Notes under the pieces: model-generated
Told to the model about the DNA's origin: nothing
What the model saw: the letters and a program-made list of their open reading frames with translations, nothing else
Databases searched by the model: none
Part shown: one piece after another, positions 1-64,000 of the stretch
How positions within the stretch are numbered: the first letter of the stretch is position 1
Layout of the letters: each line of letters starts with the position of its first letter
Program-made: the position numbers and the translations under genes
From: Thermoplasmatales archaeon
Lineage (GTDB): Archaea > Thermoplasmatota > E2 > UBA202 > JdFR-43
DNA: 64,000 nucleotides
Direction of reading: 5' to 3'
Assembly (NCBI GenBank): GCA_014361195.1
Contig: JACIWA010000002.1
Coordinates: 130,310-194,309 of the forward strand

Positions 1-1
1 T

Positions 2-1366
2 AGCGATGCTCATATTGGGCACGCTCGCACGTATGTGGCATTTGATATAATAAGGAGATATCTTGAATATAAAGGATATGATGTTTTTTATGTTCAAAAT
101 ATAACAGATATAGACGATAAGATAATAGATTCAGCAAATAAAATAGGTATGCCTCCTCTGGTTTATTCTGAGATGTATGCAAAAAGATGTCTTGAGGATA
201 TGAGAAAACTAGGAATAAGAGAAGCAAGTTTATATCCAAAGGCAACAGAACATGTTGAAGATATGATAAACTTTATAGAAAAATTGATTGAAAAAGGATA
301 TGCATATCTAAGTGATGGAGATGTTTATTTCAGTGTCAAAAAATTTGAAAGATATGGGATGTTATCAAAGCAGAATATGGAAGAAATAATAGCGGGTGCA
401 AGGGTAAGTGGAGAAGGAAAGATAAATAAGGAAGATTTTGCTCTGTGGAAATCAGCAAAGCCAAATGAACCAAAATGGACAAGTCCATGGGGTGATGGAA
501 GGCCTGGATGGCATATAGAATGCTCGGTAATGAGCTCAAAATATCTTGGTGTGCCAATCGATATACATGGAGGAGGTGAAGATTTAATATTTCCTCATCA
601 CGAAAATGAGATTTCTCAATCAGAAGCATTCTTTGGGAAAAGATTTGTTAATTATTGGCTACACTGCGGGCTTTTAAAGATAAGGGGTGAAAAAATGAGC
701 AAATCTCTTGGAAATATAATAAATTTGAGGGATGCAATTGATGAATGGGGAGCTGACAATCTGCGCTTCTTTTTTGCTTCATACCATTATAGAAGTCAAG
801 CAGATTTTAGTGAAGAAGGAATAGAGAATGCAAAAAATTCCTTGAAAAGGATCATCTCTATGAAGGAAAAACTTAGCGAGATGGCAGGAGAAAGCAAAAA
901 ATTTAGGAAGAAAGAGCTAAGTATAGAAGAAAAAAAATACTTAGAAGAGATAAAAAATATAAAAGCAAATTTCGAGAAAGCAATGGATGATGATTTTAAC
1001 ACTCCAAGGGCAATAGAAGAAATATTCAATTTTGTAAGGATAACCAATAAGTTTTTAATGGATAAAAAAGAGCCAAATAGTAGTGTTTGTAAGTTTGCAT
1101 TAGATGAATTCATTAGCATGAATAGTGTATTAAATATATTCCAGGAAGAAAAGAAAATTGATGAAGCATCACTTATGGCTATTGCGGAGAAATATGGAAT
1201 AAAAGAAAAAAAGAGTGAAAAAATAATAGAGAAAATTATTGAAATAAGGAGAGAGGCGAGAGAAAATAAAAATTACAAGCTCGCTGATGAAATAAGAGAT
1301 GATTTGAGAAAATCGGGTATTGAGCTTGAAGATATAGGAAAAGAAACAAAATGGAAAATAATTTAA
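2..1366 (+). CDS. cysS: Cysteinyl-tRNA synthetase, 5' end cut by window edge
   Basis: Class I aminoacyl-tRNA synthetase that charges tRNA-Cys in the cytoplasm. The open frame runs off the left edge; the first codons already encode the HIGH signature (AHIGHART), so only about 20-30 residues are missing. An internal GTG at 35 is not the real start. Further signatures are the zinc-site stretch WHIECS, the PHHENEI segment and the KMSKS loop (EKMSKSLGN). The C-terminal helical domain is complete and ends just before the TFS gene, 21 nt downstream, so the two may be co-transcribed. The assignment is firm. Confidence 0.96.
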   Translation, partial: SDAHIGHARTYVAFDIIRRYLEYKGYDVFYVQNITDIDDKIIDSANKIGMPPLVYSEMYAKRCLEDMRKLGIREASLYPKATEHVEDMINFIEKLIEKGYAYLSDGDVYFSVKKFERYGMLSKQNMEEIIAGARVSGEGKINKEDFALWKSAKPNEPKWTSPWGDGRPGWHIECSVMSSKYLGVPIDIHGGGEDLIFPHHENEISQSEAFFGKRFVNYWLHCGLLKIRGEKMSKSLGNIINLRDAIDEWGADNLRFFFASYHYRSQADFSEEGIENAKNSLKRIISMKEKLSEMAGESKKFRKKELSIEEKKYLEEIKNIKANFEKAMDDDFNTPRAIEEIFNFVRITNKFLMDKKEPNSSVCKFALDEFISMNSVLNIFQEEKKIDEASLMAIAEKYGIKEKKSEKIIEKIIEIRREARENKNYKLADEIRDDLRKSGIELEDIGKETKWKII

Positions 1367-1387
1367 GCAAAATAGACTTCCAAAAGC

Positions 1388-1684
1388 ATGTTTTGCCAAA
1401 AATGTGGCTCCTTGCTTTATCCGAAAGGGAATGAATTGATATGCAAAAAATGCGGCTATTCACAAAAAAAGGAAGATAAAAAAGTTGTTGTATCTAGAAG
1501 AAGAGAAAGTGAGGCGATTGTAATCGAAGAGGAAATAGCCCTTCTGCCAAAAACATCAATAATATGTCCTAAATGCGGAAATAATGAAGCATACTGGCTT
1601 CTGCGTCAGACGAGAGCGGCGGACGAGCCAGAGACAAGAATTTATATATGCACGAAATGCAACAATAGGTGGAGAGAGTATTAA
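1388..1684 (+). CDS. tfs: Transcription factor S (TFIIS/RpoM-like cleavage factor)
   Basis: A 98-residue archaeal TFS, which reactivates backtracked RNA polymerase by stimulating transcript cleavage. Two zinc ribbons are visible: an N-terminal CxxC...CxxC set (residues 4-22) and a C-terminal CPKCG...CTKC set. Between the last pairs lies the hairpin with the acidic tip (RAADEPETR) that reaches the polymerase active site, so this is a true cleavage factor and not an Rpb9-type subunit. It follows cysS closely and ends 14 nt from the convergent C25 gene; T-rich sequence lies between them. Confidence 0.93.
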   Translation: MFCQKCGSLLYPKGNELICKKCGYSQKKEDKKVVVSRRRESEAIVIEEEIALLPKTSIICPKCGNNEAYWLLRQTRAADEPETRIYICTKCNNRWREY

Positions 1685-1697
1685 TTTTTGTATTTAA

Positions 1698-4349
1698 TTA
1701 TCCATTGTTTATGGGTTGATATGGGTTGAAGGCTGGGTCACCATATATAGTGAATTCTCTAAAGCAAACATATTTTTTATCCAAGAATATTCCACTTTCA
1801 TATCTTGCTTTTGTTAGAGGAGGTGTCCATAGAAAAGTTGAGTTTGCATCTTTTGGAAGATATGCATTCTTTGCATTTCTTAAAGCCATTCCAATCGTCT
1901 CATTCTTATTGAGATTTATAATAAAATCTTCTGCTATAACCGCTCCAAAATGTGGTTCTGGAAATTCTCCTTTGATTAGATAATTTACCAATGCTTTTAC
2001 AAAACCTTTTGCTCCAAATCCTTTGAAAATCAGTCCAGGCTCTATGTAGCCTGGATCCGCAGTAACGCGTGTTGATGCAACAATTGCATTAACTCCCGCA
2101 TGTAAATATGCCTGGCTAAGGCAATTCTCCGGTAGCAGACCATCCGTTCTGCCAACAATACAACTCAGAACAAATATTGTGCTGGGCCCGTATTCCTCAT
2201 TTACAATGTATCTTACTGAATAAGCTCCATGGGATGTTAATCCACTTTGAACAAACGGGATAAATCTTGATAGCCAAGTAACTGGTGGAAAGCCAAGGGA
2301 ATCAAGAATAACATCTCCTGATTCATAAAGATAATAAATTCCATGGTTAAATACGAAAATAAGATTGCTATTTCTTTGATATTCTCCTCCTTTAACCACT
2401 CTCTCCCCACTTATGAATTCTATGAGATTCGGGAATAATATGTTAAATCTGCTGGTATATTTAGCCAAATCCTTAAAACCTTCTCTTTGAGATGCTAGAA
2501 GATGAGTGCTCCTCACTTCATATCCTCCTCCTTCCATTACTTTACTCAATCTTTTATTTATAAATAAGCTCTCACCTGTGGGCCATTTTGTTGGCTCCTC
2601 TCCTCCTTGCAAAATATTGAACAGAGTTGTCAAAATGGGCACCCATTGAAATTCTAGGCCCGCACCAGTTTGAACAGTTGCATTATTCTTCCAATCCCCT
2701 AACTTATTTACTATTTCATTGTAAAATATTGTTCTAGCAATGAGGGCGGAGCAGTCCTGAGCATCATATCCAGTTATTCTCCCAACCGCATTTTCTTGGA
2801 AAGGATAATATGTAAATGAATCATTTTCTAAATCATTTGGATTCGGGTCAATATTTCCATATATAAAATCACTCGGTAACTGCACACCTATTATATTATC
2901 ACTATCTGGATTGTGGTAGTAAAACATTGGAACCATAGTTGGGTCTGCAATTATTGCAATATAAATCGGATTATTTGCGTAATAATTTCGTAGCTCTTTT
3001 GTATCAGATAAATTTGCAATCTTTGAAAGAATTGTATTTAATTGCCTATGAATTCCGAGAACATGTTTGTTGCAAGGATCAACCAACTTTTCATTAGTTG
3101 ATGGATATACCACCCCTTCTATTCCGATATTTTCATTTCCAGCAAAAGCAAATTCAGGTTTTGCAAAAACAATTCCTTTATGATAAGAAGTTATATAGGG
3201 TGCAATGGATGATAAATTCTTCATAAGTGGTTCATATGGACTGGATATTTCTTCAACATCTATCTTCAATTTATATTTTCCTGATGTGAAGCTGATCCAT
3301 CTTCCCAAAACATCCGCTCTATATTCCCCTGGCCTATTATATATTATTGTTTCATAATGGATTTTATCAGTAATTATATCTCCATTTTCTACCTCTGGTA
3401 TGCCAGCTGAGGTTGATGTATAAATGTATATTTCTTCTTCTGGGTCGTATACAAGCAATATTAAATCATCACCTAGCTCACTTACATATTCAGAATTTTC
3501 ATTGATTAAATCTATGCTGAGGCGAGCATATTTATAATCTTGAACTGAAAAGGTATTGGAAGAATAAAGAGCGAATCCATTTAATATAGCATTTATTGAT
3601 TGTGCAAGCAAAACATTTGCGGAAAGAGTTTCATTTTCAAATTCATAAGTTGTTCTATTTAAAACCTCTACTCTAGATGTGTCCGCTGGATTTGTTATTG
3701 TAATATAATTTACCCCTCCAAATCTTGTTTTCAGAAATTCTATCATAAAATCATTTATTTCATCAACTGTGCGGAAACGCCATGTTGTTTTATATCCTTT
3801 TAAATCACCACACACAAAAGTATATTCTACACCCAATCTTTTTAATTCCTCCTTTATCTTATCTGTATTATTTGTAACAAAAACCGGAATATTTAAGTAG
3901 GATGCTAAAGGAGTTGCAACAACCCCAAGCTCGTAACCTTTTCTACTTTCTTCAATTAGTAGAATTGCATCGCTTCTTTTCCATAGTTTACTTATTTCTA
4001 TTGATAGATTTTCTGCAGTTATTCCATGAAATTCTTTATAGTTAGCTGTATAAATTTTCTTAAATATTTCAACAGCCCTAGATGGGTTATCAAAATTTTC
4101 TACTAGAAGAGGAGCAACATCTACAGAACTACCATTATAAAACAATGAAGCAGGGGTTGCAATGAAAGGATAAAACGGATTTTCATCGCCTACAATTATC
4201 GGTGTGGCACCAGCGCTCCTCTCCGAGTTTAATTGATCAATGGTTTTAATGTCAAAGCCCTCAACTTCTTTAACACTTTCAATGCATCCAGAAAAAACTG
4301 TTGCAATAAGAGCAACACCTACAAGCGCAACAATTTTTTTATTTTTCAT
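1698..4349 (-). CDS. C25-family (gingipain-like) peptidase, predicted lipoprotein
   Basis: An 883-residue exported protein. Residues 1-22 form a signal peptide with a lipobox (FSGC), so Cys22 probably carries a lipid anchor and the protein sits outside the cytoplasmic membrane. The C-terminal half resembles peptidase family C25: a His in the motif FNHG near residue 668 and a Cys in LSCIVG near residue 728 are the likely catalytic pair. The stretch after the Cys (polar, then an AYLHAGVNAIVAS-type segment) also fits the family. The N-terminal half is not recognised in detail. The role is probably extracellular protein degradation, in line with the peptide-fermentation enzymes elsewhere in the window. 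The substrate is unknown. Confidence 0.75.
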   Translation of the reverse strand: MKNKKIVALVGVALIATVFSGCIESVKEVEGFDIKTIDQLNSERSAGATPIIVGDENPFYPFIATPASLFYNGSSVDVAPLLVENFDNPSRAVEIFKKIYTANYKEFHGITAENLSIEISKLWKRSDAILLIEESRKGYELGVVATPLASYLNIPVFVTNNTDKIKEELKRLGVEYTFVCGDLKGYKTTWRFRTVDEINDFMIEFLKTRFGGVNYITITNPADTSRVEVLNRTTYEFENETLSANVLLAQSINAILNGFALYSSNTFSVQDYKYARLSIDLINENSEYVSELGDDLILLVYDPEEEIYIYTSTSAGIPEVENGDIITDKIHYETIIYNRPGEYRADVLGRWISFTSGKYKLKIDVEEISSPYEPLMKNLSSIAPYITSYHKGIVFAKPEFAFAGNENIGIEGVVYPSTNEKLVDPCNKHVLGIHRQLNTILSKIANLSDTKELRNYYANNPIYIAIIADPTMVPMFYYHNPDSDNIIGVQLPSDFIYGNIDPNPNDLENDSFTYYPFQENAVGRITGYDAQDCSALIARTIFYNEIVNKLGDWKNNATVQTGAGLEFQWVPILTTLFNILQGGEEPTKWPTGESLFINKRLSKVMEGGGYEVRSTHLLASQREGFKDLAKYTSRFNILFPNLIEFISGERVVKGGEYQRNSNLIFVFNHGIYYLYESGDVILDSLGFPPVTWLSRFIPFVQSGLTSHGAYSVRYIVNEEYGPSTIFVLSCIVGRTDGLLPENCLSQAYLHAGVNAIVASTRVTADPGYIEPGLIFKGFGAKGFVKALVNYLIKGEFPEPHFGAVIAEDFIINLNKNETIGMALRNAKNAYLPKDANSTFLWTPPLTKARYESGIFLDKKYVCFREFTIYGDPAFNPYQPINNG

Positions 4350-4385
4350 GAATGGATATTACTTTTAACTCTATAATAATTTCGC

Positions 4386-4607
4386 TCAAATTGTTTCAAT
4401 TGAAAACATTGCTCCTGTTCCTTTTAAAACAGATTGTATTTTATCCGCGAACCATATCAAAGTATCTATATCCGGCTCTCTGCTCCATTCATAAACAAAA
4501 TCATAGTTGCCTCTCAATGCCTTTAGACCGAGCTGAAGTAATCTATCTTTAATCTCGGATGGCCTTGCTCCCTCACTGCTGAATATTATGCTCACATAGG
4601 TCTTCAT
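4386..4607 (-). CDS. Small conserved-looking protein of unknown function
   Basis: A 73-residue protein I cannot assign. It has a regular alternating hydrophobic pattern, begins MKTYVSIIFSSEGARPS and contains WFADKIQ, looking like a compact alpha/beta domain without membrane segments. A TATA-like stretch near 4632 on the minus strand lies about 25 nt from the ATG, fitting a leaderless start. It sits 36 nt upstream of the C25 lipoprotein gene on the same strand and divergent from smc, so it could be the first gene of a two-gene unit. The reading frame looks real from composition and promoter position. Confidence 0.6.
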   Translation of the reverse strand: MKTYVSIIFSSEGARPSEIKDRLLQLGLKALRGNYDFVYEWSREPDIDTLIWFADKIQSVLKGTGAMFSIETI

Positions 4608-4671
4608 TGAAAAGAAATAATTAATTGATATAAAAAATTTTACAAAAGCTATTCATTGTAAAAATCATTAA

Positions 4672-4682
4672 TATTATATATG
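4672..4682 (+). promoter_or_regulatory. TATA-like box of the smc-scpA-scpB operon
   Basis: AT-rich box (attatatat) about 33 nt upstream of the smc ATG. A purine-rich SD-like sequence (GGGGAAGGG) precedes the ATG directly, so this transcript probably has a short leader. Confidence 0.5.
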
Positions 4683-4709
4683 CCTAAATAATTAATCCGT
4701 GGGGAAGGG

Positions 4710-7700
4710 ATGTATATAAAATGCATTACACTCGAAAACTTTAAATCATTTGGAAATAAAATTAGCATACCGTTTCTTCCTGGCTTCACTGCGATAACGG
4801 GCCCTAACGGCTCTGGAAAATCGAATATTGTTGATGCCATATTGTTTTTGTTAGGTGTAAGGAGCCCAAAAACGATAAGAGCGGAAAGGCTTACTGATTT
4901 AATATATAAAGGAGATAAAGAAGCAAATTATTGTAAAGTATCGATAGTTTTTGACAATTCTTCAAGAAAAATACCAATTGATAGCGATGAAATTGTTCTT
5001 ACAAGGAAAATAAAAATTTCTCCGTTGCCAGGAAACCCATCAAATTTTTACAGCTATTTTTACATAAACGGAAAATCTGCTTCACTAAATGAATTTGTTG
5101 AGCTCCTCTCCTCCGCCCGCATCTCGCCCACCTGCATAGTCCAGCAGGGGGATGTGAATTCAATAGTTGATATGGGGGATTTTGAGAGAAGAAAATTGAT
5201 AGATGAGGTTGCGGGAATTGCAGATTTTGACAGGGATATTGAAAAAGCACAGAAGGAGAGGGAAGAAGTTGAAAGGAACATGGAGCATATTCTCATCATT
5301 CTGGATGAAATTAAAAAGCAGTTGAGACAGCTTAAAAAGGAAAAGAATGAGGCATTGCACTATAAGGAAAAATTGGAGGAGCTGAACAGAGCAAAAGCGA
5401 TGCTTTCATATAAGAAGAAAGTTGAGATAGAAAAAGAAATAAAGGAAGTTTCCAAACAGATAGATTACTATGAAAAAGAAAAAATAGCTCATGAAAAAGA
5501 GCTCGCTGAATTGAAGAAGAAATACAAGGAAAAGCAAATATCATTTCAGGAAATAGAAAATAAGTTGATGGAGTTAGGTGGAGAGGAAATTTTAAAAATA
5601 AAGGAAAAAATAGATTTTTTCAGGGAAGAAAATATAAAAGCGAAGGAAAAAATAAATTATTACAGGAAAGAAATTGCTGAGAAAAAAGGAGAAATAGAGC
5701 AGATAAAGGGATTAATTGATAAAATAATCAAGGAAGAGAAAAAATGTGGAAATATAGTAGAAAATATAAAGAAAGAGATTGAAAGGATAGAAAAAGAAAT
5801 TTCTTCGAGAGAGAGTGAAATTTCTCAGATAAAAGCGGAAACCGAAAAAACAGATGAAAAAACAATTTCTTTAAGCAGAGAGATTGCAAAAATAAAAAAA
5901 GAAATAGAGAAGGCAAAAGAAGAATTGCATTCCTTATTGCTTGAAAGAGATAGATTGACACAAAATAAAGAGGGAGTATCTGCGAAATTCAATGAATTCT
6001 TTAACATCAAGAACAATTTTGAAATAGAATTAAGAGAGCTAAAAATGGAAATAAGCGAGGTGCAAAAGATTGAAAAGGAAAGAAGGAATAGAAAGGAACA
6101 GCTTGAGAAAAAACTTTTCGAAAAAAAGAAGGAAGAAGCAAGCACAGGAGAAAAACTCAGGGAGCTGGAAAAAGAAATAATCAAATTGCAGAGAGAATTA
6201 TCAAAACTCAAAATAAGTGAAGATGCATCTTTTTCACCTTCAACAAAAGAAATCCTCCGCTTAAGAGATGAGGGTATAATTAAGGGCATACATGGGACCA
6301 TAGCGGAATTGATGAGGGTAGAGGAAAAATACAGGAAAGCCATAGAGGTGGCGATCGGCAGGCGGGCGGAGGCGGTGGTGGTTGAGGATGATGAGGTGGC
6401 AGCGAGGTGTATTGAATATCTAAAGAAAAATGATTATGGAAGGGTTACATTTTTGCCATTGAATAAAATGGTTACGGGAAAGCCGAGGGGTAAGGCCTTG
6501 CTTGTGATAAGGAATGAAAATGTTCTCGGTTTTGCAATAGACCTTGTTTCTTTTGATAAGAAATATGAGTCAGCAATATGGTATGGCCTTGGGGATACAA
6601 TCATAGTAAATAATTTGGAGAATGCTCGATCAATGATGGGCGGGATTAGAATTGTAACTCTTGAGGGCGAGCTAATTGAGCCATCTGGAGCAATAACAGG
6701 AGGAAGCCTGCCAAAGAGCAGTATTTTTGAAGTCGCTGATCTGAGAAAAAGCATGGAATTAAAGTATAAGTTGATGGATTTGAGCATGCAGCAAGAGGAG
6801 CTAACCAATGCATTAATAAAAATAAAGGAAGAAATAAGCAAAATAGAGAATGAATTAAAGAATTTACCCGACTATAAATTAGAGGAAATTGAAAAATTGG
6901 AAATCAGGAAAAGAGAAATAGAAAGCAAGTTGAAGAGTATAAATGATGAATTGAAGAAATGGGAAGGGGAGTTAAATAAACTCAATGCATCTCTTGAAGA
7001 ATATGAGAATAAAATAAAAGAAAAGCAAAATGAAATAAATCAGCTTGAAGAATTGAAGAAAAGAAAAGAAGAGGAGATAATAAGTCTGACAAGTGAGGAA
7101 AAAATAAAGAGAATAGAAAATCTAAAAGAGGAGATTGAAAAATTAAAAGAGGAAAGCAGGAATTTACTCGCTGATTTAAGGGGCAGGGAAAAAGAATTGG
7201 AAATTATTTTAGCTCAAAGAAATGAAATGGAAAGAAAGCTCGCAGAAAATGAAACGAAATTGAAAGAAATGGAGAAAGACCTAGAAGAGGAGGAGAAAAG
7301 ATACGAAGAAAGCGGTAAGGAGATAAAGGCTTATGAAGAAATTGAGAAAAAAATTGTTTCAAAGACGAAGGGATTGAGTGAGGAAAGGGATAAACTTTAT
7401 AAAGAAATTGTTGAAATTGAAAAATTAATTGATAGTATATCAACAAAGATGGAGGCAACAATTGATATAATATCAAAAACTAAGGCAAGATTACCATCTC
7501 TTGAAAGTGCTCTATCAGAAATTATAGATATAAAATATGAGTTTAAAGAAGAGGAGCTTTTGTCATTTGATGAGATAAAAAAGAGAATTAAGGAATTAGA
7601 GGAAATTTTACAGAATATGCAGCCGGTGAATATGAAAGCCGTTGAAGAATATGAAAAACAGGAAGAAAGGAAGAATAAGTTTGAAGAGGATTATAATAAA

Positions 7701-8231
7701 TTGAAGGAGCAGAGAGATAATCTCATAAATCTTGAAGAGGAAATAAAGAAGAAGAAAAAAGAAACATTTTATGAAGTATTTAATGAAATAAGAAAAAATT
7801 TCGTAAGGATATACAGTGAGTTGAGTGGTGGGGAAGGTGATTTAGTTTTGCAAAATTCTGAAAATCCTTTTGAAGGAGGATTGATGATAAAAGTTAATAA
7901 AAATGGTAAAAAAATGAATTTGTATTCTCTTTCTGGAGGAGAAAGAAGTGTTGCATCTCTTGCCTTTATATTTTCAATGCAGGCATATGAACCTTCTCCA
8001 TTTTATGTTCTGGATGAAATTGATATGTTTCTTGATGAAAAAAATGCGGAAAAGATAGCAAAAATGATTCTATCAAATTCCTCATTTGCTCAATTTATTA
8101 TTGTCTCTCTAAGAAGAATTACAATAAAAAATGCGAACCATATCTATGGTGTAACTCTTTCAAATGGTGTATCGATGGTTGTTGGTAATATAAATGTAAA
8201 GGAAGTGGAAAAGATAGCGGAGATAAAATGA
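4710..8231 (+). CDS. smc: Chromosome segregation ATPase SMC
   Basis: A full-length 1173-residue SMC, the core of the condensin that organises and segregates the chromosome. The Walker A motif GPNGSGKSN is at residues 31-39. Long Lys/Glu-rich coiled coils flank a hinge at about 515-680 (starting near GIIKGIHG). The C-terminal head has the ABC signature LSGGERS near 1073 and a Walker B motif (VLDEID) near 1100. The gene overlaps scpA by 4 nt and scpB follows, so all three condensin subunits are one transcription unit. The Walker B region reads LDEIDMFLDEKN rather than the common LDEVDAALD form, a minor variation. Confidence 0.97.
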   Translation: MYIKCITLENFKSFGNKISIPFLPGFTAITGPNGSGKSNIVDAILFLLGVRSPKTIRAERLTDLIYKGDKEANYCKVSIVFDNSSRKIPIDSDEIVLTRKIKISPLPGNPSNFYSYFYINGKSASLNEFVELLSSARISPTCIVQQGDVNSIVDMGDFERRKLIDEVAGIADFDRDIEKAQKEREEVERNMEHILIILDEIKKQLRQLKKEKNEALHYKEKLEELNRAKAMLSYKKKVEIEKEIKEVSKQIDYYEKEKIAHEKELAELKKKYKEKQISFQEIENKLMELGGEEILKIKEKIDFFREENIKAKEKINYYRKEIAEKKGEIEQIKGLIDKIIKEEKKCGNIVENIKKEIERIEKEISSRESEISQIKAETEKTDEKTISLSREIAKIKKEIEKAKEELHSLLLERDRLTQNKEGVSAKFNEFFNIKNNFEIELRELKMEISEVQKIEKERRNRKEQLEKKLFEKKKEEASTGEKLRELEKEIIKLQRELSKLKISEDASFSPSTKEILRLRDEGIIKGIHGTIAELMRVEEKYRKAIEVAIGRRAEAVVVEDDEVAARCIEYLKKNDYGRVTFLPLNKMVTGKPRGKALLVIRNENVLGFAIDLVSFDKKYESAIWYGLGDTIIVNNLENARSMMGGIRIVTLEGELIEPSGAITGGSLPKSSIFEVADLRKSMELKYKLMDLSMQQEELTNALIKIKEEISKIENELKNLPDYKLEEIEKLEIRKREIESKLKSINDELKKWEGELNKLNASLEEYENKIKEKQNEINQLEELKKRKEEEIISLTSEEKIKRIENLKEEIEKLKEESRNLLADLRGREKELEIILAQRNEMERKLAENETKLKEMEKDLEEEEKRYEESGKEIKAYEEIEKKIVSKTKGLSEERDKLYKEIVEIEKLIDSISTKMEATIDIISKTKARLPSLESALSEIIDIKYEFKEEELLSFDEIKKRIKELEEILQNMQPVNMKAVEEYEKQEERKNKFEEDYNKLKEQRDNLINLEEEIKKKKKETFYEVFNEIRKNFVRIYSELSGGEGDLVLQNSENPFEGGLMIKVNKNGKKMNLYSLSGGERSVASLAFIFSMQAYEPSPFYVLDEIDMFLDEKNAEKIAKMILSNSSFAQFIIVSLRRITIKNANHIYGVTLSNGVSMVVGNINVKEVEKIAEIK

Positions 8232-9010
8232 AGGAAGAACTAATAAATCATATAATAAAAAACAAAGATATGCTGTATAATCAGGAGGACATTCAGCACT
8301 ATATAGAAATGATTGACAAGAAAGTTTTTATCAACAATCCTTTTGATAGAGCTATAGCAATATTATTTGAACTTGTTATTGAAAATGAGATAAATCCCAT
8401 GAATGTGGATTTAATTTCTTTCTCCGCTTTATACATGAAAAAGGTAAAGGAGGAAGGAATAGATCTTTTTGTTGCGGGTAAAATAATATCCATGGCCTGG
8501 AAAATTTTAAGATTACAAAGCGAAAAAATTATAGAGAATATGGAAAGAAGGGACGTTGAGATTGAGATACCTGACTGGTATGGGGATGATGAGCTGTTTT
8601 ACTACACACAGAAAGTTATCAATGATGAAATTCCACTAGAAGCCAAAATAAGAAGAATCCCATCCACTAGAGTTACAATATTTGATCTCATAAATGCTTT
8701 TGAAGAAGCAAAGAAAGAGATTGAAAAAAGAGAGAAAAATAAAAAAATAGTTGAGGAGAAGAATAATTTACCCCCACCAAAAGATCATTTGCATAAGGAA
8801 GATATTGAGGAAGATGTAAAAAAATTGATGAGAAAATTGAGCAAATTAAACGGGGAAGCGATACCCATTAAAAATCTCTACTCCAGCAGAGATGATATTA
8901 TATCAGTGCTTTTGCCTTTGCTTTTCCTTGCTAAAGAGGATAAAATAGTGATATGGCAGGAAAACTTTCCGTTTGGAGAGATATATATAAGGGTTAAGCA
9001 TGGACATTAG
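8228..9010 (+). CDS. scpA: Segregation and condensation protein A (kleisin)
   Basis: A 260-residue kleisin that bridges the two SMC heads. The N-terminal part (about 1-110) has the hydrophobic helical pattern of the ScpA N-domain, the middle is charged linker (Lys/Glu-rich, 165-200), and the C-terminal 60 residues look like the winged helix that binds the opposite SMC head. Start and stop overlap smc (4 nt) and scpB (11 nt), implying translational coupling. The assignment rests on position, length and overall pattern. Confidence 0.9.
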   Translation: MKEELINHIIKNKDMLYNQEDIQHYIEMIDKKVFINNPFDRAIAILFELVIENEINPMNVDLISFSALYMKKVKEEGIDLFVAGKIISMAWKILRLQSEKIIENMERRDVEIEIPDWYGDDELFYYTQKVINDEIPLEAKIRRIPSTRVTIFDLINAFEEAKKEIEKREKNKKIVEEKNNLPPPKDHLHKEDIEEDVKKLMRKLSKLNGEAIPIKNLYSSRDDIISVLLPLLFLAKEDKIVIWQENFPFGEIYIRVKHGH

Positions 9011-9488
9011 AAAAATTATAGAAGCAATACTTTTTGCATCTGGTAAGCCGGTTAGCAAGGAAGATATAAAAAAAATTTTTCTGTTTAAAGATAAAGAAAT
9101 AGAAGATACAATAATGCAATTAAAGGAACAATATAAGGACTCAGCAATCGAAGTTATTGAGAGTGATGGTAAATATGCAATGCAGGTTAGGGAGAAATAT
9201 GTTGAATATACAAAAAAATTTGCACCGATGGAAATACCAAAGAATTTACTAAAAACACTTTCAATAATAGCATATCATCAGCCAATAAAGCAATCAGAGC
9301 TAAGGAAAATTGTTGGTGAGAAGGTATATGAACATGTTAAAGAGTTACAGAAAAGAGGATTTTTAAAATTAGAGAAAGATAGAAGAACCAAGATTATAGA
9401 AACTTCACAATTTTTCTATGATTATTTTGGCTTTGATAAAAAAGATAAGGAAAAAATAAAGAAATCACTGTATGAAAGGATTGTTTAA
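9000..9488 (+). CDS. scpB: Segregation and condensation protein B
   Basis: A 162-residue ScpB with two winged helices. The second is recognisable from [18 protein letters not shown] followed by a recognition helix and wing. It binds the kleisin linker in the SMC-ScpAB complex. The gene starts inside scpA. Its stop codon overlaps the stop of the convergent L12 gene by 4 nt, so the two operons end tail to tail with almost no terminator space. Confidence 0.92.
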
Positions 9489-9799
9489 CCAAACAGTGCT
9501 CCTAAACCCGCTGCTATTTCTTCTTCACTGACCTTCTTTTCTTCTTTCTTCTCTTCCTTTTCTTCCTTCTTTTCTTTTCCTTCTTCCTTCTTCTCCGCTG
9601 GCATCACCGGCATTACTGGCATCGAAGATGCTTTTGATATTATTTCATCTATGTTCACTCCCTTGAGAGATGAGGTTAGCACTTTTATTTTTGCATCGTC
9701 TATCTCAATGCCCGCCGCCTGAAGCACTTTCTTCAAATTTTCATCGTTTATTTCCTTACCAGCTGCATGCAACAGCATTGCTCCATATATATATTCCAT
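9485..9799 (-). CDS. rpl12: Ribosomal protein L12 (P1-type stalk protein)
   Basis: A 104-residue archaeal P1/L12 protein of the ribosomal stalk that recruits translation GTPases. The N-terminal dimerisation and P0-binding part starts [17 protein letters not shown]; a Lys/Glu-rich hinge follows; the conserved tail ends GLGALFG. The SD for this gene (GGAGGTTG) is built from the last codons of the P0 gene, 3 nt upstream, so translation of the two is coupled. It is the last gene of the L1-P0-L12 operon. Confidence 0.97.
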
Positions 9800-9802
9800 T
9801 TT

Positions 9803-10627
9803 TCAACCTCCGATTTTATTTTCCAATGCTTTAGCATGTAAATACGCTCTATTTATAAATGCTTCTATTGTCTCTTTGCTATATATATTTCTTTCTAACG
9901 CAACATTATATGCGGAATTATATGCTTTCATTATAATTTGTTCCAGAGCATCTTTTGCGGGATAGCAAATTTCAATTGCAAGGTTGATTGCCCTTGCAAA
10001 AGAAGTTTGAATTTCTCCAATTAACTTGTTGAAATCAACAGCAAGTATATCAGGAGGATAAATTATTCCATTTTCCATGAGCGCATTTATTTTCAATCCT
10101 ATTTCAATTGGCTTTATATCCAATTTTCCAAGAACCTGAGCAATTTGTGGAGAAATAACTTCTCCTTTTTTAACAAGAACAACATCTTTTTCTATAACTA
10201 CCTTTCCTTCTCTTATTGAAGCGGGAATTCCCGCTTTTTGTAGCTCACCAACTATAGGACCTGGTTTGAAATTTGTTTCACCCTTTTTTACTACTATATC
10301 CTCGCTCGCGATCTCCCCGCCCTTTGCTGGTGCTTTGGTTCTTGCACTTTCTATGAGTTTGTAGAGTTCTACAGGATTGAGGTTTGAGGCAATTATTGCG
10401 CTCTCCCCAACAATATAATTTGCAAGCTTCTCTGTCCCGTTTGAAAGAGCTATTCTCAGCAAGGTGTTTTTAGAAACTTTTATTATTGCTTTTCCTCTTA
10501 AGCTTTCTCTCATCCTCTGCATCTGATATGCTGGTATTCCTCTTATTCCTACAATTCCAAATACCTTATGGGATGATATTATATTTTTTATTTCCTCTAG
10601 TTCCTTAATTTTCCATTCCGCAGGCAT
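9803..10627 (-). CDS. rpl10: Ribosomal protein L10 (P0), without the usual acidic tail
   Basis: A 274-residue P0 protein that anchors the L12 dimers to 23S rRNA. The rRNA-binding N-domain (with GIRGIPAYQMQ), the inserted domain and the C-terminal helical spine for L12 binding are present. Archaeal P0 proteins are usually about 310-340 residues and end in an acidic hinge plus a GLGxLFG tail like that of L12. Here the protein stops after the helical spine with ENKIGG, so the flexible tail is missing. Its stop codon overlaps the SD for rpl12. It follows the L1 gene with a 1-nt overlap. Confidence 0.95.
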   Translation of the reverse strand: MPAEWKIKELEEIKNIISSHKVFGIVGIRGIPAYQMQRMRESLRGKAIIKVSKNTLLRIALSNGTEKLANYIVGESAIIASNLNPVELYKLIESARTKAPAKGGEIASEDIVVKKGETNFKPGPIVGELQKAGIPASIREGKVVIEKDVVLVKKGEVISPQIAQVLGKLDIKPIEIGLKINALMENGIIYPPDILAVDFNKLIGEIQTSFARAINLAIEICYPAKDALEQIIMKAYNSAYNVALERNIYSKETIEAFINRAYLHAKALENKIGG

Positions 10628-11271
10628 TATATCACTCTCACAGGAAAACCCATGGTTGTTTTTACATAAGCAGAAGCAATGTTCATCCTCCCTCTTTCAA
10701 GTCTTCCTTCCACTCTATGCAAAACCGCTTCTATATTTTCCGCTATATCCTCAACACTCATATTTTCCTTCCCAACCATACAATGAATAAATGGTTTATC
10801 TTTGGAGCGCACCTTTACACTTTTTTTCAATTTTCCTACTAACTCACCTATATTTATCTCAGGAGGAACCGGCTTCGGCATCTTCCCGCGGGGCGCAAGT
10901 ATCTTACCAAGGCTTTTTCCTATTAGAGGCATCAGAGATGCTTCCGCTATAAATAAATCATATTCTTCCGCGATACTTTTTGCTTTCTTTTTATCTTCTG
11001 CAAGCTCCTTTATTTCATCTGGCATTATAACTTTATTCGTTACCTCTTTTGCTTTGAGAGCAAGTTCTCCTGTAGCAAAAACTGCAATTTTTGCATCCTT
11101 ACCCCTTCCTTTTGGCAGTTCTATCTCTTCATCTATCCTATTTTCCGGCCTGCTTAAATCTACATCTTTTAGATTTATGATTAGGTCTACTGATTGAATA
11201 AATTTCCTTTTTTTGTTATTTTTTTCGTTTATCGCATTCTTTACTGCTTCAACTATTTCTTTTGATGCCAT
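10627..11271 (-). CDS. rpl1: Ribosomal protein L1
   Basis: L1 of the large subunit, which binds 23S rRNA at the L1 stalk and in many archaea represses its own operon. Typical segments include APRGKMPKP and the C-terminal TTMGFPVRV. The frame could open at 11286, but a TATA box at 11296-11305 lies about 29 nt from the ATG at 11271 (product starting MASKEIV), so I place the start there as leaderless, giving 214 residues. It is the first gene of the minus-strand stalk operon. No L11 gene precedes it here. Confidence 0.95.
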   Translation of the reverse strand: MASKEIVEAVKNAINEKNNKKRKFIQSVDLIINLKDVDLSRPENRIDEEIELPKGRGKDAKIAVFATGELALKAKEVTNKVIMPDEIKELAEDKKKAKSIAEEYDLFIAEASLMPLIGKSLGKILAPRGKMPKPVPPEINIGELVGKLKKSVKVRSKDKPFIHCMVGKENMSVEDIAENIEAVLHRVEGRLERGRMNIASAYVKTTMGFPVRVI

Positions 11272-11295
11272 AGTTCTAAATGGCAATAGCTTTTT

Positions 11296-11305
11296 ATTAT
11301 ATAAA
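11296..11305 (-). promoter_or_regulatory. TATA box of the L1-P0-L12 operon
   Basis: TTTATATAAT on the minus strand, centred about 29 nt from the preferred ATG at 11271. The spacing predicts transcription starting at or just before that ATG. No obvious L1-binding mimic is visible because there is almost no leader. Confidence 0.65.
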
Positions 11306-11390
11306 GGTTATTTAATTCATGTTTTTGAACAGGAAAGCTTAGGAAATTCATGATGTATATGGGTTGCTCTAACCTTGAATAAAAAGAAAA

Positions 11391-11400
11391 AAATATAAAT
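11391..11400 (+). promoter_or_regulatory. TATA-like box of a possible mini-gene
   Basis: AAATATAAAT preceded by an A-rich tract, centred about 24 nt upstream of the ATG at 11420. This is the same geometry as the leaderless genes in this window. Confidence 0.5.
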
Positions 11401-11419
11401 AAATTATCCTTTATTTGCT

Positions 11420-11467
11420 ATGCCCTGCGCAAAGAAGGAGAAGAAGGAAAAGAAAAAGAAAAAGTAA
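11420..11467 (+). CDS. Possible lysine-rich mini-protein (15 codons)
   Basis: An ATG-initiated frame of 15 codons ending in TAA encodes MPCAKKEKKEKKKKK. It was noticed because a TATA-like box sits at the leaderless distance and T-rich, terminator-like sequence follows around 11498-11516. That makes an isolated transcription unit of about 100 nt between the L1 operon and the DUF296 gene. The sequence does not match ribosomal protein L41e, the known tiny basic archaeal protein. It could instead be a chance A-rich frame or mark a small RNA gene. There is no evidence of translation beyond promoter geometry. Confidence 0.3.
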   Translation: MPCAKKEKKEKKKKK

Positions 11468-11557
11468 TTCATAATTATTCATATTGGAAAAATTCTCTAT
11501 CCTTTTTAATTATTTTGTTTTATCAAAAAATATTTATTCTTATCCTCATCTACTTCT

Positions 11558-11965
11558 ATGCATAAAAGAGAGGGAAATTTTATAATTGCAAAATTTGTTG
11601 ATGGAGAAGTAATTGAAAACCTGAAGAATCTATGTAGAAAAGAAAAAATAGAAACCGCTTTTATAATAAATGGTATAGGAATGCTCGAAAATGTTTTAAT
11701 TGGATATTTTGATGGAGAAAAATATTTAAAGGAAAGAATTAGTGAGCCAGTTGAACTTATCTCCCTACAAGGAAATATATGTAAAGGTGAGAACGATTAT
11801 ATAATTCATGCTCATTCCGCGCTTGGAACAAAAGAACACAATTTGAAAGGCGGGCATCTATTTGAAGGAAAGGTAAAAATTGTGAATGAAATTCTTCTAT
11901 ATGTATTTAATGAAATAAGAATAAGCAGGAAGAAGAAAGGAGAAATTATGGAAATGCAATTATAA
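11558..11965 (+). CDS. PPC/DUF296 domain protein
   Basis: A 135-residue single-domain protein of the PPC (plant and prokaryote conserved, DUF296) family. The family hallmarks are visible: a GIGMLENVLIGYFDG segment, an ELISLQGNI strand, HAHSALG and the GGHLFEGKV motif, whose histidines probably form a metal site. Members form trimers, and a DNA-binding role is proposed for some, but the biochemical function of prokaryotic members is uncertain. A TATA-like box at 11526-11536 lies about 26 nt from the ATG, so the mRNA is probably leaderless. The 3' end overlaps the convergent rubrerythrin-like gene by 6 nt. Confidence 0.82.
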   Translation: MHKREGNFIIAKFVDGEVIENLKNLCRKEKIETAFIINGIGMLENVLIGYFDGEKYLKERISEPVELISLQGNICKGENDYIIHAHSALGTKEHNLKGGHLFEGKVKIVNEILLYVFNEIRISRKKKGEIMEMQL

Positions 11966-12421
11966 TCCATCCATAAAAAATTCTTGATAATCAAACCATA
12001 TACCGGATTTATGCAAATAATTTCTTTCTGCTTCAAGAAGTTCTCTATGCATCTCTTCTTCCTTTGCAATGTTTTCAAACAACTCCTTTAACTCTGAATT
12101 TTTTGCATTTTCGGATGCCTTTTTAAAATAATCATATGCCTTCTTTTCAAAGTCTATTGCGTACTCAAGCGCCGCATACTCGCCTGAGGTGGTAGAGAAA
12201 TCTATTTTTCCAAATATGTCAGGGCTTTTGCTTTCTTTTTCAACAAAATTTCCAAAAATTTCTTTTGCAATTTTTCTGAATTTTTCTAAATGCCTTATTT
12301 CATCTTCAGCCAGTTTTTCAAACATTTTTTTACCATATACGTTTTTGCAAAGAGAAGATGCCTTCTTGTAAAATGCATATCCGTCCTTTTCAAGTTGAAG
12401 AGCCACATTTATTTCTTCCAT
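11960..12421 (-). CDS. Rubrerythrin-like ferritin-fold protein without rubredoxin domain
   Basis: About 153 residues with two helical pairs carrying di-iron ligands (ExxRH-type motif near DEIRHLEKF and EEEMHRE later). This is the ferritin-like domain of the rubrerythrin family, used in peroxide defence or oxygen sensing. I chose the ATG at 12421 rather than 12445 because a strong SD (GGAGGTG) lies 4 nt upstream and the preceding lrp-type gene stops one base before it. It lacks the C-terminal rubredoxin domain, so it needs an external electron donor, possibly the rubredoxin encoded at 15604. Confidence 0.82.
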   Translation of the reverse strand: MEEINVALQLEKDGYAFYKKASSLCKNVYGKKMFEKLAEDEIRHLEKFRKIAKEIFGNFVEKESKSPDIFGKIDFSTTSGEYAALEYAIDFEKKAYDYFKKASENAKNSELKELFENIAKEEEMHRELLEAERNYLHKSGIWFDYQEFFMDGL

Positions 12422-12422
12422 T

Positions 12423-12851
12423 TCACACCTCCTTGATTTTTTCAAGTATTATTGCGGGACAGAGCCTCTTCACACCTTCTATTTTTCCTATTCTTGTCAG
12501 TATTTCAGAAAGTTTTTTCCCATCTTTTGCCCATATCTCTGCCATAATCATGTGGTCGCCTGTTGATATACTTACATTTTTTGCTTCATTAATTTTTGCT
12601 ATTTCATTTGCTATTTCAAAAAGTTTTGTCGGCTCTATATCTACGCCTAGAAGAGCAATGCTATTATAACCAACTTTTTTTGGGTCAACCACTGCAATAT
12701 ATTTCTTTATTACACCCTCTTTTTCTAGATTATCAACTCTTTTTCTTATCGCTCCTTCGCTTAGTCCAAGCTCTTTTGCAATTTTTGTATAAGGAGTTCT
12801 TGCATTCTCTTCAAGAATTTCAATTATTTTCCTATCTTTTTCATCTAACAT
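12423..12851 (-). CDS. Lrp/AsnC-family transcription regulator
   Basis: A 142-residue regulator with an N-terminal winged helix-turn-helix (about residues 5-50; [20 protein letters not shown]) and a C-terminal RAM-type ligand and oligomerisation domain. It is the first gene of a two-gene unit with the rubrerythrin-like gene and is divergent from the peroxiredoxin-led operon, separated by 129 bp. That makes it a candidate regulator of the oxygen-defence island; this is inference from position. A TATA-like stretch lies at about 12878-12891. Confidence 0.9.
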
Positions 12852-12941
12852 ATAAATCTTTCATAAAATGCTCAATCAGTATATATTTTTTATGTTTTTT
12901 AATTTATTTCGGAAAAATTTTTATAAAAAACATCCAAAAAA

Positions 12942-12950
12942 TTTATATAA
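12942..12950 (+). promoter_or_regulatory. TATA-like box of the oxygen-defence operon
   Basis: TTTATATAA about 35 nt upstream of the peroxiredoxin ATG, followed by a GGTGAT SD 6 nt before the start. The promoter faces that of the Lrp-type gene, so the 129-bp gap is a natural place for an operator. Confidence 0.55.
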
Positions 12951-12980
12951 TCGGAATATAATTATTGCTGGTGATAAAAA

Positions 12981-13658
12981 ATGGAAAATAAAATACCTCT
13001 ATTAGGAGAAAAATTTCCAGAAATGGAAGTGCACACAACGCAAGGAAAAATAAAATTACCAGAGTTTTACAGGGGAAAATGGTTTGTTTTATTTAGCCAT
13101 CCAGCGGATTTTACTCCAGTATGCACAACTGAATTTGTAGCATTTCAGCTTAGATATGAAAAATTCAAGGAAATGAACACCGAGCTAATAGGGCTTAGCA
13201 TAGATCAGGTTTTTAGCCATATGAAATGGACAGAGTGGATAAAAGAAAACATAAAAATAAACAAAAAGCCAATTGAAATAAATTTTCCAATTATAGCGGA
13301 CTCTTCCGGCGATGTTGCAAAAAGGCTGGGAATGATAAGCCCGTTTAAAGGTTCAAATACAGTGAGAGCAGTTTTCGTAGTCGATAATAATGGAATAGTA
13401 AGAACAATTCTTTATTATCCTCAGGAACTGGGGCGGAATATCGATGAAATTTTAAGGATAGTTAAAGGGTTGCAGATAATAGACAAGCAAAAAGTTGCAT
13501 TGCCCGCCAACTGGCCAAACAATGAAATAGTGGGCGACAAAGCAATTGTGCCCCCGCCAGCGGACGAGGCTTCTGCAAAGGAAAGGCTCAAGATGGCTGA
13601 GGAAGGGAAAATAGAATGCCTTGACTGGTGGCTTTGCTATAAGGAAGTGGAGAAATGA
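12981..13658 (+). CDS. Peroxiredoxin (Prx6-type archaeal)
   Basis: A 225-residue thiol peroxidase that reduces hydrogen peroxide and organic peroxides. The peroxidatic cysteine is Cys48 in DFTPVCTTE. Two further cysteines near the C-terminus (about 212 and 219, around LDWWLC) match the arrangement of the long archaeal Prx6 group. It heads a tightly packed operon; the ferritin gene starts inside its stop codon (4-nt overlap). Confidence 0.95.
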
Positions 13659-14143
13659 TTCCTGAGAGAGTTTTAAAAATGCTTAATAATCAGATAAATG
13701 CGGAGTTTTATTCCGCCTATCTTTACCTTTCAATGTCAAACTATTATGAAGGAATGAATCTCAAAGGATTTGCTAAATGGATGAAAATTCAAGCGAAGGA
13801 AGAGCTCGGGCATGCAATGAAGATATATGAATATGTTATTGAAAGAGGAGAAAAAGTTAAGCTCATGAAAATAGAAAGCCCGCCCTCTGAATGGAGCTCG
13901 CCTTTAAATGCTTTTGAAGAAGCATATGCTCATGAAGTAAAAATAACGAAAATGATAAACAATATTTATGCGGTAGCGATGGAAGAAAAAGATTTTGCAA
14001 CTGTTTCAATGCTTAAATGGTTTATAGATGAACAGGTTGAAGAAGAGGCATCCACAAATGAAATTGTTCAGAAAATAAAGCTGGCGGGAGAAGAAAGATT
14101 GTTTTTAATTGATAAAGAATTGGAAAAAGCCAGAGGTGATTAA
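13655..14143 (+). CDS. ftn: Ferritin (bacterial-type, non-heme)
   Basis: A 162-residue four-helix ferritin that oxidises and stores iron, limiting Fenton chemistry. Ferroxidase ligands are visible: Glu17 in NAEFYSAY, ExxGH in KEELGHAM and the later Glu/Gln residues near DEQVEEE. It overlaps the peroxiredoxin gene by 4 nt and directly abuts the superoxide reductase gene, so the products are made together. Confidence 0.94.
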
Positions 14144-14524
14144 ATGGCGAATAGATATGAAGTATATAAATGTGAGATATGTGGAAATGTTGTTGAAATT
14201 TTGCACGGAGGAAAAGGACAGCTTGTGTGCTGTGGGCAACCTATGAAGCGGATGGAAGCAAAGAAAGAAGAACAAGGATATGAAAAGCATCTTCCAGTTA
14301 TAGAAAAAGTTGGAAATGAAATTCTTGTTAAGGTTGGGGGCGTTCCACATCCAATGGAAGAGAAGCACTTTATAGAGATGATAGAAATAATTACAAAAGA
14401 TGGGAAAATAATCAGGAAATATCTTAATCCAGGAGATAAACCAGAAGCAAAATTCCCGATGATGGAGATAAAGGAAGCAAGAGAATATTGCAATATCCAT
14501 GGGCTATGGGCAAAGGGGATTTAA
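14144..14524 (+). CDS. dfx: Desulfoferrodoxin (2Fe superoxide reductase)
   Basis: A 126-residue superoxide reductase that reduces superoxide to peroxide without forming oxygen, a hallmark of anaerobes. Both iron centres are complete: the N-terminal desulforedoxin site with Cys10, Cys13, Cys29 and Cys30, and the catalytic site with His49, His69 (in PHPM), His75, Cys116 and His119. Its stop codon shares one base with the next ATG (TAATG). Confidence 0.96.
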
Positions 14525-15105
14525 TGGAGATAATAGTTGATGTTAGAACAAGAGAGGAGTATATAAAAGAGCACATAAAGGGGGCAATAAACATACCCCT
14601 TCATGATTTACATCATTCCATCGATTTTTTAAAAGGCAAAGAAATATCGCTGTATTGCGACAGCGGGCGCAGGGCCAGCTCAGCAAAAGAGTTGTTGGCC
14701 AGAGAAGGAATTGATGCAAAAGTAATAAAGCCAGAGGAAATTAAAAAATATAGGAAAGAAAAAGGAAGTATAATATGTGCTTTGAATTATGTTTTCATAA
14801 GAGAAGGGAAAGAGGATGAATTTGAAAAAAATGCTTTTGAACTATGCAAAGAGGTGGAGTTGCCTGGCTTTCTTGGAGGTAAGTTGCTAAAAGCTAGTGG
14901 CATTTCTTCTGCTGGAAGCTCTCTAAAAGGAGATTTGAGCAATGAAAAGATTAAACCCTCAAAATATATAATGATAACTTATTGGGAAAGCAAAAAAGCT
15001 CATGAAGATGCACATAAAACAGATTTGTTTGTTAAGGCATTTGAAAAAATGAAAGATTATGTTGCGATGATTCCATATGAGGAATTTTATGAAATATTGA
15101 GGTGA
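14524..15105 (+). CDS. Rhodanese domain fused to an ABM-type monooxygenase domain
   Basis: About 193 residues. Residues 1-75 form a short rhodanese domain (starts [13 protein letters not shown]) with active-site Cys45 in YCDSGRRAS. Residues 80-193 look like an antibiotic-biosynthesis-monooxygenase (ABM) ferredoxin-like fold: FIREGKEDEFEKNA, then YIMITYWESKKAHEDAH. The upstream ATG at 14488 lies inside dfx; I prefer 14524, where stop and start overlap as TAATG. Context implies a role in sulfur or redox repair; the exact reaction is unknown. Confidence 0.8.
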   Translation: MEIIVDVRTREEYIKEHIKGAINIPLHDLHHSIDFLKGKEISLYCDSGRRASSAKELLAREGIDAKVIKPEEIKKYRKEKGSIICALNYVFIREGKEDEFEKNAFELCKEVELPGFLGGKLLKASGISSAGSSLKGDLSNEKIKPSKYIMITYWESKKAHEDAHKTDLFVKAFEKMKDYVAMIPYEEFYEILR

Positions 15106-15109
15106 TAAA

Positions 15110-15595
15110 ATGAAGAAGATGACTGAAAAAGCTTTAAGTGATGCTTTTGCGGGAGAATCAATGGCTCATATGAAATATTTGATATTCAGCGAGATAGCGG
15201 AAGAAGAAGGAAACAAAGATATAGCTCGCCTTTTCAGAGCAATTGCATTTGCGGAAAAAGTTCATGCAAAAAATCATTTAAAAAGCTTGGGGATTATAGG
15301 AAAAACATCTCAAAATATTGAAAATGCTATAAATGGAGAGAGATATGAAGTAGAGGAAATGTATCCGGTATATTATGAAACAGCAAATTTGCAAAATGAA
15401 GAAAGCGCAAAAACTTCCTTTAGATATGCTCTCGAAGCGGAGAAAATCCATGTTGAACTTTATAAAAAAGCAAAAAATGGTGGTATAGAAGGCGAAATAT
15501 ATATATGCCCCATTTGTGGTTATACTCATGTTGGCAAGCCACCAGAAAAGTGCCCGATTTGTAAGGCGGGCAAGGATAAATTTAAAAAATTTTAG
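15110..15595 (+). CDS. rbr: Rubrerythrin
   Basis: A 161-residue rubrerythrin, an NADH-peroxidase component of anaerobes. The ferritin-like domain holds a di-iron site (ExxH motifs such as EKVHAKNH and EKIHVELY). The C-terminal rubredoxin domain supplies the FeS4 centre with two CPIC motifs (Cys at about 134/137 and 149/152). It is the full-length counterpart of the rubredoxin-less protein at 11960-12421. An SD-like GGTGA precedes the ATG. Confidence 0.95.
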
Positions 15596-15603
15596 GTGAG
15601 AAA

Positions 15604-15762
15604 ATGAAAAAATATAAATGCATGATATGTGGCTATATATATGATCCAGAAGAAGGCGACATAGAAAACGGCATCCCGCCAGGCACCCTCTTTGAAGATT
15701 TGCCTGCGGATTGGGCGTGCCCGATCTGCGGGGCGAGCAAGGAAGATTTTGAAGAAATATGA
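15604..15762 (+). CDS. rub: Rubredoxin
   Basis: A 52-residue rubredoxin. The FeS4 ligands are the two CxxC motifs, CMICG at residues 6-10 and CPICG at 39-43, with the typical DPEEGD and GTLFEDLP segments between them. It carries electrons to the flavodiiron protein, superoxide reductase or rubrerythrin. SD GGTGAG precedes the ATG, and its stop overlaps the flavodiiron start in ATGA. Confidence 0.96.
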
Positions 15763-16922
15763 TCGAGGAAATAAAAAAAGATATATACTTTGTTGGAGCG
15801 ATTGACTGGCATCGAAGGCTATTTGATGAGCTAATACCTTTGCCTGATGGAACAACTTACAATTCTTATCTAATAAAAGATGAAAAAATTGTTCTAATTG
15901 ATACAGTTGATCCTTCTAAGGAAAGAGAGCTTGTTGAAAATTTGAATGAATTGGTTGGCAGAGTAGATTATATTGTTGCAAATCATGCGGAACAGGATCA
16001 TTCAGGGGCAATTCCTGCAATACTCTCCATTTATAAGGAAGCAAAGGTTTTAACAAACGAAAAATGCAAGGAGTTTCTGAAGGATTTATTGTTAATACCA
16101 GATGAAAGATTTATTACAGTTGAAGACGGGCAGGAAATATCTATAGGAAAAAGAAAATTGAAGTTTTTACTCACTCCATGGGTTCATTGGCCTGAAACAA
16201 TGCTTACCTATGCAAAAGAAGACAAAATTCTTTTTACATGCGATTTATTTGGCTCACATCTGGCAACAAGCAACATTTTTTCAAAAGATGAAAAATTATA
16301 TTCCTCAGCAAAAAGATATTATGCGGAAATAATGATGCCTTTTAGGAATAAAATAAAGGAATACATTTCAAAGATAGAAAAAATGGAAATCGATATAATT
16401 GCACCCAGTCATGGCCCGATATATAAAGAAAAGGATTTTATATTAAATGCTTACAAGGAGTGGGTATCGGATAAGGTTAGGAAGGAAGTTGTAATAGCAT
16501 ATGTTTCAATGCATGGGAGCGTCGAAAAAGCGGTTTCATATCTTATAGATGAACTGGTAAAAAGGAAAATAGAGGTCAGGCCGTTTAATCTTTCAAAAAC
16601 AGATATAGGAGAGCTTGCAATTTCCCTTGTTGATTGCTCTACTTTAATAGTTGCATCTCCTACTGTGCTCGGGGGGCTCCATCCGCTGGTTCTGTATGCA
16701 TTGTATCTTGCTTCATTGCTTCGCCCTAAACTAAAATTTGTCTCCTTTATTGGCTCCTATAGCTGGGGAAGTAATGCATTGGCACAATTAAATGAAATTA
16801 TTGGAAAGATGAAAGTGGAAGTTATAGAGCCATTGATAATGAAAGGGCATCCCAAGGAAAAAGATTTTGAGAGAATAAGAGAAATGGCGGAGGAAATAGA
16901 GAAAAGGCATAGCAAATTATGA
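15759..16922 (+). CDS. fprA: Flavodiiron protein (FprA-type oxygen/NO reductase)
   Basis: A 387-residue cytoplasmic flavodiiron protein that reduces O2 to water (or NO to N2O). The beta-lactamase-like domain (about 1-245) carries di-iron ligands His76, Glu78, Asp80 and His81 (NHAEQDHSG), a later His in PWVHWPE and an Asp in FTCDLF. The C-terminal flavodoxin domain starts near residue 248 with the FMN loop SMHGSVEKA. Overlap with the rubredoxin gene shows they are translated together, and rubredoxin is the family's usual donor. Confidence 0.96.
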
Positions 16923-17197
16923 ATAGCAATAAATTAAGAAAAATAACAAGAGAATTTAATAAGCATAGAGCCCCTGAATGTTTTGCAAGAACATTGAGAA
17001 ATGGAAGGAATAATCTTGTAATTGTTTTCTCGGGAACATCTTCCTTTTCCTGCTGTTTTGATGAGCATTTTGAAGACTATAGGCAATTGCTTAAAGAGGA
17101 AAATGAAAATTATGAGATTGAAAAAGTGATAAGGATTGGAAATGCTTTTGTTGTAACATATAAAAAATTACCTGATACAGCTTGCAACTCTTTTTAG
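16919..17197 (+). CDS. Unknown 92-residue protein ending the oxygen-defence operon
   Basis: Not recognised. It starts in a 4-nt ATGA overlap with the flavodiiron gene, so it belongs to the operon. It is basic at the N-terminus, then has a hydrophobic strand NLVIVFSGTSSFSCC with two adjacent Cys residues and a further Cys earlier (PECFA) and at the end. No signal peptide or membrane segment is visible. Its 3' end overlaps the convergent aminotransferase gene by 30 bp. Cysteine content and location suggest, but do not show, a redox role. Confidence 0.6.
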   Translation: MNSNKLRKITREFNKHRAPECFARTLRNGRNNLVIVFSGTSSFSCCFDEHFEDYRQLLKEENENYEIEKVIRIGNAFVVTYKKLPDTACNSF

Positions 17198-18418
17198 TCC
17201 TTCTTCTATCAAACTCAGATTTTCGACAAGTGGGCCATAACTTATTCTCACCGCCTGCCTTAAAGTATCTCCAAAGCCCATTCCAGGAATAAAAAGAACA
17301 CCTGTCTTCTTTAAAATTCTTTTTACAAATTCTTCCCCATCTTCATTTACTTTCATAAGGGTATATAATCCTCCCTGAGGAACCAGACAGGGCATATTCA
17401 GATATTCTTTTATACAATTGATGGTTACTTCAGCCGCCTTTTTGTAATCGTTTTTTATCTTCTCTATATATTTCTTTAAGCTCTTATCCTGAATTGATTT
17501 TTCAATATATGAAACAAAGGTCATTTGATGCATTGTATCCGGGCATAATATAGTGCATTGCTGTACTCTCTCCAACCCTTCAATTATTTCCTCATTTGCA
17601 TCAACCCACCCCATCCTCCTTCCCAGACCACGCCCCCATTTCGAGTTGCTGTGCACTGCAATTAATTCAGGGTAATCCGATGGGCTAAAAGAAAAATATG
17701 CGGGGGGCTTTATGAAGCATTGGGTTTTGTAGGCATAATCTATTATAAGGTAAGATTCATTTTCATGGCATATATCTATTATTGTTTTTACAAAGCTATC
17801 ACCAAAAACTTGTGAAGATGGATTATCAGGTGATGGAAAGATAATTAACTTGGGCTTTTCCTTATGATATATTTCCTTAAATTCCTCAGATAATTCATAA
17901 TCTGGTTTATACTCCCATTCTTCCTCATCAAGGACTTTAAGCCTTACTATCTTTGTTTCTTTATTTACCATCTTTATTTGTCCTGGATAATTTGCATATG
18001 TTGGGTCAAAAATTAAAATTTTATCTTCCTTATCGAGAAGAGAGATTAATAAATCATGGGTGAGCTGGGTTGAAGATTGTCCAACAATAATATTTTCTTT
18101 TTCAATTTTAACTCCGAAAAGTTCTTTTTCCATTTTCGAAATTGCCTCCCTACATTCATCCAACCCGAGAGTTGGGCTATATGCCCCAGATTCATGAAAC
18201 TTTTTTCTATCCTGACATATTTCCATATATTCCTCTCTTAGCAATTCTGGTGAATGATGCCCAACCCATCCTCCTCCAAAAGAAATCACTTCATCTGGAT
18301 CAAGCCCCATATTTATAATGTTCTGTCTGCTGGCCATTTTCATTATTTGGCGTATCGGTGATGGCTCATTTATCATCTCTTTTACAAGGTTTGATAAACC
18401 CATAATGGTGTATCTCAA
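17168..18418 (-). CDS. PLP-dependent aminotransferase, class I/II
   Basis: A 416-residue fold-type I aminotransferase. Family features are the PSPDNPSS loop, the Asp of IIDYAYK that contacts the pyridine nitrogen, the candidate Schiff-base Lys in SNSKWGRGLGRRMGW, and the substrate-carboxylate Arg in AVRISYG. Closest in style to the 2-aminoadipate/aromatic aminotransferase group, but the substrate cannot be read from sequence. The start overlaps the dph6 stop by 4 nt (a second Met lies 5 codons in). In a peptide fermenter it would pass amino groups to 2-oxoglutarate, complementing glutamate dehydrogenase at 35384. Confidence 0.88.
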   Translation of the reverse strand: MRYTIMGLSNLVKEMINEPSPIRQIMKMASRQNIINMGLDPDEVISFGGGWVGHHSPELLREEYMEICQDRKKFHESGAYSPTLGLDECREAISKMEKELFGVKIEKENIIVGQSSTQLTHDLLISLLDKEDKILIFDPTYANYPGQIKMVNKETKIVRLKVLDEEEWEYKPDYELSEEFKEIYHKEKPKLIIFPSPDNPSSQVFGDSFVKTIIDICHENESYLIIDYAYKTQCFIKPPAYFSFSPSDYPELIAVHSNSKWGRGLGRRMGWVDANEEIIEGLERVQQCTILCPDTMHQMTFVSYIEKSIQDKSLKKYIEKIKNDYKKAAEVTINCIKEYLNMPCLVPQGGLYTLMKVNEDGEEFVKRILKKTGVLFIPGMGFGDTLRQAVRISYGPLVENLSLIEEGLKRVASCIR

Positions 18419-19086
18419 ATATGGTTATATTTTTTTTGTAATCTTATCTTTTTTATCTCATACACCTTTTTGCCCCCAAAAGATTTTATTTCCGCCTCAA
18501 TTATTTTCATCCTATACTTATAAATCGGACAATCAACAACGAGCGTCTCATATTCTCCTCCTTCACCGCTTATATTTACTCCATACCTCTCGTTTAACTC
18601 TTTCATTTCTTCTATAAATTTTTCATCCATAATTCTTCCAAGAAATCTCTCATCCATCCCCCCCGCAGCAACCGCCACCACCATGCAAGAAAAGCCAGCA
18701 TCCAGGATATCATAAAGCAGGTCATCCTGCTTCTTGCGCCATAAGGGGGCAAAGGATTTTATATCCAAATCTTCCGCAACTTTTTCTATTCTTGTTTTCT
18801 GGTACTCGCTCTCTATAGCTCCATATACAACTCCATCAACATCTGCTTTTTTTATAGCCCTTTTTAAATCATCGAGCTCATTGCCAGAGGTTTTTTCAAA
18901 AATAAGAGGAATTCCCACTGATTTTGATATAAAAGGAGTTAAATCTATATTTTCTACATGGTACATCCATGAAAAATCTTTTGCTTTAATAGTTATAAGA
19001 TATTTTATATTCCACCCATAATTCATAGCAACATACATTGCATGCAATGAATCTTTTCCCCCGCTTATAAGGCATCCTACATTCAT
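18415..19086 (-). CDS. dph6: Diphthine-ammonia ligase (Dph6)
   Basis: A 223-residue ATP-dependent amidase of the N-type PP-loop family that completes diphthamide on elongation factor 2. SGGKDS (residues 8-13) is the pyrophosphate loop, and the C-terminal GEGGEYET motif is diagnostic. It starts 4 nt inside the CNNM gene and overlaps the aminotransferase start, forming a three-gene minus-strand unit. Confidence 0.92.
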   Translation of the reverse strand: MNVGCLISGGKDSLHAMYVAMNYGWNIKYLITIKAKDFSWMYHVENIDLTPFISKSVGIPLIFEKTSGNELDDLKRAIKKADVDGVVYGAIESEYQKTRIEKVAEDLDIKSFAPLWRKKQDDLLYDILDAGFSCMVVAVAAGGMDERFLGRIMDEKFIEEMKELNERYGVNISGEGGEYETLVVDCPIYKYRMKIIEAEIKSFGGKKVYEIKKIRLQKKYNHI

Positions 19087-20069
19087 CCTAAATCATGCTC
19101 ATCTTTTATGTCTCCAAATATCTCTTCTATAAGATCTTCCATTGTCACAAGCCCTAAAATTCTTCCATCAATTGATTTAATAACCGCCATGTGGGTTTTT
19201 CTTCTCTGCATTTCTCTTAGAATATCATCCGCATTCATTGATGGATCCACCTTAATTATATTTCTGGCTATTTGCCTAATTTTCATATTCTTATCAATTG
19301 AAGAAGCATAAATGGCGTCCTTTACATGAACCATTCCTATTATATCATCTTTATTTTTTCCATATACTGGAAACCTGGAATAACCTGTCCTCAAAAACTT
19401 TTTCAGAAAGGATTCCACAGTTTCATTTTCACTAACACACACCATTTTCTCTGGAGGTATGCATATTTCCTTAACTTTTGTATCATTAAAATCGAAGATT
19501 TCTTCTATTAATTTCTTTTCATCTTTTTCTATTGTTCCATTTTTTACACCAATATCAAGCATTATTTTTATTTCTTCTTCATCAACTCTTGATTTTTCTT
19601 CATCTTTTTTAACTAACTTTAAAACAATTTTTGAAAAAGAGTAGAGGATTTTTGCTATAGGATAAAAAATTTTTCTTATAAGGTATAAATAATTTGCTAT
19701 CTTGATTGCAAATTTGTAGTTATTAACACCAAATGCTTTTGGTAAAGCTTCTCCAAAAACTATTACAGAAAATGTCATCAATGCGGTAATTAAACCAATT
19801 CCAATGCTTCCAAAAAAATTTGCTGATATCACCCCTCCAATAACTGATGCGGTTACGTTTACAATATTATTGCAGATTGTAATTGAATTTATGACTTCTT
19901 CGGGTTTTTCAAGTAGTTTTTCAAGTAAGATAGCTTTCTTATTATTTTTAATTGCCTCGCCTCTTATCCTTATTCTATCAACTGATACAAAGGCCATTTC
20001 TGCGGCTGAAAAAAATGAAGATAGTGCAAGTAATATGCATATGAGTATTATCAGGACCCACCATAACAT
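19083..20069 (-). CDS. CNNM/CorC-family membrane protein with CBS domains
   Basis: A 328-residue integral membrane protein. Residues 1-150 form the DUF21 domain with about four hydrophobic segments; about 175-325 contains two CBS motifs (EICIPPEKM... and RNIIKVDPS...), ending GLVTMEDLIEEIFGDI. No C-terminal CorC_HlyC domain follows, so it stops after the CBS pair. Such proteins are implicated in Mg2+ or Co2+ transport. A TATA-like box about 25 nt from the ATG supports a leaderless start. Confidence 0.9.
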   Translation of the reverse strand: MLWWVLIILICILLALSSFFSAAEMAFVSVDRIRIRGEAIKNNKKAILLEKLLEKPEEVINSITICNNIVNVTASVIGGVISANFFGSIGIGLITALMTFSVIVFGEALPKAFGVNNYKFAIKIANYLYLIRKIFYPIAKILYSFSKIVLKLVKKDEEKSRVDEEEIKIMLDIGVKNGTIEKDEKKLIEEIFDFNDTKVKEICIPPEKMVCVSENETVESFLKKFLRTGYSRFPVYGKNKDDIIGMVHVKDAIYASSIDKNMKIRQIARNIIKVDPSMNADDILREMQRRKTHMAVIKSIDGRILGLVTMEDLIEEIFGDIKDEHDLG

Positions 20070-20228
20070 TTTTTTCTGATAAAAAGAGAGTTATATAATT
20101 TTTTTGTTTTTTTAAAGTAAGCAGAAATAGCTTATGGAATAAAAAGTGTTTTCATTCAAAAAAGATATGGTGTTAATGTGCGCTATTATCTCGCAATTGA
20201 GAGCAAAATTTTTTAATTGATGTTTTAA

Positions 20229-22241
<2,013 letters not shown>

Positions 22242-22321
22242 CTTTAAAACCCCTGATATGAAGTAGCCTTCTTCTTAAGGAAAAATTTAATTTATCTAAA
22301 AGTATTATGCTCGGTGATTTA

Positions 22322-23665
22322 ATGGAAAAGAAAACAGTTGAAGAATTGTTGGAAAAGGCAAAAAAGCCCGCGCAGGAAGCACTGAAGTTGCATCCCTTTT
22401 ATAAAGGAAAAGTTCAAATAATGCCAAAATGCCCTATAAGAAATTTTGATGATTTTGGAATATGGTATACGCCAGGTGTTGCGGAGCCGTGCAAGGATAT
22501 TGCAAAAAATCCAGAGAAGGTTTTTGAGCACACCAACAAAGGAAATTATGTTGCGGTTGCAAGTGATGGGACAAGGGTGCTTGGACTGGGTGATATCGGC
22601 CCGCTTGCTGGATTGCCAGTTATGGAAGGAAAAGCTCTACTTTTTAAATATCTCGGAGGTGTGGATGCATTTCCAATAATGATAGATACAAAGGATGCGG
22701 AAGAATTTATACAGGCGGTAAAATGGATTGCCCCTACATTTGGAGGGATAAATCTTGAAGATATTTCATCGCCAAAGTGCTTCTATATTCTTGACAGACT
22801 CAGAGAAGAGCTCGATATACCTGTATGGCATGATGATCAGCAGGGAACAGCAGCTATAACCCTTGCGGGTGTGATAAATGGGCTTAAAGTAGTTGGAAAA
22901 AAACTCAATGAAGTTACTTTTTCAATAATTGGAACAGGAGCAGCAAACATATGTCTTATAAGGACTTTGATAAAAGCGGGAGTAAATCCAAAAAATATAA
23001 TTGCTGTTGACTCAAAAGGAATTTTGCATCCTAACAGGAAAGATATAAATGAAATGAAGGAAGAAAATCCCTATAAATACAAGATAGCGATGGAAACAAA
23101 TGGTGAAGGAAGAGAAGGAGATATGAAGGAAGCAATAAAGGGCACGGATGTATGCATCGCCGCCTCAAAACCCGGGCCAGGAACAATTAAAAAAGAATGG
23201 GTTGTGGAAATGAATGATGATGCAATAATGTTTGCTGAAGCAAATCCCATACCAGAGATATGGCCCTGGGAGGCAAAAGAAGCGGGAGTTAGAATATTTG
23301 GAACAGGGAGGAGTGATTTTCCAAACCAAGTAAATAATAGCCTTGGTTTCCCTGGCATATTCAGAGGCACATTAGATGTTAGGGCGAAGACAATAACTGA
23401 TGAGATGCATATAGCTGCAGCATATGCAATAGCGGAAGTCGCTGAAAAGAAAGGATTAAGAGAAGATTATATTGTTCCAACAATGGATGAATGGGAAGTA
23501 TTTCCTCATGAAGCAACCGCGGTCGCAATGAAGGCAATTGAGCAGGGAGTAGCAAGAATAAAGCTAAGTAGTGAAGAAATTTATGAAATGGCGGAAAAAG
23601 CGATAAGAAGTGCAAGAGAGCAAACCCAGCTTTTAATGAAACACGGTTTAATAAAAATTCCATGA
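22322..23665 (+). CDS. Malic enzyme (oxaloacetate-decarboxylating malate dehydrogenase)
   Basis: About 447 residues, converting malate to pyruvate and CO2 with NAD(P)+. Visible features are the N-domain IWYTPGVAEP motif, catalytic Lys in VMEGKALLFK, metal ligands in WHDDQQGTAAI, and a Rossmann nucleotide loop GTGAANIC. The frame could start at 22307, but the ATG at 22322 is preceded by a GGTGAT SD, so I choose it. The following Toprim gene overlaps by 4 nt. Confidence 0.94.
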   Translation: MEKKTVEELLEKAKKPAQEALKLHPFYKGKVQIMPKCPIRNFDDFGIWYTPGVAEPCKDIAKNPEKVFEHTNKGNYVAVASDGTRVLGLGDIGPLAGLPVMEGKALLFKYLGGVDAFPIMIDTKDAEEFIQAVKWIAPTFGGINLEDISSPKCFYILDRLREELDIPVWHDDQQGTAAITLAGVINGLKVVGKKLNEVTFSIIGTGAANICLIRTLIKAGVNPKNIIAVDSKGILHPNRKDINEMKEENPYKYKIAMETNGEGREGDMKEAIKGTDVCIAASKPGPGTIKKEWVVEMNDDAIMFAEANPIPEIWPWEAKEAGVRIFGTGRSDFPNQVNNSLGFPGIFRGTLDVRAKTITDEMHIAAAYAIAEVAEKKGLREDYIVPTMDEWEVFPHEATAVAMKAIEQGVARIKLSSEEIYEMAEKAIRSAREQTQLLMKHGLIKIP

Positions 23666-24072
23666 GGAGGAACGAGGAAAATCTATATGAAATAGAGAAA
23701 GCAATAGAGAAGTTGAAAGAAGAGAACAGAAGCATACCGATAATTGTAGAAGGAGAAAAAGATGTAAAAGCACTGCATGAATTGGATGTAAGAGGAGAGA
23801 TAATAACACTCCATGGAAGTGTATCAAATTTATGCGATGAGATTGCTTTAAAGTATAAAGAAGTAATTATCCTTACTGACTGGGATGAAGAAGGATGGAA
23901 ATTATGCAGAAGAATAGAAGAAAATCTTAGAGGCAGGATAAAATGCAATACTGATTACAGAATAATTTTTTCTAAAATCATGAATTCAAGAAATGTTGAA
24001 GGAATGCCAAAATTCATAAAAAATTTAAGAAAAAAGGTTCGTGAAAAAAGCGAAAAAATCATCTCAAAATAA
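23662..24072 (+). CDS. Small Toprim-domain protein (UPF0292 type)
   Basis: A 136-residue stand-alone Toprim domain: the Glu motif is in IIVEGEKDVKAL and the DxD-like motif in ILTDWDEEG. Archaeal proteins of this kind (UPF0292) resemble RNase M5 and primase catalytic domains but have no settled function. The gene overlaps the malic enzyme gene by 4 nt and converges on the M14 peptidase gene with a 14-bp overlap. Confidence 0.85.
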   Translation: MRRNEENLYEIEKAIEKLKEENRSIPIIVEGEKDVKALHELDVRGEIITLHGSVSNLCDEIALKYKEVIILTDWDEEGWKLCRRIEENLRGRIKCNTDYRIIFSKIMNSRNVEGMPKFIKNLRKKVREKSEKIISK

Positions 24073-25795
24073 GAAGATAAGCCTCTATTTCATTCTCCAC
24101 AACTTTTCCTTCATAGTACATCTTTGCAATCAGCTTATGCTTTCCAATTGTATTACATATCTCCCATTCATATGGTTTTTCATTATCTTCATATTTCAAT
24201 TCATTATCTAAATAAAATTCAACTTTTTCATAATTTCCCTCTACCTTCATATTCATTTTTCCAATTATAAATGTTTTACCAATTTTTGCTATTTTTCTTC
24301 CCATTATGTAAAGATATCCTTCCTCTGGCTCCTTTATTCCTCCTATTCTTATATGTAGCACGGGTGATTGCCACCATATACTTCCTTTTATTTTTTCAAC
24401 CCCATCAATTGTATTCAACTCTTCATAATAGCCTTCATTTGTTCTTTCCCATATTATTCTGAGATAAGAATTTCCATAAATCTCTTTTCCTACTATTTGG
24501 GAATATATACCATCTACTTTTGCAAATGCAATTGCATATAAATCAGTTGCATCCTCAGGCAAATCTATTTCTTCCTCCCAAATTTTTCCATCCCAGTATG
24601 TGCCTCCTCTATAACTTCCATTATATTCATCATGAATTTCTCCTCTTATTCCATTTGATATATCAGAAAAGCTATAAACTAAATAAGTTTCCTCTGCTAC
24701 AAGTGCCCCATAAACCTGCCATTTAAGTGTAATTTTATTTCCTTTAAAAAATTCCTCATCATTACACCACATTATATAAGGTTGAGCCAGATCTGTTTGA
24801 TGAAGAGCAACTCTTATTACCTCAGCAATATACCCGCTTTTTTCATCTCCAAATTGTCTTTCTGGTGGGTCCTTTATTTTAGACATCTCAGGTGTTATCC
24901 ATAGAATATTGCATCTCTCATATCTTCCTACCACAAATTCTTTTTCCGTTTTGCTACTCGCCCCATACGCCCAAGCCGCTATACAGCCCGGCGCCTCATA
25001 GCCCACCGTAAGAGGAATTGTGCCAACGGTATCTTCATTTAAAATTCCTCCATAAGAGCCGATAAATTCACCTAGGCGAAGAGATGAGATGTGATAAAAA
25101 TAGAAGTCAGGAGGTGCATAATAATATATTTTTCCAGAAGGGGAAATTGCTGAAACATCTTTATGCGTGGAAGACCAAGGGTAAAGAATCATTCTTGCTC
25201 CTCCATGAAAATCAACTCCCACTCTTATTGAATGATTTTCTATAAAACTGCATAGCGTTTTACCATTTATACTTCCCCAGAGTTTTGAATTTACACCTTG
25301 CCAGTCATAATCTGCTTCTCTGTTCAAATCCCATCCATTTTTATCCCATCTCTGCTTGTTATCAAATCCATATGGATTATGGCTTATTTCAATGTATATC
25401 TCTCTGTTATCCAGAAGATATTTTATCCATTTATCATTTTCATCTATTCTATCCATCAGCCATTTTGTAAACCAGTATAAACCAATTGTTCCGACAGTTT
25501 CATCTCCATGAGGGCCCCCTAAAAATAAAACTTCTGGTTTCAAAAAACCATTACTCTCATTTGTTATCCTTAAATAATACAAATCATATCCTCCATCAAC
25601 TTTTCCATATCCAAAAATTTCATTTGCTTTAAAAACCTCAATGTATTCTGGATGCTTCTCTTCCAGGCTTTTATACCAGGAAACAAGTTCTTCATAGCTC
25701 TCAGGCTTCTTTTTTTCGTAATATGCCTGTGAAAAACTTGTAGCAAATGTTATAAAAATAGCAAATATCGCCACCAATTTACTTTTTTCAATCAT
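24059..25795 (-). CDS. Secreted zinc carboxypeptidase (M14)
   Basis: A 578-residue exported protein with an N-terminal signal segment (residues 1-24, cleavage likely after SQA). The M14 domain covers about 35-310: zinc ligands His96 and Glu99 (GGPHGDE) and His197 (VDFHGGAR), plus the substrate-binding DLNRE motif. The general-base Glu is either Glu267 (GYEAPG) or Glu303 (TPEMS). The remaining 250 residues look like beta-sandwich domains rather than a membrane anchor. It would trim extracellular peptides, complementing the C25 lipoprotein. Confidence 0.88.
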   Translation of the reverse strand: MIEKSKLVAIFAIFITFATSFSQAYYEKKKPESYEELVSWYKSLEEKHPEYIEVFKANEIFGYGKVDGGYDLYYLRITNESNGFLKPEVLFLGGPHGDETVGTIGLYWFTKWLMDRIDENDKWIKYLLDNREIYIEISHNPYGFDNKQRWDKNGWDLNREADYDWQGVNSKLWGSINGKTLCSFIENHSIRVGVDFHGGARMILYPWSSTHKDVSAISPSGKIYYYAPPDFYFYHISSLRLGEFIGSYGGILNEDTVGTIPLTVGYEAPGCIAAWAYGASSKTEKEFVVGRYERCNILWITPEMSKIKDPPERQFGDEKSGYIAEVIRVALHQTDLAQPYIMWCNDEEFFKGNKITLKWQVYGALVAEETYLVYSFSDISNGIRGEIHDEYNGSYRGGTYWDGKIWEEEIDLPEDATDLYAIAFAKVDGIYSQIVGKEIYGNSYLRIIWERTNEGYYEELNTIDGVEKIKGSIWWQSPVLHIRIGGIKEPEEGYLYIMGRKIAKIGKTFIIGKMNMKVEGNYEKVEFYLDNELKYEDNEKPYEWEICNTIGKHKLIAKMYYEGKVVENEIEAYLLILR

Positions 25796-25854
25796 TTTAA
25801 CACCATCATGTATTTTTAAGCGGATAAAAAACTTTTCTGATAGCCTAGATCAGC

Positions 25855-25950
25855 TTATTTTTTTCTTATGGCTCTATATATGCAATACAATAGCCCGCCA
25901 TAAAAGACAGCACATCCAATTATTGCCATTGCTATTGCGCCCGCGGACAT
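25855..25950 (-). CDS. MetS-like small subunit of an NSS transporter
   Basis: A 31-residue protein starting MSAGAIAMAIIG with one hydrophobic helix and a basic tail (YRAIRKK). Its ATG overlaps the end of the NSS symporter gene by 19 nt and is preceded by a strong SD, GGAGGAT. This matches the MetS family, tiny membrane proteins needed by MetP-type sodium symporters in Corynebacterium. Function here is inferred from position and topology. Confidence 0.75.
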   Translation of the reverse strand: MSAGAIAMAIIGCAVFYGGLLYCIYRAIRKK

Positions 25951-27329
25951 TTTATCCTCCATAAAAGGAAGGAAATTAAGAAAATCAGTAAAAAAATTAA
26001 TAAGCCACCCAAAGAATAGCTAAAGAGAGTGATTGAGGAGGCTATAAGCATGAAAAGAAGCACCGCTGGAGCAAAAAATTTTAAAGAGAAACTCCACCAT
26101 CTTCCAACTTTTATTTCCGATACTTTATTTATATACTTCCTTAATTTTTCCTCTCCCATTAAATAGGCAAATATTATGCATTCAAGCAAACCAACAACAA
26201 CAAGTGCAAAATCCGAAATAAAGTGGTCCGCTGTTTCTATTAAATATATATTTTTTCCAATTAAAAGTCCAGAGATTAATCCAATAGAGCATATTATAAA
26301 ATTTGAAAGTTGCCTCATTATTTTAAATTTCTCACTTATGCTCTTTGAAATCGCCTCAACCATTGAATATGCGGAGGTCAATCCAAATAATAATAGAATA
26401 GAGAAAAAGATTATTCCAAAAATTGTTTGCATGAATGGAATTTTTGATATAACTGTTGGATATGTTACAAATGCCAGGGCGAAGCCACTCCTCGCAATTT
26501 CTTCAAATTCCATTCCAGTGGCAAAAGATAGATAACCGAGGGTGCTAAAAACCGCAAAACCTCCTAAAAATGCAATTCCACTATCTGCAAATGCGGTAAT
26601 GAAGGAGTTGTTGGCTATATCTGATTTTTTTTCTAAATAGCTTCCATAGGCAATCATTATTCCTTGAGCAAGGGATAGGGAAAAGAAAACTTGTGCAAAA
26701 GCGGACAGCCAGGTAGAGGGCAATAAAAGTTTTGAGAAATCGGGAGAAAGATAAAATTCTAATCCTTCCATAGAATTTGGCAATGATAAACCAACGAATG
26801 TCAATATAAGGAGTAGTATCACTGGAAATGGAACCGCTATTGAAGAAAATTTACCGATGGATTTAACTCCTTTATAAAGAATAAGATAAATAGCAACCCA
26901 TACAAAAAGAATTGAAAAAATAATTTGTTCTCCACTAACTAAAAATTTGTTATAGAAAAAAGAAGATGCATTTGGTTCCCATACCATGAAAATTGAATGA
27001 AAAATATAACATAAGCTCCATCCAACTATCACGCAGTAATATATTGAGATAAAAAATGCAACAACCACACCCAACCATCCCGCAAACTCACTTCTTTTAG
27101 ATATTTTTTTAAGCGATAATGGAGAAGATTTTCTAAAAATACTACCTATGGCAATTTCCGCCATTAAAAGAGGGATTCCAACAACAAAAAGAGCAATTAT
27201 ATATGGAATTAAAAAAGCACCTCCACCACTTTTATAGCAAACATATGGAAAACGCCATAAATTTCCTAAACCAACCGCTGAGCCAATTGCTGCAAACAAA
27301 AACGAAGCCCTTGACTGCCATTTCTCCAC
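25932..27329 (-). CDS. Sodium-dependent symporter, neurotransmitter:Na+ symporter (NSS) family
   Basis: About 465 residues, 11-12 membrane helices, LeuT fold. The diagnostic N-terminal motif AAIGSAVGLGNLWRFPY forms the Na+ and substrate sites. Substrates are usually amino acids, fitting a peptide/amino-acid user. The frame opens with a TTG at 27341, but a TATA-like stretch near 27354 lies about 25 nt from a GTG at 27329, so I place a leaderless GTG start there. It is followed in the same transcript by the MetS-like partner. Confidence 0.93.
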   Translation of the reverse strand: MEKWQSRASFLFAAIGSAVGLGNLWRFPYVCYKSGGGAFLIPYIIALFVVGIPLLMAEIAIGSIFRKSSPLSLKKISKRSEFAGWLGVVVAFFISIYYCVIVGWSLCYIFHSIFMVWEPNASSFFYNKFLVSGEQIIFSILFVWVAIYLILYKGVKSIGKFSSIAVPFPVILLLILTFVGLSLPNSMEGLEFYLSPDFSKLLLPSTWLSAFAQVFFSLSLAQGIMIAYGSYLEKKSDIANNSFITAFADSGIAFLGGFAVFSTLGYLSFATGMEFEEIARSGFALAFVTYPTVISKIPFMQTIFGIIFFSILLLFGLTSAYSMVEAISKSISEKFKIMRQLSNFIICSIGLISGLLIGKNIYLIETADHFISDFALVVVGLLECIIFAYLMGEEKLRKYINKVSEIKVGRWWSFSLKFFAPAVLLFMLIASSITLFSYSLGGLLIFLLIFLISFLLWRIKCPRAQ

Positions 27330-27479
27330 ATTTGTAATCAATTTGATATATTTATATGTTTAATTCCGCATTTTTGAACAATTATTGAGAGGTTCTTCTT
27401 TTCACTAACTGGTGAAAGAAATAGAATCTAAAAACTAATAAACATATTATAAAACCAAAATTTCATTCTTACTTCTTGA

Positions 27480-28142
27480 AATATTCCATTTTTTTGTTTT
27501 TGATCTAACTGTTTCTCCAAATGTTCTTTTAACTCCTGATAGAATTTTTCCTTACTTTTATTACAGACTCTATCCCTTCTTTGCCCAGATAATTAAAATT
27601 CTCTTTACTATCTATCCTCTTTCTCCACAAACTCTCTTTATTTTCTTATTGCCTGTATTCTTCTTTGCCCTCTCTATCAATGGTTTCAAAATTTTTCCAT
27701 CACCAGTCTTTTCATCAGGTATTTAAAAGGCAAGTAATTTCTTTATTTTTACATCAACTGCAATATGTACTTTACTCCATCCTTTTCTTATTCCCCACTT
27801 ATCTCTCATCTACTCTCTATTCGTTATTTTCACCCGGAAGAATCATATCATCTTCAAAACCTTGCAAAAGAAAATCAATGTTTATCTTTTGCAATCTCTT
27901 ACATATAGAACAATCCACTCTTTTTAGCTTTGGTATATATTGCTAGAGTTTCCTCAGAAATTCTTTATCTAGCAAATGGAAGAAAAGCAACATGAATATG
28001 GAAATTTATATGGTCTTCCTCTTTTCTTGTGTCTCATTTTTTCTAATTCTTAATCTCATGTTTCTATGAAATCGAGAGATATGTAAAATTCTCCTCTCCT
28101 TACCAGCTTTTCATTATATTCGCCCCAATTTATTTCTGGCAT
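27480..28142 (-). pseudogene. Decayed IS5-type DDE transposase
   Basis: No intact frame, but translating the minus strand in shifting frames gives recognisable transposase pieces. First NWGEYNEKLVRRGEFYISLDF after an ATG at 28142, then KWGIRKGWSKVHIAVDVK, IPDEKTGDGKILKPLIERAKK and finally GVKRTFGETVRSK. Stops and frameshifts interrupt every piece, and the part before FGETVRS is deleted. This is the layout of IS5-group transposases common in archaea. No clear terminal inverted repeats could be found by eye. It fills the gap between the NSS and radical SAM genes. Confidence 0.72.
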
Positions 28143-28196
28143 TTTTATTTCCCTGCATCTTCAGCGAAAAATATTTAAATTTACATCCAATTTATT

Positions 28197-28217
28197 GACG
28201 TTCAAAAAAAGAACGTC
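28197..28217 (+). promoter_or_regulatory. Perfect 7-bp palindrome at the radical SAM transcription start
   Basis: GACGTTC, seven A residues, GAACGTC: a perfect inverted repeat. A TATA-like stretch at about 28170-28182 puts transcription start inside it, and the SD (AGGTG) and ATG follow within 12 nt. It could be an operator or a 5' leader hairpin. Confidence 0.55.
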
Positions 28218-28228
28218 CAGGTGTTGAT

Positions 28229-29524
28229 ATGAAAATATTGTTGGTTAATGCATATAAAAATGCGGGATATTTTAGCAGACTCAGAGCAAAGTTTTTCATT
28301 CCTTCATTAACACTTTCTCAGGTTGCAGCATGCACTCCCAGAAAATATGAAATAAAAATAGTAAATGAATGGTATGAAAAAGTTAATTTTGATGAAGATT
28401 GTCATCTTGTAGGTATTTCCGCTTTTACTCCCGATGCCTATCGGGCTTATGAAATTGCTGATAAATTCAGGGAGAGAGGAATTAAAGTTGTTATCGGTGG
28501 CTACCATGCAACCGCAATGCCGGAAGAAGCAAAGGAGCACGCGGATGCCGTTGTTATAGGAGAAGCGGAAAATAGCTGGCCAAACTTAATAAATGATTTT
28601 GAAAAAGGAAAATTGAAGCCATATTATGGGTGGGAAAAAATAAAAGGTGAAGATATTCCTCCCGCAAGAAGGGATTTGGATAATTTGCGCCCGTTTTCCT
28701 CAGCCCTCCAGGCGACGAGAGGATGCCCATATAGGTGTGGGTTTTGTCAGCTAACTGGTTTTGGTGATAGCATACATAGAAAGAGGAGGATAGAGGATGT
28801 TATAAGGGAATTTTCTTTTTTGCCAACCAAGTTGGTTTGGTTTCATGATGCGTCTCTAACAATTGATAAGGAATATAGCAAAAATCTTTTCAGTAAAATT
28901 ATTGAGAGTAAAATCAGAAAAAAATGGATTGCATTTGGAAACATGCACATTCTTTCAAAAGATACGAAAATTCTGAAACTGGCAAAAAAAGCGGGTTGTG
29001 TTGGATGGATGGTCGGGCTTGAAAGCATTTCTCAAAGAATAATTGATGAAGAGATTAAGAAAAAAGGAAATATAGTAGAGGAGATTCCAAAAATGGTTGA
29101 AAGAATTGAAAAAGAGGGAATGATGGTATGGGGTTCTTTCATTTTTGGTTTTGATAATGATGGAAGAGATGTTTTTGATGCAACCTATGAAAAAATATGT
29201 GAGTGGGGAATATCTCTTGCACAGTTTGCCATTTTAACTCCTTTGCCAGGAACTCCTATATTTCAAAAAATTTTGAGAGAGGGCAGAATAATAACATTTG
29301 ATTGGTCAAAATATGATATGGCACATGTTGTTTTCAATCCAAAAAATATGAGCATTAAAGAGCTTGAAGAAGGTGTTAGAAAAATTTGCAGAAAATTTTA
29401 TTCAATTGATCAGATAGCAAAAAGAGCTTTTAATACAAAAGGTTTATTCAACAAATTCCTAAATCTTTTTGCAAATTTAAGTGCAAGAAGCCTTTGGAAT
29501 TTCTATTTTAACAAACAAAAATAA
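28229..29524 (+). CDS. B12-binding-domain radical SAM protein
   Basis: A 431-residue enzyme. Residues 1-150 resemble a cobalamin-binding Rossmann domain (VGISAFTPDAYRAYEIADK, VVIGGYHATAMPEEA), though the classic DxHxxG motif is not obvious. The radical SAM domain follows with the 4Fe-4S motif CPYRCGFC near residue 170. The C-terminal part is helical. Members act in methylation or tetrapyrrole and lipid modification; the substrate cannot be told. GatE follows 23 nt later. Confidence 0.88.
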   Translation: MKILLVNAYKNAGYFSRLRAKFFIPSLTLSQVAACTPRKYEIKIVNEWYEKVNFDEDCHLVGISAFTPDAYRAYEIADKFRERGIKVVIGGYHATAMPEEAKEHADAVVIGEAENSWPNLINDFEKGKLKPYYGWEKIKGEDIPPARRDLDNLRPFSSALQATRGCPYRCGFCQLTGFGDSIHRKRRIEDVIREFSFLPTKLVWFHDASLTIDKEYSKNLFSKIIESKIRKKWIAFGNMHILSKDTKILKLAKKAGCVGWMVGLESISQRIIDEEIKKKGNIVEEIPKMVERIEKEGMMVWGSFIFGFDNDGRDVFDATYEKICEWGISLAQFAILTPLPGTPIFQKILREGRIITFDWSKYDMAHVVFNPKNMSIKELEEGVRKICRKFYSIDQIAKRAFNTKGLFNKFLNLFANLSARSLWNFYFNKQK

Positions 29525-29547
29525 TTAATAGAAAAAATATTTAACTT

Positions 29548-31392
29548 GTGGATTATAAAAGCCTTGGATTTAAAGCGGGACTAGAAATTCATCAGCAAAT
29601 AGATACACATAAACTTTTTTGCCCATGCCCATCTGAGCTAAGCGAAAAAGCGGAAGAAACATTCTCGAGAAAATTGAAGGCAACAAAATCAGAAACCGGC
29701 CTTACTGATAAGGCAGCAATTGAAGAGGAGAAAAAGGGCAGAAAATTTATCTACTACATCACTCCCTCCTCCTGCCTGGTGGAGGCGGATGAGGAGCCAC
29801 CCCATGAGGTAAATCAGGAGGCAATTGATTTTGCGATAATGGTTGCGATCATGTTTGGAGCGACAATTTTTGATGAGATACATTTTATGAGGAAAATTGT
29901 TATAGATGGGTCAAATACAACGGGTTTTCAGCGCACCGCCCTTATTGCGATGAATGGAAAAGTGGGCGATGTAAATATTGAAACAATATGCATAGAGGAG
30001 GATGCTGCCCGCAAAATAGAGGAAAATGAAAGAGAGGTTAAATATTCTTTAGATAGGCTAGGTATCCCTTTAATAGAGATTGCTACTTCCCCGACAATTT
30101 CCTCTCCCTTGGAGGCAAAGGAAATTGCTGAAAAAATAGGTTTGATGCTCAGAGCGACAAAAAAAGTGAAGAGAGGAATTGGCACGATAAGGCAGGATTT
30201 AAATGTTTCAATAGAAGGAGGAGCAAGGGTGGAGATAAAAGGTGTTCAAGAGCTGAATGATATTCCAAAAATACTTGAAAATGAGGTTAAAAGGCAAATT
30301 GAGCTCATTGAGGTAAGCAAGCGATTGAAAAACTTAAGTTTTGATTTTGAAATAAAAGATGTAACAAAAGTTTTTGAAAATACATCTTCAAATTTCATAA
30401 AAAAAGCGATTGAGAAAGGATTTGTTAAGGCAATAAAGCTCCCGGGTTTCAAAGGAATATTATCTGGGGTAATATATAAAGAGCACCGCCTTGGAAAAGA
30501 GCTTGCAATGCATGCAAAAATAAATGGTGGAGGAATAATTCATTCAGATGAGCTTCCGAATTATGGAATAAGTGAGGAAGAGGTACTGAAAATAAGAGAG
30601 GAGTTGAAATGTGGGGAAAATGATGCTTTTGTTATATCCGCTGGAAATGCAGAAAATGTGGAAAAATGTCTCAGGGCGGTTTTTGAAAGAGCTAAAAAAG
30701 CGTGTGAGGGGGTGCCTAAGGAAGTAAGAAAAGCTATTCCAGATGGAACAAGTGAATATATGCGCCCTCTTCCTGGGGCGGAGAGAATGTATCCAGAGAC
30801 AGATATAAGGCCAATAAGGATAAGCAGGGAAAGAATTGAAAAAATAAAAAGAGCAATGCCCGAGATGCCAGATAAAAAAATTGATAGAATATTCTCATCC
30901 TATAAACTGACAAAAGAGGAAGCCAGCCAGCTTGTAATGCTTGAAAAAGATGAGATCTTTGAAGAGATTGCGAAAAAATTCGGGCAAGAAAAAATTGTTT
31001 CAAGAATACTGCTGAATATAATTCCTCAAATAGAAAAAGATGGTTATGAAGTGAGTAAAGAAATGATCGAGATTGTTTTAAAAGGGCTAAATGAAAAAAA
31101 ATATGCAAAAGAGGGCATAGAAAAGTTGCTCGCATATTTAGCAAAAAATAGAGAAGCAAATCTTGATTCCGCAATAAAGGCCTGCGGGCTTGGCTATTTA
31201 AGCGATGAAGAAGTAAGGGAATTCATAAAAAAAGTTATAATTGAGAGAATAGAGTTCATCAAAGAAAAAGGAGAAAATGCAATTCAGCCGCTTATGGGCA
31301 TTTTAATGGCACATTTGCGCGGGAGGGCGGATGGAGCAACAATAAATAGAATATTAAAAGAGGAAGTAGAAAAAATAATTTATAAGAGGTAG
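29548..31392 (+). CDS. gatE: Glu-tRNA(Gln) amidotransferase subunit E
   Basis: A 614-residue GatE, archaeal-specific. With GatD (asparaginase-like, not in this window) it converts Glu-tRNA(Gln) to Gln-tRNA(Gln). The GTG start at 29548 gives VDYKSLGFKAGLEIHQQID, the standard family N-terminus. GatB-type cradle and C-terminal YqeY/tail domains are present at the expected length, with the central inserted domain of GatE. There is no own promoter in the 23-nt gap, so it is probably read from the radical SAM gene. Confidence 0.96.
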   Translation: MDYKSLGFKAGLEIHQQIDTHKLFCPCPSELSEKAEETFSRKLKATKSETGLTDKAAIEEEKKGRKFIYYITPSSCLVEADEEPPHEVNQEAIDFAIMVAIMFGATIFDEIHFMRKIVIDGSNTTGFQRTALIAMNGKVGDVNIETICIEEDAARKIEENEREVKYSLDRLGIPLIEIATSPTISSPLEAKEIAEKIGLMLRATKKVKRGIGTIRQDLNVSIEGGARVEIKGVQELNDIPKILENEVKRQIELIEVSKRLKNLSFDFEIKDVTKVFENTSSNFIKKAIEKGFVKAIKLPGFKGILSGVIYKEHRLGKELAMHAKINGGGIIHSDELPNYGISEEEVLKIREELKCGENDAFVISAGNAENVEKCLRAVFERAKKACEGVPKEVRKAIPDGTSEYMRPLPGAERMYPETDIRPIRISRERIEKIKRAMPEMPDKKIDRIFSSYKLTKEEASQLVMLEKDEIFEEIAKKFGQEKIVSRILLNIIPQIEKDGYEVSKEMIEIVLKGLNEKKYAKEGIEKLLAYLAKNREANLDSAIKACGLGYLSDEEVREFIKKVIIERIEFIKEKGENAIQPLMGILMAHLRGRADGATINRILKEEVEKIIYKR

Positions 31393-31463
31393 GTGAGGCT
31401 TTAATCACCAGCATCAAGGATGGTGCATAATAAATATAAGGCCAGATATTCGTTAGATTACTT

Positions 31464-31492
31464 GACGGGTTTTTTTATTTTTTTCACCTAGA
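31464..31492 (+). terminator. T-rich terminator after gatE
   Basis: ACGGG followed by long T runs (TTTTTTTATTTTTTT). About 40 nt upstream is a short CACCA...TGGTG hairpin. Archaeal terminators are mainly such T tracts. Confidence 0.5.
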
Positions 31493-31589
31493 ATAAAAAA
31501 TATTTTTAGCCAAAATACAGGATGCAGATTCTTTATTCCGTGTATAAGAGTTATATAGGGTTTTATATCATTCACTTTTTAGCTTTTAA

Positions 31590-31818
31590 GTCTCTATTTT
31601 TATCGATACCAAAAACTTGGAAATTTGTCTTTCTAGATATAATAGTCAATGTTCTTCCAGTGCACAACCTGCATCAATTATCAGCGTTTTTTTATTTTTT
31701 GAAATAAGATAGCCCAATATTATCTCTTTTTTACCTCCAAAATGGGCGTTTTCCCAGATGTAATCCACTATATCTTTATAAGTTATATTAGGGAATTTTT
31801 TGAGAGAACATATGTACT
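31590..31818 (-). pseudogene. Fragment of a SAM-dependent methyltransferase-like gene
   Basis: On the minus strand an open stretch reads FPNITYKDIVDYIWENAHFGG, then TLIIDAGCALEEH; after a frameshift it continues ISRKTNFQVFGIDKN. The order (strand, DxGxG-like loop, then GID acid) is methyltransferase motif I and II. No start, and the rest of the domain is missing. This is remnant sequence. Confidence 0.4.
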
Positions 31819-31859
31819 ATGCACCTCTTTTCTTCGTTTCTTTTGTTCTCTTTATGCCT

Positions 31860-32400
31860 CTCCAGAAACAATTGTTTACTTCAATCGTTTTTTAAGCCTT
31901 GAAGAAATCTAGTAAATTCTTCCATTAAACCTAAAAGGCTTCTAAGCCCAAAAAAGCCGCTCAATGGAAAAACAATAAATCCTGTAAACCTGTGATGCTT
32001 CTACAAAACCCTCCAAAGCTTAGGCTACTCAATAAAAACGGGACAGAACAAGCATTGGCGAAGAAGCCAATATCACCTTTACACTCACCCATTCGACAAA
32101 AAAGGAATAAGTCATAAAAAGTATAAAGCATCTAAAAGGGAAAAGGATATTCAGATTCAATCATTTGGGAAACCTACTTTTGTAGCATACATGAAACTCG
32201 ATATAAACTAATCCTTTTGATGCTTCACCCAAATAATAGGAAAACTAGCCTTTGGAATCCATTAACCCTCAAACCCACCAAAATAGGGAATTGAGATCTC
32301 CTCAAATCGTTATTAAAATGTTATTCAAATATGGTCTCAAATAATTTCTTTCCAGAAAAGAAATTTTTTGATGCTAATTGAAAACATCTCTTTATTTAAA
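31860..32400. other. Non-coding or decayed stretch, no identifiable gene
   Basis: No long open frame on either strand. On the plus strand, short Lys-rich pieces (for example FYKTLQSLGYSIKTG, HLYTHPFDKKGISHKKYK around 31990-32130) hint at one more decayed coding sequence, but I cannot name it. No RNA gene or repeat array is visible. Confidence 0.4.
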
Positions 32401-32509
32401 CACCTTTCATGCTCTAAAATCATGAGCGTCATCTTTCCCCTCCATTATATTCTTCCGATTCCCCTCAAATGAATAATATCCATCAACTCAAAATTTTATT
32501 AAACTGCTG

Positions 32510-33043
32510 TTTTGACCATTTCAAGAGCTATGTCCGCTTTAATAGCTCTGCTCTCGTCTCCTCTTACAAAATTATTATTCTAAGAAAAGCATTTGCGGGA
32601 TCAAAAGATTTAAATCAACGCATTTTTTATATCTCCCCTTAATATCTTCATTATCTATCTGAGCTTGGTTATTGTTATGTTCTAAACCATTATACGCTAT
32701 TGGAATGCAATGAATTAATTCGCATAACTTTAAAAAATATTTATTAAATGCGATCCTGTAATGCTCTCTTCTCTTGCTAAAATTTAATTATTTTATCTTT
32801 TCCTGTTTTTTGTATTCATTATATTTCTCCATCAATCGCATTTAGTATTTTCTATTTTATATTTGGCTTTAGCTTTTTATCAGATTAGCATATTTCTTTA
32901 GGATACCTCATTTTTTTCAAATCGCCTTTTCAACAAATCTTTTATTGCAACTATTGCATTTATACATTTGTTTTATAACGTATTTATTATATCTTTTACC
33001 AGCATTTACAACATCTTCACATCCATAATATTGGGCATTTCAT
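32510..33043 (-). pseudogene. Decayed transposase-like gene with zinc-ribbon N-terminus
   Basis: An ATG at 33043 on the minus strand begins MKCP; after a frameshift the sequence reads YGCEDVVNAGKRYNKY then MYKCNSCNKRFVEKAI and a stop. This CxxC...CxxC ribbon with a following KRF is typical of the N-terminus of several insertion-sequence transposases. Downstream pieces (RGDESRAIKADIALEMVKTAV is one, over several frames) are broken by stops. The family is uncertain. Confidence 0.45.
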
Positions 33044-33144
33044 TTTCCCCCAAAGAGAAAATGAAAAGGGATTTATAGATGTCAGGAATATGTGGAAAAG
33101 CAAATTCCCGAAAAATTAAAATAAAAATACAAGCATTTCAATCT

Positions 33145-33645
33145 ATGAAGCTAGAAGAAGAATTTCCTCTGTTAAAGGAGATAAAAAGCGAGGAAATAAG
33201 AGGGAAGGTTGAGAAATGTTACGAAATTGCAATGAAAAGAGGAAAATGGAATAGCTTGAGAGAAATACCATTTACATTACTCCTTGAAAAGCCATATTCA
33301 TATGTTGAGCATGTAAATAATGTAGCAAAGATGGCATATGAGATAGGAAAGATTAAGGGATTAAATATGGACAACTTAATTGCGGGTGCAATTCTGCATG
33401 ATATAGGAAAACTGCTTGAATATGAAAAGAAGGATGGAAAGGTTGTTAAATCAAAATTTGGAAAATATATTCGCCATCCTGTGAGTGGGGCATCAATTGC
33501 AATGGAAGTAGGGCTTAATGATGAGATAGTGAATATAATTGCTTCTCATTCAAAAGAAGGAGAATTTGTTGAAAGATGCGAGGAAGCGATAGTTATTCAT
33601 CACTGTGACTTTATAGATTTTGAAATTGCGGGTGGTAAACCATGA
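33145..33645 (+). CDS. HD-domain phosphohydrolase
   Basis: About 166 residues from the ATG at 33145. Metal ligands: His in YVEHVNNV, the HD pair in AGAILHDIGK, and later His residues in RHPVSGA and IIASHS, i.e. a complete HD fold for hydrolysis of a phosphate ester. The frame opens at 33079, but those 22 extra codons look unlike the family and a TATA-like stretch near 33121 lies about 24 nt from 33145. Overlaps the CitD-CitE gene by 4 nt, so the two probably function together; substrate unknown. Confidence 0.85.
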   Translation: MKLEEEFPLLKEIKSEEIRGKVEKCYEIAMKRGKWNSLREIPFTLLLEKPYSYVEHVNNVAKMAYEIGKIKGLNMDNLIAGAILHDIGKLLEYEKKDGKVVKSKFGKYIRHPVSGASIAMEVGLNDEIVNIIASHSKEGEFVERCEEAIVIHHCDFIDFEIAGGKP

Positions 33646-34763
33646 AAATAAATGAAGAAAGTTTTTCCGGAACTGAAAATGAGAGAGATTGCATAGTTAG
33701 AGTTTTTCCTGGAGATGGAGAAATTATTCTGAAAAGCAAGATATCTCTATACAAAGAGCACATAGAAGAAATAGTTAGGAAAAGGCTGGAGGAAATTGAT
33801 GTAAAAGCAAATGTTGAAATAACTGAAAATGGGGCAATAGATTATGTTATAATATCACGCCTTGAATCCGCAATTGCAAAAGCAACAGGTGAGGATATTG
33901 TTGATAAAAAATTTAAAAGAGGAAAAACATCAAAGGATAGGATCAGGAGGAGTAGATTATATATTCCAGGAAATAATCCCAGGTTAATAAATAGTGTTGG
34001 AGTATATGAATGCGATTGTATAATTCTTGATTTAGAAGATTCTGTAATTTTTGAGCATAAAATAGATGCACGTTATCTCGTAAAAAATGCTTTAAAAAAT
34101 CTTGATTTTGGAAAATCTGAAATATGGGTAAGAATAAATAAGGAAATGGCAAGAGATGATATATTGCAAATAGCATATGGAAATCCTCATGGACTATGTA
34201 TTCCAAAAACAGAGAGCAAGGAAGATGTAGAGGTAATAGAAAAAATAATTGATGAAGCAGGTCTTGATTGCTATTTAATGCCAATAATAGAAACTGCTAA
34301 AGGAGTTGCAAATGCAAATGAAATTGCGAGAGCAAGTGAAAGAATTGTTGCAATTGCATTTGGGGCGGAAGATTATTCAAGGGATGTAGGATGCAAGCGC
34401 ACCTGGGAAGCATTATTTTATCCAAGATGCCAAGTTTTAATTGCGTGCAAATCTGCTGGTTTGCAGGCTTTAGATACAATTTATCCAAATGCTGAAGATG
34501 AAAAAGGACTGAGCGAAGAAGCGAGAAGAGTTTTTGAAATGGGTTTTGATGGAAAGGGAGCAATTCATCCTTCCCAGATTGAAATAATTCATGAATGTTT
34601 TACTCCAACAGCTGAGGAAATAGAGGAAGCAAAGAGAATAATAGAAAAAATAGAAGAGGCCAAGAAAAAAGGGTTAGGTACCGCTACTATTGATGGAAGA
34701 ATGATTGATTTGCCTGTTGAGAGGAAAGCAAGGAGAATACTAAAGCTTGCGGAGATAAAATAA
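33642..34763 (+). CDS. CitD-like domain fused to CitE-type lyase
   Basis: A 373-residue protein. Residues 1-85 align with the citrate lyase acyl carrier protein CitD (MKI...GT...D...R, GAIDYVIISRLESAIAKA); residues 105-373 form a CitE/HpcH-type TIM barrel (RLYIPGNNPR, ILDLEDSV, IPKTES, PIIETAKG, FGAEDYSRDVG, GAIHPSQ), with the metal-binding Glu and Asp present. In CitD the Ser at position 14 carries the phosphoribosyl-dephospho-CoA group; here that position is Glu (GTENERD), so the carrier function seems lost. No citrate lyase alpha subunit lies nearby. It may cleave or make a CoA ester rather than citrate. Confidence 0.85.
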   Translation: MKINEESFSGTENERDCIVRVFPGDGEIILKSKISLYKEHIEEIVRKRLEEIDVKANVEITENGAIDYVIISRLESAIAKATGEDIVDKKFKRGKTSKDRIRRSRLYIPGNNPRLINSVGVYECDCIILDLEDSVIFEHKIDARYLVKNALKNLDFGKSEIWVRINKEMARDDILQIAYGNPHGLCIPKTESKEDVEVIEKIIDEAGLDCYLMPIIETAKGVANANEIARASERIVAIAFGAEDYSRDVGCKRTWEALFYPRCQVLIACKSAGLQALDTIYPNAEDEKGLSEEARRVFEMGFDGKGAIHPSQIEIIHECFTPTAEEIEEAKRIIEKIEEAKKKGLGTATIDGRMIDLPVERKARRILKLAEIK

Positions 34764-34788
34764 AATATCCTAATGCTATTTTATTCCA

Positions 34789-34884
34789 GCAGGGGTAGCC
34801 AAGCGGATAAAGGCGCAAGGTTCAGGGCCTTGTGGCGCAGGCCTTCGTGGGTTCGAAATGCAAACGAAAATCCCACCCCCTGCA
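34789..34884 (+). tRNA. tRNA-Leu (CAG) with a probable 13-nt T-loop intron
   Basis: Class II tRNA. Acceptor stem GCAGGGG/CCCCTGC, D arm GCC...GGC, anticodon stem CAAGG/CCTTG with loop TTCAGGG (anticodon CAG), a long variable arm closed by GGC/GCC, T stem GTGGG/CCCAC, and discriminator A73. CCA is not encoded. The T loop is 20 nt instead of 7. Removing 34858-34870 leaves a perfect TTCGAAT loop, and the flanks can form a bulge-helix-bulge with TTCG paired to CGAA. The mature tRNA would be 83 nt. Confidence 0.9.
34858..34870 (+). other. Candidate tRNA intron, position 59/60
   Basis: ATGCAAACGAAAA, inside the T loop. The 5' exon end TTCG pairs with CGAA in the intron; 3-nt bulges AAA and AAT lie on opposite strands, and cutting each after its second base gives exactly this intron. 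The inner helix is replaced by a 6-nt loop, a relaxed bulge-helix-bulge. Confidence 0.75.
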
Positions 34885-34930
34885 TTTCTAGCTTTTTGGA
34901 AGAATTTTAATAAATTCGGGATTTAGTATT

Positions 34931-35371
34931 ATGAAATTGTTTCATTCCAAGGAGATAGATTTTCAAAAAATAGCTCTCGCCCTTAAAGAAAATTTTGGGG
35001 TTGAAATAAAAGATGCCGGGTTTCTTGAGGTGCCAGTGAATGGATATAATAAAAGGAGGGGGCAATATGATGCAAAATATCTTTTGAAATTTATTTCAGA
35101 TGCCTCAATATGGGTTGTGGATGTAGATATCTATATTGAAGGAATGAACTTTGTTTTTGGGCTCACAATCGCGAATAGGGCAATTGTATCCAGTTATAGA
35201 ATTCCTCAAGAAATAATAGCAAAGGAAGTTGTTCATGAAGTTGGGCATTTATTTGGTTTGAATCATTGTAAAAATGAATGTGTAATGAGATTCTCAAATA
35301 GTGTGGCGGATGCAATTACGAAGCAAGCATTTTTATGCTGTGATTGCAAGAAAAAATTGGGGAAGAGATAA
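34931..35371 (+). CDS. amzA: Archaemetzincin
   Basis: A 146-residue zinc metalloprotease-fold protein. The extended motif is complete: His102, Glu103, His106, His112, Cys113 and Cys117, with the Met of the met-turn at 119. A CCDC cluster at 136-139 completes the second, structural zinc site. Archaemetzincins are cytoplasmic; their substrates are not established. The gene stands alone between the tRNA and the convergent glutamate dehydrogenase. Confidence 0.95.
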   Translation: MKLFHSKEIDFQKIALALKENFGVEIKDAGFLEVPVNGYNKRRGQYDAKYLLKFISDASIWVVDVDIYIEGMNFVFGLTIANRAIVSSYRIPQEIIAKEVVHEVGHLFGLNHCKNECVMRFSNSVADAITKQAFLCCDCKKKLGKR

Positions 35372-35383
35372 AGGGGTAAGAGA

Positions 35384-36721
35384 TTAAATCCAGCCCCTAT
35401 CCTTCATTGCCTGAACAACTCTTTCGACACTTACTATGTATGCTGCGGTTCTCATATGAATATCTTTTCCTTTTTTCTTGTATTCCTCCCTCTTATTTAT
35501 TACATCCCAGAATGCCTGGCTCATCTTTTTATCAAGTTTTTCATATACTTCTTCATAGTCCCAGTAATAGCCATATACATTCTGTACCCATTCAAAGTAG
35601 CTAACTGTTACTCCACCCGCATTTGCAAGGAAATCCGGTAAAACAAGCACTCCTTTCTTATGAAGTATTACATCCGCTTCAGGTGTTGTTGGACCATTTG
35701 CAAGCTCAAGCAATATTTTTGCTTTTATCTTATTTGCATTTCCTCCATGTATTACATTTTCAATAGCTGCTGGTATGAGCACATCTACTTTAAGCTCTAA
35801 CAGTTCTTCATTTGTTATCTTCTTGCCATCTTTGTATGCGGTTACACTTCCTTCCTTTTCTTTTATTTCAACTGCCTTATCGAAAGGAATTCCATCCTCA
35901 TTGTATATTCCTCCTTTTGTATCGCTTATTGCAACAACCTTGGCATTTTTGAACAATTTCTTTACAAGCAAGTGAGCATATTGGCCAGCGTTTCCATATC
36001 CTTGAATTGCAACAGTTACCGCATTTTCTGGATTTACATTTTCCTTGATTTTCATAAGCTCTCCATATGATTTATGCATATTTTCCATATTTGACTCAAG
36101 CAGCAGATTTATATATTTTGCTCCTTCTCTGAGCACAAACATCCCTCCCCTGGCGGTGGCATCCGCCCTGCCCTTGCTTCCTCCTATGGTGAGGGGTTTG
36201 CCCGTTATTACGCCTGGAGCATTGTAGCCAACTATTTTGCTGTATTCATCCATCATCCATGCCATTATCTGGGGGTTTGTATATACATCTGGAGCGGGTA
36301 TATCTTTTTCTGGGCCAACGAAGCGAGAAATAGCTCTTATGTATCCTCTTGCAAGTCTCTCCTTTTCTGCTTCACTCATTTCTTTTGGATTGCATATTAT
36401 ACCTCCCTTTCCCCCTCCATAAGGAAGATCAACGATTGCAGTTTTCCATGTCATCCATGCAGCTAACGCCTTCACTGTATCTAAATTCTCTTCTGGATGC
36501 CATCTTATTCCACCTTTAGTTGGTCCTCTTGCATCATTATATTGCACCCTGAAACCAGTAAAAATTTTTGTTTCTCCATTGTCCATTTTAACTGGTATAG
36601 TTACTATCAATGTCCTCATTGGCTCTCTTAGCATCTGATGCGAAGCTTCATCAAGCTCCATTATTTTTGCCGCTTCATCCAACTGCTTTTGAGCTATTTT
36701 AAAAGGGTTTTTTTCTTCCAT
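35384..36721 (-). CDS. gdhA: Glutamate dehydrogenase
   Basis: About 445 residues, hexameric enzyme linking glutamate and 2-oxoglutarate, central to amino-acid fermentation. The catalytic Lys lies in PYGGGKGGI; substrate site in GGIRWHPEE; dinucleotide loop GYGNAGQYA. The frame opens at 36787, but the ATG at 36721 has an upstream GGTG SD and a TATA-like box at 36749-36758, and gives the normal N-terminus [14 protein letters not shown]. Cofactor specificity cannot be read safely. Confidence 0.97.
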
Positions 36722-36822
36722 ATTTTCACCACTGATAATAAAAAAACTAAATTTAAAGCTGATTTGATAATTGTTAGCATGTGTCACGAAAGTATTTAAT
36801 GATTAAAAAGGATAGCCCTTAG

Positions 36823-36936
36823 GATGGAAAAAGAGCCACCACCTAAAGGCGATATGCATGCTACTAACTATAGCTGCAGAGGCAAAGAAAGATTTGAAGG
36901 AAATTTTGGTAGCTCTCTCCATCTCAACTTTTGGTG
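36823..36936 (+). promoter_or_regulatory. Short leader ORF overlapping the start of the MgtE-like gene
   Basis: An ATG at 36823 lies about 28 nt from a TATA-like box (36789-36800). It opens a 37-codon frame beginning MEKEPPPKGD and ends out of frame within the transporter gene. An acidic, proline-rich start before a Mg2+ transporter recalls the mgtL leader of enterobacteria. It may instead reflect a frameshift or chance. Confidence 0.3.
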
Positions 36937-38042
36937 ATTTACTAACCGCTTTATCAATGGGCTATTTTAATGAAGCATTGAGTGTTTTTCCCGCTCTTTT
37001 AATATTAATTCCTCCAGCAATAGATATGAGAGGAAACATTTTTTCTTCTCTGGGCTCTAGATTGGGAACATATCTACATACTGGTGAGATAACTCTTGGA
37101 AAGAAAAATTCTTTGCTAAGAGATAATATTTTCTCCTCTTTTAATTTAACTTTTTCGATGAGCTTTTTCCTCGGTTTCATTTCCTGGATAATTGCGAGAA
37201 GGATTGGCATGGAAGCAAGTTTTCTTGAATTAATTTTAATTTCATATCTTGCTGGCTTATTTTCCGCATTTATAATGCTTTTTTTAACCTTAAATGTTGT
37301 TTTCTTTGGATATAGAAAAGGATGGAATCCGGATAACATAATCGCTCCAATAATAACATTTGCGGGAGATGTTTTTACTCTCCCTTTATTATTCATTTCA
37401 CTGAAAATTATTGGCAAAATTGACCATAAAATCCAGTTTGTTATGCTATTATTTTTTGTATTCCTAACCATACTCAGTTTTTCCAAAATAAAGAAAAAAA
37501 ATTTCAGAAGAATTATAATAGAAAGCACACCTTTGCTAATTGTCTGTGCCCTTCTCAGCTCTGCATCCGGCGCAACTCTTGGCTTTCAGCACACCGAACT
37601 TTTTGCAATTCCCGCTTTGCTCACAATCATTCCTGCCTTTCTTGAAGACGGGGGCGCGATAGGTGGCATACTCGCAGCCCGCTTTTCCTCCGCCCTTTTT
37701 ACTGGAGAAATTAAGTTCGCGAAAAAGCCACCGAGAAAAGTTTTGAGATTGTTTGCAATAGTGCATTTTGTTGGCTTTATAGAATTTTTTTCGATAGGAG
37801 TTATAGGGTATGCGGTTAATAGAGCTTTTATGATAGAAGCAAATATATTCCAAATGATAGCAATATCTGTTATTGCGGGCCAGATACTTATTCTTATAAT
37901 GGATTTGATGGCATATTACACATCAATATATTCCTTTAAAATAGGGATAAATCCTGATAATGTAACAATACCTATCTTAACAAGTGTTGCGGATTTCGCT
38001 GGTGCTTTATGTGTTGTTGGAGTAGCTTATCTATTCCTTTGA
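36858..38042 (+). CDS. MgtE/SLC41-type divalent cation transporter
   Basis: A 394-residue membrane protein made of two repeats of the MgtE membrane domain. Repeat one has FPALLILIPPAIDMRGNIFSS; repeat two has IPALLTIIPAFLEDGGAIGG. About 10 hydrophobic helices are visible. No cytoplasmic N-domain or CBS domains are present, as in archaeal and SLC41-type forms. Likely transports Mg2+ or a related ion. An AAAGGCGAT SD-like sequence precedes the ATG. The 3' end overlaps alba by 12 bp, tail to tail. Confidence 0.87.
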   Translation: MLLTIAAEAKKDLKEILVALSISTFGDLLTALSMGYFNEALSVFPALLILIPPAIDMRGNIFSSLGSRLGTYLHTGEITLGKKNSLLRDNIFSSFNLTFSMSFFLGFISWIIARRIGMEASFLELILISYLAGLFSAFIMLFLTLNVVFFGYRKGWNPDNIIAPIITFAGDVFTLPLLFISLKIIGKIDHKIQFVMLLFFVFLTILSFSKIKKKNFRRIIIESTPLLIVCALLSSASGATLGFQHTELFAIPALLTIIPAFLEDGGAIGGILAARFSSALFTGEIKFAKKPPRKVLRLFAIVHFVGFIEFFSIGVIGYAVNRAFMIEANIFQMIAISVIAGQILILIMDLMAYYTSIYSFKIGINPDNVTIPILTSVADFAGALCVVGVAYLFL

Positions 38043-38282
38043 TAAAAGTATTTCTATCGCTGAGATGTGTTTATTCTCTATTTCCTCAGTGAAAATCTTT
38101 ATCTCTTTTATCTTTGCATCTTTTACGAATTTGTTTATGCTTATTTGGCTTGCATCTACAGCAGTGGAAATTGCTTTCCCCCTTGCCTTAATGCAAACTT
38201 CTTTATTTCCTTTTTCAAATTCCATTGCAACAGCGGTGGCATATTTTATAGGAGCTTTGTCACCAACATATATTGTCTGCAT
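38031..38282 (-). CDS. albA: Alba chromatin protein
   Basis: An 83-residue Alba (Sac10b family) DNA/RNA-binding protein. Typical features: the YVGDKAPIKYATAV start, KEVCIKARGKAISTAVDA with the binding lysines and arginine, and the FTEEIE strand. Normal length. A TATA-like box centred near 38307 is 25 nt from the ATG, fitting a leaderless mRNA. The gene is convergent with the MgtE-like gene. Confidence 0.94.
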   Translation of the reverse strand: MQTIYVGDKAPIKYATAVAMEFEKGNKEVCIKARGKAISTAVDASQISINKFVKDAKIKEIKIFTEEIENKHISAIEILLSKE

Positions 38283-38353
38283 CGAAAAGAAATAAATAAG
38301 GGATATATATTTTTTCGGAGAGAAAGATTCTCTACAAATCTTCTCTTCAATCA

Positions 38354-40353
38354 GTGTGTTTGTATTCTGCTTTATTTTCTTATGCCATATTCATCTTATT
38401 AATACAAATTAACGAAAATTCGTATGATTTCCTAATAATTTCTCCTGATGCTTGGCTTGATGAATTAAGCACCTTTAAGCAACACAAGGAAAGCAAGGGA
38501 ATAAAAACAATAGTAGTAGGGTTAAGTGAAGTATTTCATAAAGAATGCTTATGATGAATGGAATACAAAATATGTATTGCTAGTAGGAGGAAGAAAAACT
38601 GGGCTGAAAGAGGATTGGTATATGCCAGTTAGATATGTATGGGTAAATGATAGAAGTTCTTCCTGGGAATATGAAAGATGCTTTTTAAGCGATTTATATT
38701 TTGCAGATATTTATGATAAAAATGGAAATTTTTCTTCATGGGATACAAACAATAACGGGTGTTATGGAGAATACCCGCAGAAAGCAGGACGGAATTAAAA
38801 AGAGTTATAGAAAATACAATAAGGTATGAAGAAAGCTTGTCTCCTAGAAGAGCAATTTTATGCAGTGAAGATGTATATCCAAATGATTACTGGGATGTTG
38901 CAGAGGGAGAGTATATACTCGAAAAAATTGCGGAGAAGTTAAATAGTTATGAAATCGTTAAAATTTATTCGCAAGATATAAGCAGTAAAAAAATAAATGA
39001 AGAAATAAATAAAGGAGCAGGGCTTGTCATTTTTGAGGGCGCGGGCAATCATCATTTGTGGGCTACTCACAGAAAAGACAGTAATGAATGGGTATTTTAT
39101 TATCCCTGGAATATACTGAAGATTAAAAATGATTGCTTGCCAATTCTCATTACTTCAGGTGCCCATCTTTCGCAATTCAATAGGAGCGATTGTTTTAACT
39201 GGTTATTCCTAGCATATGGAAAAGCGGTTGCTAGCATTGGCTCAACAGGTCTATACTGGATCATCCATGGAGAAAATTTAACAGATGTTTTTCTAGGGAA
39301 ATTGCATGTTTTGCTTTGCGAGGAAATTGAGAATAAAAGCAATTTAGGAGATGCATGGGCCTAGGCAATAAACAGATATTTATTAGAAGCATCTTTTGAA
39401 AATGTCTCAATGCCATTTTATATAAAAGCGGTTGAGGAGTTGATAATTTTTGACAACCCTCCTATCTCGCTGATTTCAAATAAAAAAATTGGGTTTAATA
39501 TAGTATTGCACGTTGGTGGGAATGGGGAAAGAAATTATACAAAAATACAGGATGCAATAAATGATTCAAATGGTGGAGATACAATAATTGTTCATGGAGG
39601 AATATATGAGGAAAATCTAACAGTCAATAAATCCCTGAAAATTTTTGGTGAAAATGCAAAAATAAAAACATCATCAATAGAGATTTACTCAAATGATGTT
39701 TATATCGAGGGATTTTCTATAGAGGGAGTTAAAAAAGAGATACAATAAAATGTTATGTGGACAATTTTTATTTTTCCAAAAATGAATTATATTCCTGTGG
39801 GAAGGGTTTATTTGTAGTGGGAGAAAATAGCAAAATAGAGGGCAATATTATAAGGGGAAACGAAGTCGGTATATGGGTTGAAGGGAGAAACTGTGTTATG
39901 AAGGAAAATGAGATAACAAATAACTGGTATGGATAGAAAAATCAGATATGGTATGCTATTTGGGTGGAGGGAAAAAAAGGATTTATAGAAGGAAATAATA
40001 TATCAAGAAATTGCTATCCAATATATCTATACAAAACCTCTGATACAAAAATATCAAAAAATATAGAAGGTGTGCAATTCTTGGATTCGAAAAATAATTC
40101 TTTTGAAGAAAATTTTTTAGAGCAAAACCAGAGATATGGTTTGTATTTAGGAACCGGATGTGTTGGAAATAAGATAATCAGGAATATTTTTGTTGAAAAT
40201 ATCCCAAATGCAAGAGATGAGTCAATTAATATATGGAATGAAAATTATTGGAGCGATTATATAGGGTTGAAAATAAGAATTCTATGGATTTCAGGAGTTT
40301 CATATTATATACCAAAGTTCTCTTTTGAATGTAACCCGAGAATTGAGAAATAA
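38354..40353 (+). pseudogene. Broken C25-peptidase/beta-helix surface protein
   Basis: A former secreted protein of about 650 residues, now in five pieces. Piece one (38354-38554) has a hydrophobic leader then YDFLIISPDAWLDEL. Piece two (38526-38798) has YVLLVGG. Piece three (38759-39364) has the C25-like GAGNHHLW and ITSGAHLSQFNRSDCFNW. Pieces four and five (39410-39748, 39964-40353) form a NosD-type parallel beta helix (YTKIQDAIND, then NENYWSDY). Joins are frameshifts; TAG at 39362 and TAG near 39936 are in-frame stops. The expected catalytic Cys is Ala in GAHLSQFN. Confidence 0.8.
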
Positions 40354-40387
40354 CGCCAAATTATTTATATCAATATGGTTTAATTTT

Positions 40388-41392
40388 GTGGAGAAAGAGG
40401 CAAAATTTTGGGTTTCAAAAGGAGAAAAGGTGCAGTGTAATTTATGTCCCCATAGATGTGTTCTTAAGGAAGGGGAAAGAGGAATATGCGGGGTGAGAAA
40501 AGCAAGTAGTGGAAAATTATTTACTCTAATATATGCGTCCGCATTCTCCGCCTGCCCTGACCCGATCGAAAAAAAGCCACTGTTTCATTTTTACCCTGGA
40601 TCACTTGTATATTCCCTTGGGAGCGTGGGTTGCAACTTGAAATGCATGCACTGTCAGAATTTTTCAATAAGCCAGGCATTGCCAGAAGAATATTATTTGG
40701 AGGAAATTCTTCCGCATGAAGCAATTGAGAGAGCTAAGAGATGTTGTGATGGAATAGCTTGGACATATAATGAGCCAACCATATGGGTAGAGTATGCTGT
40801 TGATTGTGCAAAAATTGCAAAAAAAGAAGGGCTATACACTGTTTTTGTTACAAACGGATACATAAACGAGGACGCAATTTATGAGGTATCAAAATATGTT
40901 GATGCTGCTAATATAGATGTAAAATCAATGAGCAAAGATTTTTATAAAAAAATATGCGGGGGAAAGCTGGAGCCTGTGCTTGACGCATGTAAAAGTTATA
41001 AAAGTAAGGGAGTTCATGTGGAAATAACATATCTTGTGATACCAACGAAAAATGATGATAAAGAGGAAATAAAAAAATTTTGTAAATGGGTTTTAGAAAA
41101 TCTTGGAAATGAGCAGGTAATTCATTTCACTGCTTTTTATCCACATTATAAGATGAGTGATTTACCTCCAACTCCATTAAAAAAACTTTTAGAAGCATAT
41201 GGTATTGCCAGGGAAGAAGGCTTTCACTATGTATATTTAGGAAATGTTCCTCATGGAGAATATGAAAATACCTATTGCCCGACTTGTAAAAACTTGCTTA
41301 TAGAAAGGCACGGATTCTCTTCGCAGATAGTTGGTTTAAAAGAAGGAAAATGCTCCAAATGCGGAGAAAAAATAAAAGTGATAATGAAATAA
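40388..41392 (+). CDS. amrS: AmmeMemoRadiSam-system radical SAM enzyme AmrS
   Basis: About 334 residues. N-terminal Cys-rich CNLCPHRC and CGVR segment, then the radical SAM motif CNLKCMHC, and the C-terminal CPTCKN/CSKCG zinc-like pairs. The frame opens at 40325 within the pseudogene, but a TATA-like stretch at 40360-40371 is about 23 nt from a GTG at 40388 that gives the family-like start MEKEAKFW, so a leaderless GTG start is preferred. The partner Memo and AMMECR1 genes are not in this window. Confidence 0.9.
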   Translation: MEKEAKFWVSKGEKVQCNLCPHRCVLKEGERGICGVRKASSGKLFTLIYASAFSACPDPIEKKPLFHFYPGSLVYSLGSVGCNLKCMHCQNFSISQALPEEYYLEEILPHEAIERAKRCCDGIAWTYNEPTIWVEYAVDCAKIAKKEGLYTVFVTNGYINEDAIYEVSKYVDAANIDVKSMSKDFYKKICGGKLEPVLDACKSYKSKGVHVEITYLVIPTKNDDKEEIKKFCKWVLENLGNEQVIHFTAFYPHYKMSDLPPTPLKKLLEAYGIAREEGFHYVYLGNVPHGEYENTYCPTCKNLLIERHGFSSQIVGLKEGKCSKCGEKIKVIMK

Positions 41393-41431
41393 AACACATT
41401 GTTTTTAAATTTAAATGTATTTACATATATT

Positions 41432-41980
41432 ATGGATGTCGTTCCGAAAATTGGCATAACTGGGGCGCCGAGAGCGGGAAAAACTGAGGGGGTAATCAGA
41501 ATAATGGAGAGATTGAAGTATAAATATACTTTTGGAGGAATGATAACAAAGGAAATTGAGGAAAACGAAGAAAGAGTCGGATTTAAAATAATTGATTTAA
41601 TGACAAAAGAGGAAAGAATTTTTGCTCATGTAAATATTGAATCTTCTTATAGGGTAGGAAAATATAAAGTAAATTTGAAGGTTTTGGATGAATTTGGAAT
41701 ACCAGCAATAGAGAGAGCTATAAAAGATGAGAGAGTAGATATTGTTGTTGTTGATGAGGTTGGAAAAATGGAGCTGGAGAGCAGAAAATTCAGGGAAACA
41801 ATTAAGGAGGTTTTAGATTGCGAGAAACCCGCTATTATAACATTGCACAAGAAATCTAGAGATGCAACATTGCAGGGGATAAGAAACAGGAATAATGTTA
41901 GGATACTTGAAATTACTTCCAAAAACAGGAATCTCATACCATATAAAATAGAAAAGATTTTAGAGGAAGAAGGAGTTTAA
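41432..41980 (+). CDS. THEP1-family nucleoside triphosphatase
   Basis: About 182 residues. The Walker A loop is GAPRAGKTEG at the N-terminus, the Walker B strand is VVVDEVGKMEL, and the late segment LHKKSRD is conserved in the family. THEP1 proteins hydrolyse NTPs in vitro; cellular role unknown. The frame opens at 41399; a TATA box at 41403-41413 is 24 nt from the ATG at 41432, which also removes an odd hydrophobic extension. Its stop overlaps the trm1 start (TAATG). Confidence 0.9.
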   Translation: MDVVPKIGITGAPRAGKTEGVIRIMERLKYKYTFGGMITKEIEENEERVGFKIIDLMTKEERIFAHVNIESSYRVGKYKVNLKVLDEFGIPAIERAIKDERVDIVVVDEVGKMELESRKFRETIKEVLDCEKPAIITLHKKSRDATLQGIRNRNNVRILEITSKNRNLIPYKIEKILEEEGV

Positions 41981-43077
41981 TGATAAGGGAAGGAAAGGCG
42001 GAAATAAAAACTATAGGTTTTGAAGCATATAAAGGGCCTGGCAAGAAAAAGCCAAGCTTTTATAACCCAACATTTGAAATTGATAGGGATATAGAAATCA
42101 TATTCTGCCAATTTATTGTAAATAAAGGTGCAAAAAAATTTTTGGACGCTCTTTCTTCAACTGGTATAAGGGGGATAAGAATAGCGAAAGAGGTTGATGG
42201 AGAGATAGAAGTGCATTTAAATGAGATAAATTCAATATCATTTGATATTCTAAAGGAAAATGTTGCAAAAAATAATGTGAATGCAATAATTCACAGTGAG
42301 GATGTTAGGCAACTTTTGCTCAGGAACAAATATGATTATATAAATCTCGATCCTTATGGCTCACCAGTTTATTTTCTTCCATCACTTGTAAATGGTTTAA
42401 AAAAAGTTGGTTATTTCTCAATTACCGCAACTGATGTGGCTACTCTCTGTGGAGTTTATACAAACGCCTGTATAAGGAGATATGGTGTCATCCCTATGAG
42501 GGGACAGGCGATGAAGGAGATAGGGCTTAGGATACTTCTTGCATGTATAGCAAAAAATTTCTCAATTTTTGACTATTCTTTTTACCCTATACTAAGCTAT
42601 TCCTATAGTCATTTTTATAGAGTTTATGGGTTTGCGGAAAGAGGCGCAAGGAAAGCGGATGATATGCTAAAAAATATTGGATGGATATACTGGAAAGATG
42701 GATGGAATTTTTGTAATTTTGAAGAGTTACCGGATAAAAATTTCTGTGGGCCAGTATGGATTGGAAAAATATTTGATTATGAATTCTTAAATGAAATGGA
42801 AAAAATAGTGAGCAAGAAGGATTTAGGGAAAATAATGGAAATAAAGCAAATGCTAAAAATATGGAAGGAAGAGCAGAGTCTTCCTATTCTATTTTATGAA
42901 AGCGATTATATAGCAAGATCGCTTAAAACAAGACAGCCAAAAATATCTGAAATAATAGATAAATTAAAATCAATGGGTTATAAAGCGGGCTTAACTCATT
43001 TCTCAAAATGTGCTTTCAAAACCGATGCTCCTTATGAAGAGATAAAAAATATTTTTAAAGGAAAGCCAAAAAATTAA
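41980..43077 (+). CDS. trm1: tRNA (guanine26-N2)-dimethyltransferase
   Basis: A 365-residue Trm1, which makes dimethylguanosine at position 26 of tRNAs. The Rossmann MTase domain has ALSSTGIRGIR (SAM loop), HLNEIN, and the NLDPYGSP catalytic motif. The C-terminal domain ends with a THFS...KTDAPY pattern typical of the family. Start shares one base with the stop of the THEP1 gene. The product could modify G26 of the tRNA-Leu in this window. Confidence 0.95.
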   Translation: MIREGKAEIKTIGFEAYKGPGKKKPSFYNPTFEIDRDIEIIFCQFIVNKGAKKFLDALSSTGIRGIRIAKEVDGEIEVHLNEINSISFDILKENVAKNNVNAIIHSEDVRQLLLRNKYDYINLDPYGSPVYFLPSLVNGLKKVGYFSITATDVATLCGVYTNACIRRYGVIPMRGQAMKEIGLRILLACIAKNFSIFDYSFYPILSYSYSHFYRVYGFAERGARKADDMLKNIGWIYWKDGWNFCNFEELPDKNFCGPVWIGKIFDYEFLNEMEKIVSKKDLGKIMEIKQMLKIWKEEQSLPILFYESDYIARSLKTRQPKISEIIDKLKSMGYKAGLTHFSKCAFKTDAPYEEIKNIFKGKPKN

Positions 43078-43108
43078 AATATATGTTTAATATAAAGTGG
43101 GAGGAAAA

Positions 43109-43354
43109 ATGAAGTTGGATATATTGAAGCATGTGCTTGTGCCCCAGCATGAAATTTTGAGAGAAGAGGAAGTGAAAAAATTAATCAAAACCTATAATAT
43201 CTCAAAAGAAAATTTGCCTAGAATACTTGTTGATGATCCTGTTGTAAAAGCTATAGGGGCAAAAGAAGGAGATGTAATAAAGATTACAAGGAATAGTCCA
43301 ACCGCAGGAAAAAGTGTTGTATATCGCTTGGTTGTCGCGAGGGGGATAGAATGA
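43109..43354 (+). CDS. rpoH: RNA polymerase subunit H (Rpb5-type)
   Basis: An 81-residue subunit H, start of the polymerase operon. Family pattern: [38 protein letters not shown]. The frame could begin with a GTG at 43097, but that GTG is inside the SD GGGAGG for the ATG at 43109, so the latter is the start. The stop overlaps rpoB by 4 nt. Confidence 0.96.
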
Positions 43355-46300
43355 GGGGGTTAATAGATGCTTTTTTTAGGGAAAGAAGTATAGTGAATCA
43401 CCATTTAGCATCTTTCAACGATTTCCTTGACAGGAGATTGCAGGAAATAATAAATACAACAAGAGTTGGGGAAGGAGAAGAAGAAAGGCTAGAGATGGGG
43501 TATATTCATCCAGAAATAGAGGGATATAAAATAAAGCTCGGTAAAATAAGAGTTGGAAGACCTGTTGTAAAAGAGGCAAATGATGAAGAGCATGTAATAA
43601 CCCCCGCAGAGGCAAGATTGCGCGACTTAACTTATGAAGCACCAGTATTTCTTGAATTCATTCCAGTAATTGAAGGAAAAGAAAGAGATGATCTTGTAGA
43701 GGAAGCAAAGATAGGGACTATTCCAATAATGGTAAAATCGAAGAAATGCAATATTTCAAGAGAAATTCTTGAAGAGGAAGCAGGAAGAAAATTGAGCGAT
43801 ATGGAGTATGAAAATAAACTAATAGAGAAGCAAGAAGACCCCCTAGACCCTGGTGGATATTTTATAATAAATGGTACAGAAAGAGTTTTAATCACCCTAG
43901 AAGACCTAGCACCAAATCGAGTTCTTACTGAAAAAATAGATAGATATGGATATGTTGTTGAAAGTGCAAAAGTATTTTCTCAGAAAGAGGGTTTCCGCTC
44001 TCTAGTATCAGTTGAAAAAAGGAAGGACGGAATACTGATGGCGAGCTTGCCAAATGTTGCAAGTCCTATCCCTTTATTTATTTTATTAAAGGCTTTCGGT
44101 CTTGATAACCAGACAATATTTGATAATATGGCTTCTTATCCAGAGACAGAAGTTTTTATTTATGCAAACATAGAAGCTTGCGAACAAGAATACGAAGTCA
44201 GAAATGAAGAAGAAGCAATTGAATTTCTTGGAAAAAAAATAGCGGGTGGGCAGGCAAAGGAATATAGAAAAGAAAGAGTAAAGGAATTGTTAGACAAAAC
44301 TCTTCTCCCCCATTTAGGAAATGAAACATCTGATAGGATAAAGAAAGGTGTATTTCTTGCGAGAATGGGTGAGGCGGTTCTTGAATTAGCTCTTGGATAT
44401 AGAAGTGAGGATGATAAAGACCATTATGCAAATAAGAGATTGCGCCTTGCTGGCGACTTGATGGAGGATTTGTTCAGAGTTGCTTTTGTTGCACTATGTA
44501 AGGATTTAAAGTATCAAGTTGAAAGGCTATATGCGAGGGGCAAGGAATTTGAAGAGATAAAGATAAAACCTCTTGTGAGGGAGGATGTTTTTAATCAAAG
44601 AGTTAGCCATGCAATGGCAACAGGGAACTGGGTTGGGGGAAGAACAGGAGTAAGCCAATTACTGGATAGAACATCAAATCTCTCCACTATAAGCCATCTC
44701 AGGAGAGTAAATTCTCCTCTAACAAGGTCTCAGCCCCACTTTGAAGCAAGAGATTTGCATTCTACCCAATGGGGGAGACTTTGCCCAAATGAAACTCCAG
44801 AGGGTCCAAATTGTGGGCTTGTCAAGCATCTCGCTTTAACAGTTGAGATATCTGAGGGTTATCCAGAAGAAAAGGTGAAAGAAGAATTGAAGAAGCTAGG
44901 ACTAGGGGAGGTTAGGAAAGGATTTAAGGGTGCAAGAGTTTATTTAAATGGCGATTTAATAGGAATTCATCCAGATGGCAGGAAGCTTGCAGAAGAAATA
45001 AGAAACAGGCGAAGAAGCGGGGAAATTGATAGGGAGATAAATGTTTGCTATTATGAAGAGAGCAATGATGTTGTTGTAAATTGTGATGCGGGAAGGCTAA
45101 GAAGGCCTTTAATAGTTGCAAAAAATGGAAGATTACTCTATACTAAAGAAATGAGAGAAAAAGTGAAGAAAGGGGAGCTTAAATGGAGTGATTTAATAAA
45201 AATGGGAGTTGTTGAATATATAGATTGTGAGGAGGAGGAAAATTGCTATATAGCCTCTTATGAAGAAGAGCTGAATGAAAAACATACACATATGGAAGTT
45301 GATCCCGTATGTATTCTTGGTGTGGGCTCAAGCCTGGTTCCATATGCGGAGCATAACTCTTCGCCAAGAATTACGATGGGGGCGGGAATGGGGAAGCAAT
45401 CTCTTGGCTTTAGCGCTTCAAATTATAGAAAAAGACCAGATACAAGAGGGCATTTGCTTCACTACCCTGAGGTGCCGATAGTGAAAACATTTACTCAAAA
45501 GTATGTGAATTTTGAAAGAAGAGCTGCGGGCCAAAATTTTGTTGTTGCGGTGATGAGCTATAAAGGATATAACATGGAAGATGCTTTAATAATGAATAAA
45601 GCATCTATAGAGCGGGGATTAGGAAGAAGCACATTTTTCAGAACATATGTTGCGGAGGAACAACGCTATCCAGGCGGGCAGGAAGACCATTTTGAAATTC
45701 CAGACCCAGAATGCAGAGGAGTTAGAAGTGAGGACGCATATAATTTCTTGTCAGAGGATGGATTAATAACGCCTGAATGCGAAGTTAAAGGAGGAGATGT
45801 TCTTATTGGCAAAACATCACCGCCTCGTTTCCTTGAAGAACCCACAGACGTGCTAGTACCACAGAAAAGAAGGGAAACATCAATAACAGTAAGGCATGGT
45901 GAGGAAGGGGTTGTTGATAATGTTGTTATATCTGAAACATTAAATGGGGCAAGGATTGCAAAAATTAAGGTAAGAGATGAAAGATTGCCAGAGCTAGGAG
46001 ACAAATTTGCATCAAAACATGGGCAGAAAGGTGTAATTGGCTTGATAGCGCCTCCCGAAGATTTGCCATTTACTGAAGAAGGAATAGTTCCTGATTTGAT
46101 AATAAATCCGCATGCAATACCTAGCAGGATGACAGTTGGTCATGTTCTTGAAATGATAGGAGGAAAAGTTGGTTGTATGGAAGGAAGATTTATTGATGGT
46201 ACTCCATTTTCAGGTGAGCCAGAAGAAGAATTAAGAAAAGCGTTGGTTAAAAACGGTTTTAAGCATAATGGTAAAGAAATTCTTTATGATGGTGAAACTG

Positions 46301-46731
46301 GAAAAATGTATTTAGCGGATATATTTGTAGGAGTAATATATTATCAAAAGCTTCATCATATGGTCTCTGGCAAAATACATGCGAGAAGCAGAGGACCTGT
46401 ACAAATATTAACAAGACAACCAACTGAAGGGAGGGCGAGAGAAGGAGGGCTTAGATTTGGAGAAATGGAGAGAGATTGTTTAATTGGACATGGTGCATCT
46501 ATGGTAATAAAAGAGAGATTGCTTGACGAATCAGATTCAACAATTCAGTATATCTGTGAGAATTGTGGGCATATTGCATTTAAAACAAGGAGAGGCTTCT
46601 TAAAATGTCCTCTCTGCGGGGATGATGCAAAGATATATCCTGTTGAAATGAGCTATGCATTTAAATTGCTTTTAGAAGAACTTCAATCTTTACTTATAGA
46701 TCCAAAATTAATTTTGAGGGGGTTGGTGTAA
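43351..46731 (+). CDS. rpoB: RNA polymerase subunit B (undivided)
   Basis: An 1126-residue second-largest subunit, not split into B' and B'' as in many methanogens. Conserved blocks include the fork loop ([22 protein letters not shown]), [10 protein letters not shown], the [11 protein letters not shown] segment, [15 protein letters not shown] and the C-terminal zinc ribbon (CENCGH...CPLCG). With A', A'' and H it forms the core enzyme. Operon order rpoH-B-A'-A'' is archaeal standard. Confidence 0.98.
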
Positions 46732-50805
<4,074 letters not shown>

Positions 50806-50809
<4 letters not shown>

Positions 50810-51222
50810 AAATAAAGCTCACACAGGAGGAAATGAGCTACATAACAATAGCGGAAGGTTTTATTCGCACACCAATAATTGATTGTGTTGGAGGAGAAGA
50901 CAGAATAACATTTGTTGTTGAAAAGGGAAAATTAGGAAAAGCGGTTGGAAAGGATGCAAGGAATATAAAAAAACTCGAAGAAATTTTTAAAAAAGAAGTA
51001 AGGTTTGTTGAATATGATGTTGATATAAAACAGTTCATAATAAATTTATTCAAGCCATTTAAACTAGATAAGATAATTTTTGATGAAAAAGAGAAGAGGG
51101 CAAGCGTTGTCGTAAATCCAAATGATAAAGGAAAGGCAATTGGAAAAGATGGAAGAAACATAAAAATCATAAGGGAAATAGCAAAAAGACACCATGGCAT
51201 AGAAGAGCTAAAAGTGCTATGA
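50806..51222 (+). CDS. nusA: NusA-like KH-domain transcription/RNA-binding protein
   Basis: A 138-residue archaeal NusA, two KH domains only, lacking the bacterial N-terminal polymerase-binding and S1 domains. The GxxG loops are GKDARN and GKDGRN. In most archaea the operon continues with S12, S7 and elongation factors; here it stops and is followed by a T-rich stretch and the recombinase remnant. Confidence 0.95.
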
Positions 51223-51232
51223 TTTTCTCAGA

Positions 51233-51272
51233 ATAAGAGATTTTTTGATTAAGTTATTTTATTTTTTGTATT
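51233..51272 (+). terminator. T-rich stretch ending the RNA polymerase operon
   Basis: Two T tracts (GATTTTTTGATT, then ATTTTATTTTTTGT) directly after nusA, typical of archaeal termination. Confidence 0.45.
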
Positions 51273-51352
51273 CACAATATGAGCAGTAAATTATTGGTTT
51301 TATTCTATTCTTTAAATCAGGTATTTGTTGATGCAATAGGGGAGAATGCAAT

Positions 51353-51529
51353 TTGAGGCATAGCTTCGCAACCACTTGCTTGAAAGCGAACACATCTACG
51401 ATATATTCAGAGTTACTCGAACATAAAAACTCAAAAACAACATATATTTATACGCATGTTAGTAACAAGGAACTAAGCAAAATAAAAAATCCTTTAGATA
51501 GTTTACATAAAAAGGAGAGGCGAATATAA
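51353..51529 (+). pseudogene. 3' end of a tyrosine recombinase (integron-integrase-like)
   Basis: A 58-codon open stretch with no start. It contains catalytic Arg and His in LRHSFAT, the second His in LLEHKNSKTT and the nucleophile Tyr in YIYTHVS, and ends with IKNPLDSL before TAA. The whole pattern is the C-terminus of XerC/D and IntI recombinases; the closing NPLD is close to the SPLD ending of IntI proteins. The N-terminal four-fifths are gone (upstream sequence has stops and no similarity that I can see). It directly precedes the cassette region. Confidence 0.72.
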
Positions 51530-51602
51530 AAATTAAAAAGTTATATAGTTCAAATATAATACTAAATTGGAATGATATGCGAACCAAGTTTGGATATAAG
51601 GA

Positions 51603-51617
51603 GTTATCCGGAATAAC
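51603..51617 (+). repeat. Palindrome GTTAT-CCGGA-ATAAC before the first cassette
   Basis: Near-perfect inverted repeat located between the recombinase remnant and the HNH gene. It shares GTTAT with the right end of the cassette-end element at 52278. It might be a leftover attI-like insertion point or the start of the first cassette; this is inference. Confidence 0.35.
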
Positions 51618-51642
51618 GAATAATAGATGAGGAGGTGATATA

Positions 51643-52191
51643 ATGCCACCATCAGCAGTTAAAACCATCCGAGATCTGATCTATTGGCAATATGCTAATA
51701 TTATCTTTGAGTCGGCAGGGGCCGGAAAGAAGCAGTATGCGTTCGTTATGAATCGTTTTAAGAAGTTGCGGTCAGGCGAGATTGAATGGCTTGGAGCAAT
51801 TAGAGAATATATCCGAGAGCGTGAGATGCCAAATCAATGTATTTATTATGGCTCAACCATAGAGCTATCTTACGATCATCTTATATCTCGCAATCGCGAT
51901 GGTCCAGACATTCCAGATAACGTTGTGATGGCTTGCAAAAGCTGCAACTCTTCAAAAGGTGATAAAGGAGTGTATGAATGGTTTAAACTTGACCGCCGTT
52001 ATGAGGTACCTCGTGTGACTGAGGGAAAGTATCTAAAACTCCTATATAGACTTCACTCTGAGAAAGGTACTTTAGATGCTGGGAAGACAGATCTTGAAAA
52101 ACTCTGTAATGGTTGCGAGCTTGGACACCTATGTGAGGAATCTACCTTAACTGTCTATTGTTTAGAGAGCATTTTAAGGAGGAAGAAATAA
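51643..52191 (+). CDS. HNH endonuclease-like protein (cassette 1)
   Basis: A 182-residue protein. The HNH core spans about 65-115: SYDHLISR holds the His, NVVMACKSCNSSKGDKG supplies Asn and the second CxxC. The first zinc knuckle is odd: CIYYG has Tyr where CxxC proteins have Cys. A C-terminal Cys cluster (CNGCELGHLC) may bind another metal. An ideal SD (GGAGGTGAT) precedes the ATG. Arginine is often CGN (CGA, CGT, CGC), unlike the AGA/AGG of neighbours, a sign of recent transfer. Such HNH genes are frequent in mobile cassettes; target unknown. Confidence 0.8.
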   Translation: MPPSAVKTIRDLIYWQYANIIFESAGAGKKQYAFVMNRFKKLRSGEIEWLGAIREYIREREMPNQCIYYGSTIELSYDHLISRNRDGPDIPDNVVMACKSCNSSKGDKGVYEWFKLDRRYEVPRVTEGKYLKLLYRLHSEKGTLDAGKTDLEKLCNGCELGHLCEESTLTVYCLESILRRKK

Positions 52192-52194
52192 TGA

Positions 52195-52288
52195 CAGCGT
52201 ATAACAGAGTATATCTAGTTGGGGATATGCTCTCACCCAAAATCCCTCACTTCACTCACTTCACTTACCCGCCAGCCGTTATACGCCA
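52195..52288 (+). repeat. Cassette-end element A (attC-like)
   Basis: Begins CAGCGTATAACA and ends GTTATACGCC; GCGTATAAC (52197-52205) and GTTATACGC (52278-52286) are perfect inverted repeats 72 nt apart. The inner part has a TTGGG...CCCAA stem and CTCACCCAAAA. It starts 3 nt after the HNH stop codon. Related to the elements at 52736 and 54421. Confidence 0.65.
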
Positions 52289-52345
52289 TTGCAAAACCAA
52301 AAGTATTTAAATCTGCAACACTTGAAAATATAAAGAGGGAATAAA

Positions 52346-52861
52346 ATGGGAAAGGTAAGAGAGAAGGTGAAGATCACGAGCCTGTTGAGCCCGATGAAAA
52401 CGAGGGAAGTAGAAGCAGTCATTGATACAGGTGCAACGATGGTCGCTCTGCCACAGAATATAGTAGAAGAGCTTGGTTTGAGGAAGATAGGAGATAGGAG
52501 AGTTAGACATGCAAACAACCAAATTCAAATAAAATCTGTTTATAGAGGTGTAATTCTCGAACTAAAAGGAAGGAATGGGATATTTGATGTGTTTGGTGAA
52601 GTTGAGGGTTCAGAACCTCTCGTTGGACAAATAGTTTTAGAAGCTTTGGACCTTATAGTCGATCCTGTCACGAAAACAGTCATACTCAATCCAAGGTCCC
52701 CAGATATGCCCGTGACAGAGATACTCATCGCAAGAGAGTATAACAGCGGACATGCAACTCGTTTATGCTCGCCCAAATCCTGCGCTTCAGATACACTCGG
52801 AACTAGATACGCTATTTCGCTAAAAGAATGGAGGAATGAAGAATGTCTGATCGCTTGGTAG
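52346..52861 (+). CDS. Retropepsin-like aspartyl protease (cassette 2)
   Basis: A 171-residue protein. Residues 1-128 form a single-domain clan AA aspartic protease, with active site DTGATMVALP near 31-40, a flap region, and the closing LEALDLIVDP and LNPRSPDMP segments; it would act as a dimer. The last 40 or so residues (from about NSGHATRLC) are encoded by the repeat element at 52736-52812 and do not look native, so the original stop codon was probably lost. It has its own TATA-like box (52302-52312) and SD. Function of these small proteases is unknown. Confidence 0.78.
   Translation: MGKVREKVKITSLLSPMKTREVEAVIDTGATMVALPQNIVEELGLRKIGDRRVRHANNQIQIKSVYRGVILELKGRNGIFDVFGEVEGSEPLVGQIVLEALDLIVDPVTKTVILNPRSPDMPVTEILIAREYNSGHATRLCSPKSCASDTLGTRYAISLKEWRNEECLIAW
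52736..52812 (+). repeat. Cassette-end element B (attC-like, degenerate)
   Basis: Starts GAGTATAACAGCGG, contains CTCGCCCAAATC and GCTTCAGATA, and ends TAGATACGC, the counterpart of GTTATACGC in element A. It lies inside the 3' end of the protease frame, just before the restriction enzyme gene. Confidence 0.55.
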
Positions 52862-53475
52862 AAATATTTGAGGACGAAAAGCTTGTAGAGAAGATAAAGA
52901 GGCGTTTGCCTTATCTATTTCAACTTGCAGAATTAGAAAGTTCAAGGGCGGGCAGAACTGGAATGGAAGTTGGTTCTGTTCGTGAGAGGATAATAGTTGC
53001 TTTACTTATTTACAAATTTGGCGAAGCAAATGTAGAGACCGAGATTCCTATAACTGAGCCAGAAGTGGATGCAAAATTATTTGGAGAACCAGTATCCATT
53101 AAAACAATTACAGGCAAAAGTTTTGGTGGTGTAAAACTAATATGGACGGTTGATGTACAGAAAGCAAAAGAATTTCGTGAAAACTATTACCCCAACTGTG
53201 ATATTCTCCTTATTCAAATAAACTGGAATGATGTTGGAGGATTTTATTATATCCCATTGAAAGTCCAAAAGAGGCTTTTTGATAGAATAGGCAGACAAAA
53301 TTATATTAAACTTCCAAAACCTGGAACAAATCCCAGAGGCGTTGAAATCACTAAAGAAGCACTATCGAGTTTAGTTGGGGATAGTGAGTCAAAAAGTATC
53401 TCAATAAACTGGAAAAGAACAAAGATAGAATTTAATCCCTATAAAAGATGGGTTGACCTATGGAGGGAGGATTAA
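52843..53475 (+). CDS. Type II restriction endonuclease (possibly ThaI-like)
   Basis: A 210-residue protein with a PD-(D/E)xK-type centre: acidic EPEVDAKL followed by VSIKTITG gives the Asp and the xxK strand. It overlaps a DNA methyltransferase gene's upstream region and is directly followed by it, so a restriction role is strongly supported. Resemblance to ThaI of Thermoplasma is only an impression; recognition sequence unknown. The SD GGAGGA precedes the ATG. Confidence 0.72.
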   Translation: MSDRLVEIFEDEKLVEKIKRRLPYLFQLAELESSRAGRTGMEVGSVRERIIVALLIYKFGEANVETEIPITEPEVDAKLFGEPVSIKTITGKSFGGVKLIWTVDVQKAKEFRENYYPNCDILLIQINWNDVGGFYYIPLKVQKRLFDRIGRQNYIKLPKPGTNPRGVEITKEALSSLVGDSESKSISINWKRTKIEFNPYKRWVDLWRED

Positions 53476-53476
53476 A

Positions 53477-54442
53477 ATGAGATTTAATCAAAGAAAAGCA
53501 GGTACCAAAACAAGTGCTTTTGGCTCTCCCGGACGAATTAACCATGACTCTACCCCTTTTTATACAAGTAAACTATACGAGGAGCTACCAAAGGAGGAGA
53601 TAATCGAGTATGTAGAAAATCCTGTCCCCTCGGAATTTCTGGATAAAATCTTTTGTAAAACCAGCGAAAAAATGGAGGAATTACCAGATAATAGCGTTCA
53701 CCTGATGGTTACTTCACCACCTTATAATGTTGGAAAGGAATATGATGAGAACCTTACTTTAAATGAATACAGGGAATTTTTGAAAAGAGTATGGAGCGAG
53801 GTTAAAAGAGTACTTGTACCAGGTGGTAGGGTATGTATTAATATCGCCAATCTTGGAAGGAAGCCATATATCCCGCTTCACGTCTTTATCATCGAGGATA
53901 TGTTGGATTTAGGATTTTTGATGAGAGGCGAAATTATCTGGAATAAGGCTTCCAGTAGTAGCCCTTCAACCGCTTGGGGTAGCTGGCTTTCTGCTAAAAA
54001 TCCTACACTTAGGGATATTCATGAATATATTTTAGTTTTCTCAAAAGGCATGTTCAGCAGAGGAAATTTAAGAAGAAAGAGCACCATTTCTAAGAAAGAG
54101 TTTCTTGAGTTTACTAAAAGCGTATGGACATTTCCTGCTGAGCCAGCGACAAAGGTGGGGCATCCTGCTCCTTTTCCAGTTGAATTGCCTTATAGATTGA
54201 TCCAACTTTATACTTTTGAAGGAGAAGTTGTTTTAGACCCATTCATAGGAAGCGGACAGACTGCGATCGCAGCGGTAAAAACAAAACGTCACTATGTTGG
54301 ATATGACATAAATGAGGAGTATGTAAAGTTGGCAGAAAAGCGGATTAAAGAATTCTCTTTAGAGTTTAATTCTCCTAAGTTGTTTGAATTTGAAAAAAAG
54401 AAGGATGACAAAAATAGGCGGACAGCGTATAACACACCATAA
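53477..54442 (+). CDS. Type II DNA methyltransferase, N4-cytosine/N6-adenine class
   Basis: About 321 residues from the ATG at 53477, one base after the endonuclease stop with SD GGAGGGAGGA (the frame opens at 53453). Catalytic motif IV TSPPYNVG comes first and the SAM motif DPFIGSGQT later, i.e. the permuted beta-class order. SPPY is most often seen in N4-cytosine enzymes. The target domain lies between. It protects the host DNA against the paired nuclease. Its last residues (RRTAYNTP) are encoded by element C. Confidence 0.9.
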   Translation: MRFNQRKAGTKTSAFGSPGRINHDSTPFYTSKLYEELPKEEIIEYVENPVPSEFLDKIFCKTSEKMEELPDNSVHLMVTSPPYNVGKEYDENLTLNEYREFLKRVWSEVKRVLVPGGRVCINIANLGRKPYIPLHVFIIEDMLDLGFLMRGEIIWNKASSSSPSTAWGSWLSAKNPTLRDIHEYILVFSKGMFSRGNLRRKSTISKKEFLEFTKSVWTFPAEPATKVGHPAPFPVELPYRLIQLYTFEGEVVLDPFIGSGQTAIAAVKTKRHYVGYDINEEYVKLAEKRIKEFSLEFNSPKLFEFEKKKDDKNRRTAYNTP

Positions 54443-54505
54443 AAGGTTCTTGCCTTTCTGCCCTCACCCAAATTTTTGCTTCAGATAAGCTCAGCTGTTA
54501 AGCGA
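54421..54505 (+). repeat. Cassette-end element C (attC-like)
   Basis: Begins GACAGCGTATAACACACC, has CCCTCACCCAAAT and GCTTCAGATAAGCTC, and ends GCTGTTAAGCG. The first 13 bases match element A and the middle matches element B. It follows the methyltransferase and supplies its final codons and stop. Confidence 0.6.
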
Positions 54506-54512
54506 AATTGGG

Positions 54513-54674
54513 GGAGATTACCATGTTCCTAAAAATATAAAGAGAAAACATGTCATCGAAGCAATAGAAGAAATTAAGAAAGCAGATTCCTAGGGCAAAA
54601 ATTCAATTCTTTTGGGATATGATGGCGAGTATTATCCACAAAGTATTAGACTTCAAGAATTCAGAGAAAAATAA
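54513..54674 (+). pseudogene. Decayed ORF after the last cassette element
   Basis: A start-less open stretch reads GDYHVPKNIKRKHVIEAIEE, then a TAG at 54591, then SILLGYDGEYYP to a TAA. The sequence resembles N-terminal domains found in restriction-related proteins, but the assignment is weak. The remaining stretch to 54850 has more broken frames (TKLKICEALQTHRDF) and no clear gene. Confidence 0.4.
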
Positions 54675-54874
54675 TTTCCTAAAACATTTAGGTTTAACTA
54701 ATAAAAGATGAGGAAATAGGGACTTATCCAGTTAAAAAATACTACTACACTAAACTGAAGATTTGTGAGGCTCTCCAAACTCATAGGGATTTCAAAAAAT
54801 TTGTTAAATATGAGAAAAATTTTATTCTTTCCAGAGCTTTTCAAAAAATATAATAAATCATGTGCTATACACTT

Positions 54875-56953
54875 GTGCTTGATTTATTGTTTAATCCAAG
54901 AAGCGTTGCAATTATCGGGGCATCACATCATGAAGGCAAGATAGGTCATACTGTGCTCAAGAATATTGTTTTATCTGGTTATAAGGGAAAAATATATCCT
55001 GTGAATCCAAATGGGGGGGAAATTCTTGGTTTAAAAGTTTATAAAAGCATGGAGGAAATAAATGATGAAATTGATCTCTCCCTTATAGTTGTCCCTGCAA
55101 GCATTGCGGTAAATATAATTGAAGATGTTGCAAAAAAATCAAAGTTTGCGGTCATTATAACATCGGGCTTCTCAGAAGTTGGAAACATTGAAGGAGAAAA
55201 GACTTTAGTTGAAAAAGCAAGAAAATATGGAATGCGTATCCTCGGCCCGAATGTATTCGGTATTTATTCTGGAATTGCTCCCATAAATGCAACATTTGGC
55301 CCGAGCGAAATAAGAAAAGGAAATATAGCAATTGTAACTCAATCTGGAGCTCTTGGAATTGCAATGATTGGAAAAACCGCTGAAGAGAATATAGGCTTAT
55401 CCGCAATAGTTTCCCTCGGAAATAAATCTGACATAGATGAAGTTGATATCCTTTCCTACCTTTTCAATGATACACTGACAAAAGTAATATTCCTTTACAT
55501 TGAAGGAATGAAAAACGGGCGCAAATTCCTGCAAATCCTCTCAAAAAAGCCAAAAGAAAAGAAAATAATTGTCCTCAAGGCGGGCAGAAGCAAAGCGGGC
55601 GCAAGAGCGGTTGCAAGCCACACAGGCTCACTTGCGGGAAGCGATGTCATATTTAGCTCCGCCTTCAAGCAGGCGGGCGTGTTGCGGGCGGAGAGCCTTG
55701 AAGACGGGCTTAACTGGGTTACAACTATTGCTTTATCCCCGGAACCATCTGGGAAAAATGTGGTGATTGTTACGAATGGAGGGGGGCTTGGAGTTATTGC
55801 TGCGGATGCATGCGAGAAATACGGTCTTCATCTCTTTGATGATGTTGAAACGCTTAGGAAAACTTTTCAGGATGTTATTCCTTCATTTGGCTCATACAGA
55901 AACCCTGTTGATGTAACTGGCCAGGCAAGAGGAGAGGATTATAAAAGAGCTTTGGAGAGGGCATTTCAAGAGGAGAGCATTCATTCAATATTAGCCCTTT
56001 ATTGCGAGGCAGGGGATCTTACTCCTCAGGATATAGAGAAAGCAATAATGGAGACGCATCCAAAATACAATAAGCCTGCACTCTATGTTATATTTGGAGG
56101 AAAAGGAGCGAGCGATGTAATAAAATCTATGAATATGAAAGGCATTCCCGCATTCAGTGATGTGGAAGATGCGGTATCCTCACTATATGCTTTATATAAA
56201 GTTTGCGAAGAGAAGGAAGAGGAGGAAATTGAAGAGATTGAAATAAATGAAGAGAGAATAAGAGAAATAATAAAGGAGGCGGAGAAAGAGGGAAGGGATA
56301 AGCTTCTTTCAAATGAGGCAAAAGAAATAATTTCGTGCCTTAAAATAGATGTCCCTCCTTTTGAAGTTGCAAAAAATATTGAAGAAGCGATATCTATTGC
56401 AAACAAAATTGGCTATCCGATAGCAATGAAAATAATTTCTGAAGATATAATTCATAAGACAGATGTTGGAGGAGTGGTTCTTAATATAGATGATGAAAAA
56501 GAAGTGGCGGAGGCATATGAAGCAATAATTGAAAACTGTAAAAGAAATGCCCCGAAGGCAAGGATAAGAGGGGTGGAAGTAACAAAGATGGTTGAGAAAG
56601 GCGTTGAAACAATAGTCGGCGCCACAACAGATGATTCATTTGGAAAAGTTATAATGTTTGGTCTTGGAGGAGTTTATGTGGAAGTGATGAAAGATGTGTC
56701 CTTCCGCATTGCTCCTGCGCTAAAAAATGAGATAAGGAAAATGATAAAGGAAATAGAGTCATATCCACTGCTTGAAGGAGTCAGAGGGGAAAAGAGAAAG
56801 GATATAGATAGCATAATAGATACAATTTATAAGATAGGCATGCTTGTCACAAAATTTGAAGAGATTCAAGAGTTAGATATAAATCCTTTGATGGTATATG
56901 AAAAAGGTGTAAAGGTAGTTGATGCAAGAATTAGTATAAAGGTGAAAAAATGA
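54875..56953 (+). CDS. acd: ADP-forming acetyl-CoA synthetase, fused alpha-beta
   Basis: About 692 residues. The alpha part (1-460) has the CoA-binding fold (LFNPRSVAIIGAS) and a phosphohistidine in ASHTGSLAGSD near residue 249; the beta part (475-692) is an ATP-grasp domain (GYPIAMKIISEDIIHKTDVGG). It makes acetate and ATP from acyl-CoA, the energy-conserving step of archaeal peptide fermentation. The frame opens with an ATG at 54860, but a TATA-like stretch centred near 54850 lies 25 nt from a GTG at 54875 that gives the usual VLDLLFNPRS start. Overlaps the next gene by 4 nt. Confidence 0.95.
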   Translation: MLDLLFNPRSVAIIGASHHEGKIGHTVLKNIVLSGYKGKIYPVNPNGGEILGLKVYKSMEEINDEIDLSLIVVPASIAVNIIEDVAKKSKFAVIITSGFSEVGNIEGEKTLVEKARKYGMRILGPNVFGIYSGIAPINATFGPSEIRKGNIAIVTQSGALGIAMIGKTAEENIGLSAIVSLGNKSDIDEVDILSYLFNDTLTKVIFLYIEGMKNGRKFLQILSKKPKEKKIIVLKAGRSKAGARAVASHTGSLAGSDVIFSSAFKQAGVLRAESLEDGLNWVTTIALSPEPSGKNVVIVTNGGGLGVIAADACEKYGLHLFDDVETLRKTFQDVIPSFGSYRNPVDVTGQARGEDYKRALERAFQEESIHSILALYCEAGDLTPQDIEKAIMETHPKYNKPALYVIFGGKGASDVIKSMNMKGIPAFSDVEDAVSSLYALYKVCEEKEEEEIEEIEINEERIREIIKEAEKEGRDKLLSNEAKEIISCLKIDVPPFEVAKNIEEAISIANKIGYPIAMKIISEDIIHKTDVGGVVLNIDDEKEVAEAYEAIIENCKRNAPKARIRGVEVTKMVEKGVETIVGATTDDSFGKVIMFGLGGVYVEVMKDVSFRIAPALKNEIRKMIKEIESYPLLEGVRGEKRKDIDSIIDTIYKIGMLVTKFEEIQELDINPLMVYEKGVKVVDARISIKVKK

Positions 56954-57957
56954 AAAAAATCGTCATTTCATCCTTGGATAAAAAATCCGGGAAAAGTGTT
57001 GTTGAGATAGCAATGGGTAAAAGCCTAAACAAAAAGATTGGATATATGAAGCCGATAGGAAGCAATCCCGTGCATAGAGGGAAGAAAATTGTTGATTATG
57101 ATACCCTTCTATTTAAAGAAATTTTTGATATTGATTATAGCATCGAGGAAATGTGTCTTGGAGTGCATCATTCAAAAATACTGCATTTTTATCCAGATGC
57201 AAAAAAAGAATTTATGAAAAGATTTGAAAAGTTATCTGATGGAAAAGAATTTTTTATGATAGAAGGTGGAGAATATATATGGGATGGGGCATCTATTGGA
57301 ATAGATGCCCTATCTCTAGCTTCTCTTGTTAAGGCATCTCTTGTTTTTGTTTTATCAGGCGATTATTATGAAATCCTTGATAAGCTATCATATGTAGAAA
57401 AAATCACTGATGGAGCGGGAATAATAATCAATAAAACCAGGGAAAATATAGATGAAATTGAAAAGGGAGTTTCAAAAAGAAAAATGAAGTTTTTTGGTTA
57501 CTTACCTTATATTGAAGAGCTTAGAAAAATAAGAGTTAGTTATCTTGCGGAGAAAATTTTTGCAAAAGTTGTGGCTGGTGAAGGAGGACTTAATAAAGAA
57601 ATTGAAAATGTTTTTGTAGCAGCCCTATCCGCTCCTGAAATAAAGAGGCATCCTGATTTCAGAAAGGGTAAAAAGCTTATAATTACTGGAGGAGATAGAA
57701 CGGATGTTATAACCGCCTGCCTTGAAGAAGATACTTCATGCATTTTACTCACAAATAATATAGTTCCTCCCGCAACAATAATTGCAAAAGCAAATGAAAA
57801 AGAGATACCTCTTCTTTCAGTTAGGCAGGATACTTATACTGTTGCGAAAATGGTTGATGGATTACAGATGGCAATACTTCCAGATGAAAAGAAGAAAATA
57901 GAAGAAATTGAGAAGGCAGGAAGAAAACATCTCATGCTCGATGAATTAATTTCATGA
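56950..57957 (+). CDS. BioD-like/DRTGG-domain protein
   Basis: A 335-residue protein like the N-terminal part of large phosphotransacetylases. A dethiobiotin-synthetase-like P-loop domain (MKKIVISSLDKKSGKS) is followed by a DRTGG domain near 230-330 (GGDRTDVITACLE). Its overlap with the acetyl-CoA synthetase gene suggests a regulatory or sensing role in acetyl-CoA metabolism. No catalytic Pta domain is present. Confidence 0.85.
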   Translation: MKKIVISSLDKKSGKSVVEIAMGKSLNKKIGYMKPIGSNPVHRGKKIVDYDTLLFKEIFDIDYSIEEMCLGVHHSKILHFYPDAKKEFMKRFEKLSDGKEFFMIEGGEYIWDGASIGIDALSLASLVKASLVFVLSGDYYEILDKLSYVEKITDGAGIIINKTRENIDEIEKGVSKRKMKFFGYLPYIEELRKIRVSYLAEKIFAKVVAGEGGLNKEIENVFVAALSAPEIKRHPDFRKGKKLIITGGDRTDVITACLEEDTSCILLTNNIVPPATIIAKANEKEIPLLSVRQDTYTVAKMVDGLQMAILPDEKKKIEEIEKAGRKHLMLDELIS

Positions 57958-58820
57958 AAGGAATAATTGTTCATGGTGGTGCGTGGAATATACCAAAAGA
58001 ATTGCACTCCGCCCATCTAAAAGGTTGCAAAAAAGCGGTTGAAATTGGTTATGAATATTTAGATGAAGATGTCTTGAAGGCGGTTGTTGAAGCAATTGCT
58101 TATATGGAAGATGATGAAACATTTGATGCGGGAATTGGTTCATTCCTAAATGAGGATGGAGAAGTAGAGATGGATGCAATTGTTTTTGATGGGAAAAATA
58201 GAAGATTTGGTTCGGTATGTGCGGTAAAAAGAATAAAGAATCCTGCGAGGGTTGCAAATTTGATATGCAATGAAGAAAACTTCTCCATTCTTGTTGGGGA
58301 GGGGGCGGAAAAATATGCTTGCGATAAGGGTTTTGAATTAATTGAAAACAGGATTTTGGTAACTGAAAGAGAAATTAATAGATGGAAGGAAATGAGGAAA
58401 AACAATTTCAAGCCATCAATGGCATTTTCAACAGTTGGGTGTGTTGCGGTTGATTCGAATGGAAATGTTGCTTGTGCTACTTCAACAGGAGGAACACCAA
58501 TGAAAAAGAAGGGAAGGGTAGGCGATACACCAATTCCTGGGGCGGGCACATATGCAACACCTTTTGGAGGAGCATCTTCTACCGGGTATGGAGAGACTAT
58601 TTTAAGGGCGATGCTTGCAAAAAATGTTTGCGATTTGATTGAGAGAGGATATGATGTTTTTTATGCATGTAGGAAAGGAATTGAAAAATTAGCAGAATTT
58701 GAAAATGGATTTGGAGGGGTAATAGCAATGAATAATAAAGGAGAATATGGATTTAGCTTTAACACTCCTTATATGGCAATAGCATTCAAAAGTGAGGAAG
58801 AGAGTTTTTGCAGGATTTAA
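57954..58820 (+). CDS. Isoaspartyl peptidase/L-asparaginase (Ntn hydrolase)
   Basis: A 288-residue precursor that self-cleaves. The nucleophile Thr lies in AFSTVGCVAV near residue 160; TSTGG and GDTPIPGAGTYA are the other signatures. It degrades isoaspartyl dipeptides or asparagine, fitting peptide use. Overlaps the DRTGG gene by 4 nt and converges on the MFS gene with a 4-bp overlap. Confidence 0.92.
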   Translation: MKGIIVHGGAWNIPKELHSAHLKGCKKAVEIGYEYLDEDVLKAVVEAIAYMEDDETFDAGIGSFLNEDGEVEMDAIVFDGKNRRFGSVCAVKRIKNPARVANLICNEENFSILVGEGAEKYACDKGFELIENRILVTEREINRWKEMRKNNFKPSMAFSTVGCVAVDSNGNVACATSTGGTPMKKKGRVGDTPIPGAGTYATPFGGASSTGYGETILRAMLAKNVCDLIERGYDVFYACRKGIEKLAEFENGFGGVIAMNNKGEYGFSFNTPYMAIAFKSEEESFCRI

Positions 58821-60040
58821 ACTCTATAAACTTCAATTTCCTCGAGCTCTTTTTTCTTTGTTTCATATGGTTTTGTGAAAATAACAATAAGAAATGCAAT
58901 TATTGGATAAATTGCGGTAAATGTCCAGAAGAATTTCATATCGGTTAAAACCCTGAGCAAACCAGATATTATTAAGGGAACAATTATGTAAGAGGGGCGG
59001 GCAGAAGTAGTTGTCCATCCAAGGCATGATCCCCTTATATCTGTTGGAAATATTTCTGGCAAATAAACTATTATCCAGGTATACATGAACATGAAGAAGA
59101 AATAGGTTATCGGGAAGAATACAAGAATAAGATTTCCAGGCAAGAAATCTAATAAGATGAAAAGAATTGCAACAACAATACAGCTAAAAGCAAGGGTCTT
59201 TCCTCTTCCTACCTTATCCATCATCCATCCCGCAAGAAATCCAGCAAATATACATAGTATTTGAGCGGTTAAGAAAACAAGCAAAAATGTATTTTGGGAA
59301 TAATTTCTTATATCCTGCAAATAATGTCCAACATATTTCAGATGGAATGAGATCGCAAGCCAGCAGAACCATATCGCGGTTCCAATTGCTATATATCTGA
59401 GATCCTTCCTCTTTATCACACCAATTCCATAGAAATGTTTTTTTCTCGCTCCTTTCTTCCTCTCTTCTTTTATCTTTTCATATCTTCTCGTCTCTTTCAT
59501 GAATAACCATCCAAGAATAATCAAAAGCATGAAAACAAAACCAAATGCATAAATTCCCTTCCATCCAAATCTTGGAATTATTATGAAGGAAGCAATTGGT
59601 GCAAGAGGAATTAAGCTTATGCTATAAACGATTCCCATAAGCTTTCCCCTAGAGCTTGCCGGGGCTTCCTCTTCAACTGGTATGGTCCACATGTTTGAAA
59701 CCAATGCGAAATTTATAATTGCATAGAAAATCATGAACAAATGGAAGGTATTCGCGAAATAGAAAATTGCAATAGATGGAAGTCCCATCATTAAAAGCAA
59801 TAGAAGAATTGATAATTTTCTTCCTATTATATCATTTAGTCCATTTAACAAGAAGATAAATAAAGACGGGACTAAATACAATGCTTCCCACATTGAAAAT
59901 TCAAAATCTTTTATTGAATATTCTTGAAGTAGGTGAGGAAGTGCAACCGCTATAACAGTTGATAGATACCAGTCAAGAAGAGCAATAAGCCCCATTAAAA
60001 TCACAAGATAAATTAAATATTTTTTGCTTCTCTCTTGCAT
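58817..60040 (-). CDS. MFS transporter, sugar-porter-like
   Basis: A 407-residue membrane protein with about 12 helices. Major-facilitator motifs are visible: DIIGRKLS between helices 2 and 3 and DKVGRGK between helices 8 and 9. Helix 4 region and the C-terminal YLPEIFPTDIRGSCLG match the sugar porter/organic ion group. Substrate unknown. Basic C-terminal tail. Confidence 0.88.
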   Translation of the reverse strand: MQERSKKYLIYLVILMGLIALLDWYLSTVIAVALPHLLQEYSIKDFEFSMWEALYLVPSLFIFLLNGLNDIIGRKLSILLLLLMMGLPSIAIFYFANTFHLFMIFYAIINFALVSNMWTIPVEEEAPASSRGKLMGIVYSISLIPLAPIASFIIIPRFGWKGIYAFGFVFMLLIILGWLFMKETRRYEKIKEERKKGARKKHFYGIGVIKRKDLRYIAIGTAIWFCWLAISFHLKYVGHYLQDIRNYSQNTFLLVFLTAQILCIFAGFLAGWMMDKVGRGKTLAFSCIVVAILFILLDFLPGNLILVFFPITYFFFMFMYTWIIVYLPEIFPTDIRGSCLGWTTTSARPSYIIVPLIISGLLRVLTDMKFFWTFTAIYPIIAFLIVIFTKPYETKKKELEEIEVYRV

Positions 60041-60079
60041 AAAGGTAAATTTACCCTCTTTATAAATTTTGATGATTTT

Positions 60080-60763
60080 TTAAAAGTTCTCAATTATAAA
60101 ATTTTTTATTCCATCAGCTACCTCCTCCCATTTTTCCAAAAACCAGTGGCATCCTTCATAAACAAGCAATTTTCCTCCGTATTTATTCGCTATTTTTGTG
60201 ACCATATCTGGAGGAGATAGCCTATCATTTTTCATTGCAATGAATAGCATAGGGCATTTAATCTTATTTTCATCAACCGCTATTTTATTCATTGCTATTT
60301 CATATGCAACTTGTGATGAATCGCTTCTCGTTTTTTCATATATTTCTCTTGCTTTTTCTTCATCTATGCAGTTAAATATATATTTTCTTGCAAAAGAAAA
60401 ATCCGGCTTAAAGGGTTTCTTTGAAATTATTTTTGGAAAATATCTCAATGAAGCAATCATTGCCCTTTTTCCAAATTTTATTCCTTTTGGAGGTGCGGAG
60501 CAAATTGCTATGCCCGCTTTTATTTCTTTCTCCTCCGCAACTTTTTGCATAAGAAGCCCGCCGAGGGAGTGGCCAATAACAATATCTCCTTTCTTAACAT
60601 TTTCTTCAACTACTTTTAAATAATCATAAAAAGATGCATTTATTTTATTTGCAATTTGCAAATCGAGGCATTTACATTTGAAGCCTCTGCAATCAAAATA
60701 TTTTACAATTGGCTCCCATATTTCTGGAGAAGCCCACATTCCATGAATAAATACGAGCATCAA
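60080..60763 (-). CDS. Alpha/beta hydrolase
   Basis: A 227-residue cytoplasmic hydrolase. Nucleophile Ser66 in GHSLGG; likely acid in NDRLSPPD and His in GCHWFLE near the end; an FIHGMW oxyanion strand at the N-terminus. A lipase/esterase-like activity is likely, substrate unknown. Confidence 0.9.
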   Translation of the reverse strand: MMLVFIHGMWASPEIWEPIVKYFDCRGFKCKCLDLQIANKINASFYDYLKVVEENVKKGDIVIGHSLGGLLMQKVAEEKEIKAGIAICSAPPKGIKFGKRAMIASLRYFPKIISKKPFKPDFSFARKYIFNCIDEEKAREIYEKTRSDSSQVAYEIAMNKIAVDENKIKCPMLFIAMKNDRLSPPDMVTKIANKYGGKLLVYEGCHWFLEKWEEVADGIKNFIIENF

Positions 60764-60831
60764 TAATAATTTTGAAAAGCTTAAAATATTTTTTTCTAAA
60801 AAAGTTATATATTGATGAGTTATTCATTTTC

Positions 60832-61387
60832 ATGGACTTAACTGGCTTGCTAGCAGTGTATTTATATGTTTTTATATTGATTATTTTATCAGAAAAAATT
60901 CTATCTCGCTATCCTTTTTATCCTCCCTCTCTTTGAAAACAGGTATATAATGACTTTTCTTGCTGCCGCTCCCTTCATTCCATTAACTTTTTTGATGAGT
61001 CCATATTCTCCATTAAAGATAAAAAGCAAAGCTTCTTCCGCTGGGCACGGGCTAGGGCTGGTTTATTATTCAATTTCTTGGACAATACTTGCATATGCTT
61101 TCTTCTATGATAAGTTTCTGATAGCGATAGGGATAGTTGCGATGTCTTATGGTGATGGATTTGCATCTCTCTTTGGAACAAAATTTGGTAAAAGAAAATA
61201 TAAAATATTTGGAGCAATTGCAATGCTTTATTATAACTTTTTTAATGGCATTCAATCGATTCTTTTATTAATTTTTGTTAGCTCTGTTGCTACTATTGTT
61301 GAAGGAATAACTCCTAAGGGTTTGGATAATCTAACTGTCTCATTAGCTTCTTCACTTCTCTGCTATGGGATAAAATGCGCTTTATAG
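60832..61387 (+). pseudogene. Frameshifted polyprenol/dolichol kinase-like gene
   Basis: A leaderless-looking ATG at 60832 opens MDLTGLLAVYLYVFILIILS... and hits TGA at 60934. The following frame (from 60911) continues ILFILPLFENRY then MTFLAAAPF to 61387 with SYGDGFASLFGTKFG and VEGITPKGLDNL, the CTP-binding signatures of the SEC59/polyprenol kinase family. About 25 residues with the usual RK..H motif are missing at the join. Either real decay or an assembly error. Confidence 0.65.
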
Positions 61388-62012
61388 TTGTTGATGGCCT
61401 AGATGGAGCGGGAAAAGATGCCCATGCGAAATTGATTAAGGAGAGATATGAAAAGAGAAATGAAAAGGTATAATTCGCTCTCACCCTGAAAATGATAACA
61501 AATATGGTTTGAAAGCAAAGAAGGCGCTTCTTGAGGGAGGAAAAGTAAATCACATAAAAGCCTCTTTTTATTATGCAATGGATGTTATTCGCTCCATAAA
61601 AAAATTTTATGGTAGAGCGGACACCCTTATTGTTGTTCGCTACTTGGTGGGGGTGGCTTATCTGCCATTTCCAATTGCAAAGATATTATACAAATTCTTC
61701 TCAACCTTCCTTCCAACCTCTCCCTATATGTTTTTCCTTGATGTTGAGCCAGAAGAATCACTAAGGAGAATTGAAGAAAGAGGAGCAAGAGAAATGTTCG
61801 AAAACTTGGAGGAGTTGAGGAAAGTAAGGGAAAAAGCCCTTAAGCTTGTAAAAGGATGGAAAATAATATATACAAATCGCCCCATAGAAGATGTGCAGAA
61901 GGAAATAGATGAAATTCTTGACAGGCTGGATGAGGGGGCGAGAGGAACAGGGAGAAGCAAGGGGGAGGAGAAAAATAAGCTACCTGTTCCTCTCATTTTC
62001 ACCAATTTGTAA
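61375..62012 (+). pseudogene. Frameshifted thymidylate-kinase-like gene
   Basis: The ATG at 61375 starts MRFIVVDGLDGAGKDAHAK, a P-loop typical of dTMP kinase-like proteins, and stops at TAA 61471. From 61470 the next frame continues IIRSHPENDNKYG and then an open frame to 62012 with FFLDVEPEESLRRIEERG. A single-base indel would restore one 212-residue protein. The start overlaps the preceding frameshifted gene. Confidence 0.65.
61941..61993 (+). repeat. 11-bp inverted repeat at the end of the kinase-like gene
   Basis: AGAGGAACAGG (61941-61951) and CCTGTTCCTCT (61983-61993) are perfectly complementary with a 31-nt purine-rich spacer. Transcribed, it would form a hairpin at the 3' end of the gene, followed by a T/A-rich tail. 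Possibly a terminator or 3' stabiliser. Confidence 0.5.
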
Positions 62013-62198
62013 TAAAAAAATTGTATATAAAATTGTCCCTCCACATCAAAATTGATCTGCTGGAGCAAATATTCTAATATAAAGCTCAAAAGCGGAAAAA
62101 TTTGCTCTCTCAAATTTTAAGCTAAAGCCAGTTTGGAAACGCAAGATTTTAATAATAGTTTTTGTTAATAGGTAGCCATCACTATGGAGGTGGTATTA

Positions 62199-63326
62199 TT
62201 GTCGCTAGATCCATCCGCTGCAAAATATTTGATTAAGGGAAAAATAAGAGTTGAAGGGATAGTTGATAAATCGGACGTAATAGGTGCAATATTTGGCCAA
62301 ACCGAAGGACTTATAGGCGAGGAGTTAGATTTAAGAGACTTACAAAAATCAGCAAGAATAGGAAGAATAGAGGTTGATATAAAGCATTTGCAAGGTAAAA
62401 GCGAGGGAGAATTTACACTTACCTCTGCCCTGGAGAAAGTTGAGACGGTTTTGATAGCATCCGCAATAGAAAGCGTTGATAGAATAGGTCCTTGCAAGGC
62501 GGAGCTGAAAATTGAGAAAGTAGAGGATATAAGAATTGCAAAGAGAAAGAGAGTTGTTGAAAGAGCAAAGGAAATATTGGCGGAAATAATGAAGCAGGAT
62601 AAGGAGGAGATGCCGGACTTAGTTGAAGAAATAAGGCAATCTGTGCAGGTTGAGGAAATAACATATTATGGGAAGGAGCGCCTGCCTGCAGGGCCAAACA
62701 TTGATAAGAGCGATGCGATAATAATTGTTGAAGGGAGGAATGATGTTGTTAATCTCCTCAGGCATGGGATAAAAAATGTAATAGCGGTTGAAGGGACAAA
62801 CATACCTCAGACAATAATTGATTTGTGCAATGAAAAAATTGCCACCGCATTTGTTGATGGGGATAGAGGAGGAGAGCTTATTTTAAGAGAATTGCTTCAA
62901 GTTGCGGATATAGATTTTGTTGCAAGAGCCCCTCCTACAAGAGAAGTAGAGGAATTGAGTTATAAGCTTGTTATGAAAGCTTTGAAAAATAAGATACCAG
63001 CGGAGCAATATCTTGAAAATATGGGAATAAAAAAGGAAAAGAAGAGTGAGCTTGGAGAATATGATAAATTATTTGAGGAAATAAGAGAAAAACATATAGC
63101 GGTTTTTCTTGATGATGATGGAAAGGAGATTAAAAGGATAGAAACGGAGAAATTGATTGAGGAAGTTGGGAAAACAAAGCCAAAAACAATAGTTTTTGAT
63201 GGAATTATAACTCAAAGACTGCTTGATCATGCGTTTGAGAATAAAGTAAAGAAAATTGTGGCTACCGCAATGGGAGAAGTTACAAAAGTTCCAAAAAATC
63301 TTGAAATACTTACAGAGAAGCAATAA
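62199..63326 (+). CDS. dnaG: Archaeal DnaG-like primase/exosome subunit
   Basis: About 375 residues. The N-terminal FGQTEGLIGEELDLRDLQ motif is archaeal DnaG-specific; the Toprim domain has IIVEGRNDVVNLL (Glu) and FVDGDRGGE (DxD). Archaeal DnaG is part of the RNA exosome and may make primers. The frame starts with ATG at 62184, but GGAGGTGG (62186-62193) is an ideal SD for the TTG at 62199, giving the family-like start MSLDPSAAKYLIK; 62199 is preferred, though not proven. Confidence 0.94.
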   Translation: MSLDPSAAKYLIKGKIRVEGIVDKSDVIGAIFGQTEGLIGEELDLRDLQKSARIGRIEVDIKHLQGKSEGEFTLTSALEKVETVLIASAIESVDRIGPCKAELKIEKVEDIRIAKRKRVVERAKEILAEIMKQDKEEMPDLVEEIRQSVQVEEITYYGKERLPAGPNIDKSDAIIIVEGRNDVVNLLRHGIKNVIAVEGTNIPQTIIDLCNEKIATAFVDGDRGGELILRELLQVADIDFVARAPPTREVEELSYKLVMKALKNKIPAEQYLENMGIKKEKKSELGEYDKLFEEIREKHIAVFLDDDGKEIKRIETEKLIEEVGKTKPKTIVFDGIITQRLLDHAFENKVKKIVATAMGEVTKVPKNLEILTEKQ

Positions 63327-63327
63327 A

Positions 63328-63858
63328 ATGTATTCACAGAAAGTAATGGATCATTTTTTGAATCCGAGGAATAAAGGTAGGCTGAAGGATGCGGATGCGG
63401 TTGGAAAAGTTGGAAATCCTGTCTGCGGGGATGTGATGTACATTTACATAAAAGTTAATGATAATAGAATAGTTGATATTGGATGGGAAACAATGGGATG
63501 TGCAGCAGCAATTGCAACATCATCAATGCTGAGTGAGCTTGCAAAAGGAAAAACTCTTGAAGAAGGAATGAAGATAAGCAGGAAGGATATAGCGGATGCA
63601 CTTGAAGGACTTCCTCCAATAAAAATGCATTGTAGCAATCTTGCAGCTGAAGGACTTCATAAGGCAATTGAAAATTACAGAAACAGGGAAAAAATAATGG
63701 AGGAATTTTCAAAAATTGTTGGGGAAAAAGATGCAAAAGCTCTCTGGCAGGCAGGAATAGCAAGCATTGATGAGTTAAGAAAAACTTCAATAGAAGAAAT
63801 TTCAAACATAATAAGTGCTGAGGGAGTGAGCAGGATAAGAGAATATTTCAAAAAATGA
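63328..63858 (+). CDS. iscU: IscU/NifU-type Fe-S scaffold with C-terminal extension
   Basis: A 176-residue protein. The scaffold domain (1-125) has the three cluster ligands in NPVCGDV, GCAAAIA and MHCSNLA. The last 50 residues ([21 protein letters not shown]...) resemble a helix-hairpin-helix unit, not the usual NifU ferredoxin or Nfu parts. The start is the ATG at 63328 right after dnaG; the longer frame from 63256 lies in dnaG. Its stop overlaps the next ATG. Confidence 0.9.
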
Positions 63859-64000
63859 AAGGTAAAGTAATAGTTTTAACGGGCGATGGCAAAGGAAAAA
63901 CAACCTCCGCCTTTGGGTGCGCCCTCAGGGCGGCGGGGCATGGCAAAAGGGTTGTAGTTATTCAATTTATGAAAGCAAAGCCGAGCGGGGAGGAAATGGT
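63855..64000 (+). CDS. cobO: Cobalamin adenosyltransferase, CobO/BtuR type (3' end cut)
   Basis: Starts in a 4-nt overlap with the scaffold gene and runs off the window after 48 codons. [21 protein letters not shown] is the P-loop of CobA/CobO-type ATP:corrinoid adenosyltransferases, followed by [12 protein letters not shown] and QFMKAK as in the family. It makes adenosylcobalamin and its intermediates. Confidence 0.85.

Follow-up and report, generated by a model that had tools for sequence, protein, structure and literature searches.

Reviews of archaeal tRNA genes list 59/60 among the non-canonical intron positions (PMC4090602). In Thermoproteales and other Crenarchaeota non-canonical introns, those at 59/60 among them, follow the same bulge-helix-bulge (BHB) rule as the introns described here. 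Similar introns in different tRNAs, which imply transposition, and tRNAs with more than one intron are also shared with these organisms. The crenarchaeal splicing endonuclease is of the (αβ)2 type, whereas our host belongs to the Thermoplasmatota and its enzyme appears to be of the α'2 type. For euryarchaea with α4 or α'2 enzymes a review describes introns only at the canonical position (PMC4090602). More generally, reviews confine such homodimeric enzymes to canonical-position introns (PMC4090602; PMC4033280) and describe intron diversity as having co-evolved with enzymes of the CSL/ASL type (PMC4033280; PMC4090602; PMC6379350). Enzyme class and BHB geometry are the same in the canonical 37/38 introns of Euryarchaeota and in the introns reported here, but the position is now 59/60. 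Many introns at non-canonical positions in an uncultured lineage have also been found in the Asgard archaea Atabeyarchaeia and Freyarchaeia, in which 92-95% of the tRNA genes have introns and over half have several (PMC11291895); in the genome studied here about one fifth of the tRNA genes have an intron at a single non-canonical site. The openly accessible literature, GtRNAdb aside, yielded no prior report directly on T-loop introns in Thermoplasmatota, and the training set of tRNAscan-SE 2.0 included some euryarchaeal non-canonical introns.

The tRNA-Leu(CAG) gene and its 13-nt insert

The window, i.e. the whole 64,000-nt stretch of DNA that was analyzed (G000:C2:130310-194309), comes from a draft metagenome-type assembly of 1.25 Mb in 39 contigs with a completeness of 96% and a contamination of 0.5%. 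By RpoB the nearest named relatives in the phylum Thermoplasmatota are AUK114 (Thermoplasmata archaeon) and JdFR-43 (Thermoplasmatales archaeon) at 85%, followed by AUK162 at 84%. The window also contains a 667-aa open reading frame (20238-22241, + strand) that was recognized by eye as resembling a bacterial-type NAD-dependent DNA ligase (LigA), a protein that is unusual in archaea.

Direct reading of window positions 34789-34884 (+ strand, as for all features below) revealed an intact tRNA-Leu(CAG) gene in which all stems are kept and the T loop has 20 nt (TTCGAAATGCAAACGAAAAT). The 7-bp acceptor stem is formed by 34789-34795 and 34877-34883 with all seven pairs intact, the discriminator base is A 34884, and the 3' CCA is not encoded. 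All five anticodon-stem pairs are present, the anticodon loop is TTCAGGG, the variable arm is long and of the Leu type, and the T stem is GTGGG/CCCAC. The intact stems and the anticodon loop confirm the identity that an earlier note on this DNA had assigned to the gene. ARAGORN, with and without its intron option, gave no match to this tRNA in the window, and it was also missed by Rfam at the gathering cut-off. In a whole-genome search the Rfam tRNA model did find it, at 44.1 bits. The assembly yielded no second tRNA-Leu(CAG) gene, a point that the earlier note had singled out for checking.

Removal of 34858-34870 restores a TTCGAAT T loop and leaves the 7-bp acceptor stem and all arms unbroken. 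The same loop can be obtained by three excision registers, of which only this one places both cuts after the second base of a bulge (AA^A and AA^T), flanking a 4-bp TTCG/CGAA helix. The boundaries, the 13-nt length and the 59/60 position given in the earlier note thus stand. In this register the 69-nt 5' exon (positions 1-59) spans 34789-34857 and the 14-nt 3' exon (positions 60-73) spans 34871-34884, and the intron between them is ATGCAAACGAAAA, which is identical to that of tRNA-Ala(CGC) of the same genome. The exon strand of the central helix, TTCG at tRNA positions 54-57, occupies 34852-34855 and pairs with the intron strand CGAA at 34865-34868. The 5' bulge (34856-34858) has its predicted cut at 34857/34858 and the 3' bulge (34869-34871) at 34870/34871. 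The BHB, already proposed in the earlier note, is the minimum-free-energy fold of the T arm, where it accounts for 80% of the ensemble with a z-score of −2.0. At this locus alone, a 4-bp helix in the exact register would arise in some 2-3% of random inserts, which makes the motif on its own only mildly improbable. It is the shared register of six other tRNAs, found without a BHB model, that makes the case compelling.

The inner helix, which the earlier note considered lacking, is not wholly absent, as a U-A pair closing a GCAA tetraloop can be drawn at 34859-34864, but it comprises at most that one pair. The strict hBHBh' form includes an inner helix; the Asp, Lys and His introns of the same genome have abutting inner helices of 3-9 bp.

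With a draft genome in 39 contigs, the insert might in principle be an error of assembly or binning, or contamination from a Thermoproteota genome. The completeness and contamination values and the location of the tRNA inside a 203-kb contig speak against such an origin. Furthermore, the Leu(CAG) intron recurs in a sister genome (G001), where its single A to G change retains a U-G pair, and 21 independent assemblies of the order agree. We therefore regard an artefact as extremely improbable.

Distribution and covariation of T-loop introns in Thermoplasmatota

The six other tRNAs emerged from the whole-genome Rfam search as matches that end at the T loop. Reading these matches by hand revealed 59/60 inserts in the same register in Lys(TTT), His(GTG), Ala(CGC), Arg(CCT), Asp(GTC) and Pro(CGG). 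A covariance model of the T arm with the BHB (R1) recovered the known introns and added Ala(GGC), after which the E-values jumped from 5.5e-5 to 3. The source genome thus has eight T-loop introns at 59/60, all eight sharing the 5' cut register, and for none of the eight anticodons was a second gene found in the assembly. Histidine and aspartate have no acceptor tRNA other than His(GTG) and Asp(GTC). Introns in the anticodon loop also occur in this genome, in the Met, Trp and Tyr tRNAs.

When 59 genomes were searched with R1, all those from the two families f1 and f2 of the order yielded matches. With an enlarged version of this model (R2) all 21 genomes of these two families were positive, whereas T-loop introns were detected neither in 58 genomes of the same class outside the order nor in the single f3 genome, which is 71% complete. 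The intron is therefore not an isolated case. Two R1 matches were dismissed: L073 (genome G050) has an unconvincing tRNA body, and L074 is a duplicate 3' half, not the intron of an intact tRNA. By reading each match we verified 105 introns in the order, each in a gene with a 7-bp acceptor stem and with up to 13 tRNA genes affected per genome; the survey was aimed at the 59/60 site. Among the first 99, lengths range from 13 to 50 nt (long introns may be cut off by the search), the 3' bulge is AAT in 96, and excision always gives a TTCRAAT loop, except for one TTCAAAC. Several of the genes have an anticodon-loop intron as well.

These introns are not confined to the order. A coarse scan of 392 Thermoplasmatota genomes gave at least 13 positive genomes outside the class, which is a lower bound since 17 candidates were scored per genome. 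Of the genes from outside the class, 25 were read out, seven of them from G298 and five from G094, and their acceptor stems are intact. Those of G298 (L265-L271) have minimal T-loop introns of 13-14 nt and mostly an anticodon-loop intron too. In G094 (L264, L283, L284, L285, L286) near-identical introns of 36-42 nt occupy Arg, Asp, Ala, Glu and Leu tRNAs, a pattern that points to recent proliferation. In JdFR-43 and many genomes of the Methanomassiliicoccales type, a T-loop intron interrupts the tRNA-Lys(TTT) gene that lies immediately upstream of the RNA polymerase genes. In the Methanomassiliicoccales-type genomes this gene often bears a similar insert in the D loop as well, and sometimes one more in the anticodon loop. 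All three occur together at L112:7438-7636, L098:9502-9676, L113 near 2260 and L104 near 9630, so that one euryarchaeal tRNA may have up to three putative introns. The same tRNA-Lys is uninterrupted in AUK162, S4B1_HD70, SG8-52-3 and CSMAG_1140. The rarity of non-canonical introns in the euryarchaeal branch, as expressed in the earlier note, agrees with the literature, but T-loop introns recur through the Thermoplasmatota.

The BHB pairing is strongly backed by covariation. The central helix has its full 4 bp in 91 of the 99 introns. In 88 of 99 introns position 57 and its intron partner form a Watson-Crick pair, compared to a mean of 46.7 and a maximum of 67 in 20,000 shuffles, a test that is inflated by kinship among the sequences. 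In alignment A2, which was gathered with a model already containing the helix and hence favors paired sequences, 99.3% of the pair counts are paired, with 114 double changes versus 28.5 after shuffling. The A2 pairing score is 0.417 versus 0.154 for shuffled sequences and collapses to 0.05-0.07 when slid by one column. The unbiased set consists of the six own-genome introns obtained from the truncated Rfam matches.

These data bear on whether the insert is kept in the mature RNA, either because enlarged T loops are tolerated or because the genes are decaying pseudogenes. CUG is among the rarer codons in 12 open reading frames of the window, at 5.8 per thousand, and wobble might in principle let tRNA-Leu(TAG) decode it. 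Yet no stem is broken, inserts of the same class occur in the sole-copy, essential His(GTG) and Asp(GTC) genes, and the BHB register is held by all introns with covariation. A retained insert would moreover be expected to break the contact between D and T loops. Retention is accordingly very unlikely.

Movement of introns between tRNA genes

For 73 introns the nearest neighbor has at least 75% identity, and in 57 of these 73 it resides in a different tRNA type (genes with two introns were assigned to a type by hand). Identical introns are shared by Gly(TCC) and Arg(CCT) of G011 (45 nt) and by Gly(TCC) and Gly(CCC) of G019 (48 nt), in addition to the Leu(CAG)/Ala(CGC) pair of the source genome. 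Since related introns occur in different tRNAs, they have spread between genes. The G011 genes (L196/L197) also share a CCGGG/CCCGG T stem, while Arg(CCT) of relatives has GCGGG/CCCGC, which suggests that conversion affected the entire T arm along with the intron. The palindrome GCAACTTG..CAAGTTGC of one intron family was found at 11 sites, every one of them inside a T-loop intron; no copy outside such introns was found in the order genomes scanned, and these palindromes are thus not dispersed repeats.

G001 has a second copy of the 3' half of tRNA-Arg(CCT), including the whole intron. This 75-bp repeat lies at a distance of 22 kb from the intact gene and overlaps a tyrosine integrase gene (PF00589). 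A 3'-half repeat with an integrase is the typical footprint of an integrative element. The arrangement looks like an integrated element that used the intron-bearing tRNA as its attachment site, and by analogy with this one case integrative elements are a plausible vehicle of T-loop introns. For Caldiarchaeum, Sugahara et al. (2012) put forward integration and recombination as the route of intron gain (PMC3293823). This proposal and the G001 repeat also lend some color to the idea that the inserts are scars or attachment remnants of elements using tRNA 3' halves, and are only secondarily spliceable. The G001 repeat is a single case, however, and the exact BHB register and clean exon ends of all introns indicate that splicing is apparently under selection. 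We consider a scar origin highly improbable; it would account for intron movement and would not replace splicing. A possible but rather doubtful extension is that the T-loop introns of Thermoplasmatota are mobile cargo of integrative elements that attach at a tRNA 3' half, the attP carrying the intron and each integration exchanging the 3' half of the resident tRNA for one that bears an intron. If true, introns would collect at 59/60 and spread under a plain α'2 enzyme that has no broad-specificity loop.

The splicing endonuclease and the meaning of the intron set

The source genome encodes an RtcB ligase and one splicing endonuclease of 313 aa. The type of this endonuclease, which the earlier note had suggested establishing, follows from two tRNA_int_endo repeats (PF01974 twice) without a CSL/ASL insertion. 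The catalytic Y254, H261 and K292 in the C-terminal repeat are invariant. An AlphaFold model (pLDDT 89.8) best matched the enzymes of M. kandleri (5x89) and A. fulgidus (α'2), with a TM score of 0.79-0.80 for the latter versus only 0.62 for ARMAN-2, and the protein aligns to the A. fulgidus enzyme without the loop grafted into 3p1y (CSL graft). The two fused repeats, the catalytic Tyr/His/Lys and the similar fold are shared with A. fulgidus; the Ferroplasma and Thermoplasma α'2 enzymes are alike too, that of Ferroplasma as judged from its description (PMC8707768). The G000 and G001 enzymes (L226, L227) differ from those of other order members in missing some 30 N-terminal residues with a motif like IYNKGxFG.

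No insertion of about 10 residues of the CSL/ASL type was found in 16 order members or in 14 class relatives without detected T-loop introns. The enzyme can thus be classified, by sequence and model, as an ordinary α'2 type without broad-specificity loops, and a special endonuclease loop behind the expansion is ruled out for the order members. Enzyme type does not explain the expansion either, because the same endonuclease architecture is found in the class relatives in which no T-loop introns were detected.

Homodimeric enzymes have been reported to cleave BHB and bulge-helix-loop-like motifs, the homodimeric enzyme of Ferroplasma, itself a member of the Thermoplasmatota, to cleave a minimal BHB, and archaeal endonucleases to recognize the motif regardless of the mature domain of the tRNA (PMC8707768). 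Cleavage of T-loop introns is therefore reasonable. With an inner helix of at most 1 bp, the Leu(CAG) motif would lie near the bulge-helix-loop end, which counts against splicing, as this motif is reported to be handled efficiently mainly by (αβ)2 and ε2 enzymes, although the A. fulgidus α'2 enzyme handles it at 37/38 of full-length pre-tRNA (PMC6379350).

On balance, we are highly confident that the 13 nt are a genuine protein-spliced BHB intron at 59/60, belonging to a lineage-specific set copied between tRNA genes. The T arm of the pre-tRNA would fold by pairing exon TTCG with intron CGAA, and the two 3-nt bulges would stack on the T stem. The α'2-type endonuclease would then cleave each bulge behind its second base, and the two exons would be joined by RtcB, restoring the TTCGAAT loop required by the D-loop/T-loop elbow. 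We infer cleavage, ligation and the mature tRNA-Leu(CAG) from the genomic data. Members of this order of Thermoplasmatota have accumulated BHB introns at one site in many tRNAs, with intron sequences being copied between genes.

The Leu(CAG) intron looks functional and, as a BHB intron predicted to be spliced at a non-canonical position already on record, belongs to a known type. More remarkable is how such introns have accumulated across the lineage at a single non-canonical site in Thermoplasmatota with an α'2 enzyme. Genes of this sort escape ARAGORN and Rfam at their default cut-offs, so these archaea are probably described as having incomplete tRNA sets. Up to 13 genes per genome at one such site contradict the view that α'2 euryarchaea have canonical introns only, and with many 59/60 introns alongside a plain α'2 enzyme, the link between loop acquisition and intron spread fails as stated.
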